From an uncultured Muribaculaceae bacterium (lineage in GTDB: Bacteria; Bacteroidota; Bacteroidia; Bacteroidales; Muribaculaceae), in NCBI GenBank assembly GCA_947632485.1, contig CANRPJ010000015.1, positions 1 to 63,155 on the forward strand: a DNA stretch of 63,155 nt. Direction: 5' to 3'. The notes under the pieces were generated by a model. That model saw only the letters and a program-made list of their open reading frames with translations. It was not told where the DNA came from and ran no database searches. Below are positions 1 to 63,155 of this stretch, piece by piece; position 1 is the first letter of the stretch, and each line of letters opens with the position of its first letter. A program made the translations under genes and the position numbers.

Positions 1-642
1 GCATCTACGAGCACACAGAATTCCATGGCCACTTCGGAAATTGAAGCCGATGAGGTTATTTCCGGGCGCGAAGAGATGCAGAACCGTATGAATACCGCCT
101 TAGCCACTTTCTCAGGCTCCAAATATTTCGCAGCTGCCAAAACTACACTGAATGGATCGATCACCACAACATGGATGAGCTCCGAGGCGTTGCGTCAGGA
201 CTTAAAAATGAAGGTAGATAATCTTAACTGGCGTTTCTCGGCAGGGGTGCAGTCCACGCTTTTTCAAGACGTGATGACCCTTGACGCATCGGCTGCCTAC
301 TCCTTAACGACTCAGACAATAGGAATAATCGACAGCAAGAACCATCTCCGTTCAGTCGATGCCCAGGGTAAAGTTTCCGTGAGGCCGGTAAGCCGTTGGG
401 AACTATGGTGCCGACCGAGCTATAAGGGTCAGGATATGGCGTCGGCAGGATTCAAAAACTACTTCTTCCTTGACGCTGGGAGCCGGATTACCTTAGACAG
501 GGTTGAACTTGAGCTCCAGGCGCGTAATCTCACGGATCGTCGCGTATTCAGCTATTCCAGTTTTTCAGGCGCTGACCTATATGCCTGGTCTTTCGCTCTC
601 CGCCCGTTGGAAGTGCTCCTCTCCCTCAAATACTCCTTCTAA
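1..642 (+). CDS. Outer-membrane beta-barrel, C-terminal part (TonB-dependent receptor-like)
   Basis: The frame is open from the first base, so only the C-terminal 213 residues are present and the true start lies left of the window. The protein shows alternating amphipathic strands rich in Tyr, Ser and Arg, a late segment ELQARNLTDRR of the kind seen near the end of TonB-dependent receptor barrels, and a terminal LSLKYSF with C-terminal phenylalanine, the usual signal for BAM-mediated outer-membrane insertion. This supports a TonB-dependent receptor or related barrel. Its plug domain and ligand cannot be judged from here. It is convergent with the HU/SPOR gene; repeat copy A and a strong bidirectional terminator follow its stop codon. 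Confidence 0.75.
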   Translation, partial: ASTSTQNSMATSEIEADEVISGREEMQNRMNTALATFSGSKYFAAAKTTLNGSITTTWMSSEALRQDLKMKVDNLNWRFSAGVQSTLFQDVMTLDASAAYSLTTQTIGIIDSKNHLRSVDAQGKVSVRPVSRWELWCRPSYKGQDMASAGFKNYFFLDAGSRITLDRVELELQARNLTDRRVFSYSSFSGADLYAWSFALRPLEVLLSLKYSF

Positions 643-672
643 CCCTCCCATCGCAAAATGCCCGGGTCTCTA

Positions 673-737
673 CCTTGACATCAAAAGGGAGGTATAGTTC
701 AAAGTATTAGGTACTTGGGCTTCAAAATGTGTCAAGA
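673..737. repeat. 61-bp spaced inverted repeat, copy A
   Basis: TTGACA at 675-680 and its inverse TGTCAA at 730-735 enclose exactly 49 nt. Copies B (22516-22576) and C (22957-23017) have the same 49-nt spacing. The inner segment matches copy B at 29 of 49 positions by my count. The right arm runs directly into the terminator hairpin at 741-774. The reverse complement of that arm, AGGCCCCTTTACA followed by CTTGACA after two or three bases, is also the left arm of copy B. Confidence 0.7.
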
Positions 738-740
738 CTG

Positions 741-774
741 TAAAGGGGCCTGCGCGGTGACGCAGGCCCCTTTA
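741..774. terminator. Bidirectional intrinsic terminator
   Basis: A perfect 14-bp GC-rich stem (741-754 with 761-774) has a 6-nt loop, CGGTGA. It sits between two convergent genes and is flanked by A/T-rich sequence, so it could stop transcription from both sides. There is no long uninterrupted T-run on either side. Confidence 0.85.
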
Positions 775-810
775 TGATAATCTTTTGGGATTGATTTTCT
801 GGTTGATGGG

Positions 811-1749
811 TTAGCGGGCGGCGGGGGATACCCAAATCCAGGCTTCCGGATATTGAGTCTGAAGTTCCCGGGAGTTGAGTCGGCTTCTTAGCTCCTCTGC
901 TTTCTCAGCTTTGGCAGCCGCTACGCGATACACCGATCCGCCTGCTACAATCTCCAGACTCCCTTCCGGCTTGCTTTCAACGAATTTCTGCGCCTGCGTC
1001 TCGCTCTTGAAGGTAGCTACTATCAGAAAGGCATGGGGTTCAGCCTGAAGCTCCTTCTCGGGTTCTTCCGGAGCTGTTTCCTCAACTGCAACTTTCTCTG
1101 GCTCTGCTTCCTTCACTGGAATCTCTACCCTTACTACCGGCACCACTGAAGCTTTATCCGGCATGGGTTGCTCTGAGCTCGGAGGAAGCAGAAAACTGAT
1201 AGCCACCGCAGCAAAGAGCAGCAGGGAAGCTGCCACCTTAGTGGCGGTCTTCGGTATTGGCAGATACCAGTAGCCCTTCTTGCGGACCATATATTCGGGC
1301 TCCTCTTCCTCGGTAGCCGGTTCTATGGCCTCTTCCGTATCTGTGCGCAACTCTACAGGCGCATACCCCAACTGCCTCTCTTCAGCTTCTGCACTGTCCG
1401 GAGAGAATCTCAGACTGCCTTCGGGGGTTAAGAAAAGGGTGCCGAGACCGCCTACTTTCACGGGGGCGTTGACCAGTGCTTGCCTCATCTGATTGGCTTC
1501 CTCTTCAATCGCAGCAGCAGCTTCAGAATAGTCGATGCCTTCCTTCCGGGCCACCGACGAGGCGAGCACTCCATCGTTGTGGGTGATGGAGGCATTGAAA
1601 CAGATCTCTCTTACAGCAGGATAAATCGTCAGCGTGGCGGCATCAAAGCGTGCGGGACGGGCAAGCGCCAGAAAGGCGCCGATACCGGGCACCACTACAC
1701 AATCGTGAGTGCGCATCAGATGGTTAATATGAAGAGAAATTCGTTTCAT
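811..1749 (-). CDS. HU-like domain, transmembrane and SPOR domain protein
   Basis: This 312-residue protein has three parts. Residues 1 to about 120 look like the prokaryotic CCDC81-type HU domain of Bacteroidetes (HINHLMRTHDCVVVPGIGAF, then ASITHNDGVL and GGLGTLF). An acidic linker and a basic patch lead to one membrane helix at about 171-189. After an acidic, proline-rich stretch, residues 238-312 form a SPOR domain (FLIVATFKS at its start, WIWVSP at its end). The expected topology is a cytoplasmic HU part and a periplasmic SPOR part that binds denuded septal glycan, so the protein could link DNA to the division site (inference). A -7 box TAACTTTG lies at 1766-1773 on this strand, close upstream of the start. 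Confidence 0.8.
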   Translation of the reverse strand: MKRISLHINHLMRTHDCVVVPGIGAFLALARPARFDAATLTIYPAVREICFNASITHNDGVLASSVARKEGIDYSEAAAAIEEEANQMRQALVNAPVKVGGLGTLFLTPEGSLRFSPDSAEAEERQLGYAPVELRTDTEEAIEPATEEEEPEYMVRKKGYWYLPIPKTATKVAASLLLFAAVAISFLLPPSSEQPMPDKASVVPVVRVEIPVKEAEPEKVAVEETAPEEPEKELQAEPHAFLIVATFKSETQAQKFVESKPEGSLEIVAGGSVYRVAAAKAEKAEELRSRLNSRELQTQYPEAWIWVSPAAR

Positions 1750-1811
1750 GTCTTAAATCGTAGGGCAAAGTTAGCCAAAAAACGCCAATCTTGTGCCCTT
1801 TCAGGAGGCAT

Positions 1812-2633
1812 TTATCGGGGCTTTGCAGCGTAAAATCTTAGAAGCGCCTGAACCTCAGCATCGTATTTTTGAGCGTTTCTGAAATTGATTTCTGCGTCGT
1901 CATTGCGGTAGCTCAATCGGTCGATCATGCCGCGGGCGAAGTAAAGATTGCCGTAGTGAGGATTCTTCTCGAGACCCAGCCTGATATCTTCCGAAGCCTC
2001 AGGGTAGCGTCCGTCTACAGTTCTCGCTATAGCCCTCATCAGATAGGCCTCTTCAGTAGGATCTGAGGCTATTACCTGCGTCCACATCTCTTCCGCTTTC
2101 TGTGAATCTCCCGTTTCGAGAGCGCAGAATCCGAGACCGCGGTAGGCCGCCAGAGTATCGCTTTTTTCTTTCAGGAGCTTCTTGAAATCGGCTTCAGCTC
2201 CTTCAAAATTGCGGACTCCGAGACGTAAAAATCCCCTTAGAGTGCGCGGAGCAATGAGGGTAGAATCTATATCCAGCACCTTGGTCAGGTCAGCTTCCGC
2301 ATCTGCGTTGTGACCCATCTCCATATAGGTACGCGCGCGATTAGTGAGCAGCACGGTCGAATTAGGCGCAATTCCGAGTCCTGATTCGAAGCATCTCAGG
2401 GCTTCGTCGTAGCGCTTCAGATTAGTTCGGACCACTCCCAGGTTTGATAGCAGGAGAGAATTCTGGAAGTTGCCCGGCTCAAGCCGCATTGCCGCCACGA
2501 GCATTCTTTCAGCATCAGCCCAACGCTCCACCTTGATATAGTGGTCGGCTGAGTCGGCATACTCCGTATATGTCTGTGCGGCAGCATAAGCCGCCGCACA
2601 GAGGGTAAAAGCTACTATGATTGTTCTTTTCAT
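1812..2633 (-). CDS. Secreted tetratricopeptide-repeat protein
   Basis: The protein has 273 residues: an N-terminal signal peptide (hydrophobic core VAFTLCAAAYAAAQ) followed by about six to seven TPR units, recognisable by spaced A/L/Y/G positions such as NLGVVRTNLKRYDEALRCFE and YRGLGFCALETGDSQKAEEM. It probably acts as a periplasmic or lipid-free envelope scaffold; no catalytic motif is visible. Its ATG overlaps the stop codon of dsbD (ATGA), so the two genes are translationally coupled, and a role near thiol-disulfide chemistry or envelope assembly is possible. The exact partner is unknown. Confidence 0.8.
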   Translation of the reverse strand: MKRTIIVAFTLCAAAYAAAQTYTEYADSADHYIKVERWADAERMLVAAMRLEPGNFQNSLLLSNLGVVRTNLKRYDEALRCFESGLGIAPNSTVLLTNRARTYMEMGHNADAEADLTKVLDIDSTLIAPRTLRGFLRLGVRNFEGAEADFKKLLKEKSDTLAAYRGLGFCALETGDSQKAEEMWTQVIASDPTEEAYLMRAIARTVDGRYPEASEDIRLGLEKNPHYGNLYFARGMIDRLSYRNDDAEINFRNAQKYDAEVQALLRFYAAKPR

Positions 2634-4648
2634 TTTCCGTTGTAGTAGTTCTCTATTCCTTGCCGCAGGAAGCGCTTGTAGCCCGGAATATCCTCCTTAT
2701 ATCCGAATGAAGGTGAGAGCGGCTTGCCGGCATTGTCGAGAATCACATGATAGGGCTGGGCATTGGCTCCAAACTTTGTGCGCTGCAGATAGCTCCATTT
2801 ATCGCCTACGGTGCGCAGCGTGCGTTCGGTGCCGTCAGATTCTTTCACCACAATCGGTTGCGGAAGCGCCTTCTTCTCATCGACCATCAGGGTCACGAGC
2901 ACGAAATTATCGTCGATAGTTCTCTTGATTTCCGGATCTGTCCATACGGCTGCCTCCATCTTGCGGCAGTTTACGCAACCGTGACCTGAGAAATCAATCA
3001 GCACCGGCTTATTGAGACGCGTAGCGAGTTTCATGCCTTCCTCGAAATCGCTAACCTGAGCATGCACGTTGCCTTCAAAGAGCGAGAAATCCTGAGTATG
3101 CGCGGGGGGAGCAAAAGCGCTTATTGCCTTCAGAGGAGCGCCCCAGAGACCCGGAAGCATATAGACAGCGAAGCTGAACGAGATGCAGGCTAAGAGGAAA
3201 CGACCCACTCCGGTCTTCTCTACGGCTGAATCGTGGGGGAAGCGAAGTTTGCCGAGGAGGTAGACACCCAGAAGGGCGAAAATCACAATCCACAGCGATA
3301 CGAATACCTCACGGTCAAGAATCCGCCAGCCGTAAGCGAGGTCAGCTACAGAGAGGAACTTAAGGGCGAGTGCAAGCTCCAGGAAGCCGAGCACTACCTT
3401 CACGCTGTTGAGCCAACCGCCGCTCTTAGGCATCGACTTGAGCATAGTCGGGAACATTGCAAAGAGCGTGAACGGCAGGGCAAGAGCGAGCGCGAAACCA
3501 AACATTCCTACCGCGGGAGAAAGCAAATCGGAGGTGGCTGCGGCTTCTACGAGCAGCGTGCCGATAATCGGACCAGTGCATGAGAAGGATACCAGAACCA
3601 GAGTGAAGGCCATAAAGAAGATACTCAGCAGGCCGGTTGTGGAATCTACCTTGGAATCCATCTTGTTGGTCCAGCTTGCCGGCAGTGTAAGTTCGAAGCC
3701 ACCAAGGAAGGAGATTGCGAATATCACCAGAAGAGCGAAGAAAATAATGTTGAAAATCGCGCTGGTAGCAAGTTCGTTAAGGGCAGAGGCACCGAAAATA
3801 CCTGTTATGACAAGTCCTAAGGCCACATAGATCACTATAATCGATAAGCCATAGACTGAGGCGCTGCGGATAGCCTTGCTCCTGTTTTTATTCTGCTTCA
3901 GGAAGAAGCTGACGGTCATAGGAATCATAGGCCATACGCAGGGAGTTACGAGCGCTATAAGTCCGCCGATGAAGCCCGCTATCAGGATATAGAGGAGGCT
4001 TCGCTCCTGCTGGGTCGGATTGTCTTCAAACACGTCGAGCTCCGCTTCTACATTATCCCACCAGGATTTATCGGCTACAATGCCTGACGTATCGGGTTCT
4101 GGCAGGAGAGTCTCGGCGCTCTGCAGCGAATCGGTCATCTGGGCTATCTCCTGAGCAGCAGATTCAGTGGCCGGTTCTTCCTTCACATCGGCTACTGCCG
4201 ATGCCGGAGCATGACCGCTAAGCTTCGAGGAACCGAAAATCGGCACGCAGTCTTCTTCATTGCAGGCCTGACCTTTCACCTCTACTTTCACATCGAAATC
4301 CTTCGCGGTAGGTTTCAGTTTCTGCACGAATGTAACTGTACCTTCGTAGAGATGCTGGTCTACCATGAATACATCGTCATATTGCTTATGGTAAGCTTTA
4401 TTGGCGGTAGGTTTGCCATCGAGAGAGCAGCCTTTGAGATCGAAGAAGAACTCAAGCGGACTCGACCCGCCCGGAGGATTGTCGATGGCATACATGTGAA
4501 ATCCCGGAGCAATAGTGGCTGTTGCCTCAATAGCAGGAGATGCGGTGTTGTCGCCTGTAAGCCTGAAGGTCCAGCTCACCGGATCGGCCGCATTTGCTCC
4601 GATGGCTATCCATAGGAGCAGAAAAAATGATAAAGCGCGAAGCTTCAT
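2630..4648 (-). CDS. dsbD: Thiol:disulfide interchange protein DsbD
   Basis: DsbD carries electrons from cytoplasmic thioredoxin across the inner membrane to periplasmic thiol proteins. The domain order is typical: signal peptide; a periplasmic immunoglobulin-like N domain with the Cys pair CNEEDC; a membrane domain of about eight helices opening with TPCVWPMIPMT; and a C-terminal thioredoxin domain with the active site GCVNC. I chose the ATG at 4648, because the signal peptide MKLRALSFFLLLWIAIG begins there; an upstream ATG at 4681 would add 11 polar residues. A possible -7 box TAACTTCG on this strand at 4690-4697 lies upstream of 4681 as well, so it does not decide between the two. Divergent from iorA and coupled to the TPR gene downstream. 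Confidence 0.93.
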   Translation of the reverse strand: MKLRALSFFLLLWIAIGANAADPVSWTFRLTGDNTASPAIEATATIAPGFHMYAIDNPPGGSSPLEFFFDLKGCSLDGKPTANKAYHKQYDDVFMVDQHLYEGTVTFVQKLKPTAKDFDVKVEVKGQACNEEDCVPIFGSSKLSGHAPASAVADVKEEPATESAAQEIAQMTDSLQSAETLLPEPDTSGIVADKSWWDNVEAELDVFEDNPTQQERSLLYILIAGFIGGLIALVTPCVWPMIPMTVSFFLKQNKNRSKAIRSASVYGLSIIVIYVALGLVITGIFGASALNELATSAIFNIIFFALLVIFAISFLGGFELTLPASWTNKMDSKVDSTTGLLSIFFMAFTLVLVSFSCTGPIIGTLLVEAAATSDLLSPAVGMFGFALALALPFTLFAMFPTMLKSMPKSGGWLNSVKVVLGFLELALALKFLSVADLAYGWRILDREVFVSLWIVIFALLGVYLLGKLRFPHDSAVEKTGVGRFLLACISFSFAVYMLPGLWGAPLKAISAFAPPAHTQDFSLFEGNVHAQVSDFEEGMKLATRLNKPVLIDFSGHGCVNCRKMEAAVWTDPEIKRTIDDNFVLVTLMVDEKKALPQPIVVKESDGTERTLRTVGDKWSYLQRTKFGANAQPYHVILDNAGKPLSPSFGYKEDIPGYKRFLRQGIENYYNGK

Positions 4649-4814
4649 GGTGTCAAATCGTTTTATTATGTTATAGTTCATTTAGTTTGCGAAGTTAATA
4701 ATTTTTGTTTGCACGAAAAAATTCTTTTAATTAAATTTGCATCGAAAATTTGCAGATAAAATTGCAGAGTTATTTCTGTAAGATTATCTTTAATTGTGAT
4801 TTTTAACCGATAGC

Positions 4815-6422
4815 ATGAAACTCAAACGTCTTCTTCTCGGCGATGAAGCGCTGGCCTTAGGCGCTATCAATGCTGGTCTATCAGGAGCTTATGCCTATCC
4901 GGGCACTCCTTCTACTGAGATAATGGAATTTGTGCAGGGGCACTCCGGCGCCCGGCAGCGCGGTCTTCACGCCCGCTGGTCGTCAAATGAGAAAACCGCT
5001 CTCGAATCGGCTCTCGGCATGTCGTTTTGCGGCAAAAGGTCGATGGTCTCGATGAAGCATGTGGGGCTCAATGTGGCTGCTGATCCATTCGTGAATTCAG
5101 CTATGACGGGTGCCAATGCAGGCATGTTGGTGATTAGTGCTGATGATCCATCTATGCACTCTTCTCAGAATGAGCAGGATTCGCGTTTTTATGCAGATTT
5201 TGCCTTGGTGCCGGTGCTCGAGCCTTCAAATCAGCAGGAAGCCTACGATATGGCCGCCTATGGGTTCGCACTATCCGAGAAGTTCAGGATTCCGGTGATG
5301 GTCCGCCTCGTTACGCGCCTTTCGCATTCGCGCGGAGAAGTAGAGGCAGAAGAGGAGATGGGGCCGGAAAATGAGTTCCATTATCCTGCAGAAAAGAGAA
5401 GCTGGGTGCTGATGCCTGGCAATTCGCGCGTGCGTTATAAAGAGCTTGTGAAGATCTACGATGATCTCCGCGAGGAAGCAGAAACCTCACCTTTCAATTT
5501 CCTGAAGCCTGGTAGCGATAATCGACTCGGTTTCATTGCTTCCGGCATCGGCTATAATTATCTGATGGAGCTTTTCCCGGAAGGTCTTCCTTTCCCGGTG
5601 CTCAAGATTTCGCAGTATCCGGTACCGGAGAAGAAGGTGGCTGAGCTTCTTGAAATGGCCGATAAGGTGATGGTGATAGAGGAAGGTCAGCCTTTCATTG
5701 AAAAGATGCTGAAAAATGAGGCTAAGGTGATTGGAAAATTATCCGGCTATCTGCCCCGCACAGGTGAGCTCACTCCCGACTCGGTTAGGGAGGCTGTAGA
5801 GAAAGCTCTGCAGGGCACTTTGACGCTTCCTGAGCCAGAAGCCGTTCCGGAAATGGTGATGCCTCGTCCGCCCGCTCTCTGCCAGGGTTGCGGCCACCGC
5901 GACGTCTACTCAGCCATGACGGAGGCACTTAAGGAGTTTGAAAGTCCGAAAGTGTTCGGCGATATAGGTTGCTATACTCTGGGCTATCTTAAGCCTTTCA
6001 ATGCAATAGATACAGTGCTTGATATGGGTGCATCTATCACCATGGCCAAAGGAGCCGCTGATGCCGGACAGCACCCCGCGGTAGCAATTATCGGAGACTC
6101 TACGTTCACGCATTCCGGCATGACAGGTCTTCTCGATGCCATCAATGAGGATTCTCCCATCACGGTTATTATTTCCGACAATCTCACTACGGGAATGACA
6201 GGCGGTCAGGATTCTCAGGGCACCGGAAAGCTGGAGCAGATATGCCTCGGTCTCGGAGTAGCTCCGGAGCACCTGCGCACGATAGGCTCGCTGCCCAACA
6301 ACCGCGAAGAGATGAAGAAAATGATGCTCGAGGAGATAAACCATAAAGGGCTGTCGGTAATAATTTCGCGACGTGAGTGTATCCAGACGGCCCGTCGCCA
6401 TGCAGCTAAGAAAAAACAGTGA
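4815..6422 (+). CDS. iorA: Indolepyruvate oxidoreductase alpha subunit, without ferredoxin domain
   Basis: This is the thiamine-diphosphate subunit of an arylpyruvate (indolepyruvate/phenylpyruvate) oxidoreductase, which oxidatively decarboxylates aryl pyruvates to arylacetyl-CoA. Visible are the pyrimidine-binding N domain (AYPGTPSTEI), CQGCGH around residues 356-361, GDIGCYTLGY at about 382-391 and the ThDP/Mg motif beginning GDSTFTHSGM near residue 426. At 535 residues it ends soon after the ThDP domain. The C-terminal two-cluster ferredoxin domain of archaeal IorA, with its CxxCxxCxxxCP repeats, is absent, so electrons must leave another way. I recall Bacteroides homologues of similar length, so this may be a family trait. 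It is first in an operon with iorB 6 bp downstream. Confidence 0.88.
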   Translation: MKLKRLLLGDEALALGAINAGLSGAYAYPGTPSTEIMEFVQGHSGARQRGLHARWSSNEKTALESALGMSFCGKRSMVSMKHVGLNVAADPFVNSAMTGANAGMLVISADDPSMHSSQNEQDSRFYADFALVPVLEPSNQQEAYDMAAYGFALSEKFRIPVMVRLVTRLSHSRGEVEAEEEMGPENEFHYPAEKRSWVLMPGNSRVRYKELVKIYDDLREEAETSPFNFLKPGSDNRLGFIASGIGYNYLMELFPEGLPFPVLKISQYPVPEKKVAELLEMADKVMVIEEGQPFIEKMLKNEAKVIGKLSGYLPRTGELTPDSVREAVEKALQGTLTLPEPEAVPEMVMPRPPALCQGCGHRDVYSAMTEALKEFESPKVFGDIGCYTLGYLKPFNAIDTVLDMGASITMAKGAADAGQHPAVAIIGDSTFTHSGMTGLLDAINEDSPITVIISDNLTTGMTGGQDSQGTGKLEQICLGLGVAPEHLRTIGSLPNNREEMKKMMLEEINHKGLSVIISRRECIQTARRHAAKKKQ

Positions 6423-6428
6423 CCAGTG

Positions 6429-7013
6429 ATGAAAACAGATATAATACTTGCTGGCGTAGGAGGCCAGGGAATTCTTTCGATTGCTACAATCCTTGGTGCC
6501 ACAGCTCTTAAGGAGGGACTCCACCTGAAGCAGGCCGAGGTTCACGGTATGAGCCAGCGTGGTGGCGATGTTCAGTCAAATCTGCGTATCAGCAGCAATC
6601 CTATAGCGAGCGACCTTATCCCTCTCGGAGGTGCCGATATTATAGTATCGCTCGAGCCGATGGAGGCATTACGCTATCTGCCGTATCTTTCAAAAGAGGG
6701 CTGGATTGTCACCAATACCGTACCCTTCGTTAATATCGACAACTATCCTGATACGGAGGCTCTTATGAAACGCCTTGAGCAGACGGGAAGAGTAGTAGCC
6801 TTCGATATGGACGCTACAGCTAAAGAGGTAGCCACACCCAGGTCGTCGAATATGGTTCTCCTGGGAGCTGCCACTCCTTTTATCGGTCTTGAACCGTCGA
6901 TAATCGAAGATGCTATCCGTAAGACCTTTGAGTCTAAGGGTGAAGCTATTGTGGAGCAGAATCTGGCTGCCTTCTGTGCGGGTCTTGCAAAGTCGGAAAC
7001 CGTTAAAAAGTAG
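6429..7013 (+). CDS. iorB: Indolepyruvate oxidoreductase beta subunit
   Basis: Small partner subunit of IorA, belonging to the 2-oxoacid:acceptor oxidoreductase gamma-type family. It opens with the characteristic GVGGQGILSIATILG, followed by QAEVHGMSQRGGDVQSNLR and the GADIIVSLEPMEALRY segment. The length of about 194 residues is normal for the family. Start: a GTG three bases upstream is possible, but the ATG at 6429 gives the usual MKTDIILAGVGGQG beginning. The gene lies 6 bp after iorA and 5 bp before the aminotransferase, so the three are surely co-transcribed. Confidence 0.92.
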   Translation: MKTDIILAGVGGQGILSIATILGATALKEGLHLKQAEVHGMSQRGGDVQSNLRISSNPIASDLIPLGGADIIVSLEPMEALRYLPYLSKEGWIVTNTVPFVNIDNYPDTEALMKRLEQTGRVVAFDMDATAKEVATPRSSNMVLLGAATPFIGLEPSIIEDAIRKTFESKGEAIVEQNLAAFCAGLAKSETVKK

Positions 7014-7018
7014 GCGTT

Positions 7019-8329
7019 ATGCTCCCGATAAGTTCCGACAATTTTGATGCCGCTGTAAAGGCGGTTGATATTCTGGACGTCTCTTCGGCTACTATCAGGC
7101 AGATCTGCGCCTTGGCCGCAAATCTGGAAAAGCAGTGTGGTGAGGAATTTGTGCATCTCGAGATTGGTAATCCCGGTCTCGACTCGGAGACTATTGGAAT
7201 CGAAGCTGAATGCGAGGCGCTGCATCGGGGAGTGGCCAACAAGTATCCCCGTATAGATGGCATCCCGGAGGTGAAGGAGGCCGGCTCAAGGTTTGTAAAG
7301 GCTTTTCTCGATGTGGATATCGACCCGGAATGTGTAGTTCCTACGGTGGGTTCGATGCAGGCCAGTTTCACCTTGATGCTCCTGTTGGCTCAGAGGGTTA
7401 AGGGTAAGGACACGATGGTGTTCATTCAACCCGGCTTTCCCGCTACCTACCATCAGGCAAAAGTGCTCGGTATCAGGAGAGAATCATTTGATCTTTACGA
7501 CTACCGCGGCAAGAAACTTGAAGAGAAACTACGCGGTATCCTGGCCTCTGGCAGGGTAACGGGTATTGTCTACAGTAATCCCAATAATCCGGCATGGACG
7601 AACCTGACTGAAGAAGAGCTGGAGATTATTGGCCGGCTCGCCACGGAGTATGACGCTATCGTGATGGAAGATCTGGCCTACATGACAATGGATTTCCGGC
7701 GCGATCTCGGGCGTCCGTTTGAGCCTCCTTTCGTTTCTACCGTGGCGCGCTATACCGACAATTATATCCTTCTCGTATCTGCGAGCAAAATCTTCAGCTA
7801 TGCAGGTGAGCGTATTGCCGTAGCCTGTATGAGCAATGCCGTGTATCACAGGCGATATGAGGCGCTGGCAGATTTCTACGAGATGCCGGGATTCGGTGAG
7901 GCATATATTTATGGAGTGCTCTACACGGCTTCAAGCGGTGTAGCCCATTCGGGTCAGTATGCCCTTGCTGCAATGATGAATGCCGCCTGTGATGGCAAGC
8001 TCAAATTCCGCGATAACTGCCTGGAATACGGTCGCCGGGCTGCCAGGACGAAGAAGATTTTCCGCGATAACGGATTTCACCTTGTATATGAGATGGACGG
8101 TCCGGAAGAGATTTCCGACGGCTTTTTCTTCACTATGGGCTACGGCTCTATGAATAGCGCAGAGCTTCAGAAAGAGCTTCTCCGCTATGGTATCTCTGCT
8201 ATTACGTTGCCTTCTACGGGTAGCACTCAGGAGGGTGTGAGGGTCTGCGTTTCAGCGCTTTCGCGTCCTGAACAATATGATATGCTCGAAAAGCGACTAA
8301 AAGCCTTCCATGATGAGCACAGCAATTAA
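7019..8329 (+). CDS. Class I/II PLP aminotransferase (probable aromatic amino-acid aminotransferase)
   Basis: A fold-type I aminotransferase of 436 residues. The PLP lysine is most likely K257 in SASKIFSYAGER; YSNPNNPAW and the VMEDLAYMTMD segment supply other PLP contacts. The gene sits 5 bp after iorB and its end overlaps the CoA-transferase by 20 bp. Context suggests it supplies the aryl pyruvates that IorAB oxidises, by transaminating Trp, Phe or Tyr (inference). The substrate cannot be read from the sequence; branched-chain or other amino acids remain possible. Confidence 0.85.
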   Translation: MLPISSDNFDAAVKAVDILDVSSATIRQICALAANLEKQCGEEFVHLEIGNPGLDSETIGIEAECEALHRGVANKYPRIDGIPEVKEAGSRFVKAFLDVDIDPECVVPTVGSMQASFTLMLLLAQRVKGKDTMVFIQPGFPATYHQAKVLGIRRESFDLYDYRGKKLEEKLRGILASGRVTGIVYSNPNNPAWTNLTEEELEIIGRLATEYDAIVMEDLAYMTMDFRRDLGRPFEPPFVSTVARYTDNYILLVSASKIFSYAGERIAVACMSNAVYHRRYEALADFYEMPGFGEAYIYGVLYTASSGVAHSGQYALAAMMNAACDGKLKFRDNCLEYGRRAARTKKIFRDNGFHLVYEMDGPEEISDGFFFTMGYGSMNSAELQKELLRYGISAITLPSTGSTQEGVRVCVSALSRPEQYDMLEKRLKAFHDEHSN

Positions 8330-9620
8330 CTATACGACCGCTGCTGAGGCCGTAAAACTCATAATGAGCGGTGACCACATCTACATTCAGGGATCTACCT
8401 CGGTTCCGGAGGTGCTCAGTGATGCTTTGGCTGAGAGGGGCTCTGAATTGCGTGATGTCACTATATATTGCGGCTTCTCTGTGGCACGGCGCGAGGCGCC
8501 CTATTGCCGCCCAGAATACAAAGACTCTTTCTTAGTAAATAGTTTCTTCGTAAGTAATAACGTGAGGCGCTGGATTGCAGAAGGCTACGGGTCGATGACC
8601 CCGCGCTTTCTTGGTGAAGTGCCGGCGCTGTTTCGCGATGGCACCTGGCCTATTGATGTGGCTGTGCTCAACTGCTCATTGCCCGATGAAGATGGCTATG
8701 TGAGCTTCGGTGTTTCGGGCGATGTGGCTACTTCCGCCTCCCAGTGCGCCCGCACCGTGATAGCGCAGATAAATCCGCAGATGCCTTATTCTTACGGAGA
8801 TGCGCGGATTCATGTGAGTAAGATCGCCGCTGCGGTGGCTGTAGATGATCCATTGGTAGAGGTGCCTACAGCTACTCCTACTGATGCGGATATAAGGATA
8901 GGCAATGCCATAGCTGAACGGATTCCTGACGGAGCGACCCTGCAGATCGGGGTCGGTGGCATTCCCAATGCTGTGCTTCGGGCTCTTGATGGGCACAAGC
9001 ATCTTGGGCTTCATACAGAGGCACTTACAGATGGAGTGCTTCCGCTTATACGCAGTGGAGTGATTGATAATTCCCAGAAAAAAGTGCTTCCGGGTAAGAC
9101 GGTGGCTTCTCTCGCTCTCGGTTCCCGCGGACTCTACGATTATATGGACGGCAATCCTGATCTGGAATTCAAAGACGTAGCCTGGACCAACGACCCTTTC
9201 ATAATAGCCCAGAACCCGAAAGTGGTATCGATCAATTCCTGTCTGGAAATCGACCTGACAGGCCAGGTATGTGCCGATTCCATAGGTAGCCGCATCTATT
9301 CCGGTGTAGGAGGCCAGCATGACTTCGTATACGGTTCTTCCCGAAGCGAGGGAGGCCTCTCGTTTCTCGCAATGCAGGCCTCTACAAGCAAAGGAGTGTC
9401 GAAGATAAAGCCGATGTTGACTCCGGGTGCCGGAGTGGTGACAACGAGATTTCAGACGCAGTTCGTGGCTACGGAATATGGCTGTGTGGAGTTGCGTGGA
9501 CGCGATTTGGCAGAGCGTGCCCGGCTTATGATTTCCGTGGCTGCTCCCGAAGCGCGTGAAGAGCTTGAAAGGGCTGCCGCAGAGCGGTTTGGATATAGCT
9601 TCCTGCGCCTTAAAGCCTAA
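8310..9620 (+). CDS. Acyl-CoA:acetate CoA-transferase (4-hydroxybutyrate CoA-transferase family)
   Basis: The 436-residue length and motifs match the AbfT/acetyl-CoA hydrolase-transferase family, which moves CoA between acyl groups through a glutamyl-CoA thioester. The catalytic glutamate is E237 in HTEALTDG, preceded by the glycine loop LQIGVGGIPNAVL; PMLTPGAGVVTTR and VATEYGCVELRG are conserved late blocks. It overlaps the aminotransferase gene by 20 bp. In this operon it could release arylacetate while making acetyl-CoA from acetate, saving the thioester energy formed by IorAB (inference). A butyrate or succinate role, as for related enzymes in other Bacteroidales, cannot be excluded. Confidence 0.88.
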   Translation: MMSTAINYTTAAEAVKLIMSGDHIYIQGSTSVPEVLSDALAERGSELRDVTIYCGFSVARREAPYCRPEYKDSFLVNSFFVSNNVRRWIAEGYGSMTPRFLGEVPALFRDGTWPIDVAVLNCSLPDEDGYVSFGVSGDVATSASQCARTVIAQINPQMPYSYGDARIHVSKIAAAVAVDDPLVEVPTATPTDADIRIGNAIAERIPDGATLQIGVGGIPNAVLRALDGHKHLGLHTEALTDGVLPLIRSGVIDNSQKKVLPGKTVASLALGSRGLYDYMDGNPDLEFKDVAWTNDPFIIAQNPKVVSINSCLEIDLTGQVCADSIGSRIYSGVGGQHDFVYGSSRSEGGLSFLAMQASTSKGVSKIKPMLTPGAGVVTTRFQTQFVATEYGCVELRGRDLAERARLMISVAAPEAREELERAAAERFGYSFLRLKA

Positions 9621-9627
9621 GTATCTT

Positions 9628-10419
9628 ATGAGGCCCGATTTGCTCAGTTTGCGCAGTCTTTGGGCTGAGATCTTTGGCGATAGCGAGAGCTATCTTGATA
9701 TATTCTTTGAAACCTACTACCGGAGCGCCCTGATACTTACCGAGGAGCGTTCCGGTAGCCTTATATCCGCCTTGTGGGGTCTTCCCTTCCGGTTTTCGGG
9801 AGGTTTGAAAGGTCTATATCTGTGCGGATTGTCTACCATTCATCAGTGGCGCGGAGAGGGCATTATGAGCGGACTGATGCGAGAAGCGGAAAACTGGGCT
9901 ATTAGAAATAATTTTGACTTTTCTTTCCTGATTCCGGCTGATGAGGACCTCCGTAGGTACTATGCTGCGAGAGGCTATAGAGATGCTCTTTGCAGAACCT
10001 CATGGAAGCTCTCGCCGAAAGCGGCCGAGCTGCCGGGAATCAATCCTGCGGCCGACGATTTGATGGCTCTGGAGAGTCGTGAGGCCCAAAGCTCTTTCAG
10101 ACCCTGTATTCTCCATAATAAAGAGGATTGGAACGCCATAGTGCGAGAATCTGATATTTCGGGCGGGAGAATTTTTTGCTCGCAAATTTTCGATTCTGAC
10201 GGGAATCAAATAATTGATGCTGCAGCCTTCTGTGAGAGAACCGGAGAAGAGGAATCTATGAGAATAGTAAAAGTCATGGGTGACCATGACGCTTGCGAGA
10301 GGCTGCTAACCGACCTTGGCGCAGTAAGAGGTGCGGAAGAGCCTTACGGAATGTGGAAGTCTCTTTCAGAAGCAGCCAGAGGCGTGGAGACTCCGGTTTT
10401 CTATCTTCTGCTCGACTAA
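9628..10419 (+). CDS. GNAT-family N-acetyltransferase
   Basis: The N-terminal part carries the GNAT acetyl-CoA site: LYLCGLSTIHQWRGEGIMSGLMREAENWA fits motif A (R-G-x-G-x-G/S degenerate as RGEGIM), followed by FSFLIPADEDLRRYYAARGYRDAL. Total length is 263 residues, so a second, less conserved half follows. I chose the ATG at 9628, 8 bp after the CoA-transferase stop; a GTG inside the previous gene (9556) would add 24 residues that do not look like a natural N-terminus. Last gene of the iorAB operon; its acceptor substrate is unknown and may be unrelated to the pathway. Confidence 0.8.
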   Translation: MRPDLLSLRSLWAEIFGDSESYLDIFFETYYRSALILTEERSGSLISALWGLPFRFSGGLKGLYLCGLSTIHQWRGEGIMSGLMREAENWAIRNNFDFSFLIPADEDLRRYYAARGYRDALCRTSWKLSPKAAELPGINPAADDLMALESREAQSSFRPCILHNKEDWNAIVRESDISGGRIFCSQIFDSDGNQIIDAAAFCERTGEEESMRIVKVMGDHDACERLLTDLGAVRGAEEPYGMWKSLSEAARGVETPVFYLLLD

Positions 10420-11206
10420 AGAGGAGATCTTATTTTTCTGGTTCTTTGCCAATGTTGAGTTGTAAATAGCATATTGGATTGTAAACTATAGCTTTACGCT
10501 TGCAAAACCCTCGATAAATGCTTCTGAGAATCGTATGAAGCTGTTCATTCGCGTGTCTGGACGGTAAATTTTCGATTCTCGCGACTCCAAATTTCATAAT
10601 TGGTAATATTTGCGCATTTCTCACTTTGGCCTTGTGGAATCTACCTCTAAATTTATTGTTCTAAATTTCCTACGTATTCTTTAGTATCTATTATGACCTC
10701 CCATGAGAGGGGAGTTTGCTTTTTGATATTGCACTTTGTAAACTTTGCGAAACGAAACTGTTTCGTTTCTGAAACATTGCCACTCAAAAGTAAACTTCCG
10801 TACAGGAGATTTCATTTGAAAACTGCTATGATGTATCGGTAAATTTACATTTTAAACGAGATATAGTTTGTAAATTATTACGTTTATAAAATTTAACTAA
10901 TCGTAGAAAATGCTGAAAATAAGCTAATTGAGTAATAAGATTAAAGTGATTTGTAGTTTTCTCTCTTACTTTTCCTCTCTTCTGTCCGTGTTGGGGTATG
11001 TGATTTTGTAACTTGATGAGTCAAAGGTTCTTGTTTCTGCTTATTGAAGTGAGTTGTAGGTTTTTAGTGCCGTTTTACAATCGCATACATTGATGTTTTT
11101 GTTGTGGAGATTACGATTGTGAGTTTAGAAATGTAGATTTGAAATTTGTAGTTTGCAAAATAATGATTACATTTGTAGAGAGGCTTCGGAAGCCCTGTTT
11201 ACAAGT
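10420..11206. other. AT-rich intergenic region with operator-like motifs
   Basis: About 790 bp without a convincing gene, clearly richer in A/T than its flanks. It holds a weak hairpin with a T-rich tail at 10698-10723 (CTCCC/GGGAG) that may end the iorAB operon, the palindrome at 10749-10769, and several scattered TTGTAAA-type words (for example near 10460, 10480, 10737 and 10867). It lies upstream of the HTH regulator gene. A 64-codon leftward frame at 10430-10624 is the only open frame of note, and I do not consider it real. Confidence 0.6.
10749..10769. promoter_or_regulatory. Perfect 9-bp palindrome, operator-like
   Basis: GAAACGAAA and its exact inverse TTTCGTTTC are separated by CTG. 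The words GAAAC/GTTTC repeat across 10749-10775, giving overlapping half-sites. This looks like a protein-binding site more than a terminator, because the stem is A/T rich and has no T-run. The next gene encodes an HTH protein about 440 bp downstream, so autoregulation is one idea (inference). Confidence 0.45.
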
Positions 11207-11707
11207 ATGACTGATCATAGCGTAGCGACTCGTCTAAAATTCTTCATAGATGAAAAGGGACTCACAAGTACCCGTTTTGCTGACTTGTGTAAAATTCCCC
11301 GTCCGTCTATTTCGCAACTTCTTAATGGTCGCAATAAGAAGATAAGTGATATTCTGGTCGGCCAGATCCATCAGGCCTTCCCTGAGCTCTCCGTAATGTG
11401 GCTCCTGTTTGGCGAAGGCGACATGATCCAGAGTGGAGTCGAACCTGGCCCGACTGACGGTCCTGAGAGCCGCGAGAATGGCTTATTTGACAATATTGAT
11501 GATGAGGAGGGCGAATATGCTTCCGATTCTGGCATTATGGGAGCCCTCAATGACCCTTACGGTGCTTATGTACAAGCGATTGGCTCAAAAAAGGAAGTCC
11601 CTCGCCAGAGACCCGAAAAAAAAGAGACAGTGAAGGTTGAGAAAAAAATCAGTCATATCACCGTTTATTATGATGATTCTACCTTCGAAACCTTCTTTCC
11701 GCGTTGA
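11207..11707 (+). CDS. Helix-turn-helix (CI/XRE-like) transcriptional regulator
   Basis: The N-terminal 70 residues form a lambda-repressor-like HTH: TRLKFFIDEKGLTSTRFADL, then PRPSISQLLNGRNKKISDIL as turn and recognition helix, ending with PELSVMWLLFGEGDM, a common ending of Bacteroidetes repressor-like HTH domains. The remaining 95 residues are acidic then Lys-rich, with a last segment ITVYYDDSTFETFFPR that looks like a small beta structure. I chose the ATG at 11207 (166 residues); an upstream TTG at 11153 would add 18 residues without similarity to an HTH start. The DNA target is unknown; the palindrome upstream is a candidate. Confidence 0.82.
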   Translation: MTDHSVATRLKFFIDEKGLTSTRFADLCKIPRPSISQLLNGRNKKISDILVGQIHQAFPELSVMWLLFGEGDMIQSGVEPGPTDGPESRENGLFDNIDDEEGEYASDSGIMGALNDPYGAYVQAIGSKKEVPRQRPEKKETVKVEKKISHITVYYDDSTFETFFPR

Positions 11708-11785
11708 CCGGGCTTAACAATTTCGGTGCGCGTAGCGTTTAGCAAATAGAGATTCCATTGTAGAACTATATAATAAGGTAGTCAG

Positions 11786-13171
11786 ATGTTATCAGCCGCA
11801 GCAAAAGAGCGCCTTCAGGCATCGTGGAAGGGTTTGCTTTCCTATTTTAATGTAGCGAGTGATCTCGAGCCTCAGAATGATGCGGAGGCTTCCATAAGAG
11901 CCGGTGTGTCGTTTAAGGGAAGTCAGCTCCTGGTGCTGATCTTCGCTATTTTCATAGCCTCTCTTGGCCTTAACACGGATAGTATTCCCGTCATTATAGG
12001 TGCCATGCTTATATCGCCTCTGATGGGTCCTATAATAGGTATAGGCCTTGCGATAGGCATAGAAGACTTTACGCTTCTTCGTAGAGGATTAAAGAATATT
12101 CTAATGGCGGTGTTGGGGTCGCTCCTCGCATCTGCTCTATATTTTCTCATCTCTCCTCAATATGAAAGCGCAAGCCAGCTCCTTGCCCGCACCTCTCCGA
12201 GCATCTACGATGTATTCATAGCTCTGTTCGGCGGTGCTGCAGGAATAGTCAGTATAGCATGTCGGAATAAAGGCGAGGTTATGCCCGGTGTGGCTATCGC
12301 CACCTCGCTGATGCCTCCACTCTGTACCGCCGGCTACGGTCTTGCCACTCTTCAGCCTCATTTCTTCTTCGGAGCCCTCTATCTCTTCTTCACAAATACT
12401 ATCTTCATTCTCTTTGCTGCCTGGATCGGAGTGAAGCTGATGGGCTACAAGAAGGTAGTATATCAGAACACCCGCCGCGCCAAGCGCGTGCAGGCAATCG
12501 TCTATACGGTAATAGGTATGACAGTGGCGCTGAGTATATATCTCACAGTGCAGATGATCCGCACAAACGTATTTATGGCCAAGGCAAGCCAATTTGTAGA
12601 AAATGAGATGGTCTTTCCTAATACCCAGGTGCTCAGTCATAAAGAGTATAGAAAAGGTGACCGCCGATATATCGACGTAACGCTTATCGGCGAAGCGCTC
12701 CCCAAAGACAGCCTCCAGCTCGCAATGATGAATAAGCTTGATTCTGCGGGACTTGGCGGTACCGTGCTCCATATTAAACAGGGATTTGCCATGACCGCTC
12801 AGGAGATTCGCAACGAGGCGGATTACGACAAATTCTATCAGATGATGCAAACGCAGATCTCGCAGAGCCAGCTTACTATTGACTCCCTGAGGTCAGCCAT
12901 TGCCAAGCATGAGTCCTTCTCGCAGGAAAGCAAGGTAATAGCGCCCGAGGTTAAAGTTCTTTTCCCGGCGGTGCAGGATCTCGCTCTATCCCAGATGATG
13001 GCGGCGAGCACTGCGAGCGAGAAGGCCGATACGCTTAATATGCTCTTTATCAACGCTCCGTCAGGTCTCACTTCGGAGAACCGCAAGAAGCTTCGTGAAT
13101 ACGTTGAGGTGCGTCTCCAGCGCAAGCCGATCAATCTGATTGTCAATCCTTCCGGTTTTCCCTGGCCATAA
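11786..13171 (+). CDS. DUF389 family multi-pass membrane protein
   Basis: The hallmark DUF389 core is clear: SFKGSQLLVLIFAIFIASLGL, then NTDSIPVIIGAMLISPLMGP and IIGIGLAIGIEDF, with further helices around residues 105-125, 143-160, 175-215 and 235-255. The C-terminal 190 residues are soluble, with a DSLRSAIAKHE coiled segment and an OmpA- or BON-like alternating pattern towards VEVRLQRKPINLIV. Length is 461. Function of the family is unknown; transport or stress roles have been guessed. The upstream gap is 78 bp after the HTH gene on the same strand, so the two might be co-transcribed. It is convergent, with 18 bp between, with the restriction-modification gene. Confidence 0.88.
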   Translation: MLSAAAKERLQASWKGLLSYFNVASDLEPQNDAEASIRAGVSFKGSQLLVLIFAIFIASLGLNTDSIPVIIGAMLISPLMGPIIGIGLAIGIEDFTLLRRGLKNILMAVLGSLLASALYFLISPQYESASQLLARTSPSIYDVFIALFGGAAGIVSIACRNKGEVMPGVAIATSLMPPLCTAGYGLATLQPHFFFGALYLFFTNTIFILFAAWIGVKLMGYKKVVYQNTRRAKRVQAIVYTVIGMTVALSIYLTVQMIRTNVFMAKASQFVENEMVFPNTQVLSHKEYRKGDRRYIDVTLIGEALPKDSLQLAMMNKLDSAGLGGTVLHIKQGFAMTAQEIRNEADYDKFYQMMQTQISQSQLTIDSLRSAIAKHESFSQESKVIAPEVKVLFPAVQDLALSQMMAASTASEKADTLNMLFINAPSGLTSENRKKLREYVEVRLQRKPINLIVNPSGFPWP

Positions 13172-13189
13172 TTATTTGCCGGGGGGAGT

Positions 13190-15988
13190 TTAACTGCCGG
13201 TTTTCAACGTATAGAGATTGAAAAGACGGCTTACACACTCGCTCTCGCTGATGGAGATGGGGAATCCGTATAGCTTCATGACTGCTCGGTCATTAGCTTG
13301 ATGCGCGCGCCGTAGTTCCACCGGCATAAGGGCTTCATCGTAGAGGTCGGCAAGTGACGAATCCGGATACAACGCCCGCGCATCGAGTATTGCTTGCGCG
13401 GTTTTCTCAATTTCTTGCCTCTGCTTTTCGTCAGCTTCCGGCCATGGGAAGTTGTTGTAGACAATGTCTTTTGAGTAACTATAGTCACTTTTCAGTCGGC
13501 CAGAAACTATTCTCATCCATGCCATGTGAACGTTGCTTGTAAGAATCCCAAATACATATAGGTCACCGCCTGGCATGAGTCTAAGTTTATCGCTACATAT
13601 TACCCCGGGCTCCATAAATCCTATTGGTATATATCTCCTTTTTTCCGATGAGACCTGGGGAATCACGATGAAGTTGTCCTTCGGAATGTTCTCTACATGG
13701 AATCTGGTTGGACGATCTGCTAATTTGAGAGTACCTTCGCTTTTGCTTGTCAAACGGAATTCCCTGACTCTTTTCACTCTATCCAAGCAGTAAGGCATCG
13801 ATTTAAGCTGCGCCGGCGTGCACTCACCAAGCCAGAGGCAATATCGCGGTTTCCGATGAATGAACTCCTGAGCACCATAGAAGGGGTGGAAAAGGGGAGC
13901 TGAAGCAGGTTCTTTTTTTATGAATTCCTCCATCTCTTCTTTGGAAAATATGTAGTTGCCATCGTCAATAGGTTTGTTACCAATTCCGATTTCCGGCACA
14001 TTGCAAATAGGTTTGCTTCTGCTAACTACGAATACATCGGATCCTTCTATAAGATATGGTGATATATGAGTCACTTCCTTTACACCGCTGTCTGAAAAAA
14101 GTCTCGGTGGAATCTTAGAATCAGCCTGACTGAAGCCGATGATGACCACGTGAACATGAGCTTTATGGTCAGCTTGATTGTCCCACACGAAAGTGGGCCA
14201 TGCAAAGTCAATATGGATTCTGTTTTCCTGAACCAACGGCTGCCAGAGGTCAGCGACTTGACTTCCTTGTGCTATTGAATTGGTAGAGACTAATGCCGCT
14301 CTGATAGGGGTACCATCCATATAATCGGCTGCCTTCTTATACCAACCGGCAACAAGATCCAGATTACCCGTATTTTTCCATTTCTTTCCAAACGTGTCAA
14401 GTAGAGCCACCTTTTGCGATTCGTTCATCCAACGTGCTCCCACAAACGGCGGATTTCCAATTATATATGATAGTCGTGAACGGTCGATGACTTCTTCCCA
14501 AGGCTTGCGCAAAGCGTCAGCTTCTACTATGTTTGGGTAGCTTTTAAGAGGTAGAAAATCAAGATCTGCGCTAACTATTGCTTCTGTTTCTGCAAGCATC
14601 TGAGCTTCTGCTATCCATAGCGCGGTGCGAGCCACAGTAACTGCAAAGTCGTTGATCTCAATGCCGTAGAATTGGTGAATACCTACTTTTACAGGGCTTT
14701 GTTTCTCAAATCCTATGGACGACTGTAGTGCGCCCCCTTTCTCTCGCAGAGCCTTGATGATTTCATTTTCCAGGCGTCTGAGCGACATATAAGTCTCCGT
14801 CAGGAAGTTACCCGACCCGCATGCTGGATCAAGGAAGGTGAGTGAGGCCATTTCGTTCTGAAGAGCCTCAAGCTGTCGGTCTCTCTTCCGGCGCTCAGAG
14901 GCGGGCATCTGCATGATTTCCTCGAAGCGGCGCGTCAGGTTATCGAGAAAAAGCGGACCGATTAGGCGGTGTATATTCTCCACGCTCGTATAGTGCATAC
15001 CTCCAGAGCGTCTTGTGGCAGGGTTAAGCGTGCTCTCAAACATCGCTCCGAATATGGTGGGTGATATTCCGCTCCAGTCGATGCCGAGGCTTGCCTTGTG
15101 CTTTATGAGTGTAAGTATCTCAGGGGTAAGGCGTGGAATCTCGATATTTTCCTCAGCAAATAGACCGCCGTTCACGTATGGGAAAGCTGACAGTTTTTCA
15201 TCGAGATACGGATCCCTTTCCTCAGACTTCTGGTTAAGTACGCGGAATAGGTCGATCAGACCTTGGCGGGCATTTGCGTCGCGGAATGAATCGAGATAAT
15301 AGAAAAACTGGTTCCGCTCAGGGAATACTCCTGCATCTTCAGCATATAAGCAGAATACGAGGCGCACACAGAGCACATTCAGACTTCGCAACGAGGATTC
15401 CGAAGAAGGATCGATATACTGCTTGAGGAGGGCATCATAGAGCTCACCGACAATCGTGGCGGCTTGAGCCGAGATCTTGAGTTCTTGTTCTATGCGCACA
15501 CGCTTGTTGCCGACAAGAAAAGAGAGCCTGTGGTAATTCTCAGCAAAATCCTTCAACAGGATTTTTGAGGGTTCATCGTTGGGGCGCTCCATGTCGTAGA
15601 CGTGAAACTCCTGGAAATTACAGCAAATAATCCAGCGAGGAGTCATATTGATACCCTTTTCTTCATATACCTGCTTCGCGTAGCGCTTGGCTTGCTGAAA
15701 GGGAGTGAGCAGCGATCCGTCACTTTGCCGGATTGGGGTCATGAGATTACTGTCGATACTCTTTTGTTCAATCAGTACTTTTTCTGAAGGAATGAAACCG
15801 TCCATGAAAGAGGTGTGGTCTAGTTTCACGGTCTCTTCAAATAAGATATAGTCTTCAGAATTTTCTATTCCGAAAACCTCTCTTAATAGTTGGAGCCAGA
15901 ATTTTTGGCTTTCAGCCTTTTCTTTACCTCGTCCAGCCCACTGGAGGGCAAATCTTGTGGCTGCATCGGTAGTTTCGCGTCGGTTCAT
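13190..15988 (-). CDS. MmeI-like single-chain restriction-modification enzyme (type IIG/IIL)
   Basis: The 932-residue protein has the layout of MmeI (about 920 residues), which cuts and methylates with one polypeptide. An N-terminal nuclease motif is present as D63-x10-E74-Q-K76 (DGFIPSEKVLIEQK). A helical connector follows, then the gamma-class N6-adenine methylase core with the SAM motif LDPACGSGNF at residues 386-395 and the catalytic NPPF at 512-515. The C-terminal 350 residues would hold the target-recognition region. No separate restriction, methylase or specificity gene is adjacent, consistent with a self-contained system. A -7 box TACTTTTG at 15993-16000 lies 4 bp from the ATG, suggesting a very short or absent leader. 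Its isolation suggests horizontal arrival. A pure methyltransferase is the alternative if the nuclease residues are inactive. Confidence 0.87.
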   Translation of the reverse strand: MNRRETTDAATRFALQWAGRGKEKAESQKFWLQLLREVFGIENSEDYILFEETVKLDHTSFMDGFIPSEKVLIEQKSIDSNLMTPIRQSDGSLLTPFQQAKRYAKQVYEEKGINMTPRWIICCNFQEFHVYDMERPNDEPSKILLKDFAENYHRLSFLVGNKRVRIEQELKISAQAATIVGELYDALLKQYIDPSSESSLRSLNVLCVRLVFCLYAEDAGVFPERNQFFYYLDSFRDANARQGLIDLFRVLNQKSEERDPYLDEKLSAFPYVNGGLFAEENIEIPRLTPEILTLIKHKASLGIDWSGISPTIFGAMFESTLNPATRRSGGMHYTSVENIHRLIGPLFLDNLTRRFEEIMQMPASERRKRDRQLEALQNEMASLTFLDPACGSGNFLTETYMSLRRLENEIIKALREKGGALQSSIGFEKQSPVKVGIHQFYGIEINDFAVTVARTALWIAEAQMLAETEAIVSADLDFLPLKSYPNIVEADALRKPWEEVIDRSRLSYIIGNPPFVGARWMNESQKVALLDTFGKKWKNTGNLDLVAGWYKKAADYMDGTPIRAALVSTNSIAQGSQVADLWQPLVQENRIHIDFAWPTFVWDNQADHKAHVHVVIIGFSQADSKIPPRLFSDSGVKEVTHISPYLIEGSDVFVVSRSKPICNVPEIGIGNKPIDDGNYIFSKEEMEEFIKKEPASAPLFHPFYGAQEFIHRKPRYCLWLGECTPAQLKSMPYCLDRVKRVREFRLTSKSEGTLKLADRPTRFHVENIPKDNFIVIPQVSSEKRRYIPIGFMEPGVICSDKLRLMPGGDLYVFGILTSNVHMAWMRIVSGRLKSDYSYSKDIVYNNFPWPEADEKQRQEIEKTAQAILDARALYPDSSLADLYDEALMPVELRRAHQANDRAVMKLYGFPISISESECVSRLFNLYTLKTGS

Positions 15989-16022
15989 AATGCAAAAGTA
16001 GCGAAACTGCTGGATTTTTTAG

Positions 16023-16030
16023 TAACTTTG
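16023..16030 (+). promoter_or_regulatory. -7 box upstream of ddl
   Basis: TAACTTTG matches the Bacteroidetes -7 consensus TAnnTTTG and lies 56 bp before the ddl start codon. No good -33 TTTG is visible 19-21 bp upstream. Confidence 0.5.
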
Positions 16031-16086
16031 CAGCCGGAATTATTCGGCGCTTGCGGCGCTGACCTACAATCTTTTTCAGATAAGAA

Positions 16087-17277
16087 ATGAAGACCAACAT
16101 AGCCGTTTTTTTCGGTGGCCGATCGGTGGAGCATGAGATATCGGTGATTTCTGCTCTTCAGGCCATAAATGCTTTCGATAGCGATAAATACGAGGTAGTG
16201 CCTATCTATATCTCGAAGCAGGGCAGATGGTACACGGGTCCGGAGCTTCTCGACCTGAAGAACTATAAGGATCTCAAAGCGCTGACCCATAAGGCTACAG
16301 AGGTGTATATGCGTCCTGAATATGGCGATTTCAACCTCTATAAGGCTGCCTCGGGAGGATTCTTTTCTAAGGGCAATCAGGTGGTGGCTGAGCTGCATGC
16401 AGCGGTTCCTGTGCTTCATGGCACAAATGTGGAAGACGGTATCTTCCAGGGTGTGCTCGAAACTATCGGACTGCCCTTCGCCGGCTGCAACACTCTTTCG
16501 AGCGCCAACGGCATGGATAAGATCACGATGAAGATGATTCTGAGAGCCAACGGAGTGCCGGTAGTAGACTATGTATGGTTCACCGACAAGCAATGGTTCT
16601 CGCAGCGCGATGCCCTGGTAGAGAAGATTGAGAAGGAGCTTGGCTATCCGGTGATAGTGAAGCCGGCAAATCTCGGTTCAAGCGTGGGTATCAGCAAGGC
16701 TGCCGACCGCGACGAGCTGCTGAAGGCGATCGACAATGCGGAGCGCTTCTCGCAGCGTATCATCGTGGAGAAGATGGTGGTAAAGCTCAAGGAGATTAAC
16801 TGCTCGGTGCTTGGTGAGGCCGACGAGTGCGAGGCCAGCGTATGCGAGGAGCCGGTGAAGACGGGCGATTTCCTGTCGTATGAAGATAAATACATGGGCG
16901 GCTCGAAGTCAGCCAAAGGAATGCAGGCGAGTGAGCGCCGGATTCCGGCTGATCTGCCTTCTGAGGTAAGCGAGCGCATCAGGAAGATGGCTAAGGAGAC
17001 GTTCAGGGTGCTGTCGTGCCATGGAGTAAGCCGTATCGACGTTATGATCGATGAGGCCGACGGCTCTATCTACGTCAATGAGATCAACACGATTCCCGGG
17101 TCTCTCTCATTCTATCTGTGGGAGGCGAGTGGTGTGAAGTTTCCGCAGCTGATGGATCGCCTCGTGGCGCTCGCTCTTAAACGTAAGCGTGAGGCCGACC
17201 GCAAGACCTTTACCTACGACCAGAATATCTTCGCTCTGGGCGGGGGAGTGAAAGGCGCCAAAGGAGGAAAGAAGTGA
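16087..17277 (+). CDS. ddl: D-alanine--D-alanine ligase
   Basis: ATP-grasp ligase that joins two D-alanines for peptidoglycan precursor synthesis in the cytoplasm. Seen are the N-terminal FFGGRSVEHEISVISALQA, PVLHGTNVEDGIFQGVLE, the ATP-grasp PVIVKPANLGSSVGISKA, and the late NEINTIPGSLSFYLWEASG. A Tyr-Lys loop of the D-Ala type is suggested by SYEDKYMGG. At 396 residues it is longer than classical Ddl (about 310-350), with the extra length in a mid insertion around residues 90-100 and a basic Gly/Lys tail. Features such as LKEINCSVLG are also common in VanG-like D-Ala ligases, so D-Ser specificity is a less likely alternative. Separated from ileS by 40 bp on the same strand. Confidence 0.88.
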   Translation: MKTNIAVFFGGRSVEHEISVISALQAINAFDSDKYEVVPIYISKQGRWYTGPELLDLKNYKDLKALTHKATEVYMRPEYGDFNLYKAASGGFFSKGNQVVAELHAAVPVLHGTNVEDGIFQGVLETIGLPFAGCNTLSSANGMDKITMKMILRANGVPVVDYVWFTDKQWFSQRDALVEKIEKELGYPVIVKPANLGSSVGISKAADRDELLKAIDNAERFSQRIIVEKMVVKLKEINCSVLGEADECEASVCEEPVKTGDFLSYEDKYMGGSKSAKGMQASERRIPADLPSEVSERIRKMAKETFRVLSCHGVSRIDVMIDEADGSIYVNEINTIPGSLSFYLWEASGVKFPQLMDRLVALALKRKREADRKTFTYDQNIFALGGGVKGAKGGKK

Positions 17278-17317
17278 TAACAGTTACAATAACGGAATAT
17301 TAAGTATAGGATAAGAT

Positions 17318-20300
17318 ATGAGCAAGGGATTTTCAGCCGGCGACAAACAGCTTGACCTGTCGGCAATCAACAAGGAGATGCTGGAGCGCTGGGATGCGCG
17401 CGATCTTTTTGGAGAGACTTTGAAGGTGCGTGAGGGTGCGCCCTCTTTCGTGTTCTATGAAGGCCCGCCGTCGGCCAATGGTATGCCGGGCATCCACCAC
17501 ATGATGGCCCGTACGATTAAGGATATTTTCTGTCGTTACAAGACGATGAAGGGCTTCCACGTAGACCGCAAGGCCGGTTGGGATACCCACGGACTCCCCG
17601 TGGAGCTCGGCGTGGAGAAGCGTCTCGGAATCACTAAGGAAGATATCGGTAAGAAGATATCTGTTGACGAATACAATGCCGCCTGCCGCGCCGAGGTGAT
17701 GAAATATACCAAGGAGTGGACCGATCTTACGCGCCGAATGGGCTATTGGGTAGATCTTGAGAATCCCTATATTACCTACGATCAGAAATACATTGAGACC
17801 GTATGGTGGCTGCTGCGCAATCTCTACGACAAGGGTTATCTCTATAAAGGCTATACAATTCAGCCTTATTCTCCCGCTGCCGGCACCGGCCTGAGCTCTC
17901 ATGAGCTGAACCAGCCCGGTTGCTATCGCGATGTTAAGGATACCACCGTAACGGCTCTCTTCCGCATCAGCAATCCGAAGCCGGAGATGACCGGCTGGGG
18001 CGAGCCCTGCTTCCTGGCATGGACCACTACCCCCTGGACCCTTCCCTCCAATACAGCGCTTTGCGTCGGCCCGAAGATTGATTATGTGGCCGTGCGCACC
18101 TATAATCCCTATACTGGCGAGAAAATCACCGCGGTGCTTGCCGAGGCTCTCGTAAGCGCCCACTTCAAGAAGGAGGGCGAAGAGAAAGATCTGGAAGACT
18201 TTAAGCCTGGCGATAAAGTGATGCCCTGGCGCATCGTAGGCCGCTGGAAAGGCCCTGAGCTGGTAGGAATGCACTACAAGCAGCTGATGCCCTGGGTGAA
18301 ACCCTGCGAAAAGCTTTCTGATCATGCACCTGAATATGTAGGAAAGGTTGCTGCCGAGCATCCGGAGAAAACATTCCAGGTCGGCCCCGAAACCTTTGTG
18401 GAGCTTGCTGATGAGGCTTTCCGCGTGATTCCCGGCGATTATGTCACGATTGAAGATGGTACCGGTATCGTGCACATCGCGCCTACCTTCGGTGCAGACG
18501 ACGCCAAGGTGGCCCGTGCTGCCGGCATTCCGCCTCTCTATATGGTGACCAAGCGGGGCGAGACGCGTCCGATGGTAGATCTCCGCGGCAGATACTATGA
18601 GACTGATGAGCTTGCAGAAGCATTTGTAGAGAAATGCGTGGATCTCAAGCTTTATTCTGCCCATGCAGGCGATTATGTGAAGAATGCCTACGATCCTCGC
18701 TTCAATGAGGGAGGCAAGTATGATGAGGCTGCTGCAGAAAAGGCTGAAGACCTCAACGTGACTCTGGCTGTAGAGATGAAGCAGGCGGGCGAGGCTTTCA
18801 AGATTGAGAAGCATACTCACAACTATCCTCATTGCTGGCGCACTGACAAACCGGTGCTCTATTACCCGCTCGACAGCTGGTTTATCCGCACTCCGGCAGC
18901 CCGCGAGCGCCTGATAGAGCTTAATGAGACCATCAAATGGAAGCCTGCAAGCACCGGAAGCGGGCGCTTCGGCAAATGGCTCGAGAATGTGCAGGACTGG
19001 AACCTCTCCCGTAGCCGTTATTGGGGAATTCCCCTCCCGGTATGGCGCTCTGAAGATGGCCAGGAAGAGCTCTGCATAGGTTCCTATGAGGAGCTCTACA
19101 ATGAGATAGAAAAGAGCGTGGCTGCGGGGCTGATGAAGAGCAATCCGCTGAAGGATAAAGGTTTCGTGCCGGGTGATATGAGTAAGGCCAACTATGATAA
19201 GATTGATCTGCATCGTCCCTACGTTGATGAGATTGTGCTCGTATCTCCTTCTGGCAAAGCCCTTAAGCGTGAGCTCGACCTGATCGATGTATGGTTTGAT
19301 TCAGGCTCTATGCCCTACGCTCAGATCCACTATCCCTTCGAGAATAAGGAGGCGCTCGAGTCAGGCCGAGTATATCCCGCCGATTTCATTGCCGAGGGCG
19401 TAGATCAGACCAGAGGCTGGTTCTTTACGCTCCACGCTATCGCTACAATGGTGTTCGACTCAGTGGCCTACCGTGCTGTGGTCAGCAATGGCCTGGTGCT
19501 CGATAAGGCGGGCAACAAGATGTCGAAGCGTCTTGGCAATGCCGTGGATCCGTTCGATAATATCGAGCGCTTCGGTAGCGACGCCGTGCGCTGGTATATG
19601 ATCGAGAACTCCCAGCCCTGGGATAATCTGAAATATGACGAAGAGGGAGTGGTTGAGGTAAGCCGTAAGCTCTTCTCTACTCTCCACAACACCTATAAGT
19701 TCTTCGCCCTCTATGCCAATGTAGATGGCTTCACCGGCTCTGAAAAGCAGGTTCCTGTAAAAGAGCGCCCCGAGATTGACCGCTGGATTCTCTCGCTGCT
19801 CAATACTCTGGTAGCTGAAGTCACAGCCGATCTTGATGACTACGAGCCTACGAAGGCTGCCCGCGCCATTTCCGAATTTGTTGGTGACAACCTCAGCAAC
19901 TGGTATGTGCGCCTGAACCGTAAGCGCTTCTGGGCCGGAGAGATGACGCAGGATAAGCTCGCCGCTTATCAGACGCTCTACACGTGTCTCAAGACAGTGG
20001 CTTGCCTGATTGCTCCTTTCGCTCCCTTCTATGCCGACAAGCTCTATGCCGATCTTATGGCGCCGGCTCAGGAAGGCGAGGGCTACGCATCGGTGCATCT
20101 GGCCGACTTCCCGGTAGCCGATCAGGATCTCGTGGATCCCGCTCTGGAGCGCCGCATGAAGATGGCTCAGGATATCACCTCCAGCGTGCTCGCTCTGCGC
20201 CGTAAGGTGAATCAGAAGGTGCGCCAGCCGCTTGCCAAGATGCTCGTGCCTGTGCCCGATGAGCAGACGCGTGCCGATCTCGAGGCTGTGAAAGACCTGA

Positions 20301-20887
20301 TAATGACGGAGACCAACGTGAAGGAACTCACCATAGCCTCCAATGAGGAGAGCGGTCTGGTGAAGCGCATAAAGGCCGATTTCAAGAAACTCGGTCCTCG
20401 CTACGGAAAGGTGATGAAAGATCTCGCCAAGGCTATCCAGGGTATGTCGCAGGCCGATATAGCGAAGCTGGAGCGCGAGGGCAGCATCACGTTTGCCGAT
20501 GTGGCGGGAGCCCCTGTGGTTGAGGTAACCGATGTTGAGATTTCAGCCGACGATATCCCGGGCTGGGTGGTAAGCAACGAAGGCTCCTCTACGGTAGCCC
20601 TCGATGTGACGCTTACTCCTGAGCTTGAAGCGGAAGGCACGGCGCGTGAGCTCGTGAACCGCATTCAGAACCTGCGCAAATCCTCTGGTTTCGAAATTAC
20701 CGACAAGGTGAAGGTAGAGCTTGAGGCTGCGCCTGATGTAAAGGCTGCCGTAGAGCGTTTCGGCGACTATATCTCCGGCCAGGTGCTTGCTTCCGAGCTT
20801 AAGCTCTCCGAGGCCGTGGAGGGCGAAGGAGTCGATGTGCTCGATATCGACGGCAAGGAGGTGAAAATCCGTGTAGTCAAGGCATGA
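17318..20887 (+). CDS. ileS: Isoleucyl-tRNA synthetase (eukaryote-like, IleS2 type)
   Basis: Charges tRNA-Ile in the cytoplasm. The HIGH-region reads PGIHHMMARTIKDIF, the KMSKS loop is NKMSKRLGN, WFDSGSMPYA is the class I block before it, and TTTPWTLPSNTALCVG marks the CP1 editing domain. At 1189 residues, and without a C-terminal zinc finger of the E. coli type, it belongs to the long eukaryote-like branch that is usual in Bacteroidetes and is generally linked to low mupirocin sensitivity (family knowledge). The stop overlaps the start of lspA by 4 bp (ATGA), so the two are coupled. A 626-codon frame on the opposite strand is a compositional shadow. Confidence 0.97.
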   Translation: MSKGFSAGDKQLDLSAINKEMLERWDARDLFGETLKVREGAPSFVFYEGPPSANGMPGIHHMMARTIKDIFCRYKTMKGFHVDRKAGWDTHGLPVELGVEKRLGITKEDIGKKISVDEYNAACRAEVMKYTKEWTDLTRRMGYWVDLENPYITYDQKYIETVWWLLRNLYDKGYLYKGYTIQPYSPAAGTGLSSHELNQPGCYRDVKDTTVTALFRISNPKPEMTGWGEPCFLAWTTTPWTLPSNTALCVGPKIDYVAVRTYNPYTGEKITAVLAEALVSAHFKKEGEEKDLEDFKPGDKVMPWRIVGRWKGPELVGMHYKQLMPWVKPCEKLSDHAPEYVGKVAAEHPEKTFQVGPETFVELADEAFRVIPGDYVTIEDGTGIVHIAPTFGADDAKVARAAGIPPLYMVTKRGETRPMVDLRGRYYETDELAEAFVEKCVDLKLYSAHAGDYVKNAYDPRFNEGGKYDEAAAEKAEDLNVTLAVEMKQAGEAFKIEKHTHNYPHCWRTDKPVLYYPLDSWFIRTPAARERLIELNETIKWKPASTGSGRFGKWLENVQDWNLSRSRYWGIPLPVWRSEDGQEELCIGSYEELYNEIEKSVAAGLMKSNPLKDKGFVPGDMSKANYDKIDLHRPYVDEIVLVSPSGKALKRELDLIDVWFDSGSMPYAQIHYPFENKEALESGRVYPADFIAEGVDQTRGWFFTLHAIATMVFDSVAYRAVVSNGLVLDKAGNKMSKRLGNAVDPFDNIERFGSDAVRWYMIENSQPWDNLKYDEEGVVEVSRKLFSTLHNTYKFFALYANVDGFTGSEKQVPVKERPEIDRWILSLLNTLVAEVTADLDDYEPTKAARAISEFVGDNLSNWYVRLNRKRFWAGEMTQDKLAAYQTLYTCLKTVACLIAPFAPFYADKLYADLMAPAQEGEGYASVHLADFPVADQDLVDPALERRMKMAQDITSSVLALRRKVNQKVRQPLAKMLVPVPDEQTRADLEAVKDLIMTETNVKELTIASNEESGLVKRIKADFKKLGPRYGKVMKDLAKAIQGMSQADIAKLEREGSITFADVAGAPVVEVTDVEISADDIPGWVVSNEGSSTVALDVTLTPELEAEGTARELVNRIQNLRKSSGFEITDKVKVELEAAPDVKAAVERFGDYISGQVLASELKLSEAVEGEGVDVLDIDGKEVKIRVVKA

Positions 20888-21549
20888 GCCTTTCGAATAA
20901 GCAGATAGGCTGGCTGGCGGCAGGGGTGATAGCTCTTGTGCTGATAGCCGACCAATGGATAAAGATATGGGTAAAGACCTCCTTCTATATGGGGGAGGAT
21001 TTACCCATATTTTCCTGGTGGCACCTTAAATTCATAGAAAACAACGGCATGGCCTTCGGTATGCAGCTTTGGAACAAGGTAGTGCTTACCGTAGGGCGCA
21101 TCATTGCCGTAGGCGTGCTGGCATGGATAGTAGTGAAATGCTGCAGTCTGAATAATGTGCGCATCGGCTTTATAATCGCTCTCGCCTTGATCACAGCGGG
21201 AGCCGCCGGCAATATCTTCGACTGCGTGTTCTATGGAGTTGTGTTCGATAATCCTCCTATCCCGGAAGTGGCTCAGGCCTTTCCTAAGGGTGGCGGCTAT
21301 GCCCCCTGGTTCGAGGGCCGGGTGGTCGACATGATGTATTTCCCTCTCTTCAGCTTCGTCTGGCCTCAGTGGGTGCCATTTTTCGGAGGTGAGGAGTTTG
21401 AGTTCTTCCAATATATCTTCAATATAGCAGATGCCTCTATCTGCGTGGGAGTAGGCCTGCTGCTTTTCTTCTATTCCAGAGATGTATCTGAGGCCTATGC
21501 GGCTCTAAGCAGCAAAGGAGGCGAGGAAAAGAAGAATCGGGAGAAATGA
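20884..21549 (+). CDS. lspA: Lipoprotein signal peptidase (signal peptidase II)
   Basis: Inner-membrane aspartic protease that cleaves lipoprotein signal peptides before the lipid-modified Cys. The signature regions are DQWIKIWVKTSF, FIENNGMAFGM, ITAGAAGNIFDCVFYGVVFDN, VVDMMYF with catalytic D149, and FNIADASICVG with catalytic D183. Four hydrophobic helices are visible. The 221-residue length is longer than in E. coli (164) because of an inserted loop before D149, which is usual in this phylum. It is coupled to ileS by ATGA overlap and is followed after 1 bp by a DUF4296 lipoprotein, itself a likely LspA substrate. Confidence 0.95.
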   Translation: MSLSNKQIGWLAAGVIALVLIADQWIKIWVKTSFYMGEDLPIFSWWHLKFIENNGMAFGMQLWNKVVLTVGRIIAVGVLAWIVVKCCSLNNVRIGFIIALALITAGAAGNIFDCVFYGVVFDNPPIPEVAQAFPKGGGYAPWFEGRVVDMMYFPLFSFVWPQWVPFFGGEEFEFFQYIFNIADASICVGVGLLLFFYSRDVSEAYAALSSKGGEEKKNREK

Positions 21550-21550
21550 T

Positions 21551-22486
21551 ATGAGAAAGATCTGGATTCCAGTTGCCTTAGCTCTGGCCATGCTGATTCC
21601 GGCGGGGTGCTCCGACCGTCCGGAAGACGTGTTGTCGGAAGGCGATATGGTCGATCTTCTCGTAGATATGGAGCTTGCTGATGCCTACGTGATGGGGCGG
21701 TCGGCGTTCAGTAATGATTCCATGAGGCGCAGGCTCCACGAGTCGGTACTTGAGCGCCACGGAGTCACCAACGCGCAGATGGATTCCAGCCTCCGTTGGT
21801 ATGGAGCCAATCTCGACATCTATGCCGAGATGCAGGATAAGGTTGCGCTCCGGTTGCGCCGGAAGGCTGCTAAACTCTCGCCGGATATGGGTGGGGCAGA
21901 TGCTGGTCTGTGGACGTACCCGAGAATGATGCGCGTATCCTCTCTCGGTCCTGACGATGCTATTGTATTCTCCCTCTCTCCCTCCGGTCTGCAGCCAGGC
22001 GAGATGCTTGAGCTGAGCGGAGTGATTCTGCAACCTGCTGCGGGCGTAAAGACGCTTTTGGGAGTAGAATACACCGACGGCACGGCAGGCTATGCCACCC
22101 GCGATATCTCCTATGGAGGGGAGCGTCGGTTCGCCGCCGAGCTCCAGACGGATTCCCTTAAGGAAGTAAACCGCATTTTCGGCACGATCAGAGCTACTGA
22201 CGGATTGTCCGGTCAGCTCCTTCTCGACTCTCTTGCCATGCGGAGAAGGCCGTTTGATGCCTCGCTCTATTCACGCATCTTCTCTCAGCGCGTATATAGG
22301 CTTCCTCATAAGAAAGCGGAAGGCGAGACCGACCTTCCGTCGAGCCCTCCGCCACCTTCTCAGACGATGCCTCCATCAATTCCTCAGCCGGCTCCTGCCA
22401 CTCCTCCTCCGCCTCCGAGAGGTCCTAAGAAGGGTAGCGGTGCTTCAGGAGGTCCGCCCTCAATTCCTGTACCGAAGCAAAACTGA
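21551..22486 (+). CDS. DUF4296 family lipoprotein
   Basis: A lipoprotein signal peptide (MRKIWIPVALALAMLIPAGC) places the lipidated Cys at residue 20. The DUF4296 domain covers about residues 25-110, with the typical VLSEGDMVDLLVDMELADAY and a later LRWYGANLDIYAEMQDKV. The middle part resembles a beta-rich module. The last 60 residues are strikingly proline-rich, with runs of PPP, and probably extend from the membrane or cell wall. It follows lspA by 1 bp; lspA-DUF4296 pairing is common in Bacteroidales. Function unknown. Confidence 0.85.
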   Translation: MRKIWIPVALALAMLIPAGCSDRPEDVLSEGDMVDLLVDMELADAYVMGRSAFSNDSMRRRLHESVLERHGVTNAQMDSSLRWYGANLDIYAEMQDKVALRLRRKAAKLSPDMGGADAGLWTYPRMMRVSSLGPDDAIVFSLSPSGLQPGEMLELSGVILQPAAGVKTLLGVEYTDGTAGYATRDISYGGERRFAAELQTDSLKEVNRIFGTIRATDGLSGQLLLDSLAMRRRPFDASLYSRIFSQRVYRLPHKKAEGETDLPSSPPPPSQTMPPSIPQPAPATPPPPPRGPKKGSGASGGPPSIPVPKQN

Positions 22487-22513
22487 TCGACGGCCGTACA
22501 GGCCCCTTTACAA

Positions 22514-22588
22514 CCTTGACAACAAAGTAGGCTTATTGTGCTAAGTATCAGCTATTAAGGTCTAAAATCGTGTCAAGGCTGTCAAGTG
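22514..22588. repeat. 61-bp spaced inverted repeat, copy B
   Basis: TTGACA at 22516-22521 and TGTCAA at 22571-22576 enclose 49 nt. Outside the right arm a second TGTCAA-like word follows with a 3-bp gap (GTCAAG at 22581-22586). The inner 49 nt match copy C at 32 positions and copy A at 29. The reverse complement of 22571-22601 matches the left arm of copy C (22932-22962) at 28 of 31 positions, so the two copies bracket the segment between them in inverted orientation. Confidence 0.75.
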
Positions 22589-22945
22589 TCCTATCTCCAG
22601 CTCCAGTATTGAATACGGTAGCTACGCAAAGTAGAGCGTTTTGACATTTCAAATATTATTTCTAATTTTGCCCTAAATTTCACACCTCAAACCTATATAA
22701 GGGCATGGGGCGCGGGAGTGTATCTGAATATATAGGGGTATTTTATATCTACATGACAATCTCTATATACCTTATAACAAGGGTTATGCCCATGGAATGG
22801 GCATCTGACGGTAACCCCGAGTGAAACTCGGGGACTATCGTAGAATAAGACTATAAACCCACGGCGTGGGTGTCTCATTTCTGGTGAAATTAAGTATCGA
22901 TATTGATTTTTCGGCTGCTTGCAATAGCGAGGCTGAGGATAGGGC
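22589..22945. other. Segment between repeat copies B and C
   Basis: This AT-rich, non-coding stretch of about 357 bp holds the three-hairpin array described separately (22786-22871) plus A/T runs at 22630-22680 and 22720-22780. It has no open frame worth reporting. Because its two ends are near-perfect inverted repeats it may be one non-autonomous mobile unit (inference). Confidence 0.5.
22786..22871. repeat. Array of three perfect hairpins (REP-like)
   Basis: Three consecutive palindromes: ATGCCCA/TGGGCAT with a 5-nt loop (22786-22804), CCCCGAG/CTCGGGG with a TGAAA loop (22815-22833), and ACCCAC/GTGGGT with a GGC loop (22857-22871). The spacers are 10 and 23 nt. Short GC-rich palindromes in a non-coding repeat cluster resemble REP units that are moved by REP-associated tyrosine transposases. 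No such transposase is in the window. Confidence 0.65.
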
Positions 22946-23030
22946 ACTTGACAGCCTTGACAACGAAAAGGGCTTTATTTGCTATGAATCAGCGTTTTAA
23001 TATCAAAATCGTGTCAAGGTGGTCAAGGCT
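22946..23030. repeat. 61-bp spaced inverted repeat, copy C, overlapping the comEC 3' end
   Basis: TTGACA at 22957-22962 (preceded by another TTGACA at 22948-22953) and TGTCAA at 23012-23017 (followed by GTCAAG at 23022-23027) enclose 49 nt. The right arm lies inside comEC and supplies its last codons and stop. Confidence 0.75.
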
Positions 23031-24919
23031 CCTTTCTCCGGCAGACACAGAGGACCCTCTGTCCGCAGGTCGTGCACTGGGATTCCGGCTCTGGTAGCTT
23101 CTGCCCTGATATCGTCGAGCAGAAAGGAAAAAACCGAAGGGTGAACCACGAGCAGTCTCGGCCTGACTCGCTCCAGAAGAGGCGTTATCGACCCTTTCCA
23201 ACCGGAAGCGAGTATCAGCACATCGCATTCCGTAGGTTTCAGGGGTAGTTCCGGCCTGTCAGCACCAAGGATTATCAGACCTCTGAGGCGAATTGAAGAG
23301 TGCACTTCCGGAGTAAGCTCAAACCTACTCTCTTCGCCATCATTAAGATGAGAAAGAACCATTCTTCCCGATTGATTCCGAATTAGGATTCCATTAGTCA
23401 TCGTTTCATCAAAGGTCGGGAGAGCAAGGCCGATTATTGCCAAGACCCCAAGCGAGGCGGAAAGAAGCCCCCAGATAATCTTGCGGCTTGAATGGATAAA
23501 CCAGGCGAGGCAGCCGAGAGCGGTCAGCCAAAGCGCTGGCACGAGCCAATGGGAAGCTATTTCTACAGGCGGCAAAAGCGCTGAGAGCCAGTTGCAAAGA
23601 TTCAAGGCTCCTTCGTGACCCCATTTTAGGATATATGCGAGCCATGCCGGATCAGCGCCCAGGCAGAGAGAAAGAAGATAGACTCCACCCGCTCCGATAT
23701 AGAACGGAAGAAACGGTAGCAGAATGAGATTGGCGGGTAGAAAGGTAAGCGGAAACGATCCGAACCACCATGCGCTCACCGCCCAGCTGCCGGCAGTAGC
23801 TATGATACAGGCGCCTACTGCAGATAGCAGCCTGCGTTTAAGTCCGCGGCCGTGCTCGAATATCAGGCCGAAGAGAATCAGTGAGGCCACGCAGCAGAAG
23901 CTAAGCTGAAATCCGGGTTCTGAAAGCGCCTTTGGGTCCGCCAGAAGAATCACGATGCAGGCTGCGCATAAGGCATTGAAGGCACTGTTTCTTTTCTCCA
24001 TAATGATGGCGAGAGAGAGCATCGTGGCCATTACGCAGGTCCTTACAGCCGGGGCCGAGAAGCCCGTAAGAAGCGCGTAGAGCCATAGTAGCACCATCAC
24101 TAAGGGGTATTTCCATTTCCAGGATCCAAACGCGTTGAAAGGCAAAAAAAGGAGGGTAAGTACAGCCGCAAGCATTCCCATGTGAAGTCCGCTGAGAGCG
24201 AGCACATGAGCCACTCCGCTGTCGGCAAATGCCTGCCTCTCCTCAGGCGCGAGCATTCTCCGGTCGCCTAGCAGGAGTGACTGAAGGAAGGCTGCTGTGG
24301 CTACGGGCAAAGAGCTTTCTTCCAGTTTGCGGGAAAGGAAATCTCTGGACGCATCTGATGGGAGCCTGTTCCCCTTGGAAATGAGAGCTATATCTCCCGC
24401 TGCGGCGGACTGCTGCCAGGCTGCGCCCTGCGAAGCGAGATAGCGCCGGCTTTTAGGAGTAAGGAGGGATTCGGCTGATTCGATATCCTTTAAGGCGTTT
24501 GGCCAGGCTATGCGGTCACCCTTCTCGAGGATTTCGTCAGGCTGCGAAAAGAGAATGGCTTTGGCACCAGATGAACCGTCGACTTCAGCGGTCAGAGTGG
24601 CTCCATAACGGGTTTCGCTTATCTTTTCAATGGTGCCTGTAAGAGTTTTAGCTGTAGGTATCTCCGGGTGTCCGGGTTGCAGAAGCGCGGCATCAAAAGC
24701 GCCTATTGCGCAGCATATCAGGGCAGCACTCCAGCGCCCCGCATTTATCCGGGAGAGTCTCAGCCGCTGCAAAGGTCGGGCGCGTAACCGCCAGAAGGCG
24801 AGTGCGAATCCGGCAACCGCAACCGGAACGGCCCACCAGACGCTTAATACGAACCCCTGCACCCCGATGCCGGCCGCAAGACCAAGCAGACAGGGGAGCA
24901 GGGGAGCGTGGATCTTCAC
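23003..24919 (-). CDS. comEC: ComEC/Rec2 family competence membrane protein
   Basis: Predicted inner-membrane channel for DNA uptake. The ComEC signature is present in full: LLLGDRRMLAPEERQAF followed by VAHVLALSGLHMGMLAAVLTL, then about eight further membrane helices. An N-terminal OB-like part (TGTIEKISETRYGATLTAEV) precedes it. After the last helix a soluble tail of about 130 residues corresponds to the metallo-beta-lactamase-like domain of ComEC, but I see no HxHxDH zinc motif, so that domain looks degenerate. The final residues (ALTTLTRF) come from repeat copy C, which has invaded or replaced the gene end. Lies 13 bp after aroE in a long leftward operon. Confidence 0.88.
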   Translation of the reverse strand: MKIHAPLLPCLLGLAAGIGVQGFVLSVWWAVPVAVAGFALAFWRLRARPLQRLRLSRINAGRWSAALICCAIGAFDAALLQPGHPEIPTAKTLTGTIEKISETRYGATLTAEVDGSSGAKAILFSQPDEILEKGDRIAWPNALKDIESAESLLTPKSRRYLASQGAAWQQSAAAGDIALISKGNRLPSDASRDFLSRKLEESSLPVATAAFLQSLLLGDRRMLAPEERQAFADSGVAHVLALSGLHMGMLAAVLTLLFLPFNAFGSWKWKYPLVMVLLWLYALLTGFSAPAVRTCVMATMLSLAIIMEKRNSAFNALCAACIVILLADPKALSEPGFQLSFCCVASLILFGLIFEHGRGLKRRLLSAVGACIIATAGSWAVSAWWFGSFPLTFLPANLILLPFLPFYIGAGGVYLLSLCLGADPAWLAYILKWGHEGALNLCNWLSALLPPVEIASHWLVPALWLTALGCLAWFIHSSRKIIWGLLSASLGVLAIIGLALPTFDETMTNGILIRNQSGRMVLSHLNDGEESRFELTPEVHSSIRLRGLIILGADRPELPLKPTECDVLILASGWKGSITPLLERVRPRLLVVHPSVFSFLLDDIRAEATRAGIPVHDLRTEGPLCLPEKGALTTLTRF

Positions 24920-24932
24920 TCTATCCCTGAGT

Positions 24933-25661
24933 TCAGGAATTCCAGATTTCCCAGGCAGCTACGGCCTGAGCCTTAAGCATCTCGATACCTCCTGCAGTAG
25001 TAGCGCCCATGAGGCCGGCGCGATGTAGGAATTCTGTAACTTTCGGATTATAGATCATATCGATGCAGATATGCTGCGGGGTGAGAAGCTCGTAGGGAAT
25101 CGGTGCGGCCTGGCCTACGGAAACGCCTACCATGCCCATAGGAGTACCGTTTACGATAATCTTGTGCTCCTCCATCACTTCGGGCGTGAGTTCATCGTAG
25201 GTGATGGTATCCTCGGTCTTATGACGCGACACGAGCTGCGCCTCGTGGCCGAGATTACGCAGCGCGAACACGGCTGCTTTTGAGGCTCCACCGGTGCCAA
25301 GCACAAGAGCTTTCTTAGGCTCAGGACCGATAATATCCTCATAGGCGCGGGTAAAGCCGATAATGTCGGTGTTATGCCCTGTAATCCCCTCAGGCCCGAC
25401 TTTCACGGTATTCACGGCCCTGATTTCGGCTGCCTGGCCGCAGAGACGGTCAAGGTAAGGTATTACCTTCTCTTTGTAGGGGCTGGTCACACTGAGGCCT
25501 CTAAGACCGGGAATAGCCAGAATCTCAGGGAATTCCTCGATTGAAGGTATAGGAAAGAGGCGATAACGAGCATCGATGCCTTCCTTCTCAAACTTAAGGT
25601 TAAAGATTCTCCCTGAATAAGAGTGCTCAAGGGGATATCCGATAATTCCGTATTCAGTCAT
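24933..25661 (-). CDS. aroE: Shikimate dehydrogenase
   Basis: NADPH-dependent reduction of 3-dehydroshikimate to shikimate in aromatic amino-acid synthesis. The substrate loop YPLEHSYSGRIFN, the catalytic region LSVTSPYKEKVIPYLD with its lysine, NTVKV, GHNTDIIGF and the nucleotide-binding GTGGASKAAVFALRNLGH are all present. Length 242 is slightly short but normal for Bacteroidetes. It overlaps hom by 8 bp, so the two are translationally linked. Confidence 0.95.
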   Translation of the reverse strand: MTEYGIIGYPLEHSYSGRIFNLKFEKEGIDARYRLFPIPSIEEFPEILAIPGLRGLSVTSPYKEKVIPYLDRLCGQAAEIRAVNTVKVGPEGITGHNTDIIGFTRAYEDIIGPEPKKALVLGTGGASKAAVFALRNLGHEAQLVSRHKTEDTITYDELTPEVMEEHKIIVNGTPMGMVGVSVGQAAPIPYELLTPQHICIDMIYNPKVTEFLHRAGLMGATTAGGIEMLKAQAVAAWEIWNS

Positions 25662-26838
25662 TTGGGTAAGCTGCTATGAAACATTCAGGCTTTCTGAGTT
25701 GCTCCTGCAAAGGTAGCAAATCTTTCAGGTTAACCTCGCCTATTATGTAGCTGAAATCTTTGGAAGAGTATTTTTCGCTGATGCTTCTGAAAGGCACCAG
25801 ATACTCATAATTGCTGTCGGAATAGCGGTAGTAGACCCTGAAAAGGCGGTCGTTGGTAAATTCAGGAATCTCCGATTCATGGCGTTTCTTATATTCGTAG
25901 CGGTAGTCGTAGCCGCTGGCGGTGATATCGCTGAGCACAGCCGATCCCGTAGGGTGGCCTCCCGCCCCCTGGCCGAACATGAACTGCTTGTAATAGAATA
26001 ATCCCTTGATAACTACGCCATTAAACTCATCTTCCACGCTGTAGATATATTTATTGCGCGATATGAGATGGGGCATAACTGAGAGAGTAACCTTTCCATC
26101 GGGCATCTTCTCCACATGAGCCACGAGCTTGATGCGCCTGTCGTGCTGATTGGCGAATCTGATCTCGGCATCGGTCATTGTCGATATGCCGTAGGTGAAG
26201 ATGTTTTCAGGAGCTACATAGGTGCCGAAGGCATGGATAGTGAGGATCACGAGCTTGAACACCGAATCCCAGCCATCGATATCGAGCGTGGGATTGCTTT
26301 CGGCGAATCCGAGGTCTTGAGCGAGCTTGAGCGCCTCGGCATAGCCCATGTGCTCATTAAATATCTTCGACAGAATGAAGTTGGAGCTGCCGTTAAGGAT
26401 TCCCTTCACGGAGATGAGCAGGTCGTTGTCGTAGTATTCCTCCAGATTGCGGATCACCGGAATGCTGCCGCAGGCAGAGGCGTCGTAGAGAAGGGGAGTG
26501 CCTGTTTTTTCCTGAAGGTCGATCATCTCCTCGATATGGTAGGCGAGCATCTTCTTATTTCCCGACACTGCGGGCAGCCTGCTCTCGAGAGCACGCTTCA
26601 CTATGCTGTAAGCGGCCTCTGCATCATCGATCAGCTCTACTATCAGATTGATTTCAGGGTCATTGAAGATCTCGTCAGGATTATCTGTGAAGGGGAGATC
26701 GGCATCACGCTTCTTTGTGATGTCGCGCACACATACACGCCGTATGCTGACATTGGGGTTGTCGATACGGGTAATCACATCGTGCAGGCCTTTGCCCACG
26801 GTTCCGAAGCCAAATAGGCCGATGTTGAGCTTTTTCAT
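25654..26838 (-). CDS. hom: Homoserine dehydrogenase
   Basis: Reduces aspartate semialdehyde to homoserine, the branch to Thr and Met. The NAD(P) site GLFGFGTVGKGLHDVI is at the N-terminus and the family block ISVKGILNGSSNFILSK lies near residue 150, followed by GFAESNPTLDIDGWD. At 394 residues it is a monofunctional enzyme; aspartokinase is not fused. The last 70 residues do not look like a clear ACT domain, so feedback control by Thr may differ. It overlaps metX by 4 bp and aroE by 8 bp. Confidence 0.95.
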   Translation of the reverse strand: MKKLNIGLFGFGTVGKGLHDVITRIDNPNVSIRRVCVRDITKKRDADLPFTDNPDEIFNDPEINLIVELIDDAEAAYSIVKRALESRLPAVSGNKKMLAYHIEEMIDLQEKTGTPLLYDASACGSIPVIRNLEEYYDNDLLISVKGILNGSSNFILSKIFNEHMGYAEALKLAQDLGFAESNPTLDIDGWDSVFKLVILTIHAFGTYVAPENIFTYGISTMTDAEIRFANQHDRRIKLVAHVEKMPDGKVTLSVMPHLISRNKYIYSVEDEFNGVVIKGLFYYKQFMFGQGAGGHPTGSAVLSDITASGYDYRYEYKKRHESEIPEFTNDRLFRVYYRYSDSNYEYLVPFRSISEKYSSKDFSYIIGEVNLKDLLPLQEQLRKPECFIAAYPND

Positions 26839-27836
26839 TCCGTTTTCTGAAGAAACTGAAGTATAAGTGCGTTCAGAAGATCGGCCTCCACGAGAAAACC
26901 GTCGTGGCCGAACTCCGAATCAATAATTTCAAACTGAGCGTCGGGAATCTCTTTTACCCATTCAGGCATTTCTGCTACGGGGAAAAGCAGGTCAGTGCTG
27001 ATTCCAACTACCAGCACTGGAGGAGTTATGGAGGCGAGAGCGGAGCTGAGGGAGCCCCGGCCGCGACCGATATTGTGGGAATCAACAGCCTGAGTGAGGC
27101 GGAGATAGCACACTGGATCAAACCGTTTGGCCAGTTTCTCTCCCTGGTAGCGCTGATAGGAGTGCACCCGGCGGTTTACTCCGGCCTGATCTTTATCGGC
27201 CTTTTCTTCCTGGGTGAGATTGTAGGCCTCAGGTCCGCGATAGCTCAGCATGGCGATGGCGCGGGCTGCTGCCAGCCCTTTATCACCGCCACCGGGCTCA
27301 TTCCAGGTGGGATCTGATGTGAGAGCCATTCGCTGAGTCTCATTGAAGGCGCATGCCCAAGGTGTGGCTCTGGGCCCGGTAGCAATAAATGCACAAGCCT
27401 GAAAGCGTGAAGGCTCCTGAGCGGCCCATTCCATGCACTGGAAGCCTCCGATGCTGGCGCCTATGAGCAGCCTGATGCGCCCGATTCCGAGATGATCTGC
27501 AAGGAGCCGGTGAGCCCTCACCATATCGCCCACGCTTACTACCGGAAACTCTTCTCCACGGAGCTGGCCTTCTACGGGCGAGGTCGTGCCGTAGGGAGAG
27601 CCCAATATATTGGCGCAGACAATGAAATATTTTTCGGGGTCGAGAAAGCGTCCGGCCTCTACGGTGTGAGGCCACCAGTCAGATACATCGGAGTTTGCCG
27701 TCAGAGCATGGCATACCCAGATCACATTGTCGGCTTTCGCAGAGAGCTTTCCGAACGTATCATAACGAATATCGAGAGAGGGGATTATCTCCCCGCTCTC
27801 GATTTCAAATGGTTTGTCGTGTCTGTAAATCCCCAT
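26835..27836 (-). CDS. metX: Homoserine O-acetyltransferase
   Basis: Alpha/beta-hydrolase-fold enzyme that activates homoserine for methionine synthesis, directly using the product of the next gene. The nucleophile elbow is LLIGASIGGFQCMEWA (Ser in GASIGG), and the catalytic Asp and His lie in STDLLFPVAEM and SEFGHDGFLVE. PGGGDKGLAAARAIAMLSYR is another family block. I chose the ATG at 27836, giving MGIYRHDKPFEIESGE; a TTG at 27869 would add 11 residues. Overlaps hom by ATGA. Whether acetyl- or succinyl-CoA is used cannot be settled here. Confidence 0.92.
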   Translation of the reverse strand: MGIYRHDKPFEIESGEIIPSLDIRYDTFGKLSAKADNVIWVCHALTANSDVSDWWPHTVEAGRFLDPEKYFIVCANILGSPYGTTSPVEGQLRGEEFPVVSVGDMVRAHRLLADHLGIGRIRLLIGASIGGFQCMEWAAQEPSRFQACAFIATGPRATPWACAFNETQRMALTSDPTWNEPGGGDKGLAAARAIAMLSYRGPEAYNLTQEEKADKDQAGVNRRVHSYQRYQGEKLAKRFDPVCYLRLTQAVDSHNIGRGRGSLSSALASITPPVLVVGISTDLLFPVAEMPEWVKEIPDAQFEIIDSEFGHDGFLVEADLLNALILQFLQKTE

Positions 27837-27895
27837 GTCATTACCACATTTGCCTTTAAGGCACGACAAAGTTAACTAAAATTTCTGAACGGCAA

Positions 27896-29923
27896 TCACC
27901 AGATCACCACGCGTTCCTCTTCCGGACGGAACATCTTGTCGCCTTCCTTGATTCCGAAAGCCTCAAAGAAGGGCGCGATGTTGCGCAGGGTCACGTTGAC
28001 GCGGTTGCGTCCGAGGGAATGGCTGTCTGTTTTGGTGAGCACGAGCACCTCTTCTGGTCTGATATTGTTGGCCCATACGTTGGCGTAAGCCAGATAGAAG
28101 CGCTGCAGAGGTGAGAAGCCGTCGATATCCTTGGCTTCCTTGCCTTTGAGTGAATTAAGGTAGGCTGTAAGGGCAACTCTGAGTCCGCCCTGGTCAGCTA
28201 TATTCTCGCCCAGGGTGTAGCGGCCGTTAGCGTGCACACCCGGAGCCACCTCTACTGCATCAAACTGAGCTGCAAGCTCATCGGCCAGTTTTGTGAAGCG
28301 CTCGGCATCTTCCGGAAGCCACCAGTCCACGAGGTTACCGTCTTTGTCAAACTGACGTCCCGAATCATCGAAACCGTGGGTCATCTCATGACCGATCACA
28401 ACTCCGATGGCGCCATAGTTCTGTGCGTCGTCGGCCGTAACGTCAAAATATGGAGCCTGAAGAATGCCTGCGGGGAAGCATATCTCATTGCTCGTCGGAT
28501 TGTAGTAGGCGTTCACGGTTTGCGGAGTCATGTGCCATTCTGTCTTATCTACAGGCTCATGGAGCTTCTTGATATTGTCCTGAGTGTACCATACGGAGGC
28601 CTTCTGGAGGTTTTCCGCAAGGCTCTTCGACGGATCTACCTCGATGCCGCTATAGTCTTTCCATTTGTCGGGATAGCCTATTTTTACAGTGAAGGTCGCG
28701 AGTTTGGCATGAGCCTGCGCCTTGGTAGAATCCGACATCCAGGTAAGATTGTCGATGTGCTGGCCAAGGGCGGTACGCAGATTCTCTACGAGGGTCTTCA
28801 TGTAGGCCTTATTCTCTTCCGGGAAATATTTGGCCACATAAAGCTCTCCGACAGCCTCACCGAGCACAGAGTTTGGCACCGCCATAGCTTGCTTCCATAG
28901 CGGCTCCTGCTCCTCCTTGCCGCTCATCACGCGGTCGAAAAGTTCGAAGTTGGCATCGATAAAATCCTGACCTAAAGCTCCGCTTGCGTCGGTCACTGCG
29001 TCCAGCGTCAGATAGTCTTTCACCTGCTGCTCTCCGAGGGTGGGGAGAAGATCGTTGATAGCCTTCAGATAGTCAACCGATCCTACTATTACCCTGTCGG
29101 CGTCTTTCACACCCAGAGTAGAGAAATATGTATCCCAGTCAATATTAGGATAATTGCTCTTCAGCTCGGCCATCGACATAGGGTTATAGCGCAGCTGAGG
29201 ATTGCGGCGCATCTCCCGGGTCATCTTGTTTTTGGCTATCTGCTTCTCGAGCAAAATCACATTATCCCACACCCGCTGCTGAGCCTTGGCATCATAGCCG
29301 ATAAGCTCCATCATGCGCTTCACGTAGGCCTCATAAGCCGCCATGATCTTGCGGTTTGTCTCATTGTCTTCGAGATAATAGTCGCGGTCTCCGAGCTGAA
29401 GTCCGCCTTCGCTCACGTGCAAGGCATGGACATCACTGTTTTTTGCATCAGTGCCTACTCCTGCCGAGAAGAAAGAACCGGAGCTGATTCCATTATGGAG
29501 CCAGCCCAGCAAGCTGTAAAGCTCCGTAAGCGAGGCTGAGTTGATGCGCTCCACGGTTGGCATCACCGGTGCTGCTCCTTCGGCATTACGGCGGTCCATA
29601 TCGAGCGCCAGCGCATAGAGATCGCTCACTTTCTGCGCATTAGTGCCTTTTACCTTAGCCTGGGGATCCTGGCTTAGGTTGGTAATCAGCTCTTTGAGCT
29701 GCTCTTTGGCATTATCACGCAGAAGGTCGAACATTCCGAAGCGTGCGTATTCCGGACGCAGCGGATTAGCTTTCATCCAGCCTCCGCAGGCATATTGGAA
29801 GAAATCCTCTCCGGGTTTTACGGATCGGTCGAGATTAGCCGTTTCGATGCCATGCACATCGGCAGCGGCCATACTCATAGGCAGCCCCACGGCGGCTGCT
29901 GCCAGAAATGTCTTTATCTTCAT
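27896..29923 (-). CDS. M13 family metallopeptidase (PepO/neprilysin-like)
   Basis: Secreted zinc endopeptidase of about 675 residues that would cut small peptides in the periplasm. The zinc motif is VIGHEMTHGFDDSG, the third ligand lies in GENIADQGGL, and NAYYNPTSNEICFPAGIL is the conserved substrate block; N-terminal CGGWMKANPLRP also fits. The signal peptide is MKIKTFLAAAAVGLPMSMAA, so I chose the ATG at 29923. An ATG at 29950 overlaps the ABC-F stop (ATGA) and would add nine polar residues including a Cys; it could be the ribosome re-entry point. Confidence 0.92.
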   Translation of the reverse strand: MKIKTFLAAAAVGLPMSMAAADVHGIETANLDRSVKPGEDFFQYACGGWMKANPLRPEYARFGMFDLLRDNAKEQLKELITNLSQDPQAKVKGTNAQKVSDLYALALDMDRRNAEGAAPVMPTVERINSASLTELYSLLGWLHNGISSGSFFSAGVGTDAKNSDVHALHVSEGGLQLGDRDYYLEDNETNRKIMAAYEAYVKRMMELIGYDAKAQQRVWDNVILLEKQIAKNKMTREMRRNPQLRYNPMSMAELKSNYPNIDWDTYFSTLGVKDADRVIVGSVDYLKAINDLLPTLGEQQVKDYLTLDAVTDASGALGQDFIDANFELFDRVMSGKEEQEPLWKQAMAVPNSVLGEAVGELYVAKYFPEENKAYMKTLVENLRTALGQHIDNLTWMSDSTKAQAHAKLATFTVKIGYPDKWKDYSGIEVDPSKSLAENLQKASVWYTQDNIKKLHEPVDKTEWHMTPQTVNAYYNPTSNEICFPAGILQAPYFDVTADDAQNYGAIGVVIGHEMTHGFDDSGRQFDKDGNLVDWWLPEDAERFTKLADELAAQFDAVEVAPGVHANGRYTLGENIADQGGLRVALTAYLNSLKGKEAKDIDGFSPLQRFYLAYANVWANNIRPEEVLVLTKTDSHSLGRNRVNVTLRNIAPFFEAFGIKEGDKMFRPEEERVVIW

Positions 29924-29946
29924 ATAATCAGGGTTTTCGCAATGAT

Positions 29947-31926
29947 TCATCTGGATAAGCGCTCTTTTAGATTGTCAAGATCGGTCTGGGCTAGCTCCCA
30001 TACCGACATAGCATTCTCTATCTCTTTCTGAGCGGAAGAGTATTCCTCAAGTAGCTTTGGATCAGCCTCTCCGGCGGCAAGACGCTCCTCGCGCTGGCGC
30101 TGTGCCTCTTCGAGCATCTCTACCTTTTTCTCTGCTTCCGCCACTGCCTTCTCAGCTCTTTTCACCATTTTGTCGCGCTCCTTCATCTCGGCATACGACA
30201 GCTGCTTCGGGGCTTGAGGTTTCTTCTCCTGCTCCGCCTTGGTAGCAGGCTGAGGGGCAGTCTTTTCCTGCTTCTCCTCCGGAGCCTCCACAGGGCGCCG
30301 CTCGAGCTCACCAAGCGAAGCAATACGCTTGGCGCGAAGGAAATCGTAGATGCCTCCAAGATTCTCGCGCACGCGTCCGCCTCCAAATTCATAGACCTTC
30401 TCCACCAGTCCGTCGAGGAAGTCGCGGTCATGGCTCACAACGATTACTGTCCCGTCGAAGGCCTTGATAGCGTCTTTCAGGATATCTTTAGTAGCCATGT
30501 CGAGATGGTTGGTAGGCTCATCAAGAATCAGAAGATTCACCGGTTCGAGAAGCAGCTTGATCATGGCCAGTCGGGTCTTCTCTCCTCCGGAAAGCACCTT
30601 CACTTTCTTATCAGAGGCCTCGCCGCCAAACATAAAGGCACCTAAGATATCGCGGATGCGCGTGCGGATATCGCCTACGGCCACCCGGTCGATAGTATCG
30701 AACACGGTAATCTCGCCATCAAGCAACTGAGCCTGATTCTGAGCGAAATAGCCGATCTTTACATTATGGCCTACCTTCAGGTCTCCGGTAAATGGAATCT
30801 CGTTCATGATGCATTTCACGAGCGTAGATTTTCCTTCACCGTTCTTACCGACAAAGGCTACTTTCTCTCCGCGCCGGAGAGTGAATGTGGCGTGGTCAAA
30901 CACCTGATGGTCACCATAAGCCTTGCCGACATCTTCGAGTATCAGCGGAAAATCGCCTGAGCGGGGTGCCGGAGGAAATTTCAGACGCAGCCTTGCGGTA
31001 TCTACCTCATCAATCTCGATAGGTACGATCTTTTCAAGCTGCTTCAGGCGGCTCTGCACCTGATTGCTTTTGGTGGGCTTATAGCGGAACCGCTCTACAA
31101 AATCCTTTATCTCAGCAATCTGGGCTTGCTGATTATCGTAGGCGCGACGCTGCTGGTCGATCCGCTCTTTACGAAGCTCCACGAAATGGGAATAATTCAC
31201 CTTATAGTCGTAGATGCGTCCGCAGGAGATCTCGATAGTGCGCTTCGTGACATTATCGATGAAGGCTCGGTCATGGCTCACCAGAACTACCGCCTTAGCC
31301 TTCTGCACGAGAAATTGCTCGAGCCATTGGATTGACTCGATATCGAGATGATTGGTAGGCTCGTCGAGCAGAAGCACATCAGGGTTGCGAAGCAGAATCT
31401 TTGCAAGCTCAATGCGCATTCGCCAGCCTCCGGAAAATTCCTTGGTAGGACGGTTGAAGTCGGCACGGGTGAAACCGAGACCGAGCAGTGTACGCTCGAT
31501 CTCGGCATCAATATTGTCGGTTCCCTCGATTGCAATCCTCTCGTTGAGGTAGGTCAGTCGCTCTATCAGTGCCTGATAGGCATCGGAGTCATAGTCCTCC
31601 CTCTGGGAGAGCTGGGCGCTTATATCGTCGATTTCTGCGTGGCGGCTAAGCGCCTTGCAGAAGGTCTTCTTAACCTCATCGACTACAGTCGTATCATCGG
31701 CTACCTGCATCTGCTGAGGCAGATAGCCTATGGTAGTTCCTTCAGGGCGTCCGATGCTCCCTGCAGTGGGATTCTGCAATCCGGCGATAATCTTCAGCAG
31801 GGTCGATTTTCCGGCTCCGTTCTTCCCGACAAGGGCTATCTTATCGGTGGGGTTGATTACGAAGCTAACATCGCTAAAAATCGGCCGCGCCGAAAATTCT
31901 ACCGTCAGGCCGCTGACAGAAATCAT
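29947..31926 (-). CDS. ABC-F family ATPase
   Basis: Cytoplasmic protein of 659 residues with two ABC domains and no membrane part. Walker A motifs are VGKNGAGKSTLLK and VGKNGEGKSTLVK; the signature loops are KEFSGGWRMRIELAKILL and VLSGGEKTRLAMIKLLL; both are followed by LLLDEPTNHLD or LILDEPTNHLD. The C-terminal 110 residues are a charged coiled coil (AEKAVAEAEKKVEMLEEAQRQ region). ABC-F proteins act on the ribosome as translation factors or antibiotic-protection factors; this architecture is nearest Uup/YdiF types. It overlaps the aminotransferase upstream and the peptidase downstream by ATGA junctions. Confidence 0.93.
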   Translation of the reverse strand: MISVSGLTVEFSARPIFSDVSFVINPTDKIALVGKNGAGKSTLLKIIAGLQNPTAGSIGRPEGTTIGYLPQQMQVADDTTVVDEVKKTFCKALSRHAEIDDISAQLSQREDYDSDAYQALIERLTYLNERIAIEGTDNIDAEIERTLLGLGFTRADFNRPTKEFSGGWRMRIELAKILLRNPDVLLLDEPTNHLDIESIQWLEQFLVQKAKAVVLVSHDRAFIDNVTKRTIEISCGRIYDYKVNYSHFVELRKERIDQQRRAYDNQQAQIAEIKDFVERFRYKPTKSNQVQSRLKQLEKIVPIEIDEVDTARLRLKFPPAPRSGDFPLILEDVGKAYGDHQVFDHATFTLRRGEKVAFVGKNGEGKSTLVKCIMNEIPFTGDLKVGHNVKIGYFAQNQAQLLDGEITVFDTIDRVAVGDIRTRIRDILGAFMFGGEASDKKVKVLSGGEKTRLAMIKLLLEPVNLLILDEPTNHLDMATKDILKDAIKAFDGTVIVVSHDRDFLDGLVEKVYEFGGGRVRENLGGIYDFLRAKRIASLGELERRPVEAPEEKQEKTAPQPATKAEQEKKPQAPKQLSYAEMKERDKMVKRAEKAVAEAEKKVEMLEEAQRQREERLAAGEADPKLLEEYSSAQKEIENAMSVWELAQTDLDNLKERLSR

Positions 31927-33125
31927 GCTTTCTTCTTTCCGGGATAGGCGGCAAGGGCAGCCTCAAGCACCTCAAGGGCTTTGGCGAGGTCTTCTTTCTT
32001 GAGCACATAGGCCACACGCACCTCGTCCTTACCTGCGCCAGGAGTGGAATAGAAACCGGCTGCAGGAGCCATGAACACAGTGGCACCGTCTTTCTCGAAA
32101 TCGGTGAGGCACCACTTCACGAAATCTTCAGCATCTTCAACCGGAAGGCGAACCACGGTATAGAAGGCTCCCTTCGGCATCGGAGTAAAGCAGCCGGGAA
32201 TCTTATTGATACCCTCGATCATGAAGTTGCGGCGGGCGAGATACTCGTCGTAGCTCTCCTTCATGTATTCAGCTGTAGTGTCGATGCTGGCGAGAGCTAC
32301 GAGCTGGCCGAGCAGCGGGGGGCTAAGGCGAGCCTGGGCGAATTTCATGATAGCCTGTCGGAGCTTCTCATCGCGGGTCACGATGGCACCGATGCGGATA
32401 CCACACTCACTGTAGCGCTTCGATACTGAATCGACTACAACCACACGGTCTTCCACACCTTTGAGCTGCAGGGCTGAGAAGTAGGGCTCTTCGGTATAGC
32501 AGTATTCACGATACACCTCGTCGGCGAAGAGATAAAGGTCATGCTTCTTCACGATATCGCGAAGCTGCTCAAGCTCTTCGCGGCTGTAGAGATAGCCGGT
32601 AGGATTGTTGGGGTTGCAGATAAGTATAGCCTTGGTTCTGGGAGTGATCAGCTTCTCAAACTCCTCAACCGGAGGCAATGCGAAACCATTTTCGATATTA
32701 GACTTAACAGTCACAATCTTGGCGCCGGCCATGTGAGCGAAGCCCATATAGTTGGCATAAGCGGGCTCCGGCATGATGATTTCATCGCCAGGATCCAGAG
32801 CGGCCTCAAAGAGAAGCAGGAGAGCCTCAGAGCCGCCTGTAGTAACTATAATATCCTCTGGAGTCACGTCGATTCCGAAGCGATGATAATATTCAGCCAT
32901 CTTGTCGCGCAGGGGCTTTATGCCTTCTGACGGACTGTAGGCGAGCACTCCGGGCTCAATCTTTTTCAGCGCCTCGAAAGCTTCGGGAGGCGAGGGAAGG
33001 TCAGGCTGGCCGATATTAAGACCGTAGACTTTAAGACCACGGGCACGCGCACCATTGGCGAGCGGCACGAGTTTGCGGATAGGTGAGGCGGCCATATCCT
33101 GGCCGCGTTTTGATACTTGAGGCAT
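31923..33125 (-). CDS. Aspartate-type PLP aminotransferase
   Basis: Class I aminotransferase of 400 residues. The PLP lysine lies in VVDSVSKRYSECGIRIGAIV, and LICNPNNPTGYLYSREEL plus FADEVYREYCY provide the Asn and Asp contacts. The N-terminal GLNIGQPDLPSPPEA is typical of the aspartate/aromatic subfamily. The likely substrate is aspartate with 2-oxoglutarate, but the sequence alone does not prove it. First gene of a leftward run of seven. A -7 box TAACTTTG (33174-33181, minus strand) with CTTG 20 bp upstream gives a plausible promoter. Confidence 0.88.
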   Translation of the reverse strand: MPQVSKRGQDMAASPIRKLVPLANGARARGLKVYGLNIGQPDLPSPPEAFEALKKIEPGVLAYSPSEGIKPLRDKMAEYYHRFGIDVTPEDIIVTTGGSEALLLLFEAALDPGDEIIMPEPAYANYMGFAHMAGAKIVTVKSNIENGFALPPVEEFEKLITPRTKAILICNPNNPTGYLYSREELEQLRDIVKKHDLYLFADEVYREYCYTEEPYFSALQLKGVEDRVVVVDSVSKRYSECGIRIGAIVTRDEKLRQAIMKFAQARLSPPLLGQLVALASIDTTAEYMKESYDEYLARRNFMIEGINKIPGCFTPMPKGAFYTVVRLPVEDAEDFVKWCLTDFEKDGATVFMAPAAGFYSTPGAGKDEVRVAYVLKKEDLAKALEVLEAALAAYPGKKKA

Positions 33126-33173
33126 GATTGTCAGGTATTTTCAGGTTTCAGATTCTATATAAGTTTGGTAAGG

Positions 33174-33205
33174 CAAAGTTACAAAAAATCCGGCATTTTT
33201 ACAAG
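33174..33205 (-). promoter_or_regulatory. Bacteroidetes-type promoter for the aminotransferase operon
   Basis: On the minus strand CTTG (33205-33202), 20 nt, then TAACTTTG (33181-33174). The -7 box fits TAnnTTTG exactly; the -33 box keeps TTG. Confidence 0.6.
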
Positions 33206-33311
33206 GCTTAGGAAAGGAGTTTGAAAGTAGATCGATAACTGAACCTTAGGCCTCATCAAATTGTTAAGAACAATAGTATAAATTACTTTGGTTGTCTATT
33301 TCAAAATTTAT

Positions 33312-34184
33312 ATGGAAATCATAAAGAATAAAGAGTTTGGAGGCGAACGCCCCTTGTTTGAATCCCACGATTTAAGGTTAGAAAATGTCGTGATCCGTGC
33401 CGGAGAGTCGGCAATAAAGGAATGTAGCGATATCGAAGCCATAAACTGTACGTTTGAAGGTAATTATCCTTTCTGGCATGTGCATAGATTTCTGATTGAC
33501 CGTTGCTATTTTGATGTAGGCGGTCGTTCGGCTCTTTGGTATAGCGACCATCTGAAGATGAAAGATACGGTGATCGACGCCCCCAAGATGTTCAGGGAGA
33601 TGTCAGTACTGGATCTGGAGAATGTGGTGATCAATGATGCCGATGAAGTGTTCTGGCGTTGTAAGGATATCAAGATCAAGAATCTTAAGCTTCATGGCGG
33701 CACGTATCCTTTCATGTTTAGCGAGAACATTGAGGTCGATGGCTTGGAATCGGATAGCAAATATGTGTTCCAGTATGTGAAAAATGTAGTGATCCGCAAT
33801 GCGAAAATCACAACAAAAGATGCCTTCTGGGAGGTTGAGAATGTGACTATCTATGATTCTGAACTAAATGGCGAATATTTAGGCTGGCACTCTAAGAATC
33901 TGAAACTTGTGAACTGCCACATAACCGGCGAGCAGCCTCTCTGCTATGCCGACAATCTCGTTTTGGAGAACTGCACATTCGGACCTGATTGCGACCGGGC
34001 ATTCGAATATTCTACTCTTAATGCCCAGATAAAGGGAGGTATTACCAATATCAAGAATCCTACCTCCGGACTCATAGTGGCAGATGAGATCGGTAGCGTC
34101 ACGATCGATAAAAATATCAAGGCACCTGCCGACTGCAAGATCGAACTGCGCAATGGAGGTGAAATTAACTACGAGAGAGAATGA
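33312..34184 (+). CDS. DUF3737 family protein
   Basis: The 290-residue protein is built of short beta-strand repeats with recurring N-C-x-F/Y and K-N patterns (INCTFEGNYPFWHV, IKNLKLHGGTYPFMFSENI, LENCTFGPDCDRAFEYS), which suggests a right-handed parallel beta-helix. This matches my recollection of DUF3737. No signal peptide is seen, so it is cytoplasmic. I chose the ATG at 33312 over an upstream TTG at 33288. Its last four bases overlap the patB-type gene, a pairing I associate with this family. Function unknown. Confidence 0.82.
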   Translation: MEIIKNKEFGGERPLFESHDLRLENVVIRAGESAIKECSDIEAINCTFEGNYPFWHVHRFLIDRCYFDVGGRSALWYSDHLKMKDTVIDAPKMFREMSVLDLENVVINDADEVFWRCKDIKIKNLKLHGGTYPFMFSENIEVDGLESDSKYVFQYVKNVVIRNAKITTKDAFWEVENVTIYDSELNGEYLGWHSKNLKLVNCHITGEQPLCYADNLVLENCTFGPDCDRAFEYSTLNAQIKGGITNIKNPTSGLIVADEIGSVTIDKNIKAPADCKIELRNGGEINYERE

Positions 34185-35365
34185 GATACGATTTCGATAG
34201 CGTGACCCCCCGTCGGGGCACGCTATCCTATAAATGGGACAGCGCTCCCGATGGGGTGCTTCCTATGTGGGTGGCTGATATGGATTTCAAGACGGCTCCC
34301 GCTATTATAGATGCTCTGAAAAAGCGTGTAGACAACGGAATATTCGGCTATACGCAAGTGCCCGACGAGTATTATGACGCGGTCACATCCTGGTTCCGCA
34401 GAAAGCACGGTTGGGAAATCGACAGGGAATTAATGATATATACCTCCGGAGTCGTTCCCGCCATATCTGCAATAATCAAGGCTCTTGCGAATCCGGGCGA
34501 CAAGGTAATAGTTCAGACTCCGGTCTATAACTGTTTCTTTTCATCTATCCGCAATAACGGTTGCGAGATACTCAGTTCACCCTTGGTGAAAAAAGGTAAC
34601 ACCTATGATATAGATTTCGAGGACCTTGAGAGAAAAGCTTCAGATGAGAAGGCTACTCTGATGCTACTTTGCAATCCTCACAATCCCGCCGGCAGGGTTT
34701 GGAGCCGTGAAGAACTCAGGAGGATAGGTGAGATTTGCCTAAGAAACGGGGTTACGGTTATATCGGACGAGATTCATTGTGAGTTCGTGTTCGATGGGTT
34801 CCGATACACTCCTTTTGCAACTGTTTCGGAAGAGATAAGAAGGAATTGCGTGGTGTGCGTGTCACCGAGCAAGGCATTCAATATCGCGGGCCTTCAGATT
34901 GCTAACATTGTATCCCCCGATGAGGAGACGCGTGCGAGAATTGACAAGGCTATTAATATCAATGAGGTTTGCGATGTGAATCCTTTTGGCGTGATTGCTA
35001 CAATCGCAGCCTACAATGAGGGCGAAGAATGGCTTTCTCAACTCCTGAGCTACATAAAAGGCAATTATGACTTTATGCGGGATTTCTGTAGTAAGCATCT
35101 GCCGGAGTTCCCTATAGCGAAACTTGAAGCGACTTATCTCGTATGGATGGATTGCTCTGTGCTTAAGCTGAAATCCGAGGAGCTGGAAGAAAAGCTCGTG
35201 GAAAATGCACAGCTCTGGCTCAACGCCGGCACAATGTATGGTTCCATCGACGGCGAGGGTTACATGCGCTGGAATATAGCTTGTCCGCGCAGTTTGCTTC
35301 AGGAAGGTCTGAACCGATTCCTGAACTATGTAAACAAATCAATTATATCGGTCAATCGCTTATAG
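34181..35365 (+). CDS. PatB/MalY family PLP lyase or aminotransferase
   Basis: The 394-residue protein starts with the hallmark RYDFDSVTPRRGT and LPMWVADMDFKTAPAI of MalY/PatB cystathionine beta-lyases. The PLP lysine is in VVCVSPSKAFNIAGLQIAN; LLCNPHNPAGRVWSREEL and SDEIHCEFVFDG complete the site. It would cleave C-S bonds of cystathionine or cysteine conjugates, or act as an aminotransferase. Coupled to the DUF3737 gene by ATGA overlap. A DUF418 fragment begins inside its 3' end in another frame, so its last codons may lie at an old recombination point. Confidence 0.88.
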   Translation: MRYDFDSVTPRRGTLSYKWDSAPDGVLPMWVADMDFKTAPAIIDALKKRVDNGIFGYTQVPDEYYDAVTSWFRRKHGWEIDRELMIYTSGVVPAISAIIKALANPGDKVIVQTPVYNCFFSSIRNNGCEILSSPLVKKGNTYDIDFEDLERKASDEKATLMLLCNPHNPAGRVWSREELRRIGEICLRNGVTVISDEIHCEFVFDGFRYTPFATVSEEIRRNCVVCVSPSKAFNIAGLQIANIVSPDEETRARIDKAININEVCDVNPFGVIATIAAYNEGEEWLSQLLSYIKGNYDFMRDFCSKHLPEFPIAKLEATYLVWMDCSVLKLKSEELEEKLVENAQLWLNAGTMYGSIDGEGYMRWNIACPRSLLQEGLNRFLNYVNKSIISVNRL

Positions 35366-35583
35366 GAATGCTTCTTTTCTATGGTATAGGTTTAGGATTT
35401 GGAGCTGATACAGGCTTGATTTATGTAGAGATTACAGCAGTCGGAGTATTTCTCTTTGAGATTTGCTTCAGTGCTGTCTGGCTGCATTTCTTTCGCTTCG
35501 GACCGTTGGAATGGGTTTGGCGCTGTCTCACTTATCTCCGTCTGTTCCCTTTGATGAAAGAGAAGATAAGATCTCAGGAGTGA
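35332..35583 (+). pseudogene. DUF418 C-terminal remnant
   Basis: The frame encodes KQINYIGQSLIGMLLFYGIG, then a second hydrophobic helix, then FFRFGPLEWVWRCLTY, which is the conserved end of DUF418 (YeiB-like) membrane proteins. Full DUF418 proteins have about 350-400 residues, so only the last fifth remains. Homology begins about 30 bp before the patB stop, in a different frame, with no start codon in a natural place (a Met at GMLLF lies mid-helix). I read it as a deletion remnant. A small independent membrane protein is the less likely alternative. Confidence 0.6.
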
Positions 35584-35654
35584 GCACAGTGTGACGCTTA
35601 TTAAAGTGGACTCCGTTCATATCGAGCGGTGACAACTTCGTTATTCCGGGGATA

Positions 35655-36698
35655 TCAGGTATTATTGGTTGTGTCATCGTTATCGGTCTTTAGATGATTA
35701 GAGAGCGCTGTGTCAAGAGCATTGATGCCGAGAAGCGTAGCTATGTAGCAGGCGGCGAGAACGGCAAAATTTATCCAGAAACTGGGGGTGAAGGGGAGTA
35801 TCCGAGCAATAACCCCTCCTGCAAGATAGGAAACGAAGAGGAGCCATAAGGTAGCCTGCACGCACACGCATAGGGTGCACCATACTTTTGCCTTGAATTT
35901 CTGATACAGGATACTCCAAACCGTATAGGGTAAGCAGAGAATATTGATTGCCGCGAGTGCGGGGAGGGTAGAAGGGAAGAGGAGTAGTGCCAGAAGGCTT
36001 ATCGAGAAATAGGCGAGTCCGACTTCACTCCATTTGAAAATGCCCATGAATGAGGAGGCCTCTGAGCGGGCAAGCTCATCGCACCCACCTTCCTCAAGTA
36101 CGGAGCACACTGCATCAGCAGCTCCGCTGTGTATACCAAGTGATTTCTGCACGAGCATCCATGATAGCCAGATTCCGATGCAGTCGAGGAGCAGGGTAAA
36201 CCACGCTGCCCAATGGCTCCATAATCCTGAGGCCCACATGGCGAAGCCCAGAAGCAAAACGACAAGAACCCGCAGAACCCAGCGCTTCACACCTTCAGCT
36301 ATCTCTGCTACATGATGCCGAAAATAGAAGGGCTCTACGGAATTTTCGTCGGCTGAGGCGAGTAAAGCTATACCATTCCAGGCAGCCAGAAATTTATCGG
36401 TGGCTACGCGGAACTGTTTATGCTGAGTAATATATGATACATTTCCATCTGCCACATTGGTCACGATAGCGAAGCCATCGGGAGTATCGGCCAGAAATGG
36501 AAGCGGAAGCCGCGTCATGGCCTCTGCTCTCGATTCCTTATCAACGCTGATGCCTGCAGCGGCAACGCCATACTGCTTAAGCAGATTGGCAAGGCCAAAC
36601 ATCGATTGAAAAGGCATTTCGGCAAACTTACGGTCGGAGTATCCTTCCGTATGCTTCACGCCGAGCGCCGTTAGGAAATCAGAGAACAGAGATGCCAT
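35655..36698 (-). CDS. Vitamin K epoxide reductase family membrane oxidase with C39-like N domain
   Basis: VKOR-type enzymes re-oxidise thioredoxin-like partners and pass electrons to quinone. After an N-terminal soluble part of about 120 residues that resembles a peptidase C39-like domain without an obvious catalytic Cys (SDRKFAEMPFQSMFGLANLL), there are about five membrane helices. The loop pair CSVLEEGGC and the active-site CxxC in KVWCTLCVCVQ are present. A thioredoxin-like gene with a CPHC site lies 20 bp upstream on the same strand. Together they look like an oxidative module (inference). Confidence 0.85.
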   Translation of the reverse strand: MASLFSDFLTALGVKHTEGYSDRKFAEMPFQSMFGLANLLKQYGVAAAGISVDKESRAEAMTRLPLPFLADTPDGFAIVTNVADGNVSYITQHKQFRVATDKFLAAWNGIALLASADENSVEPFYFRHHVAEIAEGVKRWVLRVLVVLLLGFAMWASGLWSHWAAWFTLLLDCIGIWLSWMLVQKSLGIHSGAADAVCSVLEEGGCDELARSEASSFMGIFKWSEVGLAYFSISLLALLLFPSTLPALAAINILCLPYTVWSILYQKFKAKVWCTLCVCVQATLWLLFVSYLAGGVIARILPFTPSFWINFAVLAACYIATLLGINALDTALSNHLKTDNDDTTNNT

Positions 36699-36718
36699 AA
36701 CTCAGACTCACTTAAGGG

Positions 36719-37012
36719 TTAAAGATACTGCTCAACTTTTGCAAGAAGCATATTACCCTCCATTTCACCGCTTTGCCGCCACATTTCCTTACCGTCTTTA
36801 TACACGATGAAGGTAGGTATCGACTGCACGCCATTTTCATCGGCGAGCTCGCGGTTGCGGTCAATCTCAAACTGGTAGACGTTGGCTTTACCTTCGAGAA
36901 GCTCTTTTACCTGCTCTACAATAGGCATCATACGCTGGCAGTGGGGGCACCAGTCAGCGTAAAACTCAACCAATACTGTTTTTGAAGAATTGATAACTTC
37001 GTTGTAATCCAT
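36719..37012 (-). CDS. Thioredoxin-like protein with CPHC active site
   Basis: The 97-residue length is that of plain thioredoxin. The active site is YADWCPHCQRMMP, where ordinary thioredoxin has WCGPC; CPHC is the dipeptide of DsbA, which makes the disulfide oxidising. The cis-proline loop is QSIPTFIVYKDGK. No signal peptide is visible, so it should stay in the cytoplasm unless exported in another way. Located directly before the VKOR gene, so the two probably form an operon. Confidence 0.88.
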   Translation of the reverse strand: MDYNEVINSSKTVLVEFYADWCPHCQRMMPIVEQVKELLEGKANVYQFEIDRNRELADENGVQSIPTFIVYKDGKEMWRQSGEMEGNMLLAKVEQYL

Positions 37013-37120
37013 AGTACTTTTATTTATATGTTAAGGTTTTGATATTTCAACGCCTGAAGTCAGCGTGGGTTCGCTTTTTTAGATATTGATAACATTATTT
37101 ATTTCTCAGGCTAAAAAAGT

Positions 37121-37149
37121 GAGGGGCGGACCATCGCGGCCCGACCCTC
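37121..37149 (-). terminator. Intrinsic terminator after the EF-G-like gene
   Basis: The stem pairs 37121-37132 with 37138-37149 with two mismatches and a 5-nt loop. On the minus strand it is followed by ACTTTTTTAG. It lies 40 bp past the stop codon of the gene at 37189-39345. Confidence 0.8.
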
Positions 37150-37188
37150 TAAGAAAAGCGTTTCTGTCAGGTTGTTGTGTAAGTTATA

Positions 37189-39345
37189 TCAGTCGTCCTG
37201 ATGGGTTTCTGCGTATTCCTTAAGGAGTTTCTCCTGAACATCGCCGGGCACGAGCTCATAGCTTGAGAAATTCATCGTGAAGGAGCTACGTCCACCTGTG
37301 ATAGAGCTGAGAGCGGTGCTGTAGCTTGACATCTCTTTCAGAGGTACCTTGGCGTTGAGCTTCTCAATTCCATTTTCGCTCTGCATACCCATGATGATTG
37401 CGCGGCGTCCCTGCAGGTCGCTCATTACGTCGCCCATTGTGTCGCCGGGAGTGAGCACCTCAACATCGTATACAGGCTCCAGAATCTTCGGATTTGCATT
37501 GCGGAATGCCTCTGAGAATGCATTTCGGCCGGCCAGACGGAAGGAGATTTCGTTGGAATCTACCGGGTGCATCTTACCGTCGTAGATCATCACACGCACA
37601 TCGCGGGCATAGCTGCCGGTGAGCGGACCCTGCTCCATGCGATCCATCAGGCCCTTAACAATCGCGGGAATAAAGCGGGCATCGATAGCGCCACCGACGA
37701 TGCAGTTGTAGACCACCAACTTGCCGCCCCACTCCAGAGGAATTTCCTGCTTGTCGCGCACATTGAGCTTGAACTCCTGGTTTCCGAACTTGTAGCTATC
37801 GGGCTCAGGCATTCCCTCAGTGTAAGGCTCGATTATAAGATGTACTTCACCGAACTGACCGGAACCTCCCGACTGCTTCTTATGGCGATAGTCAGCGCGG
37901 GCAGCTTTTGTAATAGTCTCGCGGTAGGGAATCTTGGGCTCCATAAACTCCATAGGGAGCTTTTCATTATTCTCGATGCGCCATTTGAGGGTGCGGAGGT
38001 GGAACTCACCCTGACCCTTCACAAGGAGCTGCTTAAGCTCTTTCGACTGCTCGATCACCCATGTGGGGTCTTCCTCATGCATGCGGGTCAGAATAGCTGA
38101 GAGCTTCTCTGAATCGCTTTCCGTAATGGGTTTGATAGCGCGGATAAACTTAGGAGCCGGGTATTTGATGAAATCAAACTGATAGTCGCAGCCCTTGGCA
38201 TTGAGAGTATTGCCGGTACGCACATCTTTCAGTTTCACTGCTGCACCAATATCTCCGGCTTCGAGAGTATCGACAGCCTGGCGAACCTGTCCGCATACGC
38301 AGAAGATCTGTGCGAGACGCTCTTTACCGCCGCGCGACACGTTGTCAAGGTCATCACCAGCCTTCAGGGTGCCGCTCATAACCTTAAAGTAGCTCACCTC
38401 ACCGATATGGGGCTCTACGGAAGTCTTGAAGAAGAATACTGAGAGCGGGCCGTTGGCATCGGGTTTCACTTCTACGCCTGCCGTATCTACGGGAGCGGGC
38501 ATATCAGTCACGAAGGGGCACACATTACCGAGGAACTCCATCATGCGGCGCACACCCATATCTTTCTGGGCGCTTACTACGAAGACGGGGAGAATCGAGC
38601 GGTCTACAAGGCCTTTGCGGATACCTTCACGCATCTCATCTTCTGTGAGGTGACCCTGCTCGAAATATTTGTCCATCAGCGTCTCGTCGTTTTCAGCGGC
38701 TGCTTCTACCAGAGCATTGTGGAGCTCGTTGGCGCGCTCCAACTGATCTTCCGGAATCTCACTGATTACGGGCACTCCGCCTTCCGGACCCCATTCATAT
38801 TTCTTCATCAGGAGCACATCGATCATCGAGTGGAAGCCGGGTCCCGACTCAAGCGGATACTGAACGGCTACAATCTTAGGACCGAACGTCTCCTTCATCT
38901 GTTCCATCACATTGTCGTAGTCAGCCTTCTCACCATCGATCTGGTTGAGAGCAAACACGACGGGCTTCTTCAGCTGAGCTGTAGTGCGGAAAATATTCTG
39001 AGTGCCCACCTCTACGCCATATTCGGCATCGACTACAATCACGCCGGTGTCGCAAACGCCGAGAGCCGTGTAGGCGTTGCCTACGAAGTCATCACTTCCC
39101 GGGCAATCGATCACATTGAGCTTCTTGCCTCCGAATTCAGCATAAAATACTGTAGAGAACACGGAATAGCCATATTCTTTCTCTACAGGAAAATAGTCGG
39201 AAACTGTATTGCCGGCCTCTACTGTGCCGCGGCGTTTTATCACTCCACACTCGTAGAGCATTGACTCAGCGAGTGTGGTTTTTCCGGCGCCCTTTGATCC
39301 GAGCAGGGCGATGTTTTTGATTTCGTTAGTTTTATAAGTCTTCAT
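37189..39345 (-). CDS. Elongation factor G paralogue (EF-G2-like) with altered GTPase motifs
   Basis: The 718-residue protein has the full five-domain EF-G layout: G domain, domain II (PLSVFFFKTSVEPHIGEVSYF), domain III, domain IV (YRETITKAARADYRHKKQSGG) and V. The G motifs differ from canonical EF-G: P-loop GSKGAGKTT (residues 16-24), switch II DCPGSDDF where canonical EF-G has DTPGHVDF, so the catalytic His is Ser84, and NQID (134-137) for NKxD. Loss of that His should cripple GTP hydrolysis. Bacteroides are known to have an EF-G paralogue that translates without GTPase activity and matters in gut colonisation; this protein is a good candidate for the same family. Confidence 0.85.
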   Translation of the reverse strand: MKTYKTNEIKNIALLGSKGAGKTTLAESMLYECGVIKRRGTVEAGNTVSDYFPVEKEYGYSVFSTVFYAEFGGKKLNVIDCPGSDDFVGNAYTALGVCDTGVIVVDAEYGVEVGTQNIFRTTAQLKKPVVFALNQIDGEKADYDNVMEQMKETFGPKIVAVQYPLESGPGFHSMIDVLLMKKYEWGPEGGVPVISEIPEDQLERANELHNALVEAAAENDETLMDKYFEQGHLTEDEMREGIRKGLVDRSILPVFVVSAQKDMGVRRMMEFLGNVCPFVTDMPAPVDTAGVEVKPDANGPLSVFFFKTSVEPHIGEVSYFKVMSGTLKAGDDLDNVSRGGKERLAQIFCVCGQVRQAVDTLEAGDIGAAVKLKDVRTGNTLNAKGCDYQFDFIKYPAPKFIRAIKPITESDSEKLSAILTRMHEEDPTWVIEQSKELKQLLVKGQGEFHLRTLKWRIENNEKLPMEFMEPKIPYRETITKAARADYRHKKQSGGSGQFGEVHLIIEPYTEGMPEPDSYKFGNQEFKLNVRDKQEIPLEWGGKLVVYNCIVGGAIDARFIPAIVKGLMDRMEQGPLTGSYARDVRVMIYDGKMHPVDSNEISFRLAGRNAFSEAFRNANPKILEPVYDVEVLTPGDTMGDVMSDLQGRRAIIMGMQSENGIEKLNAKVPLKEMSSYSTALSSITGGRSSFTMNFSSYELVPGDVQEKLLKEYAETHQDD

Positions 39346-39494
39346 GACTGAATTGGGTTTTGAGTTCTTCGTTCAGTTGCCTTCTTCTCGAAAGCGGGTG
39401 CAATTTAGCAATTATTTTTCAATCTGATACAATCGAAAAGTATGTTAAACAACATATTTTTTACTCTGGGGTCTTAATAGTCGCGGATTTTTTC

Positions 39495-39502
39495 TAACTT
39501 CG
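39495..39502 (+). promoter_or_regulatory. -7 box 5 nt before the hemW start
   Basis: TAACTTCG fits TAnnTTyG and ends five bases before the ATG at 39508. Transcription would start at or next to the start codon, suggesting a leaderless mRNA. No clear -33 TTTG is present. Confidence 0.45.
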
Positions 39503-39507
39503 CCTTC

Positions 39508-40671
39508 ATGGCAGGCATTTACATACATATACCTTTCTGCGAGCGGAAGTGCCTTTACTGCGGCTTCTATAGCGTAAGCAGACGCTTTGCCTGCTCACGA
39601 CTCGGAGAGAATTTCGCTGCCCAGTATGTAAAGGCTCTGCTCCGCGAACTTGAACAGCGCCTTCATGAAATTGCAGAACCGGTTCTTACGCTTTATATCG
39701 GTGGAGGAACCCCTACGCTTATGCCTGCAGATATGCTGAAGCAGCTATCTGATGGAATCAGGGAGCGCATCGGCGCGTTATGGCAGGTTGAAGAGTTTAC
39801 TCTCGAAGCTAATCCGGAACAGGCTGACGGAGAAGCTATCACGGCATGGAAAGCTGCAGGGGTGAATCGGCTGAGTCTTGGAGTGCAGAGTTTCTCCGAT
39901 CCGGAACTGAAGGTATGCGGCCGGAGACATTCAGCTGCCGAAGCTATCGCGGCTGCGCAAACTGCCATAGGAGAGATTGGAAATGTTAGTCTTGACTTGA
40001 TTTTCGGATTGCCGGGTCAGAGTCTGGCATCATGGGAGTCTTCGTTGGATAAGCTTATTGCTATTCGTCCCGCTCACGTTTCAGCTTACGCTCTTATGTA
40101 TGATGAAGGCACTGCTTTCACCCGACAGCTGGAAGCGGGTACTATCAAGGAGACACCCGATGAGACGACAGAAAAGATGTATCAGCTTCTTACGGAGCGA
40201 CTCGCTGAAGAGGGCTATGAGCATTATGAGGTATCAAATTTTTCACTTCCCGGATTACGTTCGCGCCATAATTCCTCATATTGGACCGGAGTGCCTTACA
40301 TTGGACTTGGTGCCGGTGCCCACAGCTACGACGGTACTCGAGTGCGTCGCGCTAATCCTACCGATTTGGAAAGCTATGTAAAAAATTTTTTGGCAGAGGT
40401 TCCGAATCAGATTTATTCAGAAGAGATTCTCTCAGATACCGAACTCAGGGAGGAGATGATTATGACAAGGCTGCGCACGCGTGAGGGTTTGCCTCTCGCT
40501 CTCTACGCAAATATGTTTGGTGCTGAAGCCCGGTCAGTATTGGAGAAAGATGCCGCGGTCTGGATAAAGAGAGGAGCGGTAGAATACTCTTCTGACCGCT
40601 CCCACCTGAGAATAGCCCCCGCCGGAGTGCTACTTTCTGATGCTGTAATTCTATCGTTAGCAAATTTCTAA
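39508..40671 (+). CDS. hemW: HemW-like radical SAM protein (coproporphyrinogen III oxidase-like)
   Basis: Radical-SAM family protein; HemW members bind heme and probably insert or traffic it, in contrast to true HemN. The cluster motif is C11-x3-C15-x2-C18 in HIPFCERKCLYCGFYS, with no fourth Cys two residues later as HemN would have. The GGGTPT block (LYIGGGTPTLMP) and RLSLGVQSFSDPEL, then VSLDLIFGLPGQS, are conserved. The C-terminal HemN domain is the short HemW type. 387 residues. Its stop overlaps the stop of the convergent SGNH gene by 4 bp. Confidence 0.9.
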   Translation: MAGIYIHIPFCERKCLYCGFYSVSRRFACSRLGENFAAQYVKALLRELEQRLHEIAEPVLTLYIGGGTPTLMPADMLKQLSDGIRERIGALWQVEEFTLEANPEQADGEAITAWKAAGVNRLSLGVQSFSDPELKVCGRRHSAAEAIAAAQTAIGEIGNVSLDLIFGLPGQSLASWESSLDKLIAIRPAHVSAYALMYDEGTAFTRQLEAGTIKETPDETTEKMYQLLTERLAEEGYEHYEVSNFSLPGLRSRHNSSYWTGVPYIGLGAGAHSYDGTRVRRANPTDLESYVKNFLAEVPNQIYSEEILSDTELREEMIMTRLRTREGLPLALYANMFGAEARSVLEKDAAVWIKRGAVEYSSDRSHLRIAPAGVLLSDAVILSLANF

Positions 40672-41531
40672 TCCTTTTGTAACCTTTTGAATGTGGCGGG
40701 TAAAGTAAGCAGCTGATATTGTGCTGTCCTGGCCAGACGGTACTGGCCATCGTCGTTAGGGTGCAGCCTATCTGTAGTTTTATCTGCGATATACCGATCC
40801 TGACTCTCCATTATGGGATATAGTCCGCTGATTCCGAAGAAATCAATTACCGGTACGCTCCAGAGCTTTCCAGCCTGGCGCAGAGCCTCTGCATAGTCGT
40901 CGATGTAAAGCCCAAGACCGTTGGCATACGTCTCTTCGGGTTGCACGTTGCTGCTGCCGAATTGTGCGAAACCGCGGTGGATGGGTGTAAATATCACTAT
41001 CTGCTGCTCGGGGAAGTTTTCTTTAAGATAAGAGATTACGAGATTGATACTTCCGCAGAAAGTGGAGTCGGTCATCACGGGGGTGCGATGCTTGCGCATC
41101 ACATTTTGACCGTCGACATTCACTTCCTTCATCTCTTCCTTGAAAAATTCTCCGATTGGCTTCGAAGCGTTGTAATCGTTGGTTCCGCACCAAATGAAAA
41201 TGGCATCAATACTATCACCTTGCTCGGCCTGCATTTTTTCAGCAAGCGGGATCAGCTCAGCAAACTGATAACCATTGCGCGCATATTGGCGGGCATCGAT
41301 TCCAAGCAGACTCTGAAGATAATCGTAGTATCTTTGTGAGGTAGCCTTGACTCTCGGATCGCTCATAGAGTCACCAAGCACTCCGACCCGTTTCCCATGC
41401 CATTGGCTGCCTTTCACAACGTCTTCTTCCGGAACCTTGACAGGATCAGAAGCGAGGGCAATAATCGTAACGTTTCCTAACGCCAATGCTATAGCGAGCA
41501 TCAGGCAGCGGCTTACATTTACGACTTTCAT
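40668..41531 (-). CDS. Secreted SGNH/GDSL hydrolase
   Basis: The N-terminal signal peptide (LMLAIALALGNVTIIALA) is followed by the catalytic block VGVLGDSMSDPR with the Ser nucleophile, WCGTNDYN with the oxyanion Asn, and DRLHPNDDGQYRLA with the Asp/His pair. SGNH enzymes in this setting usually remove acetyl or other ester groups from polysaccharides in the periplasm. It is one of four secreted carbohydrate-type hydrolases in a row, and is 21 bp after the second SGNH gene on the same strand. Confidence 0.88.
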   Translation of the reverse strand: MKVVNVSRCLMLAIALALGNVTIIALASDPVKVPEEDVVKGSQWHGKRVGVLGDSMSDPRVKATSQRYYDYLQSLLGIDARQYARNGYQFAELIPLAEKMQAEQGDSIDAIFIWCGTNDYNASKPIGEFFKEEMKEVNVDGQNVMRKHRTPVMTDSTFCGSINLVISYLKENFPEQQIVIFTPIHRGFAQFGSSNVQPEETYANGLGLYIDDYAEALRQAGKLWSVPVIDFFGISGLYPIMESQDRYIADKTTDRLHPNDDGQYRLARTAQYQLLTLPATFKRLQKD

Positions 41532-41552
41532 ATTCTTTCCTCCTTACCAGAT

Positions 41553-42257
41553 TTATTTCACAATATTGCGAACGGCAGGAAGAATCAGGGCTTCCATTAT
41601 GGTATAGCCTTCAGGAGTTGGGTGAACTCCGTCTTTTGCCAGTTCTACAGGAATCGAGCGTCCGTCAGGGCCGAGAAGAGCTGAATGATAATCTACGTAG
41701 GGAATGCCTTTTTCTTCGGCATAAGCCTTAATCTTCTTATTAAGGGAAGCGATTTTCTCGGGGGCGTCGGTTATCTCCTTATTCCAGGGGAAGCCTCCGG
41801 CTGGGAGGGTAGAGGTGAGAATCACCTTGATGCCGTTGGCCTCGGCGAGCTCTACAAGGCTGATGATATTGCCCATTGTAGCAGCCTCATCGTAGGGATA
41901 GTTGTTTTCAGCCACATCATTTGTTGCAGCATTGATCACAACTAACTGTGGCTTCATGTCGATCACGTCCTGACGGAAGCGCACCAGATACTGGTAGGTA
42001 GTCTGCCCGCTGATTCCGCGGCCTACGAAATGGTTATCTTCAAAGAAAGCAGGGTGAGCCGTAGGCCAGCCTTCGGTGATCGAGTTACCGTAGAATACCA
42101 CGCGACGGTCGTCGGGGGTCTTCATCAGCTCTTTGTTGGCTTCGCGGAAGCGGCGGAGATGAGCCCAGTCGGAATTCTGGGCACCCGCGGCTGCAGGCAA
42201 GAGGGCTGCCAGAGCTGTAAGCACCACGGCAGCTGTTTTTTTCATTGTTGTATTCAT
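41553..42257 (-). CDS. Secreted SGNH/GDSL hydrolase (second)
   Basis: A signal peptide (KKTAAVVLTALAALLPAAAGA) precedes the SGNH blocks: VVFYGNSITEGWP with Ser (GNS variant of GDS), GRGISGQTT, VVINAATNDVAEN, and DGVHPTPEGYTIM. The sequence differs strongly from its neighbour, so the two are not recent duplicates. Two ATGs, at 42257 and 42245, are possible; the second starts MKKTAAVV. It follows the GH127-like gene by 4 bp, so co-transcription with it is near certain. Likely a carbohydrate deacetylase or phospholipase-like esterase in the periplasm. Confidence 0.87.
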   Translation of the reverse strand: MNTTMKKTAAVVLTALAALLPAAAGAQNSDWAHLRRFREANKELMKTPDDRRVVFYGNSITEGWPTAHPAFFEDNHFVGRGISGQTTYQYLVRFRQDVIDMKPQLVVINAATNDVAENNYPYDEAATMGNIISLVELAEANGIKVILTSTLPAGGFPWNKEITDAPEKIASLNKKIKAYAEEKGIPYVDYHSALLGPDGRSIPVELAKDGVHPTPEGYTIMEALILPAVRNIVK

Positions 42258-42261
42258 TCTA

Positions 42262-44721
42262 TTACTGTTTCAAGGATTCCAACTGTAGCTCCTTCCTTAG
42301 GAGAAAAATAAGACGCACGGCTTCGGTCTTTATCGGACTCGCGGGGTGGATCACGTTGTATTGATCTTTCTGAACTCCATAGAGGTCTGTAGTATAGAGT
42401 TCGAAAGGCACCCAGTTGCCGTTTTCAAGATATTCGGCACTCCAGGAGGCGGGTACCTGAACACCGCCGGCATCATCGTACCAATAGACCGATACGCTCT
42501 CAACGGGCTGCTCTTTCTTCAGCTTGATTTCAACCTGTTGCTTCTCTCCCTTCTTCGGCCAGCTCGTCCATCGGGGCACTGAGCCATCAGCTGAGTTCTT
42601 GGGCACCTGTCCGTCGGCTACTGCCAGAACATCATCACCGGACCATGTGTAGGAAGCTGTTACATCTGCTACATTTGGTGCTGTTCTGACAAGTCCCTGC
42701 AAGGCGGTAGCTTCATCAAGGGCAAACCATACGCACATTGTGCCGTTGTCACCACGGTTATTCCATGCGTAGTAGGGGATTAGAGTGAGGCGTGCCGACT
42801 CCATTCCGCCATCGGTTACTGCTTCGGCTGAAAGCATGATAGTGCTGATATTTCCCATAAGGGGTCCTACCATATTTCCGATACTTCCCTGGGCTTCAAG
42901 ATTGTCGAGCACATAGGCGGAAGCCGGGTATTCATTGTCGAATCCTTCTGCGCAGTAGAGCAGGGGACCGCGAGTGACGCAAGCACGGTTCCTGTCAGCT
43001 TCTACCCGTGGATCTGCTTTTGAATATCTTACGGGCATGGGCATATTTAGCTGAACTACATCGCCTTTACGCCATTTGCGCCTGATTTTCGCAAAGCCAT
43101 TAGAAGTGTCGGCTTTCAAGGGTTGACCATTGACGGTGATTGTGCAGGGGGCCGGAGCAGCATTCACAAATCTATAGAGCTCTCCGGGTACGAAACGATC
43201 GCCAGTCCAGGTCGGAATGCGAAGGTTTATAGCAAACTCCTGGTCAGCTTTTTCCGGATCTACCTCAAGCTGCACGGAACCTGAGAAAGGATAAGCAGTA
43301 CGCTGGCGCAGAGCCACGTTGCCGCCCGCAAGGGGTATCTCCGTATCGCAGGCAGCATAGAGGCCGCAATATATTGCATCGTCACTGTGAGAATAAACCA
43401 TACCGGCCACCTGTGGCAGCAGACGCGCAAGGTTGGAAGGGCAGCAGGCTGTGCCGAACCAGGGGGAGCGTCCTGCACGGCCGTGGTTGAAGTTTTTTCT
43501 GCCGTCTGCCTCAAGCACATTGACGTAGAAGAACTTATTTCCTTCCAGATTTACGCCTGCCAGAACATTATTGTAGAGTGCCGTTTCTGCTACATCAAGG
43601 TATTTGGCATCGCCGGAGGCGAGATACATACGATAGTTGAAGAGCACATTGCCAACTGCGGCACAGGTTTCGTCGTAAGTGTTTTTGTTAGGAAGATCGT
43701 AGTCGGGTCCGAATCCCTCAATTCCGGGAATCGCTCCAAGACCTCCGTTGATATGCATCTTGCGATCAACGAAATTATGCCATATACTCTGGAGAGCCGG
43801 ATTCAGCGTAGTATCGCCTGTAGCTCCCATCACATCGGCCATTCCTGAGTAGAGGTACATGGCTCTTACGGAATGACCCTCGGCTGTGCGCTGATCTCTT
43901 ACGGGCAGATGTTGCTGCGCATAGGACGGAGCCATCACTCCATCGCCTTCCGGGCGGTAGGTTACCCCACGCACATCGATAAATTTCTTGGCCATATTGA
44001 GGTAGAGAGTGTCGCCGGTGGCCTGCCAGAGCTTTACGAGTGCCAGTTCAATCTCCTCATGGCCCGGAGCCTGATTCACGGGTTTTCCGCCATTATAGGC
44101 AGGGTCGCCTTCAAAGAATACGCGGTTGATATGACGCGCATTTTTCTCTGCCACATCGAGCCATTTGCGCTTTCCCGTAGCCCGCCAATAGGCTACGGCG
44201 CCCTCATACATGTGGCCCATGTTGTAGAGCTCATGGCTATGAACTACAAAAGAATAAGGTGAATCTCCGGCTCCCCAGCCAAGCTCACGCATATCGGAGG
44301 GCACGGAGAAGAGTTCATAAATGTAACCGTCAGGCATCTGAGCATCAGCAATCACATCGATAATCTCGTCCATCGTACGCTCAAGCTCCGGATCGTCGCC
44401 ACCTTTGAGCAGATAGGCGGCTCCCTCCATAACCTTGAAAAGATCTGAGGAGACGTAGCGGGGGAGCGGTTCGAGTTTTTGCTTCTTGCCCTCTTTAAGC
44501 CAGGCTGCTACGCGCCGAAGATTTTCAACAGCTGGTGCTGTTTTCTCCAGAGCGAAGGGCACAAGGGTAGTTTTCTGAGTCACTAATCTCGGCTGCCAGA
44601 AGTTGTCTTTAAGATCAACATTCTCAAAGGATACCGGCGTGAGAGGCGCGTGGGTCTGAGCCATTATAGGCGGCAAACCGGCGGCACAAATCCATGCAAA
44701 GAAAATAGGACGGATTTTCAT
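42262..44721 (-). CDS. GH127-like beta-L-arabinofuranosidase (DUF1680)
   Basis: Secreted glycoside hydrolase of about 819 residues, with signal peptide MKIRPIFFAWICAAGLPPIMAQ. The family's zinc and catalytic set is visible: DETCAAVGNVLFNYRM carries the Glu and one Cys, and the Cys pair C426-C427 lies in TACCPSNLARLLPQ, where one Cys is the nucleophile in GH127. The N-terminal VDLKDNFWQPRL and MPDGYIYELF also match. A C-terminal beta-sandwich follows. The substrate is presumably beta-linked L-arabinofuranose, but related families act on other furanosides. The ATG at 44721 is supported by the promoter at 44750-44781. Confidence 0.88.
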   Translation of the reverse strand: MKIRPIFFAWICAAGLPPIMAQTHAPLTPVSFENVDLKDNFWQPRLVTQKTTLVPFALEKTAPAVENLRRVAAWLKEGKKQKLEPLPRYVSSDLFKVMEGAAYLLKGGDDPELERTMDEIIDVIADAQMPDGYIYELFSVPSDMRELGWGAGDSPYSFVVHSHELYNMGHMYEGAVAYWRATGKRKWLDVAEKNARHINRVFFEGDPAYNGGKPVNQAPGHEEIELALVKLWQATGDTLYLNMAKKFIDVRGVTYRPEGDGVMAPSYAQQHLPVRDQRTAEGHSVRAMYLYSGMADVMGATGDTTLNPALQSIWHNFVDRKMHINGGLGAIPGIEGFGPDYDLPNKNTYDETCAAVGNVLFNYRMYLASGDAKYLDVAETALYNNVLAGVNLEGNKFFYVNVLEADGRKNFNHGRAGRSPWFGTACCPSNLARLLPQVAGMVYSHSDDAIYCGLYAACDTEIPLAGGNVALRQRTAYPFSGSVQLEVDPEKADQEFAINLRIPTWTGDRFVPGELYRFVNAAPAPCTITVNGQPLKADTSNGFAKIRRKWRKGDVVQLNMPMPVRYSKADPRVEADRNRACVTRGPLLYCAEGFDNEYPASAYVLDNLEAQGSIGNMVGPLMGNISTIMLSAEAVTDGGMESARLTLIPYYAWNNRGDNGTMCVWFALDEATALQGLVRTAPNVADVTASYTWSGDDVLAVADGQVPKNSADGSVPRWTSWPKKGEKQQVEIKLKKEQPVESVSVYWYDDAGGVQVPASWSAEYLENGNWVPFELYTTDLYGVQKDQYNVIHPASPIKTEAVRLIFLLRKELQLESLKQ

Positions 44722-44749
44722 TATGAATGTTTTTATTGTTGTCAATGCG

Positions 44750-44781
44750 CAAATTTAGTAATTTTCACTGAGGGTAGCAAA
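44750..44781 (-). promoter_or_regulatory. Bacteroidetes-type promoter for the GH127/SGNH operon
   Basis: On the minus strand TTTG (44781-44778), exactly 20 nt, then TAAATTTG (44757-44750), a full match to the TTTG-N20-TAnnTTTG consensus. The expected transcript starts near 44743, between this box and the chosen GH127 start at 44721. Confidence 0.75.
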
Positions 44782-44879
44782 GTAGGGTTGCATCGGCAGG
44801 GGATTATTGGTAACTTAGCAGCGAAAATAAAGCGATAGAGACTATTTTCTACACGAGAAATAATAAATCATAAAGCTAT

Positions 44880-45743
44880 ATGAAACGATTTATCTTTATC
44901 CTTGCCGCCTTATCGGCAATTTTATCGGCTCAGGCTGCGCGTCCGATCGTGATTGATCTGTGGCCGAACGGTGCTCCTAACAGTAGCGGTCTTGATCGCG
45001 CCAAGCAGAAAGAAGACCCTTCGTGGGCTACAGGTATTGTAGATGCCAAGCTGAAGGTGTATCGGGCGTCAAAGCCCAACGGGGTAGCAATTATAGCTCT
45101 TCCTGGCGGCGCGTACCAGGGCCTCGCTATGGATTATGAAGGCACTGATATGGCACGTTGGTTCAACCGGTTAGGAGTTACGTTTTGTGTGCTTCAATAT
45201 AGAATGCCGGAGGGTCATCGTGAAGTTCCGTTGAGCGATGTGCGTAAAGCTCTTGAGTTAGTGCGTGATAGCGCTGTCAACTGGAAAGTGGATCCCGCTA
45301 AGGTGGGAGTTATGGGCTCATCGGCAGGCGGGCATCTCGCCGCTACGGCTTCCAATCTTTGGGAGAATTCTACTCAGCGACCTGATTTTCAGATTCTTTT
45401 GTATCCTGTAATTACGATGGAAGAGGGAGTGACCCATGAAGTCTCAGCCCAGAAACTGCTTGGTGCCACGGCAACTCCGGCTGATAGGAGAGCATGGTCA
45501 ATGGAGACACGAGTACAGTCGTCAACACCAGAGGCTTTCATAGCCGTTAGCGCCGACGATGCAACGGTTCCTCTTGAGAACTCACTCCGCTATGCATCGG
45601 CTCTATCAGCCGCTAAGGTGCCATACGAGCTTCACGTTTATCCAACCGGTGGTCATGGCTGGGGCTATGACGATGGCTTCCTTTATTATCCGCAATGGAC
45701 TTCTGAGCTTGAATCCTGGCTCCGCAACCGGGTTATTCCTTAA
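44880..45743 (+). CDS. Secreted alpha/beta hydrolase, carbohydrate esterase-like
   Basis: A signal peptide (FIFILAALSAILSAQA) is followed by an esterase fold: the oxyanion GGAYQGLAMDYEGTD, the nucleophile elbow VGVMGSSAGGHLAATASN, the Asp in VSADDATVPLENS, and the His in YPTGGHGWGYDD. 287 residues. This pattern is that of bacterial acetyl-xylan or feruloyl esterases. It is divergent from the GH127 gene and probably works on the same plant glycan, removing ester groups (inference). Confidence 0.88.
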   Translation: MKRFIFILAALSAILSAQAARPIVIDLWPNGAPNSSGLDRAKQKEDPSWATGIVDAKLKVYRASKPNGVAIIALPGGAYQGLAMDYEGTDMARWFNRLGVTFCVLQYRMPEGHREVPLSDVRKALELVRDSAVNWKVDPAKVGVMGSSAGGHLAATASNLWENSTQRPDFQILLYPVITMEEGVTHEVSAQKLLGATATPADRRAWSMETRVQSSTPEAFIAVSADDATVPLENSLRYASALSAAKVPYELHVYPTGGHGWGYDDGFLYYPQWTSELESWLRNRVIP

Positions 45744-45765
45744 GAATAAATCTAAGAACAAGAGG

Positions 45766-45806
45766 GGAGTTGGCTAAGAAAAATGGTCAGCTCCTTTTGT
45801 TTTTTG
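45766..45806 (+). terminator. Intrinsic terminator after the esterase gene
   Basis: GGAGTTGGC (45766-45774) pairs with GTCAGCTCC (45786-45794) through two G-U wobbles; the loop is A-rich and TTTTGTTTTTTG follows. Confidence 0.75.
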
Positions 45807-45881
45807 TAGCTTGTAGTGGAACGCCATTAGGGTGTTAGGCTCGCTTCTGGCAGCTCAAAGAAAAAATAAGCAGAGAAGAAA

Positions 45882-46139
45882 TTATTTTTTATCTCTGTCG
45901 CAAATCTTGTTGTCTTGAGAATCCTTTTTCTGCTCCTCTTTCTGCATTTTCTTTAGCTTCTTCTCACAATACATACCGACAACCACAAATAGAATAATCA
46001 AGAAAGCTGTAAGATAAGAGTAAAAATATGTTCGAGGAGAGGTTGGGCCAAAAAGAGATTCCAAATACTCCTGGCTATAAATAATTCCTGCGGCTAATAT
46101 CATAGGTGCAAAGTAACATAAAAAGGGTATGGCGACCAA
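45882..46139 (-). CDS. Small two-helix membrane protein, hypothetical
   Basis: Two membrane helices (IPFLCYFAPMILAAGIIY and YFYSYLTAFLIILFVVVGMY) precede a very basic tail (EKKLKKMQKEEQKKDSQD). The only plausible start for this length is TTG; a Met at residue 13 lies within the first helix. The same frame stays open to about 46218 and reads as natural membrane sequence (EPYDWYILSITLEIVFKCAF) before a stop, with no ATG, so the start may have been lost by mutation. I do not recognise a family. Could be a decaying gene or use a non-standard start. Confidence 0.4.
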   Translation of the reverse strand: MVAIPFLCYFAPMILAAGIIYSQEYLESLFGPTSPRTYFYSYLTAFLIILFVVVGMYCEKKLKKMQKEEQKKDSQDNKICDRDKK

Positions 46140-46348
46140 ATCGGTAATAAAAGCACATTTAAAGACTATCTCTAATGTGATAGAGAGAATGTACCAATCA
46201 TAAGGCTCTCAGGGAGATATTAGGATTTGACATTACAAATGAGGATAATCCCACTAAGTCTATTTAACATAATACCGATTATGTTCCAAAAGGAGAGGGG
46301 GAGATTCGGAGGAGTCGAAACCCCTCCGAATCTGTTGAATCAGAATTA
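46140..46348. other. Intergenic region with terminator for the SPFH gene
   Basis: Apart from the upstream extension of the small membrane frame (to about 46218), the only structure is the hairpin at 46302-46333. Confidence 0.5.
46302..46333 (-). terminator. Intrinsic terminator after the SPFH gene
   Basis: A perfect 11-bp stem (AGATTCGGAGG with CCTCCGAATCT) has a 10-nt loop; on the minus strand it is followed by a C/T-rich tail ending in TTTT. Confidence 0.75.
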
Positions 46349-47278
46349 TCAGGCATTACCTGTATTGAGAACCGGCTGAGCCGCTTCATCTGCACAAAGC
46401 ACAACCAGAAGATTGCTTACCATTGCTGCTTTGCGTTCTTCAGATAGATTTACTACCTGATCCTTTTCCAGACGCTTCAGAGCCATTTCTACCATAGATA
46501 CGGCTCCTTCCACAATCTTTTCCCGTGCGGTAATTATCGCTGAGGCTTGCTGTCTGCGTAGCATTACCGCTGCAATCTCAGGTGCGTAAGCGAGATAGTT
46601 CAGGCGCGCTTCCACAACCTCAATTCCGGCCATAGCGAGTCGCTCATTGATCTTGTGCTCGAGCAGATTATTGATGGTTTCACCTCCATCGCGCAGCGTT
46701 ATCGCCTCTAAATCGCTCTCTGTCTGATCGTAGGCGAACTGCCCTGTCACTTCGCGAAGAGCTGCGTCGCTCTGGATCCTTACAAAATTATCAAGAGCTG
46801 AAGTCCTTACATGGGTACCGGTGCCACCAAGCGATTGGCTGTCAAGATCAAAAACAACTTTATAAGTATCTTTAATTTTCCATACAAGCACCATTCCGAT
46901 AAGAACCGGATTGCCGACCTTATCATTCACCTTTATCGGGGCAATATCCATGTTACGTATTCTCAATGAGAGCTTTACGCGGTTCATGAAAGGATTGGCC
47001 CAAAAGAATCCCACTTTTCGAAACGTTCCTTTGTATTTACCGAAGAAAATCATCACTCTTGCCTGATTCGGTTCCTGGGTAAAATAGCCCACCAGGAAAA
47101 TTATCTCCAGAATAAACATCGGCAAAGCTACTCCGATACTCAACCCCAAATGCTCGTCACCACCGAAAATTATAGCCAATACAGCTATTGCCGGGATAAT
47201 GACTGCGAGCGCTATAGTGAGAAAACCATTCATCGCTGCGCCGCGATATTCATACTCATGATTTTGGGAACCTGTCAT
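46349..47278 (-). CDS. SPFH (band 7/stomatin-like) membrane protein
   Basis: Two N-terminal helices (AIAVLAIIF and LEIIFLVGYF regions) anchor a cytoplasmic or periplasmic SPFH domain: VGFFWANPF, LSLRIRNMDIAPIKVNDKVGNPV, then VRIQSDAALREVTGQF and the conserved end AMAGIEVVEARLNYLAYAPEIAAVMLRRQQ. The C-terminal EEKIVEGAVSMV-like helix supports oligomer formation (here AREKIVEGAVSMVE). Such proteins form ring or raft assemblies and help FtsH-type proteases. 309 residues. Divergent from the DUF4491 gene, with -7 boxes for the two directions only 14 bp apart (47319-47326 and 47340-47347). Confidence 0.88.
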   Translation of the reverse strand: MTGSQNHEYEYRGAAMNGFLTIALAVIIPAIAVLAIIFGGDEHLGLSIGVALPMFILEIIFLVGYFTQEPNQARVMIFFGKYKGTFRKVGFFWANPFMNRVKLSLRIRNMDIAPIKVNDKVGNPVLIGMVLVWKIKDTYKVVFDLDSQSLGGTGTHVRTSALDNFVRIQSDAALREVTGQFAYDQTESDLEAITLRDGGETINNLLEHKINERLAMAGIEVVEARLNYLAYAPEIAAVMLRRQQASAIITAREKIVEGAVSMVEMALKRLEKDQVVNLSEERKAAMVSNLLVVLCADEAAQPVLNTGNA

Positions 47279-47318
47279 AACAAAAATCTATTACCGTTTC
47301 TAATGAGGATTACTATCG

Positions 47319-47347
47319 CAAAGTTAACGAAAAAATCTGTAACTTCG
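47319..47347. promoter_or_regulatory. Divergent -7 boxes between SPFH and DUF4491 genes
   Basis: TAACTTTG on the minus strand (47326-47319) and TAACTTCG on the plus strand (47340-47347) lie back to back, so the two promoters should compete or be co-controlled. The -33 boxes are weak. Confidence 0.55.
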
Positions 47348-47366
47348 CACTCTATTAGCTTAAAAT

Positions 47367-47675
47367 ATGGTAGTAGAAACTATAAAATCTTTGCATTTCG
47401 ACGGGCTGATTATCGGGTTGGCTACGTTTCTCATAATTGGACTTTTCCACCCTCTGGTAATCAAGGGAGAATACTATTTCGGCCAGCGATGCCGCTGGTG
47501 GTTTATGGCAGCCGGACTTATTTTTCTTATAGCCACTCCCCTCGTGGCTAATGCTTTGGTGTCATCTTTACTGGGTGTCACGGCATTTAGCTGCTTTTGG
47601 AGCATAAAGGAAGTTAAGGAGCAGGAAGAACGAGTGAAGAAGGGCTGGTTTCCGAAAAATCCTGCACGCAAGTAA
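47367..47675 (+). CDS. DUF4491 family small membrane protein
   Basis: 102 residues with three hydrophobic helices: FDGLIIGLATFLIIGLFHPL, then WWFMAAGLIFLIATPLVANA, then SLLGVTAFSCFWSIKEV, with the conserved KGEYYFGQRCRWW between the first two. This fits the DUF4491 family of unknown function, common in anaerobic gut bacteria. The C-terminus is basic (KKGWFPKNPARK). It ends 11 bp before the alpha/beta hydrolase gene. Confidence 0.8.
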   Translation: MVVETIKSLHFDGLIIGLATFLIIGLFHPLVIKGEYYFGQRCRWWFMAAGLIFLIATPLVANALVSSLLGVTAFSCFWSIKEVKEQEERVKKGWFPKNPARK

Positions 47676-47686
47676 CTTTGATTAAA

Positions 47687-48460
47687 ATGAAAAAAACTAT
47701 TGATATAGATGGCCTTAAGGTAGCCTATTCGGAAAGCGGAAATGCGAAAGGTCTGCCCGTATTGCTCCTTCACGGCTGGGGTTGCAAGGGCGAGACACTG
47801 GCTTCCGTGGCTCGCATACTGGAGCCAGGAATGCGCGTCTTCTCCATTGATCTTCCCGGCCACGGGGATACCCCTGAGCCTCCTGATGTATGGGGAGTTG
47901 AAGCATATACGCAGGTGATAGAGAAATTCGTAGAGAAGCTCGGTCTCAAAGATATTTCTCTTATAGGCCACTCTTTTGGTGGCCGCATCTCCATACTAAT
48001 GGCATCGCGAAAGCCGGTCAGGAAAGTGGTGCTTGTTGATGCTGCCGGAATAAAAAATGAGAATCCCAAGAAAAACCTTAAGCAAAGGGTTTTCAAGCAG
48101 ATTAAGAAGATAGCTCCTGTGCTGCTGGGAAATAAGGCAGGCAATAAGGTTATCGATCATTACAGATATAAATGGAGTTCCGCCGACTGGAAGGCAGCCT
48201 CACCCATGATGCGCAATATCCTTAGCCGTTGTGTTAATGAAGATCTGAAATCCGAGATGCCCAAAATAGAGGCTCCTACCCTCTTGGTATGGGGTGAGAA
48301 CGATACCGCCACTCCCCTCTCAGATGCTAAGACAATGGAGCGTCTGATACCTGATGCCGGTCTGGTGGCGTTTCCGGACTGCGGCCATTATTCTTTCCTC
48401 GACAATCCGATTGGCTTCAAAGCCGTGATTAAAGAATTTTTCAAAAAAGAACTCTCATGA
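47687..48460 (+). CDS. Cytoplasmic alpha/beta hydrolase
   Basis: 257 residues with no signal peptide. Typical hydrolase landmarks: LLLHGWGCKGETLA (oxyanion HGW), DLPGHGDTPEP, the nucleophile ISLIGHSFGGRISILMA, Asp in LLVWGENDTATPL, and His in PDCGHYSFLDNP. I chose the ATG at 47687, as the frame's earlier TTG adds only three residues. The stop overlaps the start of the Mur ligase gene (ATGA), so it should act in the same process, for example on a peptidoglycan precursor or ester (inference). Confidence 0.85.
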   Translation: MKKTIDIDGLKVAYSESGNAKGLPVLLLHGWGCKGETLASVARILEPGMRVFSIDLPGHGDTPEPPDVWGVEAYTQVIEKFVEKLGLKDISLIGHSFGGRISILMASRKPVRKVVLVDAAGIKNENPKKNLKQRVFKQIKKIAPVLLGNKAGNKVIDHYRYKWSSADWKAASPMMRNILSRCVNEDLKSEMPKIEAPTLLVWGENDTATPLSDAKTMERLIPDAGLVAFPDCGHYSFLDNPIGFKAVIKEFFKKELS

Positions 48461-50046
48461 GCCCCTTTCTTATAATAGTCTACGCCATTTGCGCGATCTA
48501 TATGCTTTTGAATTTCAAGAGCGATATCCATATGTTGCAGCAGAACAGCTATCGGATTTCCCGCTACTGGCGCTGGCTCGACAAAAATATGGTCACTACG
48601 TGGAGACTGATTGATATTGTGGTGCTTTTCATGCTCTTCACTACAATCATTCCATTTCAGTTCGCCTTATTGGTTGCCGGAGCGGTAGCCTTAGCGAAAA
48701 CTGGAGTAATCGCTACCCGAAAATTCAAGAAGCCGCTCGTATTCACCAAACGAGTATGGCGCATCTACACGCTGACAGGTGTGCTGGCTCTTGCCGGATT
48801 CATGGCAGCCGTAGTGTTTATAACTCCAGAGGCAGGTGATCGCAATCTGTCGGCATTACCTCTGGCTATTCTTTTCCTTATCACCGTATTCTCATGGGCT
48901 TTGGTTATTGCTGCAGTCTGGCTTCTTGTGCCTGTAGAGAAAGGGATCAGCAAAAAATATATCGATGATGCGGCGCGCATTCTTCGGTCTATGCCTGATC
49001 TTAAGGTTGTTGGCGTTACCGGTTCTTACGGAAAGACAAGCACTAAGCATTATCTTGAGCGTATTCTATCGGAGAAATTCGATGTGCTGATGACTCCGGG
49101 CTCATACAATACGACAATGGGCGTTGTGCGCACGGTAAGAGAGATGATGAAGCCCTATACCGAGGTATTCATCTGCGAGATGGGAGCCAAGCAAAGCGGT
49201 GATGTTAAGGAGATTTGCGATCTTGTGCATCCAGGTATCGGTATTGTTACTGCAGTTGGTCCGATGCACCTCGATACCTTCAAGACTATCGAGAATGTGC
49301 AGGCTACAAAATTTGAACTTGTCGATTCGCTTCCTGCCGATGGACTTGCAGTGATTAACAATGACTTTCAATGGTGTGCCAACCGCAATGTCAGAAATGT
49401 GGAATGTGTGCGCTATTCCACATCTCCTCATAACGAGGCTGCCTATCGTGCCGTAGAGATAAGCTACGACAAACGCGGCTGTACATTCCGGGTGCAGGGT
49501 CCCAATGGCTTTGATCTCGAGTTGAAGACCAAGCTTGTAGGCGACTGCAATATCTCAAATCTTGTGGCAGCTGTGATTGTGGCAATCTATCTTGGAGTGC
49601 CCAAAGAGCGCATAGCCTATGCAGTAGCTTCAATAGAGCCGGTAGAGCATCGTCTCAGTATGAAGCATACTCCCGGAGGCGTTACGATAATCGACGATGC
49701 TTTCAATTCCAATCCTACGGGTTCAAAAATGGCTCTCGATGTGCTGGGTCGTTTCACCGATGGCCGGCGCATAATCGTCACTCCCGGAATGGTAGAGCTT
49801 GGTGACCGCCAGGAGCAACTGAACTATGAGTTTGGCAAGGCTATGGCTCCCAATGTAGATATAGCAATAATTGTAGGACGCCATAACAGAGACGCTATTC
49901 ATAGTGGAGCCGTAGAAGGCGGAATGGCTGAGGCCGATGTGAAAGATGTGGCTTCATTTGCAGAGGCTCAGTCACTTCTCGCCACTCTGCTGAAGCCCGG
50001 TGATACAGTGCTTTATGAAAACGATCTTCCCGACTCCTTCAAATAA
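48457..50046 (+). CDS. Membrane-anchored Mur ligase (MurF-like)
   Basis: 529 residues. The first 165 hold about four to five membrane helices (FLIIVYAICAIYMLLNF, IVVLFMLFTTIIPFQFALL, LTGVLALAGFMAAVVFI, AILFLITVFSWALVIAAVWLL). Then comes the Mur ligase ATP-binding and C-terminal part: P-loop GVTGSYGKTSTK at residues 186-197, MTPGSYNTTMGVV, ICEMGAKQSGDVKEI, and DDAFNSNPTGSKMAL as in MurF. The soluble N-terminal UDP-MurNAc-tripeptide domain of ordinary MurF is absent. It may therefore ligate D-Ala-D-Ala or another amino acid to a lipid-linked substrate. Coupled to the alpha/beta hydrolase. Confidence 0.8.
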   Translation: MSPFLIIVYAICAIYMLLNFKSDIHMLQQNSYRISRYWRWLDKNMVTTWRLIDIVVLFMLFTTIIPFQFALLVAGAVALAKTGVIATRKFKKPLVFTKRVWRIYTLTGVLALAGFMAAVVFITPEAGDRNLSALPLAILFLITVFSWALVIAAVWLLVPVEKGISKKYIDDAARILRSMPDLKVVGVTGSYGKTSTKHYLERILSEKFDVLMTPGSYNTTMGVVRTVREMMKPYTEVFICEMGAKQSGDVKEICDLVHPGIGIVTAVGPMHLDTFKTIENVQATKFELVDSLPADGLAVINNDFQWCANRNVRNVECVRYSTSPHNEAAYRAVEISYDKRGCTFRVQGPNGFDLELKTKLVGDCNISNLVAAVIVAIYLGVPKERIAYAVASIEPVEHRLSMKHTPGGVTIIDDAFNSNPTGSKMALDVLGRFTDGRRIIVTPGMVELGDRQEQLNYEFGKAMAPNVDIAIIVGRHNRDAIHSGAVEGGMAEADVKDVASFAEAQSLLATLLKPGDTVLYENDLPDSFK

Positions 50047-50059
50047 AGGAATCGGGAAG
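50026..50059 (+). terminator. Hairpin spanning the end of the Mur ligase gene
   Basis: CTTCCCGACTCCTT (50026-50039) pairs with AAGGAATCGGGAAG (50046-50059), with one C-A mismatch, and the loop (CAAATA) holds the first bases of the stop codon. No T-run follows, so termination is uncertain; it may protect the 3' end instead. Confidence 0.5.
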
Positions 50060-50291
50060 TCAGTTTGCTATCCAGAAAAAAGGGTCAGTAGCTGCTGTTA
50101 CAGTAGCACAAGCCCTTGCAAATTGTTTCAGGCAGATTAGAGTAGCCGGGCGTGGCAGAGCCTGGGGGAAACCATCGCCTGACGATTCCGGCTGGGGTTC
50201 ATTTATTGGGGATTCCGACATATTTGGCAGAATTTTGTTTCTGCTAATATAACGGCTCCGTTTTTATTTTATTATACCTTGTTCGGATTTA
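50060..50291. other. Convergent intergenic region between the Mur ligase and sigma genes
   Basis: About 230 bp without an open frame. A GC-rich stretch (50145-50200) and a T-rich end (50260-50275) could belong to a small RNA or terminator, but I cannot fold or match it by eye. A simple ACGG/CCGT pair with TTTTTATTTT at 50254-50273 might stop rightward transcripts. Confidence 0.35.
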
Positions 50292-50882
50292 TTATTGGTA
50301 TAATGCCACCTCCTGCTCCGCTGCCATACGGCGCAGATTGATCAGGGCATAGCGCATGCGTCCTAATGCAGTGTTGATGCTGACATCAGTAATCTTAGCT
50401 ATTTCCTTAAATGACAGTCCCTGATAATAGCGCATCTTCAGAACTTCCTTCTGGAGCTCCGGGAGTTGATCTATCAGACCCTTGACATCATCGCGCGTCT
50501 GCTCCTCTACCATCCGGTCTTCAATCGTGCCTCCGCAAAGCTCTTTCCGATTCAGAATATCCGTATCGTTAAGATCAGTCGACTGCAGATTCTCTGATTT
50601 TTCCTGACGGTAGTAGTCAATTATCAGATTATGGGCTATTCTGGAGAGCCAGCCTCCGAACTTCCCTGTCTCAGTATATCGGCCCTGCTTGATAGTGAGA
50701 AGGGCCTTTATAAAAGTTTCCTGAAAGATGTCGTTGGCGACATCTTCGTCTTTCACCACTTTAAGTATGAAATTGAACACCCGCGCCTGATGACGCTTCA
50801 GCAGCGCATCGAAAGCTTCGTTGTTACCATCCGCGTAAGCCTTCACCAACTTATCGTCGCTAAGGCCAATAAGATTTTCCAT
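50292..50882 (-). CDS. ECF-type RNA polymerase sigma factor
   Basis: 196 residues with region 2 (FNFILKVVKDEDVANDIFQE then TGKFGGWLSRIAHNLIIDYY) and region 4 (LQKEVLKMRYYQGLSFKEIA, then SINTALGRMRYALINLRRM as the recognition helix). Region 3 is missing, as in ECF factors. No anti-sigma gene is adjacent: the neighbours are convergent and divergent genes. The promoter at 50969-51000 is a full housekeeping match, so it seems transcribed constitutively and controlled at another level (inference). Confidence 0.9.
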   Translation of the reverse strand: MENLIGLSDDKLVKAYADGNNEAFDALLKRHQARVFNFILKVVKDEDVANDIFQETFIKALLTIKQGRYTETGKFGGWLSRIAHNLIIDYYRQEKSENLQSTDLNDTDILNRKELCGGTIEDRMVEEQTRDDVKGLIDQLPELQKEVLKMRYYQGLSFKEIAKITDVSINTALGRMRYALINLRRMAAEQEVALYQ

Positions 50883-50968
50883 GTTTTACCTCTCTTCACT
50901 TATTTTGGGGTAGAAGTGTGTCGATAGGCGGATAAGTTAGATTAGAATAACGTTTCATTAGTGTGGTG

Positions 50969-51000
50969 CAAAGATACTACAACTTATAGCAAAGAGCAAA
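50969..51000 (-). promoter_or_regulatory. Bacteroidetes-type promoter for the sigma gene
   Basis: On the minus strand TTTG (51000-50997), 20 nt, then TATCTTTG (50976-50969): an exact consensus. The leader to the ATG would be about 80 nt. Confidence 0.8.
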
Positions 51001-51088
51001 TGAAAGAATAGAAAAATTTCTTAAAAAATGCTATTTCCAATAGGATATCACGTCGGCTGCCCTGATTCCATCAGGTTTTTCGCGATAT

Positions 51089-51119
51089 TTTGATGCGTGG
51101 TCAAATATTACTATCTTTG
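51089..51119 (+). promoter_or_regulatory. Bacteroidetes-type promoter for the first nitroreductase
   Basis: TTTG (51089-51092), 19 nt, then TATCTTTG (51112-51119). The expected start near 51125 rules out any start codon before 51139. Confidence 0.75.
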
Positions 51120-51138
51120 GTCAAAAATAATTAGAAAT

Positions 51139-51735
51139 ATGGATACTGCTTTCGACTTCCTTAGGAATCTGCTCGTTCAGGATCGTACCTTTCGTCGTTT
51201 CGATGCATCGCGTAAGATTGATGATACTACCCTACAGCAACTTGTAGAGCTTACCCGTTATTGTGCTTCCGGGCGCAACCTGCAGCCACTGAAATACCGA
51301 TTGGTTTCAGATGAGCATGAACTGGATCTGCTGTTTCCGACGCTGAAATGGGCAGGTTACTATTCTGACTGGGACGGCCCGGAGCCTGCTGAGAGACCTA
51401 CGGCCTATCTGGTGCAATGTCTTGATACCAGATATGGGGAAAACTGCCTGTGTGACGACGGCCTGCAGCTTCAGGCTATAACTTTAGGAGCTACAGCTCT
51501 CGGACTCCGTTGCTGCATTATAAAATCGTTTAATTTGAAGGAGGTTTCACAGCGTCTCCAGTTGCTTGAATCGATGAAGCCCCGCTATGTGGTGGCTATT
51601 GGTTATCCTGCTGAAGAAGTAGTGCTTGAGGATATGGACGGCAGTGAAGATGCGTCTTTCAAATACTATCGTGATGACCAGAGCCGGCATCATGTGCCTA
51701 AGAGACCTCTTGAAGAACTGATTATCAAGCGCTAA
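51139..51735 (+). CDS. Nitroreductase family flavoprotein (upstream of hut)
   Basis: 198-residue FMN-dependent oxidoreductase. The early RRFDASRKIDDTTLQQLVELTRYCASGRNLQPLKYRLV fits the nitroreductase FMN phosphate and Asn/Gln contacts; a second contact region is LQAITLGATALGLRCCIIKSF, and the end VVAIGYPAEE is typical. I chose the ATG at 51139 because the mapped promoter box ends at 51119. A C-terminal tail (RDDQSRHHVPKRPLEELIIKR) is also usual for this class. It precedes the hut operon by 100 bp, with its own promoter between. Confidence 0.87.
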   Translation: MDTAFDFLRNLLVQDRTFRRFDASRKIDDTTLQQLVELTRYCASGRNLQPLKYRLVSDEHELDLLFPTLKWAGYYSDWDGPEPAERPTAYLVQCLDTRYGENCLCDDGLQLQAITLGATALGLRCCIIKSFNLKEVSQRLQLLESMKPRYVVAIGYPAEEVVLEDMDGSEDASFKYYRDDQSRHHVPKRPLEELIIKR

Positions 51736-51765
51736 TGCGAGTGTAAGGAAAGCTTGTAAAAATTG

Positions 51766-51797
51766 GTTGTGAGTCCCGTAAAATTTTTGTAACTTTG
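51766..51797 (+). promoter_or_regulatory. Promoter of the hut operon
   Basis: GTTG (51766-51769), 20 nt, then TAACTTTG (51790-51797), 38 bp before the hutU start. I see no obvious inverted-repeat operator in this gap. Confidence 0.7.
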
Positions 51798-51835
51798 TTG
51801 CAAATTAGCAACCTTTAAATCTATATACGATATTT

Positions 51836-53833
51836 ATGGAAGTAGAAAGAATAAGGCTCGGTAGCGAACTCCCACCGATGCCTACATTTGTAGAAGGAAT
51901 CCGTCGCGCTCCAGATCGCGGTTATACCCTCACACCTGAAAAAACGGTGACCGCCCTAAAGAATGCCCTCCGTTATCTCCCTGTAGAATTGCATGAAAAG
52001 GTTGCTCCGGAGTTTTTGGAGGAGTTGCGCACCCGGGGGCGTATCTATGCTTACCGCTGGCGTCCTCAGGGAGACCTTAAGGCGAAACCCATTGATGAAT
52101 ACAAGGGTAAATGTCTTGCTGGAAAAGCTTTCCAGGTGATGATCGATAATAACCTCTGTTTCGACATTGCCCTATATCCCTATGAACTGGTTACTTATGG
52201 TGAGACCGGTCAGGTAGCTCAAAACTGGCTGCAATATCGTCTTATTAAGAAATATCTTGAAGAGCTGACTGAGAATCAGACTTTAGTGGTAGAGAGTGGT
52301 CACCCGCTCGGCCTGTTCCCCTCGCGGCCTGATGCTCCGCGTGTAATCATAACCAATGCGATGATGGTGGGCCTTTTCGACAACCTTCATGATTGGCACG
52401 AGGCGATGCAGATGGGTGTGGCTAACTATGGACAGATGACTGCCGGCGGCTGGATGTATATCGGTCCTCAGGGAATCGTGCATGGTACTTTCAATACTCT
52501 GCTCAATGCCGGACGCCTCAAACTCGGCATTCCTGAAGATGGCGACTTGCGCGGTCGACTCTTCGTGTCATCGGGTCTTGGAGGTATGAGCGGAGCCCAG
52601 CCGAAAGCTGCCGATATCTCCGGAGCTGCTTCCGTTATAGCAGAGGTCGATTCTTCACGCATAGCTACGCGACATGGTCAGGGTTGGGTTCAGGTCGTGA
52701 CCGAAAGTGTGCCTGAAGCGTTTGAACTGGCTGAGAAGGCTATGGCTGAAGGTAAACCTCTTTCAATAGCCTACCATGGAAATGTGGTGGATCTGCTTGA
52801 GTATGCCGTAAAGAATGATAAGCATATTGACCTGCTGAGCGATCAGACATCGTGCCACGCCGTATATGAAGGCGGCTACTGCCCTGCTGGGCTCACATTT
52901 GAAGAGCGCACAGAGCTTCTCCACACCAATCCGGAGGAATTCCGCCATAAAGTAGATGAGTCTCTGCGTCGTCACTATGAGGCGATAAAGGCATTGGTGG
53001 AGAAAGGTACCTATTTCTTCGACTATGGAAACTCTTTCATGAAGGCAATCTATGATGCCGGTGTAAAAGAGATATCCCGAAACGGAATTGATGAGAAAGA
53101 TGGTTTCATCTGGCCTTCCTACGTAGAAGACATTATGGGTCCGATGCTTTTCGACTTCGGCTACGGTCCTTTCCGCTGGGTATGCCTCAGTGGTAATCAC
53201 GAGGATCTCGTCAAGACGGATCATGCTGCAATGGAATGTATCGATGTGAACCGTCGTGGACAAGACCGCGATAACTATAATTGGATCAGAGATGCTGAAA
53301 AGAATGCCCTGGTAGTGGGCACTCAGGCACGAATCCTGTATCAAGATGCTATGGGTCGCCTGAAGATAGCTCTTAAATTCAACGATATGGTGCGTAAGGG
53401 AGAGGTCGGACCGATAATGCTCGGACGTGACCATCACGATGTGAGCGGCACTGACTCCCCTTTCCGTGAAACGTCGAATATAAAAGATGGTTCCAATGTG
53501 ATGGCCGATATGGCTGTGCAGTGTTTCGCAGGTAACTGTGCCCGCGGAATGAGTCTTGTGGCTCTGCATAATGGTGGTGGCGTTGGAATCGGAAAGGCGG
53601 TAAACGGTGGTTTCGGAATGGTGCTTGATGGCTCTGAGCGCGCAGATGAAATCCTTAAAAATGCGATGCTTTGGGACGTGATGGGCGGTGTGGCCCGACG
53701 CTCCTGGGCCCGCAATGCCAACGCTATGAGTACCGTCAAGGAATGGAATGACACTCAGGCGAAAAATGGCTTTATGATCACCGAGCCTTACATAGCCGAC
53801 GACGCTTATCTTAAAGAACTTATTAACAAATAA
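51836..53833 (+). CDS. hutU: Urocanate hydratase
   Basis: NAD-dependent hydration of urocanate to imidazolone propionate, second step of histidine breakdown. LRTRGRIYAYRWRP at the start, FVSSGLGGMSGAQPKAADIS and YHGNVVDLLEYA in the middle, DLLSDQTSCHAVYEGGYCPAG, and RDHHDVSGTDSPFRET near the end are family blocks. The 665-residue length is that of the longer animal- and Bacteroidetes-type urocanases, compared with about 555 in Pseudomonas. First gene of a five-gene hut operon plus nitroreductase. Confidence 0.96.
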   Translation: MEVERIRLGSELPPMPTFVEGIRRAPDRGYTLTPEKTVTALKNALRYLPVELHEKVAPEFLEELRTRGRIYAYRWRPQGDLKAKPIDEYKGKCLAGKAFQVMIDNNLCFDIALYPYELVTYGETGQVAQNWLQYRLIKKYLEELTENQTLVVESGHPLGLFPSRPDAPRVIITNAMMVGLFDNLHDWHEAMQMGVANYGQMTAGGWMYIGPQGIVHGTFNTLLNAGRLKLGIPEDGDLRGRLFVSSGLGGMSGAQPKAADISGAASVIAEVDSSRIATRHGQGWVQVVTESVPEAFELAEKAMAEGKPLSIAYHGNVVDLLEYAVKNDKHIDLLSDQTSCHAVYEGGYCPAGLTFEERTELLHTNPEEFRHKVDESLRRHYEAIKALVEKGTYFFDYGNSFMKAIYDAGVKEISRNGIDEKDGFIWPSYVEDIMGPMLFDFGYGPFRWVCLSGNHEDLVKTDHAAMECIDVNRRGQDRDNYNWIRDAEKNALVVGTQARILYQDAMGRLKIALKFNDMVRKGEVGPIMLGRDHHDVSGTDSPFRETSNIKDGSNVMADMAVQCFAGNCARGMSLVALHNGGGVGIGKAVNGGFGMVLDGSERADEILKNAMLWDVMGGVARRSWARNANAMSTVKEWNDTQAKNGFMITEPYIADDAYLKELINK

Positions 53834-53860
53834 TTGTAAAAACAACTAACTCAAAACATT

Positions 53861-54760
53861 ATGAATCAGATAATCGAATGCGTGCCTAATTTCAGCGAAG
53901 GCCGCGACCAGGCAAAAATAGAGCAGATCGTAGACAACTTCCGCGGTCGTAAAGGTGTGAAACTGCTTGACTATAGCAACGATGAGAACCACAATAGGCT
54001 TGTGGTGACGGTAGTCGGAGAGCGTGAGCCTCTGAAGGAAGCAGTGCTTGCTGCGGTAGGTAAAGCTGTAGAACTCATAGATCTTACCAAGCACGAGGGT
54101 CAGCATCCCCGTATGGGAGCAGTTGATGTGATTCCTTTCATTCCTATCCGCAATAGCTCGATGGAAGATTGTATCGCCCTCTCGAAAGAGGTTGGCGAGC
54201 AGGTAGCCAGTCTTTATGGAGTGCCGGTTTTCCTCTATGAGAAAAGCGCTTCTGCGCCTCATCGTGAAAATCTCGCATCTATCCGCAAGGGAGAGTTCGA
54301 GGGAATGGAACTCAAGATCAAGGAGCCGGAGTGGAAGCCTGATTTCGGACCCGCTGAGCGCCACGCCACTGCCGGAACCGTAGCAATCGGTGCACGTATG
54401 CCTCTGGTGGCCTACAATATTAATCTCAATACCAACCGCCTGGATATCGCTACTGCAATCAGCAAGAAGATCCGTCATATCAATGGCGGCTTCCGTTTCT
54501 GCAAGGCTATGGGCGTAGATCTTGCTGACCGCGGTATCGTTCAGGTGTCAATCAATATGACCGACTTCACGCGTACGGCTCTCTACCGTGTGTTTGAGAC
54601 AGTGAAATTCGAGGCTCAGCGTTGGGGCGTGACTATTGCCGGAAGTGAGATAGTTGGTCTGGTTCCGATGGCTGCCCTGCTGGATACCGCTGAATATTAT
54701 CTCGGTCTTGAAGGATTCAGCGTAAGCCAGGTGCTGGAATCGAGAATCATGGAGGAATAA
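53861..54760 (+). CDS. ftcD: Glutamate formimidoyltransferase
   Basis: Moves the formimino group of formiminoglutamate to tetrahydrofolate, releasing glutamate. The typical start ECVPNFSEGRDQAKIEQIVD, GHQ-type DLTKHEGQHPRMGAVDVIPFIPI with the catalytic His region, and VPVFLYEKSASAPHRENLA are all present. The 299-residue length covers only the transferase half of mammalian FTCD; the cyclodeaminase half is a separate gene two positions downstream. 27 bp after hutU, 3 bp before hutI. Confidence 0.95.
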   Translation: MNQIIECVPNFSEGRDQAKIEQIVDNFRGRKGVKLLDYSNDENHNRLVVTVVGEREPLKEAVLAAVGKAVELIDLTKHEGQHPRMGAVDVIPFIPIRNSSMEDCIALSKEVGEQVASLYGVPVFLYEKSASAPHRENLASIRKGEFEGMELKIKEPEWKPDFGPAERHATAGTVAIGARMPLVAYNINLNTNRLDIATAISKKIRHINGGFRFCKAMGVDLADRGIVQVSINMTDFTRTALYRVFETVKFEAQRWGVTIAGSEIVGLVPMAALLDTAEYYLGLEGFSVSQVLESRIMEE

Positions 54761-54763
54761 ATC

Positions 54764-56002
54764 ATGAAACCTCTTGTAATAGAGCATGCCAAAGTGGTTA
54801 CCCCGATGGGCAGAACGGCCTTGAAGGGTGACCAGATGGGCAAGCTGAATGTGATCGAAGATGCCACTATAGTGCTGACTCGCGGGCGCATTTCTTATGT
54901 GGGTGACGCTTCGAAGGCTACGTACTATAAGAAAAGTAAGGTTAATCTGATTGATGCCGAGGGCAGGGTCGTGCTTCCCGGTTTCGTAGATAGCCATACC
55001 CACATGATTTTCGACGGCTATAGAGCCGGTGAGTTTGCCATGCGTCTGCGGGGCGCCACTTATATGGAAATCATGAATGCGGGAGGAGGAATACGCTCCA
55101 GTATGAACCGTACGCGCGAGGCATCCGGCAAAAAGATGGCTGCTCAGGCTCAGATCTTCATCGATAAGATGAGTGCGATGGGTGTGACCACAGTAGAGGC
55201 TAAAAGTGGCTACGGACTTGATTTCGAGACCGAAAAGCGAATGCTCAAGGTTATAAACAATCTGCGCAAGAAGAAGCAGAAGGTTGATATTGTGCCTACT
55301 TTCCTTGGCGCTCACGCTTTGCCCCCTGAATTTCAGGGTCGAACATCGGATTATGTTGACTATCTGATACGCGAGGCACTTCCTGAATTCAAGGATCTTG
55401 CAAAATTCTGCGATGTATTCTGCGAAAAAGATGTGTTTGAGCTTGAAGATTCGCGCCGTTTGCTTGAAGCTGCGCGTAAAGAAGGATACGAGCTTAAGCT
55501 CCACGCAGATGAGATAGTGACGCTCGGAGGCGGCGAACTGGCAGGAGAATTGAAAGCTGTATCAGCCGATCATCTTCTCCACGTGAGCGATGCCGGAATC
55601 AAAAGCATGGCTGAAAACGGCACTATCGCTACCCTGCTGCCCCTTACTGCATTTGCGCTCAAGGAGCCCTATGCTCCGGCAAGAAAGTTCATAGAGGCTG
55701 GAGCCGCAGTAGCTTTGGCTACCGACCTTAATCCAGGAAGTTGCTTCTCCGGCTCGATACCTCTGATGATAGCTCTGGCTTGCATCTACATGAACATGAC
55801 AATCGAGGAGGTGATCACTGCCCTAACTCTAAATGGAGCTGCCGCTGTAGGAATGGCTGATGAGATTGGCTCTATTGAAGTAGGCAAGCGTGGCGACCTC
55901 GTGATGCTTGATTATGATGACTATAATATGCTCCCCTACTATGTGGGCATGAATTGTGTGAATACAACAATTCATGATGGACGCATCGTATCGAATAACT
56001 AA
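54764..56002 (+). CDS. hutI: Imidazolonepropionase
   Basis: Amidohydrolase that opens the imidazolone ring to give formiminoglutamate. Metal ligands are visible in VDSHTHMIFDGYR (HxH), LKLHADEIVTLGG, VSADHLLHVSD and ATDLNPGSCFSG, with TIHDGRIV at the end. Length 412 is standard. It lies between ftcD (3 bp) and the cyclodeaminase gene (26 bp). Confidence 0.96.
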   Translation: MKPLVIEHAKVVTPMGRTALKGDQMGKLNVIEDATIVLTRGRISYVGDASKATYYKKSKVNLIDAEGRVVLPGFVDSHTHMIFDGYRAGEFAMRLRGATYMEIMNAGGGIRSSMNRTREASGKKMAAQAQIFIDKMSAMGVTTVEAKSGYGLDFETEKRMLKVINNLRKKKQKVDIVPTFLGAHALPPEFQGRTSDYVDYLIREALPEFKDLAKFCDVFCEKDVFELEDSRRLLEAARKEGYELKLHADEIVTLGGGELAGELKAVSADHLLHVSDAGIKSMAENGTIATLLPLTAFALKEPYAPARKFIEAGAAVALATDLNPGSCFSGSIPLMIALACIYMNMTIEEVITALTLNGAAAVGMADEIGSIEVGKRGDLVMLDYDDYNMLPYYVGMNCVNTTIHDGRIVSNN

Positions 56003-56028
56003 TACCAAAAACTTTAGATTGATTTAAA

Positions 56029-56649
56029 ATGAAGCTTCAGGATCTTACTCTTAAAGAGTTTCTTGCAAAAACGTGTGGAAATGATCCGGTTCCTGGCGGC
56101 GGCAGTATAGCAGCTCTCTGCGGCGCGCTTTCGTCAGCTTTGGCAGAGATGGTAACCGGCCTGACTATAGGACGAAAAAAATATGTGGAAGTAGAAGATG
56201 AAATGAAGGGAATTGGTGCCCGTATGGCTGATGCGCAGCAGAAATTCCTGAATTACATCGACGAGGATGCTGATGCATATAATGTGGTGTTCCAGGCTTT
56301 CAAGATGCCGAAGGAAACTGATGAAGAGAAATCTGCGCGCTCCGAGGCTATCCAGACTGCTACTTTGAAAGCTGCTGAAGTGCCTCTTGAGGTAGCCCGT
56401 ACAGCCGTAGGTATCATGGACGATATCCGCATTGTAGCTGAGAAAGGCAATCAGAATGCAGTGACCGATGCCTGTGTGGCTATGATGTGTGCCCGCACAG
56501 CAGCCTTCGGAGCCATTTTGAATGTTAGAATAAACCTTAGCTCCCTGAAAGACCAGGAAGTTGTAGAGAAGCTCAGCAAGGAGTGCCAGAGCCTTCATGA
56601 TGAAGCTGAAAGCAAGGAGAGCGCTTTGCTTACTTCCGTCAAGATCTGA
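56029..56649 (+). CDS. Formiminotetrahydrofolate cyclodeaminase
   Basis: Converts 5-formimino-THF to 5,10-methenyl-THF and ammonia; 206 residues match the cyclodeaminase half of mammalian FTCD (FTCD_C family). The diagnostic DPVPGGGSIAALCGALSSALAEMV is at residues 21-44, followed by a helical bundle with LEVARTAVGIMDDIRIVAEKG and NAVTDACVAMMCARTAAFGA. With ftcD it channels the one-carbon unit into the folate pool. The product closes the pathway, with no hutG needed. Confidence 0.93.
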   Translation: MKLQDLTLKEFLAKTCGNDPVPGGGSIAALCGALSSALAEMVTGLTIGRKKYVEVEDEMKGIGARMADAQQKFLNYIDEDADAYNVVFQAFKMPKETDEEKSARSEAIQTATLKAAEVPLEVARTAVGIMDDIRIVAEKGNQNAVTDACVAMMCARTAAFGAILNVRINLSSLKDQEVVEKLSKECQSLHDEAESKESALLTSVKI

Positions 56650-56654
56650 AGGCC

Positions 56655-58157
56655 ATGGAGAAGCTTGAAATGTATGAGATAGGTTCTTCGGCGCTCGATT
56701 ATAATCTGATTGAAAGGATTATAAAAGATGGCACTAAGCTGAAATTGTCGGAAGAAGCTAAGAAGAGAATACAGAAATGCAGGGATTATCTTGATGCTAA
56801 GACAGATCATGATACCGTGCCTATCTATGGCGTTACTACCGGTTTTGGATCGCTTTGCAACAAGCACATCTCCCGTGAGGATTTGACCAAGCTGCAGGAG
56901 AATCTGGTAAAGAGTCATTCCTGCAGTGTCGGGACTCCGGTTGACGAAACGGTAGTTCGTCTGATGCTGTTGCTTAAGGCGCATGCGCTTTCAATGGGAT
57001 TTAGTGGAGTCCAGGTCGCAACTGTAGAGCGTATTCTGGATTTCTACAATGAAGGTGTGATGCCGGTGGTCTACGATCGAGGTTCGCTCGGAGCTTCAGG
57101 CGATCTCTCCCCTCTCGCTAATCTTTTCCTTCCGCTCATTGGTGAGGGAGAGGTGATGTACAAAGGTAAGAGAACGCGCGGCAGCGAAGTACTCAATATC
57201 TTAGGCTGGAAACCCATCACGTTGAAATCGAAGGAAGGTCTGGCGCTGCTCAACGGCACCCAGTTTATGAGCGCTAACGGTATTAAGGCTCTTATTGATG
57301 GCTGGCATCTCGTGAAATGCTTCGATATGCTTGGTGCTATGTCGCTCGATGGCTTCGACGGTCGTATTGAGCCTTTCTGGGAGTGCATCCAGATGGTGCG
57401 TCCCCATGCCGGTCAGATCGAAACGGGCGCCGTATACAGGAAATTGCTTGAGGGTAGCGAGATAATAGCTCAGAAGAAGGATCATGTGCAGGATCCCTAT
57501 TCTTTCCGCTGCATTCCTCAAGTGCATGGTGCCGTGAAAGATGCTCTCCGCCACGTAACTGATGTGCTTCATACGGAAATCAATTCTGTTACTGACAATC
57601 CTACGGTGTTCCCTGACGATGATCTGGTGGTGTCGGGAGGTAATTTCCATGGCGAGCCTTTGGCTCTGGCGTTCGATTATATGGGCGTGGCTCTCCATGA
57701 GCTGGGAAATATCTCGGAGCGTCGTGTAGCTCAGCTTATAAGTGGCCAGCGAGGTCTTCCTGAGTTCCTCGTGGCTAAGCCGGGTCTCAACAGCGGATTC
57801 ATGATTCCGCAGTATGCGGCAGCTTCAATGGTTAGTCAGAACAAGATGTATAGCTGGACGGCCTCCTGCGATTCCATCGTGAGCTCTAACGGTCAGGAAG
57901 ATCTGGTATCGATGGGTGCTAATGCAGCAACTAAACTTCACCACATCATTGCTAACCTGCAGCTGATAGCCTGCATCGAACTCATGAATGCGGCTCAGGC
58001 TGTAGAGTTCCGTCGTCCGCTCAAATCATCGCCATATATTGAGAGCGTGATTTCTGCTTATCGTGAGAAGGTGCCATTTGTAGAAGATGATGTAGTAATG
58101 GCCGACTACATCGCAAAGACAGTCGATTTCTTAAGCAACTTTGATGTAGCTTATTGA
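56655..58157 (+). CDS. hutH: Histidine ammonia-lyase
   Basis: Deaminates histidine to urocanate, first step of the pathway. The self-formed MIO cofactor comes from A147-S148-G149 in RGSLGASGDLSPLANLFLP. VTTGFGSLCN at the N-terminus and VTDNPTVFPDDDLVVSGGNFHGEP further on are classical blocks, as is the late VVSSNGQEDLVSMGANAATK-like region. 500 residues. It is last of the five catabolic genes, an unusual order as the first enzyme is encoded last, and it overlaps or abuts the nitroreductase start. Confidence 0.96.
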   Translation: MEKLEMYEIGSSALDYNLIERIIKDGTKLKLSEEAKKRIQKCRDYLDAKTDHDTVPIYGVTTGFGSLCNKHISREDLTKLQENLVKSHSCSVGTPVDETVVRLMLLLKAHALSMGFSGVQVATVERILDFYNEGVMPVVYDRGSLGASGDLSPLANLFLPLIGEGEVMYKGKRTRGSEVLNILGWKPITLKSKEGLALLNGTQFMSANGIKALIDGWHLVKCFDMLGAMSLDGFDGRIEPFWECIQMVRPHAGQIETGAVYRKLLEGSEIIAQKKDHVQDPYSFRCIPQVHGAVKDALRHVTDVLHTEINSVTDNPTVFPDDDLVVSGGNFHGEPLALAFDYMGVALHELGNISERRVAQLISGQRGLPEFLVAKPGLNSGFMIPQYAAASMVSQNKMYSWTASCDSIVSSNGQEDLVSMGANAATKLHHIIANLQLIACIELMNAAQAVEFRRPLKSSPYIESVISAYREKVPFVEDDVVMADYIAKTVDFLSNFDVAY

Positions 58158-58159
58158 TA

Positions 58160-58930
58160 ATGATGACTCTGGAACAACTCGGGCAAAGGCATTCGGTGAG
58201 ATCTTTTTCTCCGGAGCCTCTGCCCGATTCTATTTTGCGGAGCCTCAAGGCGGAGATAACGGACATCAACACACACGAGGCCGGAATGCACTTCCAGCTC
58301 GTGGTTAACGATGATTCTGCTTTCCGAGGCTTCAGGAAGAGCTACGGATTTTTCAGCAATCCACGCAACTATATCGCGGCAGTTGTCGACAAATCATATC
58401 CCTGCACATTGAGGAAAGCCGGCTACTTTGCTGAACAGTTAGTTATGAAGTCTGTAGAACTCGGACTCGGCACTTGTTTCGTAGGAGGCACTTTCGATGC
58501 GGCTTCAGTTCCGGTCCAGATTAGGGCTGACTGGAAAATCCTTTTTGTAGTTCTCCTTGGCTACGCAGAGAAAGATAAAAAGCGCGCGATGGATAGGATC
58601 ATAACAAAAATAATCCATCGCAAGGAGCCGGACTGGAAAGCGTTTTATGTAGATAAAGGAATTTCTCTTGATGAGGCGCTAATAAAGCAGCCCGCTTTGG
58701 AGACAGCTCTTAAGGCACTGCTGACAGCACCGTCGGCACTTAACAAACGTCCTGTCAGGCTTACGCTCGACAGCGACAACAAGATTGTGGCATTCCTGCC
58801 GGAGAGCGCTAAAGATCGGGAAATTGATCTTGGAATAGCTATCTGGAACCTTGAGGCCGCAGTTGGAGACGTACTACGTTTTCCACATGATGAGTGTGAG
58901 GAAACATATCAACCGGCTGAACATCAGTAA
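58160..58930 (+). CDS. Nitroreductase family protein (downstream of hut)
   Basis: 256 residues of the long, internally doubled nitroreductase type (TM1586-like). LGQRHSVRSFSPEPLPDSIL is the N-terminal FMN block; GYFAEQLVMKSVELGLGTCFVGGTF and VVLLGYAEKDKK follow; a second half repeats the pattern (LTAPSALNKRPVRLTL). The final 35 residues do not continue the family pattern and are encoded opposite the conserved 3' end of rlmD. ATG at 58160 is 2 bp past the hutH stop, so it is the sixth gene of the operon. Confidence 0.83.
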   Translation: MMTLEQLGQRHSVRSFSPEPLPDSILRSLKAEITDINTHEAGMHFQLVVNDDSAFRGFRKSYGFFSNPRNYIAAVVDKSYPCTLRKAGYFAEQLVMKSVELGLGTCFVGGTFDAASVPVQIRADWKILFVVLLGYAEKDKKRAMDRIITKIIHRKEPDWKAFYVDKGISLDEALIKQPALETALKALLTAPSALNKRPVRLTLDSDNKIVAFLPESAKDREIDLGIAIWNLEAAVGDVLRFPHDECEETYQPAEHQ

Positions 58931-60299
58931 TCTCGTATGCTTCGCTAAGTAAGGCGAGATCGCGTGCCTGAGTGGCCGGATTGCAGCTTACGTAGACAAG
59001 CACGCCGGGGAGAGTGCGAAGAATAGTCTTTACCACATCTTCGTGCATTCCGGCTCTGGGAGGATCTACAATCATAACCTCCGGACACCCGTGTTCCTGT
59101 ATGAAAGAATCGGTTAGCACATTCTTCATGTCGCCGGCATAGAAGAGTGTGTTGTCAATACCATTGACCTTTGAATTGAGCTTAGCGTCTTCTATCGCTT
59201 CGGGCACATATTCAATTCCAACTACCTTACGGGCATTACGGGCTACGAAATTTGCAATAGTTCCGGTGCCCGTGTAAAGGTCATATACAAGTGGAAGATA
59301 ATCCGACCTCTCCTCGAGACCGGCAAACCTTCTCGCTACTTTATATAGTTCATATGCCTGTGCGGAATTAGTTTGGTAAAAGGACTTTGCATTAACCCTG
59401 AAATGCAGACCCTCCATCTCCTCCTCGATATAGTCGCGCCCCTTCCAGACCTCTACTTTCTGGTCGGTAATGCTGTCGTTGAGTTTGAGATTTACTACAT
59501 AAAGTAGAGAATCTATCTCAGGGAATCTATCTTCGAGCATCTCCATCACAGCCTTGATACCCTCAGAATCGGCTTCTCCGAACACTACGCACACCATAAT
59601 CTCGCCAGTCGATGCCGTGCGGATCATCACCGTGCGCAAAAGTCCGTGGTTATCACGGATATTGAAAAAACTGAGACCATTGGTCACAGCGAAATCGTAA
59701 ATCGCATTCCGGATCTGGTCGCCTTTCTCCTCCTGAAGAAGACACTCCTCGATGTGAAGAACCTTGTCGAAGGCACCTGGGATATGAAAGCCTAATGCGG
59801 GAAGCACCGGAGCATCTGCTTCGGCACTCCTCATCTCCTCCCAGGTGCGCCAACGCTTATCGCAGGCGGTATATTCCATCTTATTCCGATACCCCCATTG
59901 CTGCTTAGAGCCAAGCGTAGATTTCACCTCAGGATATTCTACCTTGCCTATCCTGTCGAGCGCATCTACAACCTGACGGCGTTTAAGATCAAGCTGTGCT
60001 TCATAAGGAAGATGTTGCCACTTGCAGCCCCCACAGATACCAAAATGCCGGCAGCGGGGTTCGACCCTTATCTCCGACGGCTTCACAAGCCTTTCGATAT
60101 GACCTTCGGCAAAACTGTGCTTCTTTCTATCAATCTTAATGTCGGCTATGTCTCCCGGCGCTCCGTAAGGTATGAAAATCACCATCTGCTGACCGGGTCG
60201 GTCAGGACGCTCAACCTTTGCTATGGCTTTGCCTTCGGCAGCCACATCTACTATATCAATACCCTCAAGAAGGGGAAGTTCTTTCTTTTTTCGGCCCAT
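58839..60299 (-). CDS. rlmD: 23S rRNA (uracil-C5) methyltransferase, RlmD-type
   Basis: SAM-dependent methylation of a uridine in 23S rRNA. An N-terminal TRAM domain (IVDVAAEGKAIAKVERPDRPG) precedes the iron-sulfur Cys set CRHFGICGGCKWQ, the SAM region VYDLYTGTGTIANFVARNARK, and the catalytic block VIVDPPRAGMHEDVV then VYVSCNPATQARDLALL, ending VDMFPHTHHVENVVRLQL. The -7 box TAATTTTG at 60317-60324 (minus) leaves only the ATG at 60299 as a sensible start (486 residues). RlmCD is a close alternative. Confidence 0.92.
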   Translation of the reverse strand: MGRKKKELPLLEGIDIVDVAAEGKAIAKVERPDRPGQQMVIFIPYGAPGDIADIKIDRKKHSFAEGHIERLVKPSEIRVEPRCRHFGICGGCKWQHLPYEAQLDLKRRQVVDALDRIGKVEYPEVKSTLGSKQQWGYRNKMEYTACDKRWRTWEEMRSAEADAPVLPALGFHIPGAFDKVLHIEECLLQEEKGDQIRNAIYDFAVTNGLSFFNIRDNHGLLRTVMIRTASTGEIMVCVVFGEADSEGIKAVMEMLEDRFPEIDSLLYVVNLKLNDSITDQKVEVWKGRDYIEEEMEGLHFRVNAKSFYQTNSAQAYELYKVARRFAGLEERSDYLPLVYDLYTGTGTIANFVARNARKVVGIEYVPEAIEDAKLNSKVNGIDNTLFYAGDMKNVLTDSFIQEHGCPEVMIVDPPRAGMHEDVVKTILRTLPGVLVYVSCNPATQARDLALLSEAYEITDVQPVDMFPHTHHVENVVRLQLRPQGSR

Positions 60300-60425
60300 T
60301 GCCACTAATTTTTCTACAAAATTAACTAAATCTAACGATAAATTGCTAATTTTGCGATTACCCAAAAGCAAAACCGACGAGATTGTCGTTTAATATAAAA
60401 AGATAAATACATAATATTATAGAGA

Positions 60426-63143
60426 ATGGCTAAAAAAATTTACACCTTCGGCGATGGTAAGGCAGAAGGTAATGCAGGAATGAGAAACCTGCTCGGCGGT
60501 AAAGGCGCTAATCTGGCTGAGATGAATCTGCTTGGAATGCCTGTGCCTCCCGGATTTACAATTACGACTGAAGTCTGCACTGAATATACCCAATACGGCC
60601 GCGACGCTGTCGTAGACGACATCAAGGCTGACGTTGAGAAAGCGATAGCACACGTGGAAAGCCTTACGGGTAAGAAATTTGACGATCCTTCAAATCCTCT
60701 TCTTGTGAGTGTGCGCTCGGGTGCACGCGCATCGATGCCCGGTATGATGGATACCGTGCTGAATCTCGGTATGAATAACGCTACTGTAGCTACTATGGCA
60801 GAGAAGAGCGGTAATCCGCGTTTCGCATGGGATAGCTACCGCCGCTTCGTGCAGATGTATGGCGATGTAGTGCTCGGAATGAAGCCCGCCAAGAAGACCG
60901 ACATTGATCCTTTTGAGGCAATCATGGATCAGGTAAAGAAGGAGAAAGGCGTAGAATTTGATACGGAGCTCGATGTAGAGGATCTCCAGGAGCTCGTGAA
61001 GCGCTTCAAAAAGGCCGTGAAAGATTATACCGGTAAAGATTTTCCTGAGAGTGCCTGGGAGCAGCTCTGGGGAGGTATCTGCGCTGTGTTCGACAGTTGG
61101 ATGAATGAGCGTGCTATCGTGTATCGTCGCATGAATCAGATTCCTGAAGAGTGGGGAACGGCTGTGAACGTGCAGGATATGGTCTATGGCAATATGGGTA
61201 ACAATTCTGCTACCGGTGTGGCCTTCAGCCGCGATGCCGCTACTGGAGAAAATATTTTCAACGGTGAATATCTTATCAATGCTCAGGGTGAGGACGTCGT
61301 TGCCGGTATCCGCACTCCGCAGCAGATCACTATCGAAGGATCACGCCGCTGGGCTGCCCTTCAGGGTATTTCAGAAGAACAGCGCAGAACGAAATATCCT
61401 TCGCTTGAAGAGACCATGCCTGACTGCGCAGCAGAGCTTATAGCTATAGCTCATAAACTCGAAAGCTATTATAAGGATATGCAGGATATGGAGTTCACGA
61501 TTCAGGACGGTAAGCTCTGGATGCTCCAGACCCGCAACGGTAAGCGTACTGGTGAGGCTATGGTGCGCATAGCGATGGATCTTCTTCGCGACGGAATAAT
61601 CGATGAGAAGACTGCCCTGCTTAGAATGGAGCCTCAGAAGCTTGATGAGCTGCTCCACCCCATTTTTGACAAGGCAGCTATGAAGCGTGCTACAGTTGTA
61701 GCGAAAGGTCTTCCCGCTTCTCCGGGTGCAGCTACCGGACATATCGTATTCTCGGCTGATGATGCTGAGGCTTGGGCTGAGCGCAAGAAGAAAGTGGTGC
61801 TCGTGCGTATCGAGACCTCTCCGGAGGATCTGCGCGGTATGGTGGCAGCACAGGGTATTCTTACCAAGCGTGGCGGCATGACGAGCCATGCAGCCGTGGT
61901 GGCTCGCGGAATGGGTAAGTGCTGCGTATCAGGTGCAGGAGAAATCGAGGTAGACTATGTAGCCAAGACTCTGAAATGTGGTGGCAAGACCTTCAAGGAA
62001 GGTGCTTGGATCTCTCTTAACGGTAGCACCGGTGAGGTTTATGACGGACAGGTACCCACTACTGAACCGGAAATCGGTGGCGACTTCGCTGCTATCATGA
62101 ATCTGGCAAGCAAATATGCAAAGACCTTGGTGCGTACGAATGCTGATACTCCTCGCGATGCGACTCAGGCGCGTAAGTTTGGCGCCCAGGGTATCGGTCT
62201 CTGCCGCACGGAGCACATGTTCTTCGAAGGCAACCGTATCAAGGCTGTGCGTGAGATGATTCTTTCGAGCGATGAGGAAGGACGTCGCATGGCTCTTGAT
62301 AAACTTCTTCCGATGCAGCGAGGTGATTTCGAGGGAATCTTCGAGGCTATGGACGGTTATGGAGTTACTATCCGTTTGCTCGATCCCCCGTTGCACGAGT
62401 TTGTGCCTCATCAGACCGCTACAATGCAGGAGCTCGCCGATGATATGGGCATCACTCTTGCTGAGGTGAAGGCTAAGGTTGACTCGCTTGAAGAGTTTAA
62501 CCCGATGCTTGGTCATCGCGGTTGCCGCTTGGGTATCACGTATCCCGAAATTACAGAGATGCAGACCCGCGCTATCCTCGAGGCTGCTCTTGACTGTAAG
62601 CGTAAGGGCATAAAGGTATATCCTGAAATAATGGTACCCCTTGTAGGAACCCTTAAAGAGCTTGAGCATCAGGCTAACATAATCAATGCTACTGCCGCAA
62701 AGGTATTTGATGAGAGAGCCGACACGATCCCCTATAAGGTAGGTACGATGATCGAGGTGCCTCGCGCTGCTCTTACCGCAAATCAGATAGCAGAAGTGGC
62801 TGACTTCTTCTCGTTCGGAACCAACGACTTGACCCAGATGACATTTGGCTATAGCCGTGATGATGCTCCGAAGTTCCTCAAATATTATACTGAAATTGGT
62901 ATTCTTAAGGTAGATCCGTTTGAGGTGCTTGATCAGGAAGGTGTAGGTCAGCTTGTTAAGATGGGTGTAGAGAAAGGCCGTGCTACTAAACCAGACCTCA
63001 AAGTAGGTATTTGTGGTGAGCATGGTGGAGAGCCCTCAAGTGTGAAGTTCTGCGCTAAGCTTGGCATGAACTACGTAAGCTGCTCACCCTTCAGAGTGCC
63101 TATTGCTCGCGTAGCCGCGGCGCAGGCTGCAATCGAAGACTAA
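60426..63143 (+). CDS. ppdK: Pyruvate, phosphate dikinase
   Basis: Interconverts pyruvate, ATP and phosphate with PEP, AMP and pyrophosphate in central carbon metabolism. The domain order is ATP-grasp (FGDGKAEGNAGMRNLLGGKG at the start), phosphohistidine domain with H488 in GGMTSHAAVVARGMG, and the PEP/pyruvate barrel with GLCRTEHMFF, NPMLGHRGCRLG, FSFGTNDLTQMTFGYSRDD and CSPFRVPIARVAAAQ carrying the catalytic Cys. Length 905 is typical. Complete, ending 12 bp before the window edge. No clear -7 box is visible in the 54 bp before the adjacent leader. Confidence 0.97.
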   Translation: MAKKIYTFGDGKAEGNAGMRNLLGGKGANLAEMNLLGMPVPPGFTITTEVCTEYTQYGRDAVVDDIKADVEKAIAHVESLTGKKFDDPSNPLLVSVRSGARASMPGMMDTVLNLGMNNATVATMAEKSGNPRFAWDSYRRFVQMYGDVVLGMKPAKKTDIDPFEAIMDQVKKEKGVEFDTELDVEDLQELVKRFKKAVKDYTGKDFPESAWEQLWGGICAVFDSWMNERAIVYRRMNQIPEEWGTAVNVQDMVYGNMGNNSATGVAFSRDAATGENIFNGEYLINAQGEDVVAGIRTPQQITIEGSRRWAALQGISEEQRRTKYPSLEETMPDCAAELIAIAHKLESYYKDMQDMEFTIQDGKLWMLQTRNGKRTGEAMVRIAMDLLRDGIIDEKTALLRMEPQKLDELLHPIFDKAAMKRATVVAKGLPASPGAATGHIVFSADDAEAWAERKKKVVLVRIETSPEDLRGMVAAQGILTKRGGMTSHAAVVARGMGKCCVSGAGEIEVDYVAKTLKCGGKTFKEGAWISLNGSTGEVYDGQVPTTEPEIGGDFAAIMNLASKYAKTLVRTNADTPRDATQARKFGAQGIGLCRTEHMFFEGNRIKAVREMILSSDEEGRRMALDKLLPMQRGDFEGIFEAMDGYGVTIRLLDPPLHEFVPHQTATMQELADDMGITLAEVKAKVDSLEEFNPMLGHRGCRLGITYPEITEMQTRAILEAALDCKRKGIKVYPEIMVPLVGTLKELEHQANIINATAAKVFDERADTIPYKVGTMIEVPRAALTANQIAEVADFFSFGTNDLTQMTFGYSRDDAPKFLKYYTEIGILKVDPFEVLDQEGVGQLVKMGVEKGRATKPDLKVGICGEHGGEPSSVKFCAKLGMNYVSCSPFRVPIARVAAAQAAIED

Positions 63144-63155
63144 GAGTAGTATACT

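Follow-up and report, generated by a model that had tools for sequence, protein, structure and literature searches.

A dispersed 61-bp inverted-repeat element with a core of constant length in the genome of an uncultured Muribaculaceae bacterium

Copies of the element in the window

The window, the whole 63,155-nt stretch of DNA analyzed here, contains three copies (A, B, and C) of an inverted-repeat element, each consisting of TTGACA, a 49-nt core, and TGTCAA (61 bp in total). All three were present with exact hexamers at the coordinates given in an earlier note on this DNA. Copy A is neighbored by an ORF without a Pfam match and by an HU-CCDC81 gene. Copies B and C are bordered by a DUF4296 gene on one side and a ComEC-like gene on the other, and the segment between them is designated spacer U. 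The features are as follows:

675..735, + strand: copy A, TTGACA-N49-TGTCAA (profile R1, 47.1 bits)
736..757, + strand: outer arm of copy A, degenerate half-site GACTGTAAA plus GGGGCCT
22500..22515, - strand: second (left) outer arm of copy B, reverse complement, GGTTGTAAA-GGGGCCT
22516..22576, + strand: copy B, TTGACA-N49-TGTCAA (profile R1, 64.7 bits)
22577..22597, + strand: strong outer arm of copy B, GGCTGTCAA-GTGTCCT-ATCTC
22586..22940, no strand: spacer U between copies B and C, repeated elsewhere in the same genome, with three small hairpins
22941..22956, - strand: strong outer arm of copy C, reverse complement, GGCTGTCAA-GTGCCCT
22957..23017, + strand: copy C, TTGACA-N49-TGTCAA (profile R1, 63.0 bits)
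23018..23033, + strand: second outer arm of copy C, GGTGGTCAA-GGCTCCT
23003-24919, - strand: ComEC-like ORF, terminating within the core of copy C

The pattern TTGACA-N40..60-TGTCAA matched four times in the window against 0.03 matches expected (0 of 100 shuffles reached four), and all four matches lay inside the three copies and their outer half-sites. The cores of B and C were identical at 32 of 49 positions and those of A and B at 29 of 49, in agreement with the counts in the earlier note, and the value for A and C was 22/49. The proposal of up to four half-sites per copy held for B and C, but not for A, which has a single degenerate outer half-site. The ComEC-like ORF crosses the arm before it stops in copy C, and its last codons are supplied by the element. 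Next to copy A, positions 742-773 form a GC-rich inverted repeat (AAAGGGGCCTGCG...CGCAGGCCCCTTT), the 5' half of which is the arm of copy A.

Copy number and spacing in the genome

The genome comprises 2,596,019 bases in 48 contigs, the window being contig C15. A total of 72 known copies of TTGAC(A/G)-N49-(T/C)GTCAA were identified on 29 contigs, and the spacing was 49 in 72/72. The exact pattern TTGACA-N49-TGTCAA was found at 68 places, while the reversed-pattern control was found at 0. When all hexamers were scanned at spacings of 12-129 over 451 kb (the window, C1, and C2), TTGACA at spacing 49 ranked first. Within these 451 kb, spacing 49 occurred 15 times, 58 occurred 11 times, and 43 occurred four times, and any other spacing up to 400 was present at most once; 58 corresponds to the outer half-site and 43 to the inner TTGACATTGACA variant. 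In 644 kb chosen around copies, the counts were 68 for spacing 49, 61 for 58, 26 for 43, seven for 52, six for 67, and at most two for the rest. Spacings of 58, 43, 52, and 67 would be expected from nested half-sites of the same copies.

The arm sequence TGTCAAGGNNGTMAA was also used as a query, and it matched 93 times in the genome (91 in the 644 kb chosen around copies), each time within a complete copy (93/93). The remaining two of these arms, at C12:45064 and C46:559, belong to copies with TTGACG as the far hexamer, again at spacing 49. Since the arm-keyed search presupposes no spacing, the fixed value of 49 was not imposed by the query; the count of known copies refers to those with an exact arm or two exact hexamers outside the 644 kb. 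The check for further copies that had been suggested in the earlier note thus yielded many more in the same genome, with a spacing that never varied.

Structure of the element

A profile was made from 70 copies (68 exact and two with one mismatch; one chance match was dropped), each oriented by its better outer arm. The consensus was RCC-TTGACA-N49-TGTCAA-GGCTGTCAA-KNSNCCT-NTCC. A second GTCAA half-site follows 9 bp outward, either on one side or on both, and the second half-site GGCTGTCAA-KNSNCCT was found on one side in 70/70 profiled copies. The true unit exceeds 61 bp, the outer half-site being part of it. The strong arm differed from GGCTGTCAA by 0, 1, and 2 mismatches in 54, 14, and 2 of the 70 copies, respectively. 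On the second side, an arm with three or fewer mismatches was detected in 33/70 copies, and the two-humped distribution of mismatches there indicates that both one-arm and two-arm copies exist. In a common variant, an additional TTGACA is located directly inside the hexamer.

The sole kept feature of the core is the dyad TTA-N5-CT-N7-AG-N5-TAA, made up of TTA (18-20), CT (26-27), AG (35-36), and TAA (42-44). The profile counts at these points (n = 70) were 67 for T19, 59 for A20, 59 for C26, 65 for T27, 62 for A35, 60 for G36, 65 for T42, and 65 for A43. The central 7 bp vary between copies.

Constraint on length and ends

The mean best-orientation identity of the 70 cores was 0.53, and their minimum spanning tree contained 853 substitutions, corresponding to 17.4 per site. 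Among the known copies, the number of length changes was 0. In bacteria, roughly one small indel occurs per ten to twenty substitutions, and dozens of length changes would therefore be expected without selection. At the core rate, about 209 changes were expected at the 12 hexamer sites; two were seen in the 70 copies and four in the 72. All of these are TTGACG (4/144 hexamers), the other hexamers being exact. In close pairs (31 edges, 180 changes), the hexamers and the position pairs 19/43 and 20/42 were unchanged; 8 changes fell on the eight kept points and 172 on the other 41 core positions.

The earlier statement that the geometry is under constraint was thus strengthened, all 72 copies having spacing 49 although the 70 cores require at least 853 substitutions. 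Neutral decay of a dead MITE was considered and rejected on the same substitution and length data and on the 4/144 changed hexamers. Every copy is intact although the cores differ at about half of their positions, which points to selection at each locus. The absence of decayed copies argues for a function per locus; an element that is purely mobile would have no need of one.

Pairing and folding

Between the two core halves of 52 non-redundant copies, 538 of 1248 cells were Watson-Crick pairs, versus a shuffle mean of 577 (sd 13). In the RNAalifold analysis, pairs were restricted to the invariant ends and the covariation term was 0; invariant hexamer pairs are uninformative on pairing, either way. 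In the arms of the 33 two-arm copies, paired cells amounted to 242/297, 122/231, and 106/297, the shuffle means being 241.9, 120.9, and 108.2. These covariation tests found compensatory changes neither in the core nor in the arms. As RNA, copies B and C fold well (z -3.8 to -5.3) because their arms are inverted repeats, and the folding of copy A does not exceed that of shuffled sequences (z -1.5 and 0.07). No Rfam family matched the window at the gathering cut-off.

An RNA or single-stranded DNA hairpin as the constrained feature was rejected as the principal explanation, given the lack of covariation in the core and arms, although two-arm copies fold; the RNA structure considered in the earlier note was accordingly not borne out, despite the good folds of B and C. 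Since pairing is not kept, the dyad is best read as a set of protein contacts on double-stranded DNA, and a double-stranded, protein-bound site fits the constrained feature better than a hairpin.

Position relative to genes

The copies are intergenic and favor gene 3' ends. In the profiled set, 66/70 copies share no more than 10 nt with any ORF of 150 aa or longer, while 91% of the tiled sequence falls within ORFs of 100 aa or longer. On a simple ORF map, convergent gaps hold 32/70 copies versus 28/117 gaps of at least 90 bp. Among neighboring ORF records of at least 150 aa, 73/108 face the copy with the 3' end. The earlier statement that all copies lie 3' of genes was correct within the window but not genome-wide, as 10/70 copies are flanked by divergent ORFs on the same map. 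For genes facing a copy within 130 nt, the median distance from stop codon to hexamer was 42 nt on the strong-arm side (31 genes), 42.5 nt on second-arm sides (14 genes), and 25 nt on armless sides (11 genes; Mann-Whitney p 0.03).

Outer-membrane barrels of the OMP_b-brl_3 family adjoin copies in 8/90 scanned proteins (from the 108 neighbor records, minus repeats, non-whole frames, and genes crossing stretch borders) versus at most 1/100 background genes (drawn from 287; the family was not among the 25 shown there). This neighborhood was set aside as evidence because it partly reflects gene duplication. Two paralogous two-gene loci, C25:34137-39314 and C4:31224-36090 (L092 and L102), have direct-oriented copies on both sides and contain a gene of 544-555 aa (no Pfam match in the one scanned) and an OMP_b-brl_3 barrel gene.

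Flanking blocks and neighboring copies

As judged from sequence comparison, cores and flanking blocks have separate histories, with a switch near the hexamer. The copies C35:4194 and C10:70 are identical over 69 bases to the left of the element (45 of flank and 24 of arm), at which point contig C10 ends. The first 8 bases of the element are also identical, and the core match is then 22/49, which equals the median of all pairs. Contigs C23 and C9 share 567 bp at 93% identity up to the hexamer, and in C25, C4, and C7 a common stretch of 377-746 bp comprises core and flank and stops at the far hexamer. About six independent flank families account for the switch points, the position of which is blurred by up to one arm length since the arms are alike in all copies. 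In the histogram of shared stretches, 18/40 entries do not stop at the element but span it completely (whole-locus duplicates).

Spacer U recurs in C35, in C5/C10 (two overlapping contig ends, joined by inference), and partly in C1, at 81-90% identity. The cores at the same end of spacer U match at 19-27 of 49 positions between three loci. The two cores around it match directly at 32/49 in C15 and 43/49 in C35, and at 24/49 in C5/C10. Recombination through the core centre, with half-cores moving together with flanks, was not supported because the U copies share arms and not half-cores; comparison of half-cores among them gave one weak shared case (0.67). Within spacer U, positions 22788-22870 hold three small hairpins in a row (gcccatggaatgggc, ccccgagtgaaactcgggg, and cccacggcgtggg). 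About ten more partial copies of this three-hairpin stretch are present in the same genome, and it looks like a separate REP-type family.

Ten comparisons of duplicates included a core, and the core was more diverged than the flank in six and less diverged in four. In the C35/C11 duplicate, the cores differ at 13/49 and 4/49 positions, the arms at 8/89, and the flank at 2/283; in the C6 pair, the core differs at 2/49 and the flank at 32/182. A hypermutable core, which the C35/C11 duplicate had suggested, was rejected because the core was the less diverged part in 4/10 cases, such as C6. Separate histories of core and flank would explain both.

The copies cluster in pairs and triplets. Among 27 pairs of copies lying no more than 4 kb apart, the cores are related in 11, without exception as direct repeats that enclose DNA segments (30-47 of 49 matches direct versus 19-31 inverted). 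The direct matches of 49 were 32 for B and C (inverted 19), 43, 43, and 46 in C35, 45 in C11, 43 in C2, 44 in C18, 47 in C6, 39 in C19, 30 in C1, and 32 in C7; with a median of 22 and a 95% value of 35 for all pairs, the values of 30 and 32 are elevated without being extreme. The other 16/27 near pairs match at 17-29 of 49 in either orientation, without marked similarity. The earlier idea that the repeats are the ends of a small mobile unit is consistent with the switching of flank blocks near the hexamers, but no transposase or parent element was found.

Occurrence in other genomes

Among the species searched, the family was seen in a single one. Scans of 791 other genomes of the order gave scattered, chance-like matches only and no member of the family. 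In 60 relatives, TTGACA-N49-TGTCAA gave 1-4 matches in each of 22 genomes, scattered and coding-like in appearance. The pattern CCTTGACA-N49-TGTCAAGG occurs at 60 places in the own genome and as a single match in 1/392 others of the order and 4/396 others of the family (overlapping sets). When the profile was applied to the 60 relatives, with up to 73 candidates scored per genome, one partial weak match was obtained (G045, E 0.007). In genomes of the same genus, no copy was found in 91 by exact pattern or in 36 of those by profile; exact patterns would miss a homologous family with other end words. The check in relatives proposed in the earlier note thus yielded no copies of the family.

A cognate family with other hexamers was looked for in three congeners (400 kb each) as over-represented, fixed-spacing inverted hexamers; this candidate was rejected, as the scan gave, apart from a tandem array, only other short palindromes and AT-rich pairs attributable to chance. 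One of the congeners (G004, L187-L206) has a short palindrome of its own, AGTATGTT-N23-AACATACT, the inner part of which is present in 7 copies in 400 kb. The same congener contains tandem 47-nt repeats with 30-nt unique inserts (L206:202-592), which look like a CRISPR array.

By IleS, the named relatives comprised bins of Muribaculaceae and of other Bacteroidales, with 74-76% for the majority of the closest, in line with the family named in the earlier note. The profile found nothing in the ileS region of the 44 loci searched of 80. Congeners are too distant (29-37% ComEC identity within the genus) for a comparison of orthologous empty sites. One copy (151 bases) had no match in phage and plasmid collections, and one arm pattern had none in viral contigs and named genomes; records near the own genome may be absent from these collections. 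No description of the 61-bp element was found in the literature passages available.

Candidate proteins

The genome contains five IS200-like Y1_Tnp genes (L128, L129, L130, L155, and L156), each surrounded by hairpin or repeat arrays that differ in sequence. Three of them are preceded by a copy at a distance of about 300-400 bp, two of these three appearing to be one duplication. Around the other two, the stretches read contained no copy, and these genes have their own hairpin repeats. Two Y1 genes encode proteins of 147 and 156 aa with the motifs YVKNQVEHH/YIKNQEQHH and resemble subclass 1.2 as described in passages of PMC6006769. In addition, nine Phage_integrase matches were obtained, eight of which exceeded the cut-off; the one closest to a copy lay 2.3 kb away. 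No integrase gene among these adjoins a copy, and neither a binding protein nor a recombinase was identified for the element. We therefore name a class of mechanism and not a protein. Among the three explanations offered in the earlier note, a protein-bound palindromic element is the best supported, by inference.

Discussion

The element constitutes a real and strongly constrained DNA element family. It is not filed as a REPIN, MITE, attC site, or RNA because the tested defining features of these fail, and it may work like a protein-bound, REPIN-like dispersed element. In our preferred reading, to which we assign a probability of about 40%, it is the docking site of an oligomeric, probably recombinase- or transposase-type protein that acts in trans and joins neighboring DNA blocks. 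The block junctions and direct repeats suggest that this oligomeric protein is probably recombinase-like. Its subunits would contact the hexamers, the outer half-sites, and the inner dyad points with fixed geometry; substitutions between contacts would be tolerated, and insertions or deletions would not. Copies would seed the joining or copying of flanking blocks, and the result would be related copies that enclose DNA segments in direct orientation. The divergence of cores and flanks without a single direction and the unrelated cores of C5/C10 count against this joining model, as do the 18/40 shared stretches that span the element, the 16/27 near pairs without marked similarity, and the absence of decayed copies.

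Tyrosine recombinases with core and arm-type sites include those of lambda and CTnDOT, and integrons use attC sites. The dyad core with its outer GTCAA repeats and the direct repeats around DNA segments would fit tyrosine-recombinase attachment sites, but no recombinase is linked to the element and its central 7 bp differ among copies. It is unlikely, in our estimate, that the copies form a dispersed integron-like system in which about 72 sites of fixed 61-bp geometry serve as sockets for a putative oligomeric recombinase. That gene blocks, spacer units, and repeat arrays were plugged into such sockets in direct orientation, with cores exchanged or diversified independently of the flanks, is to be doubted to the same degree. 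The element resembles attC in its position behind genes; however, attC-type folding is not kept, as no covariation was found, and the copies are dispersed over 29 contigs and not arranged in a cassette array.

The main rival to a recombinase-like role is a site of the host chromosome, with copies that would be fixed, immobile operators bound by a protein that acts in the nucleoid, in replication, or as a 3'-end insulator and would have been carried along by gene duplications. The repeated chromosome-organizing sites matS, parS, and KOPS likewise occur as dozens of intact motif copies over the chromosome, and the intactness of all known copies with cores that differ by about half, the preference for convergent gaps, and the 3' ends facing the copies agree with such a role. 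The element is far longer than those sites (61 to about 100 bp) and was seen in one species among those searched. We consider a host site somewhat unlikely: that no copy was found in the congeners searched is unlike a housekeeping site, and identical flank beside an unrelated core and clustering in pairs and triplets also speak against immobile operators. A MITE of a lost or missed DDE transposon, with TGTCAAGG...CCTTGACA as the terminal repeats of small non-autonomous units, appears very improbable. ERIC, Correia, and RU are bacterial MITEs. BrickBuilt of P. gingivalis is a named example in the literature passages available. The present element has in common with MITEs that it is short, non-coding, and dispersed in many copies between genes, with inverted TG...CA ends and subterminal direct repeats. 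Neither a parent transposon, a longer element with these ends, nor lone ends were found, however, all 93 arms lying in 61-bp copies, and a MITE would have no reason to hold the core length exactly while half of the core sequence changes; the lack of matches in the phage, plasmid, and viral searches described above points the same way.

The hairpin explanations are weakened by the absence of compensatory changes. An RNA hairpin or bidirectional terminator in 3' untranslated regions would account for the location after stop codons, at a median of 42 nt from the strong-arm-side hexamer, for the folding of the two-arm copies B and C, and for the run of copy A into the GC-rich inverted repeat at 742-773. 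It is nonetheless hardly credible, since copy A folds like shuffled sequence, the loop would not need exactly 49 nt, 10/70 copies lie between divergent ORFs, and Rfam gave no family in the window. A REPIN-like population, in which a non-autonomous hairpin is copied via single-stranded DNA by the Y1 (IS200-like/RAYT) transposases of the genome, is quite improbable. The inverted conserved ends, the variable spacer of constrained length, and the many intergenic copies fit the layout published in the available passages of PMC3116915, Y1 genes are present, three of the five with a copy upstream, and B and C fold well. Yet the same passages describe compensatory changes in REPINs as common and 18% of copies as singlets, whereas the present arms yielded 0 singlets (93/93 in complete copies). 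In the 70-copy profile (positions -69 to +131), no conserved columns corresponded to the GTAG/GTGG tag by which REPs are defined in passages of PMC6006769, and the association with Y1 genes is limited to 3/5, of which two are an apparent single duplication, the remaining two Y1 genes having hairpins of their own and no copy.

With the docking-site reading preferred, the significance of the family would lie in its signature. Dispersed bacterial palindromes such as REPs and REPINs have been described as hairpins, and the present family shows another signature, in which length and end contacts are fixed, the core is nearly free, pairing is not kept, and lone arms were not found. The set of copies is a natural experiment that would reveal the footprint of a putative multi-subunit DNA-binding complex, and this putative footprint coincides with joins between blocks of the genome.
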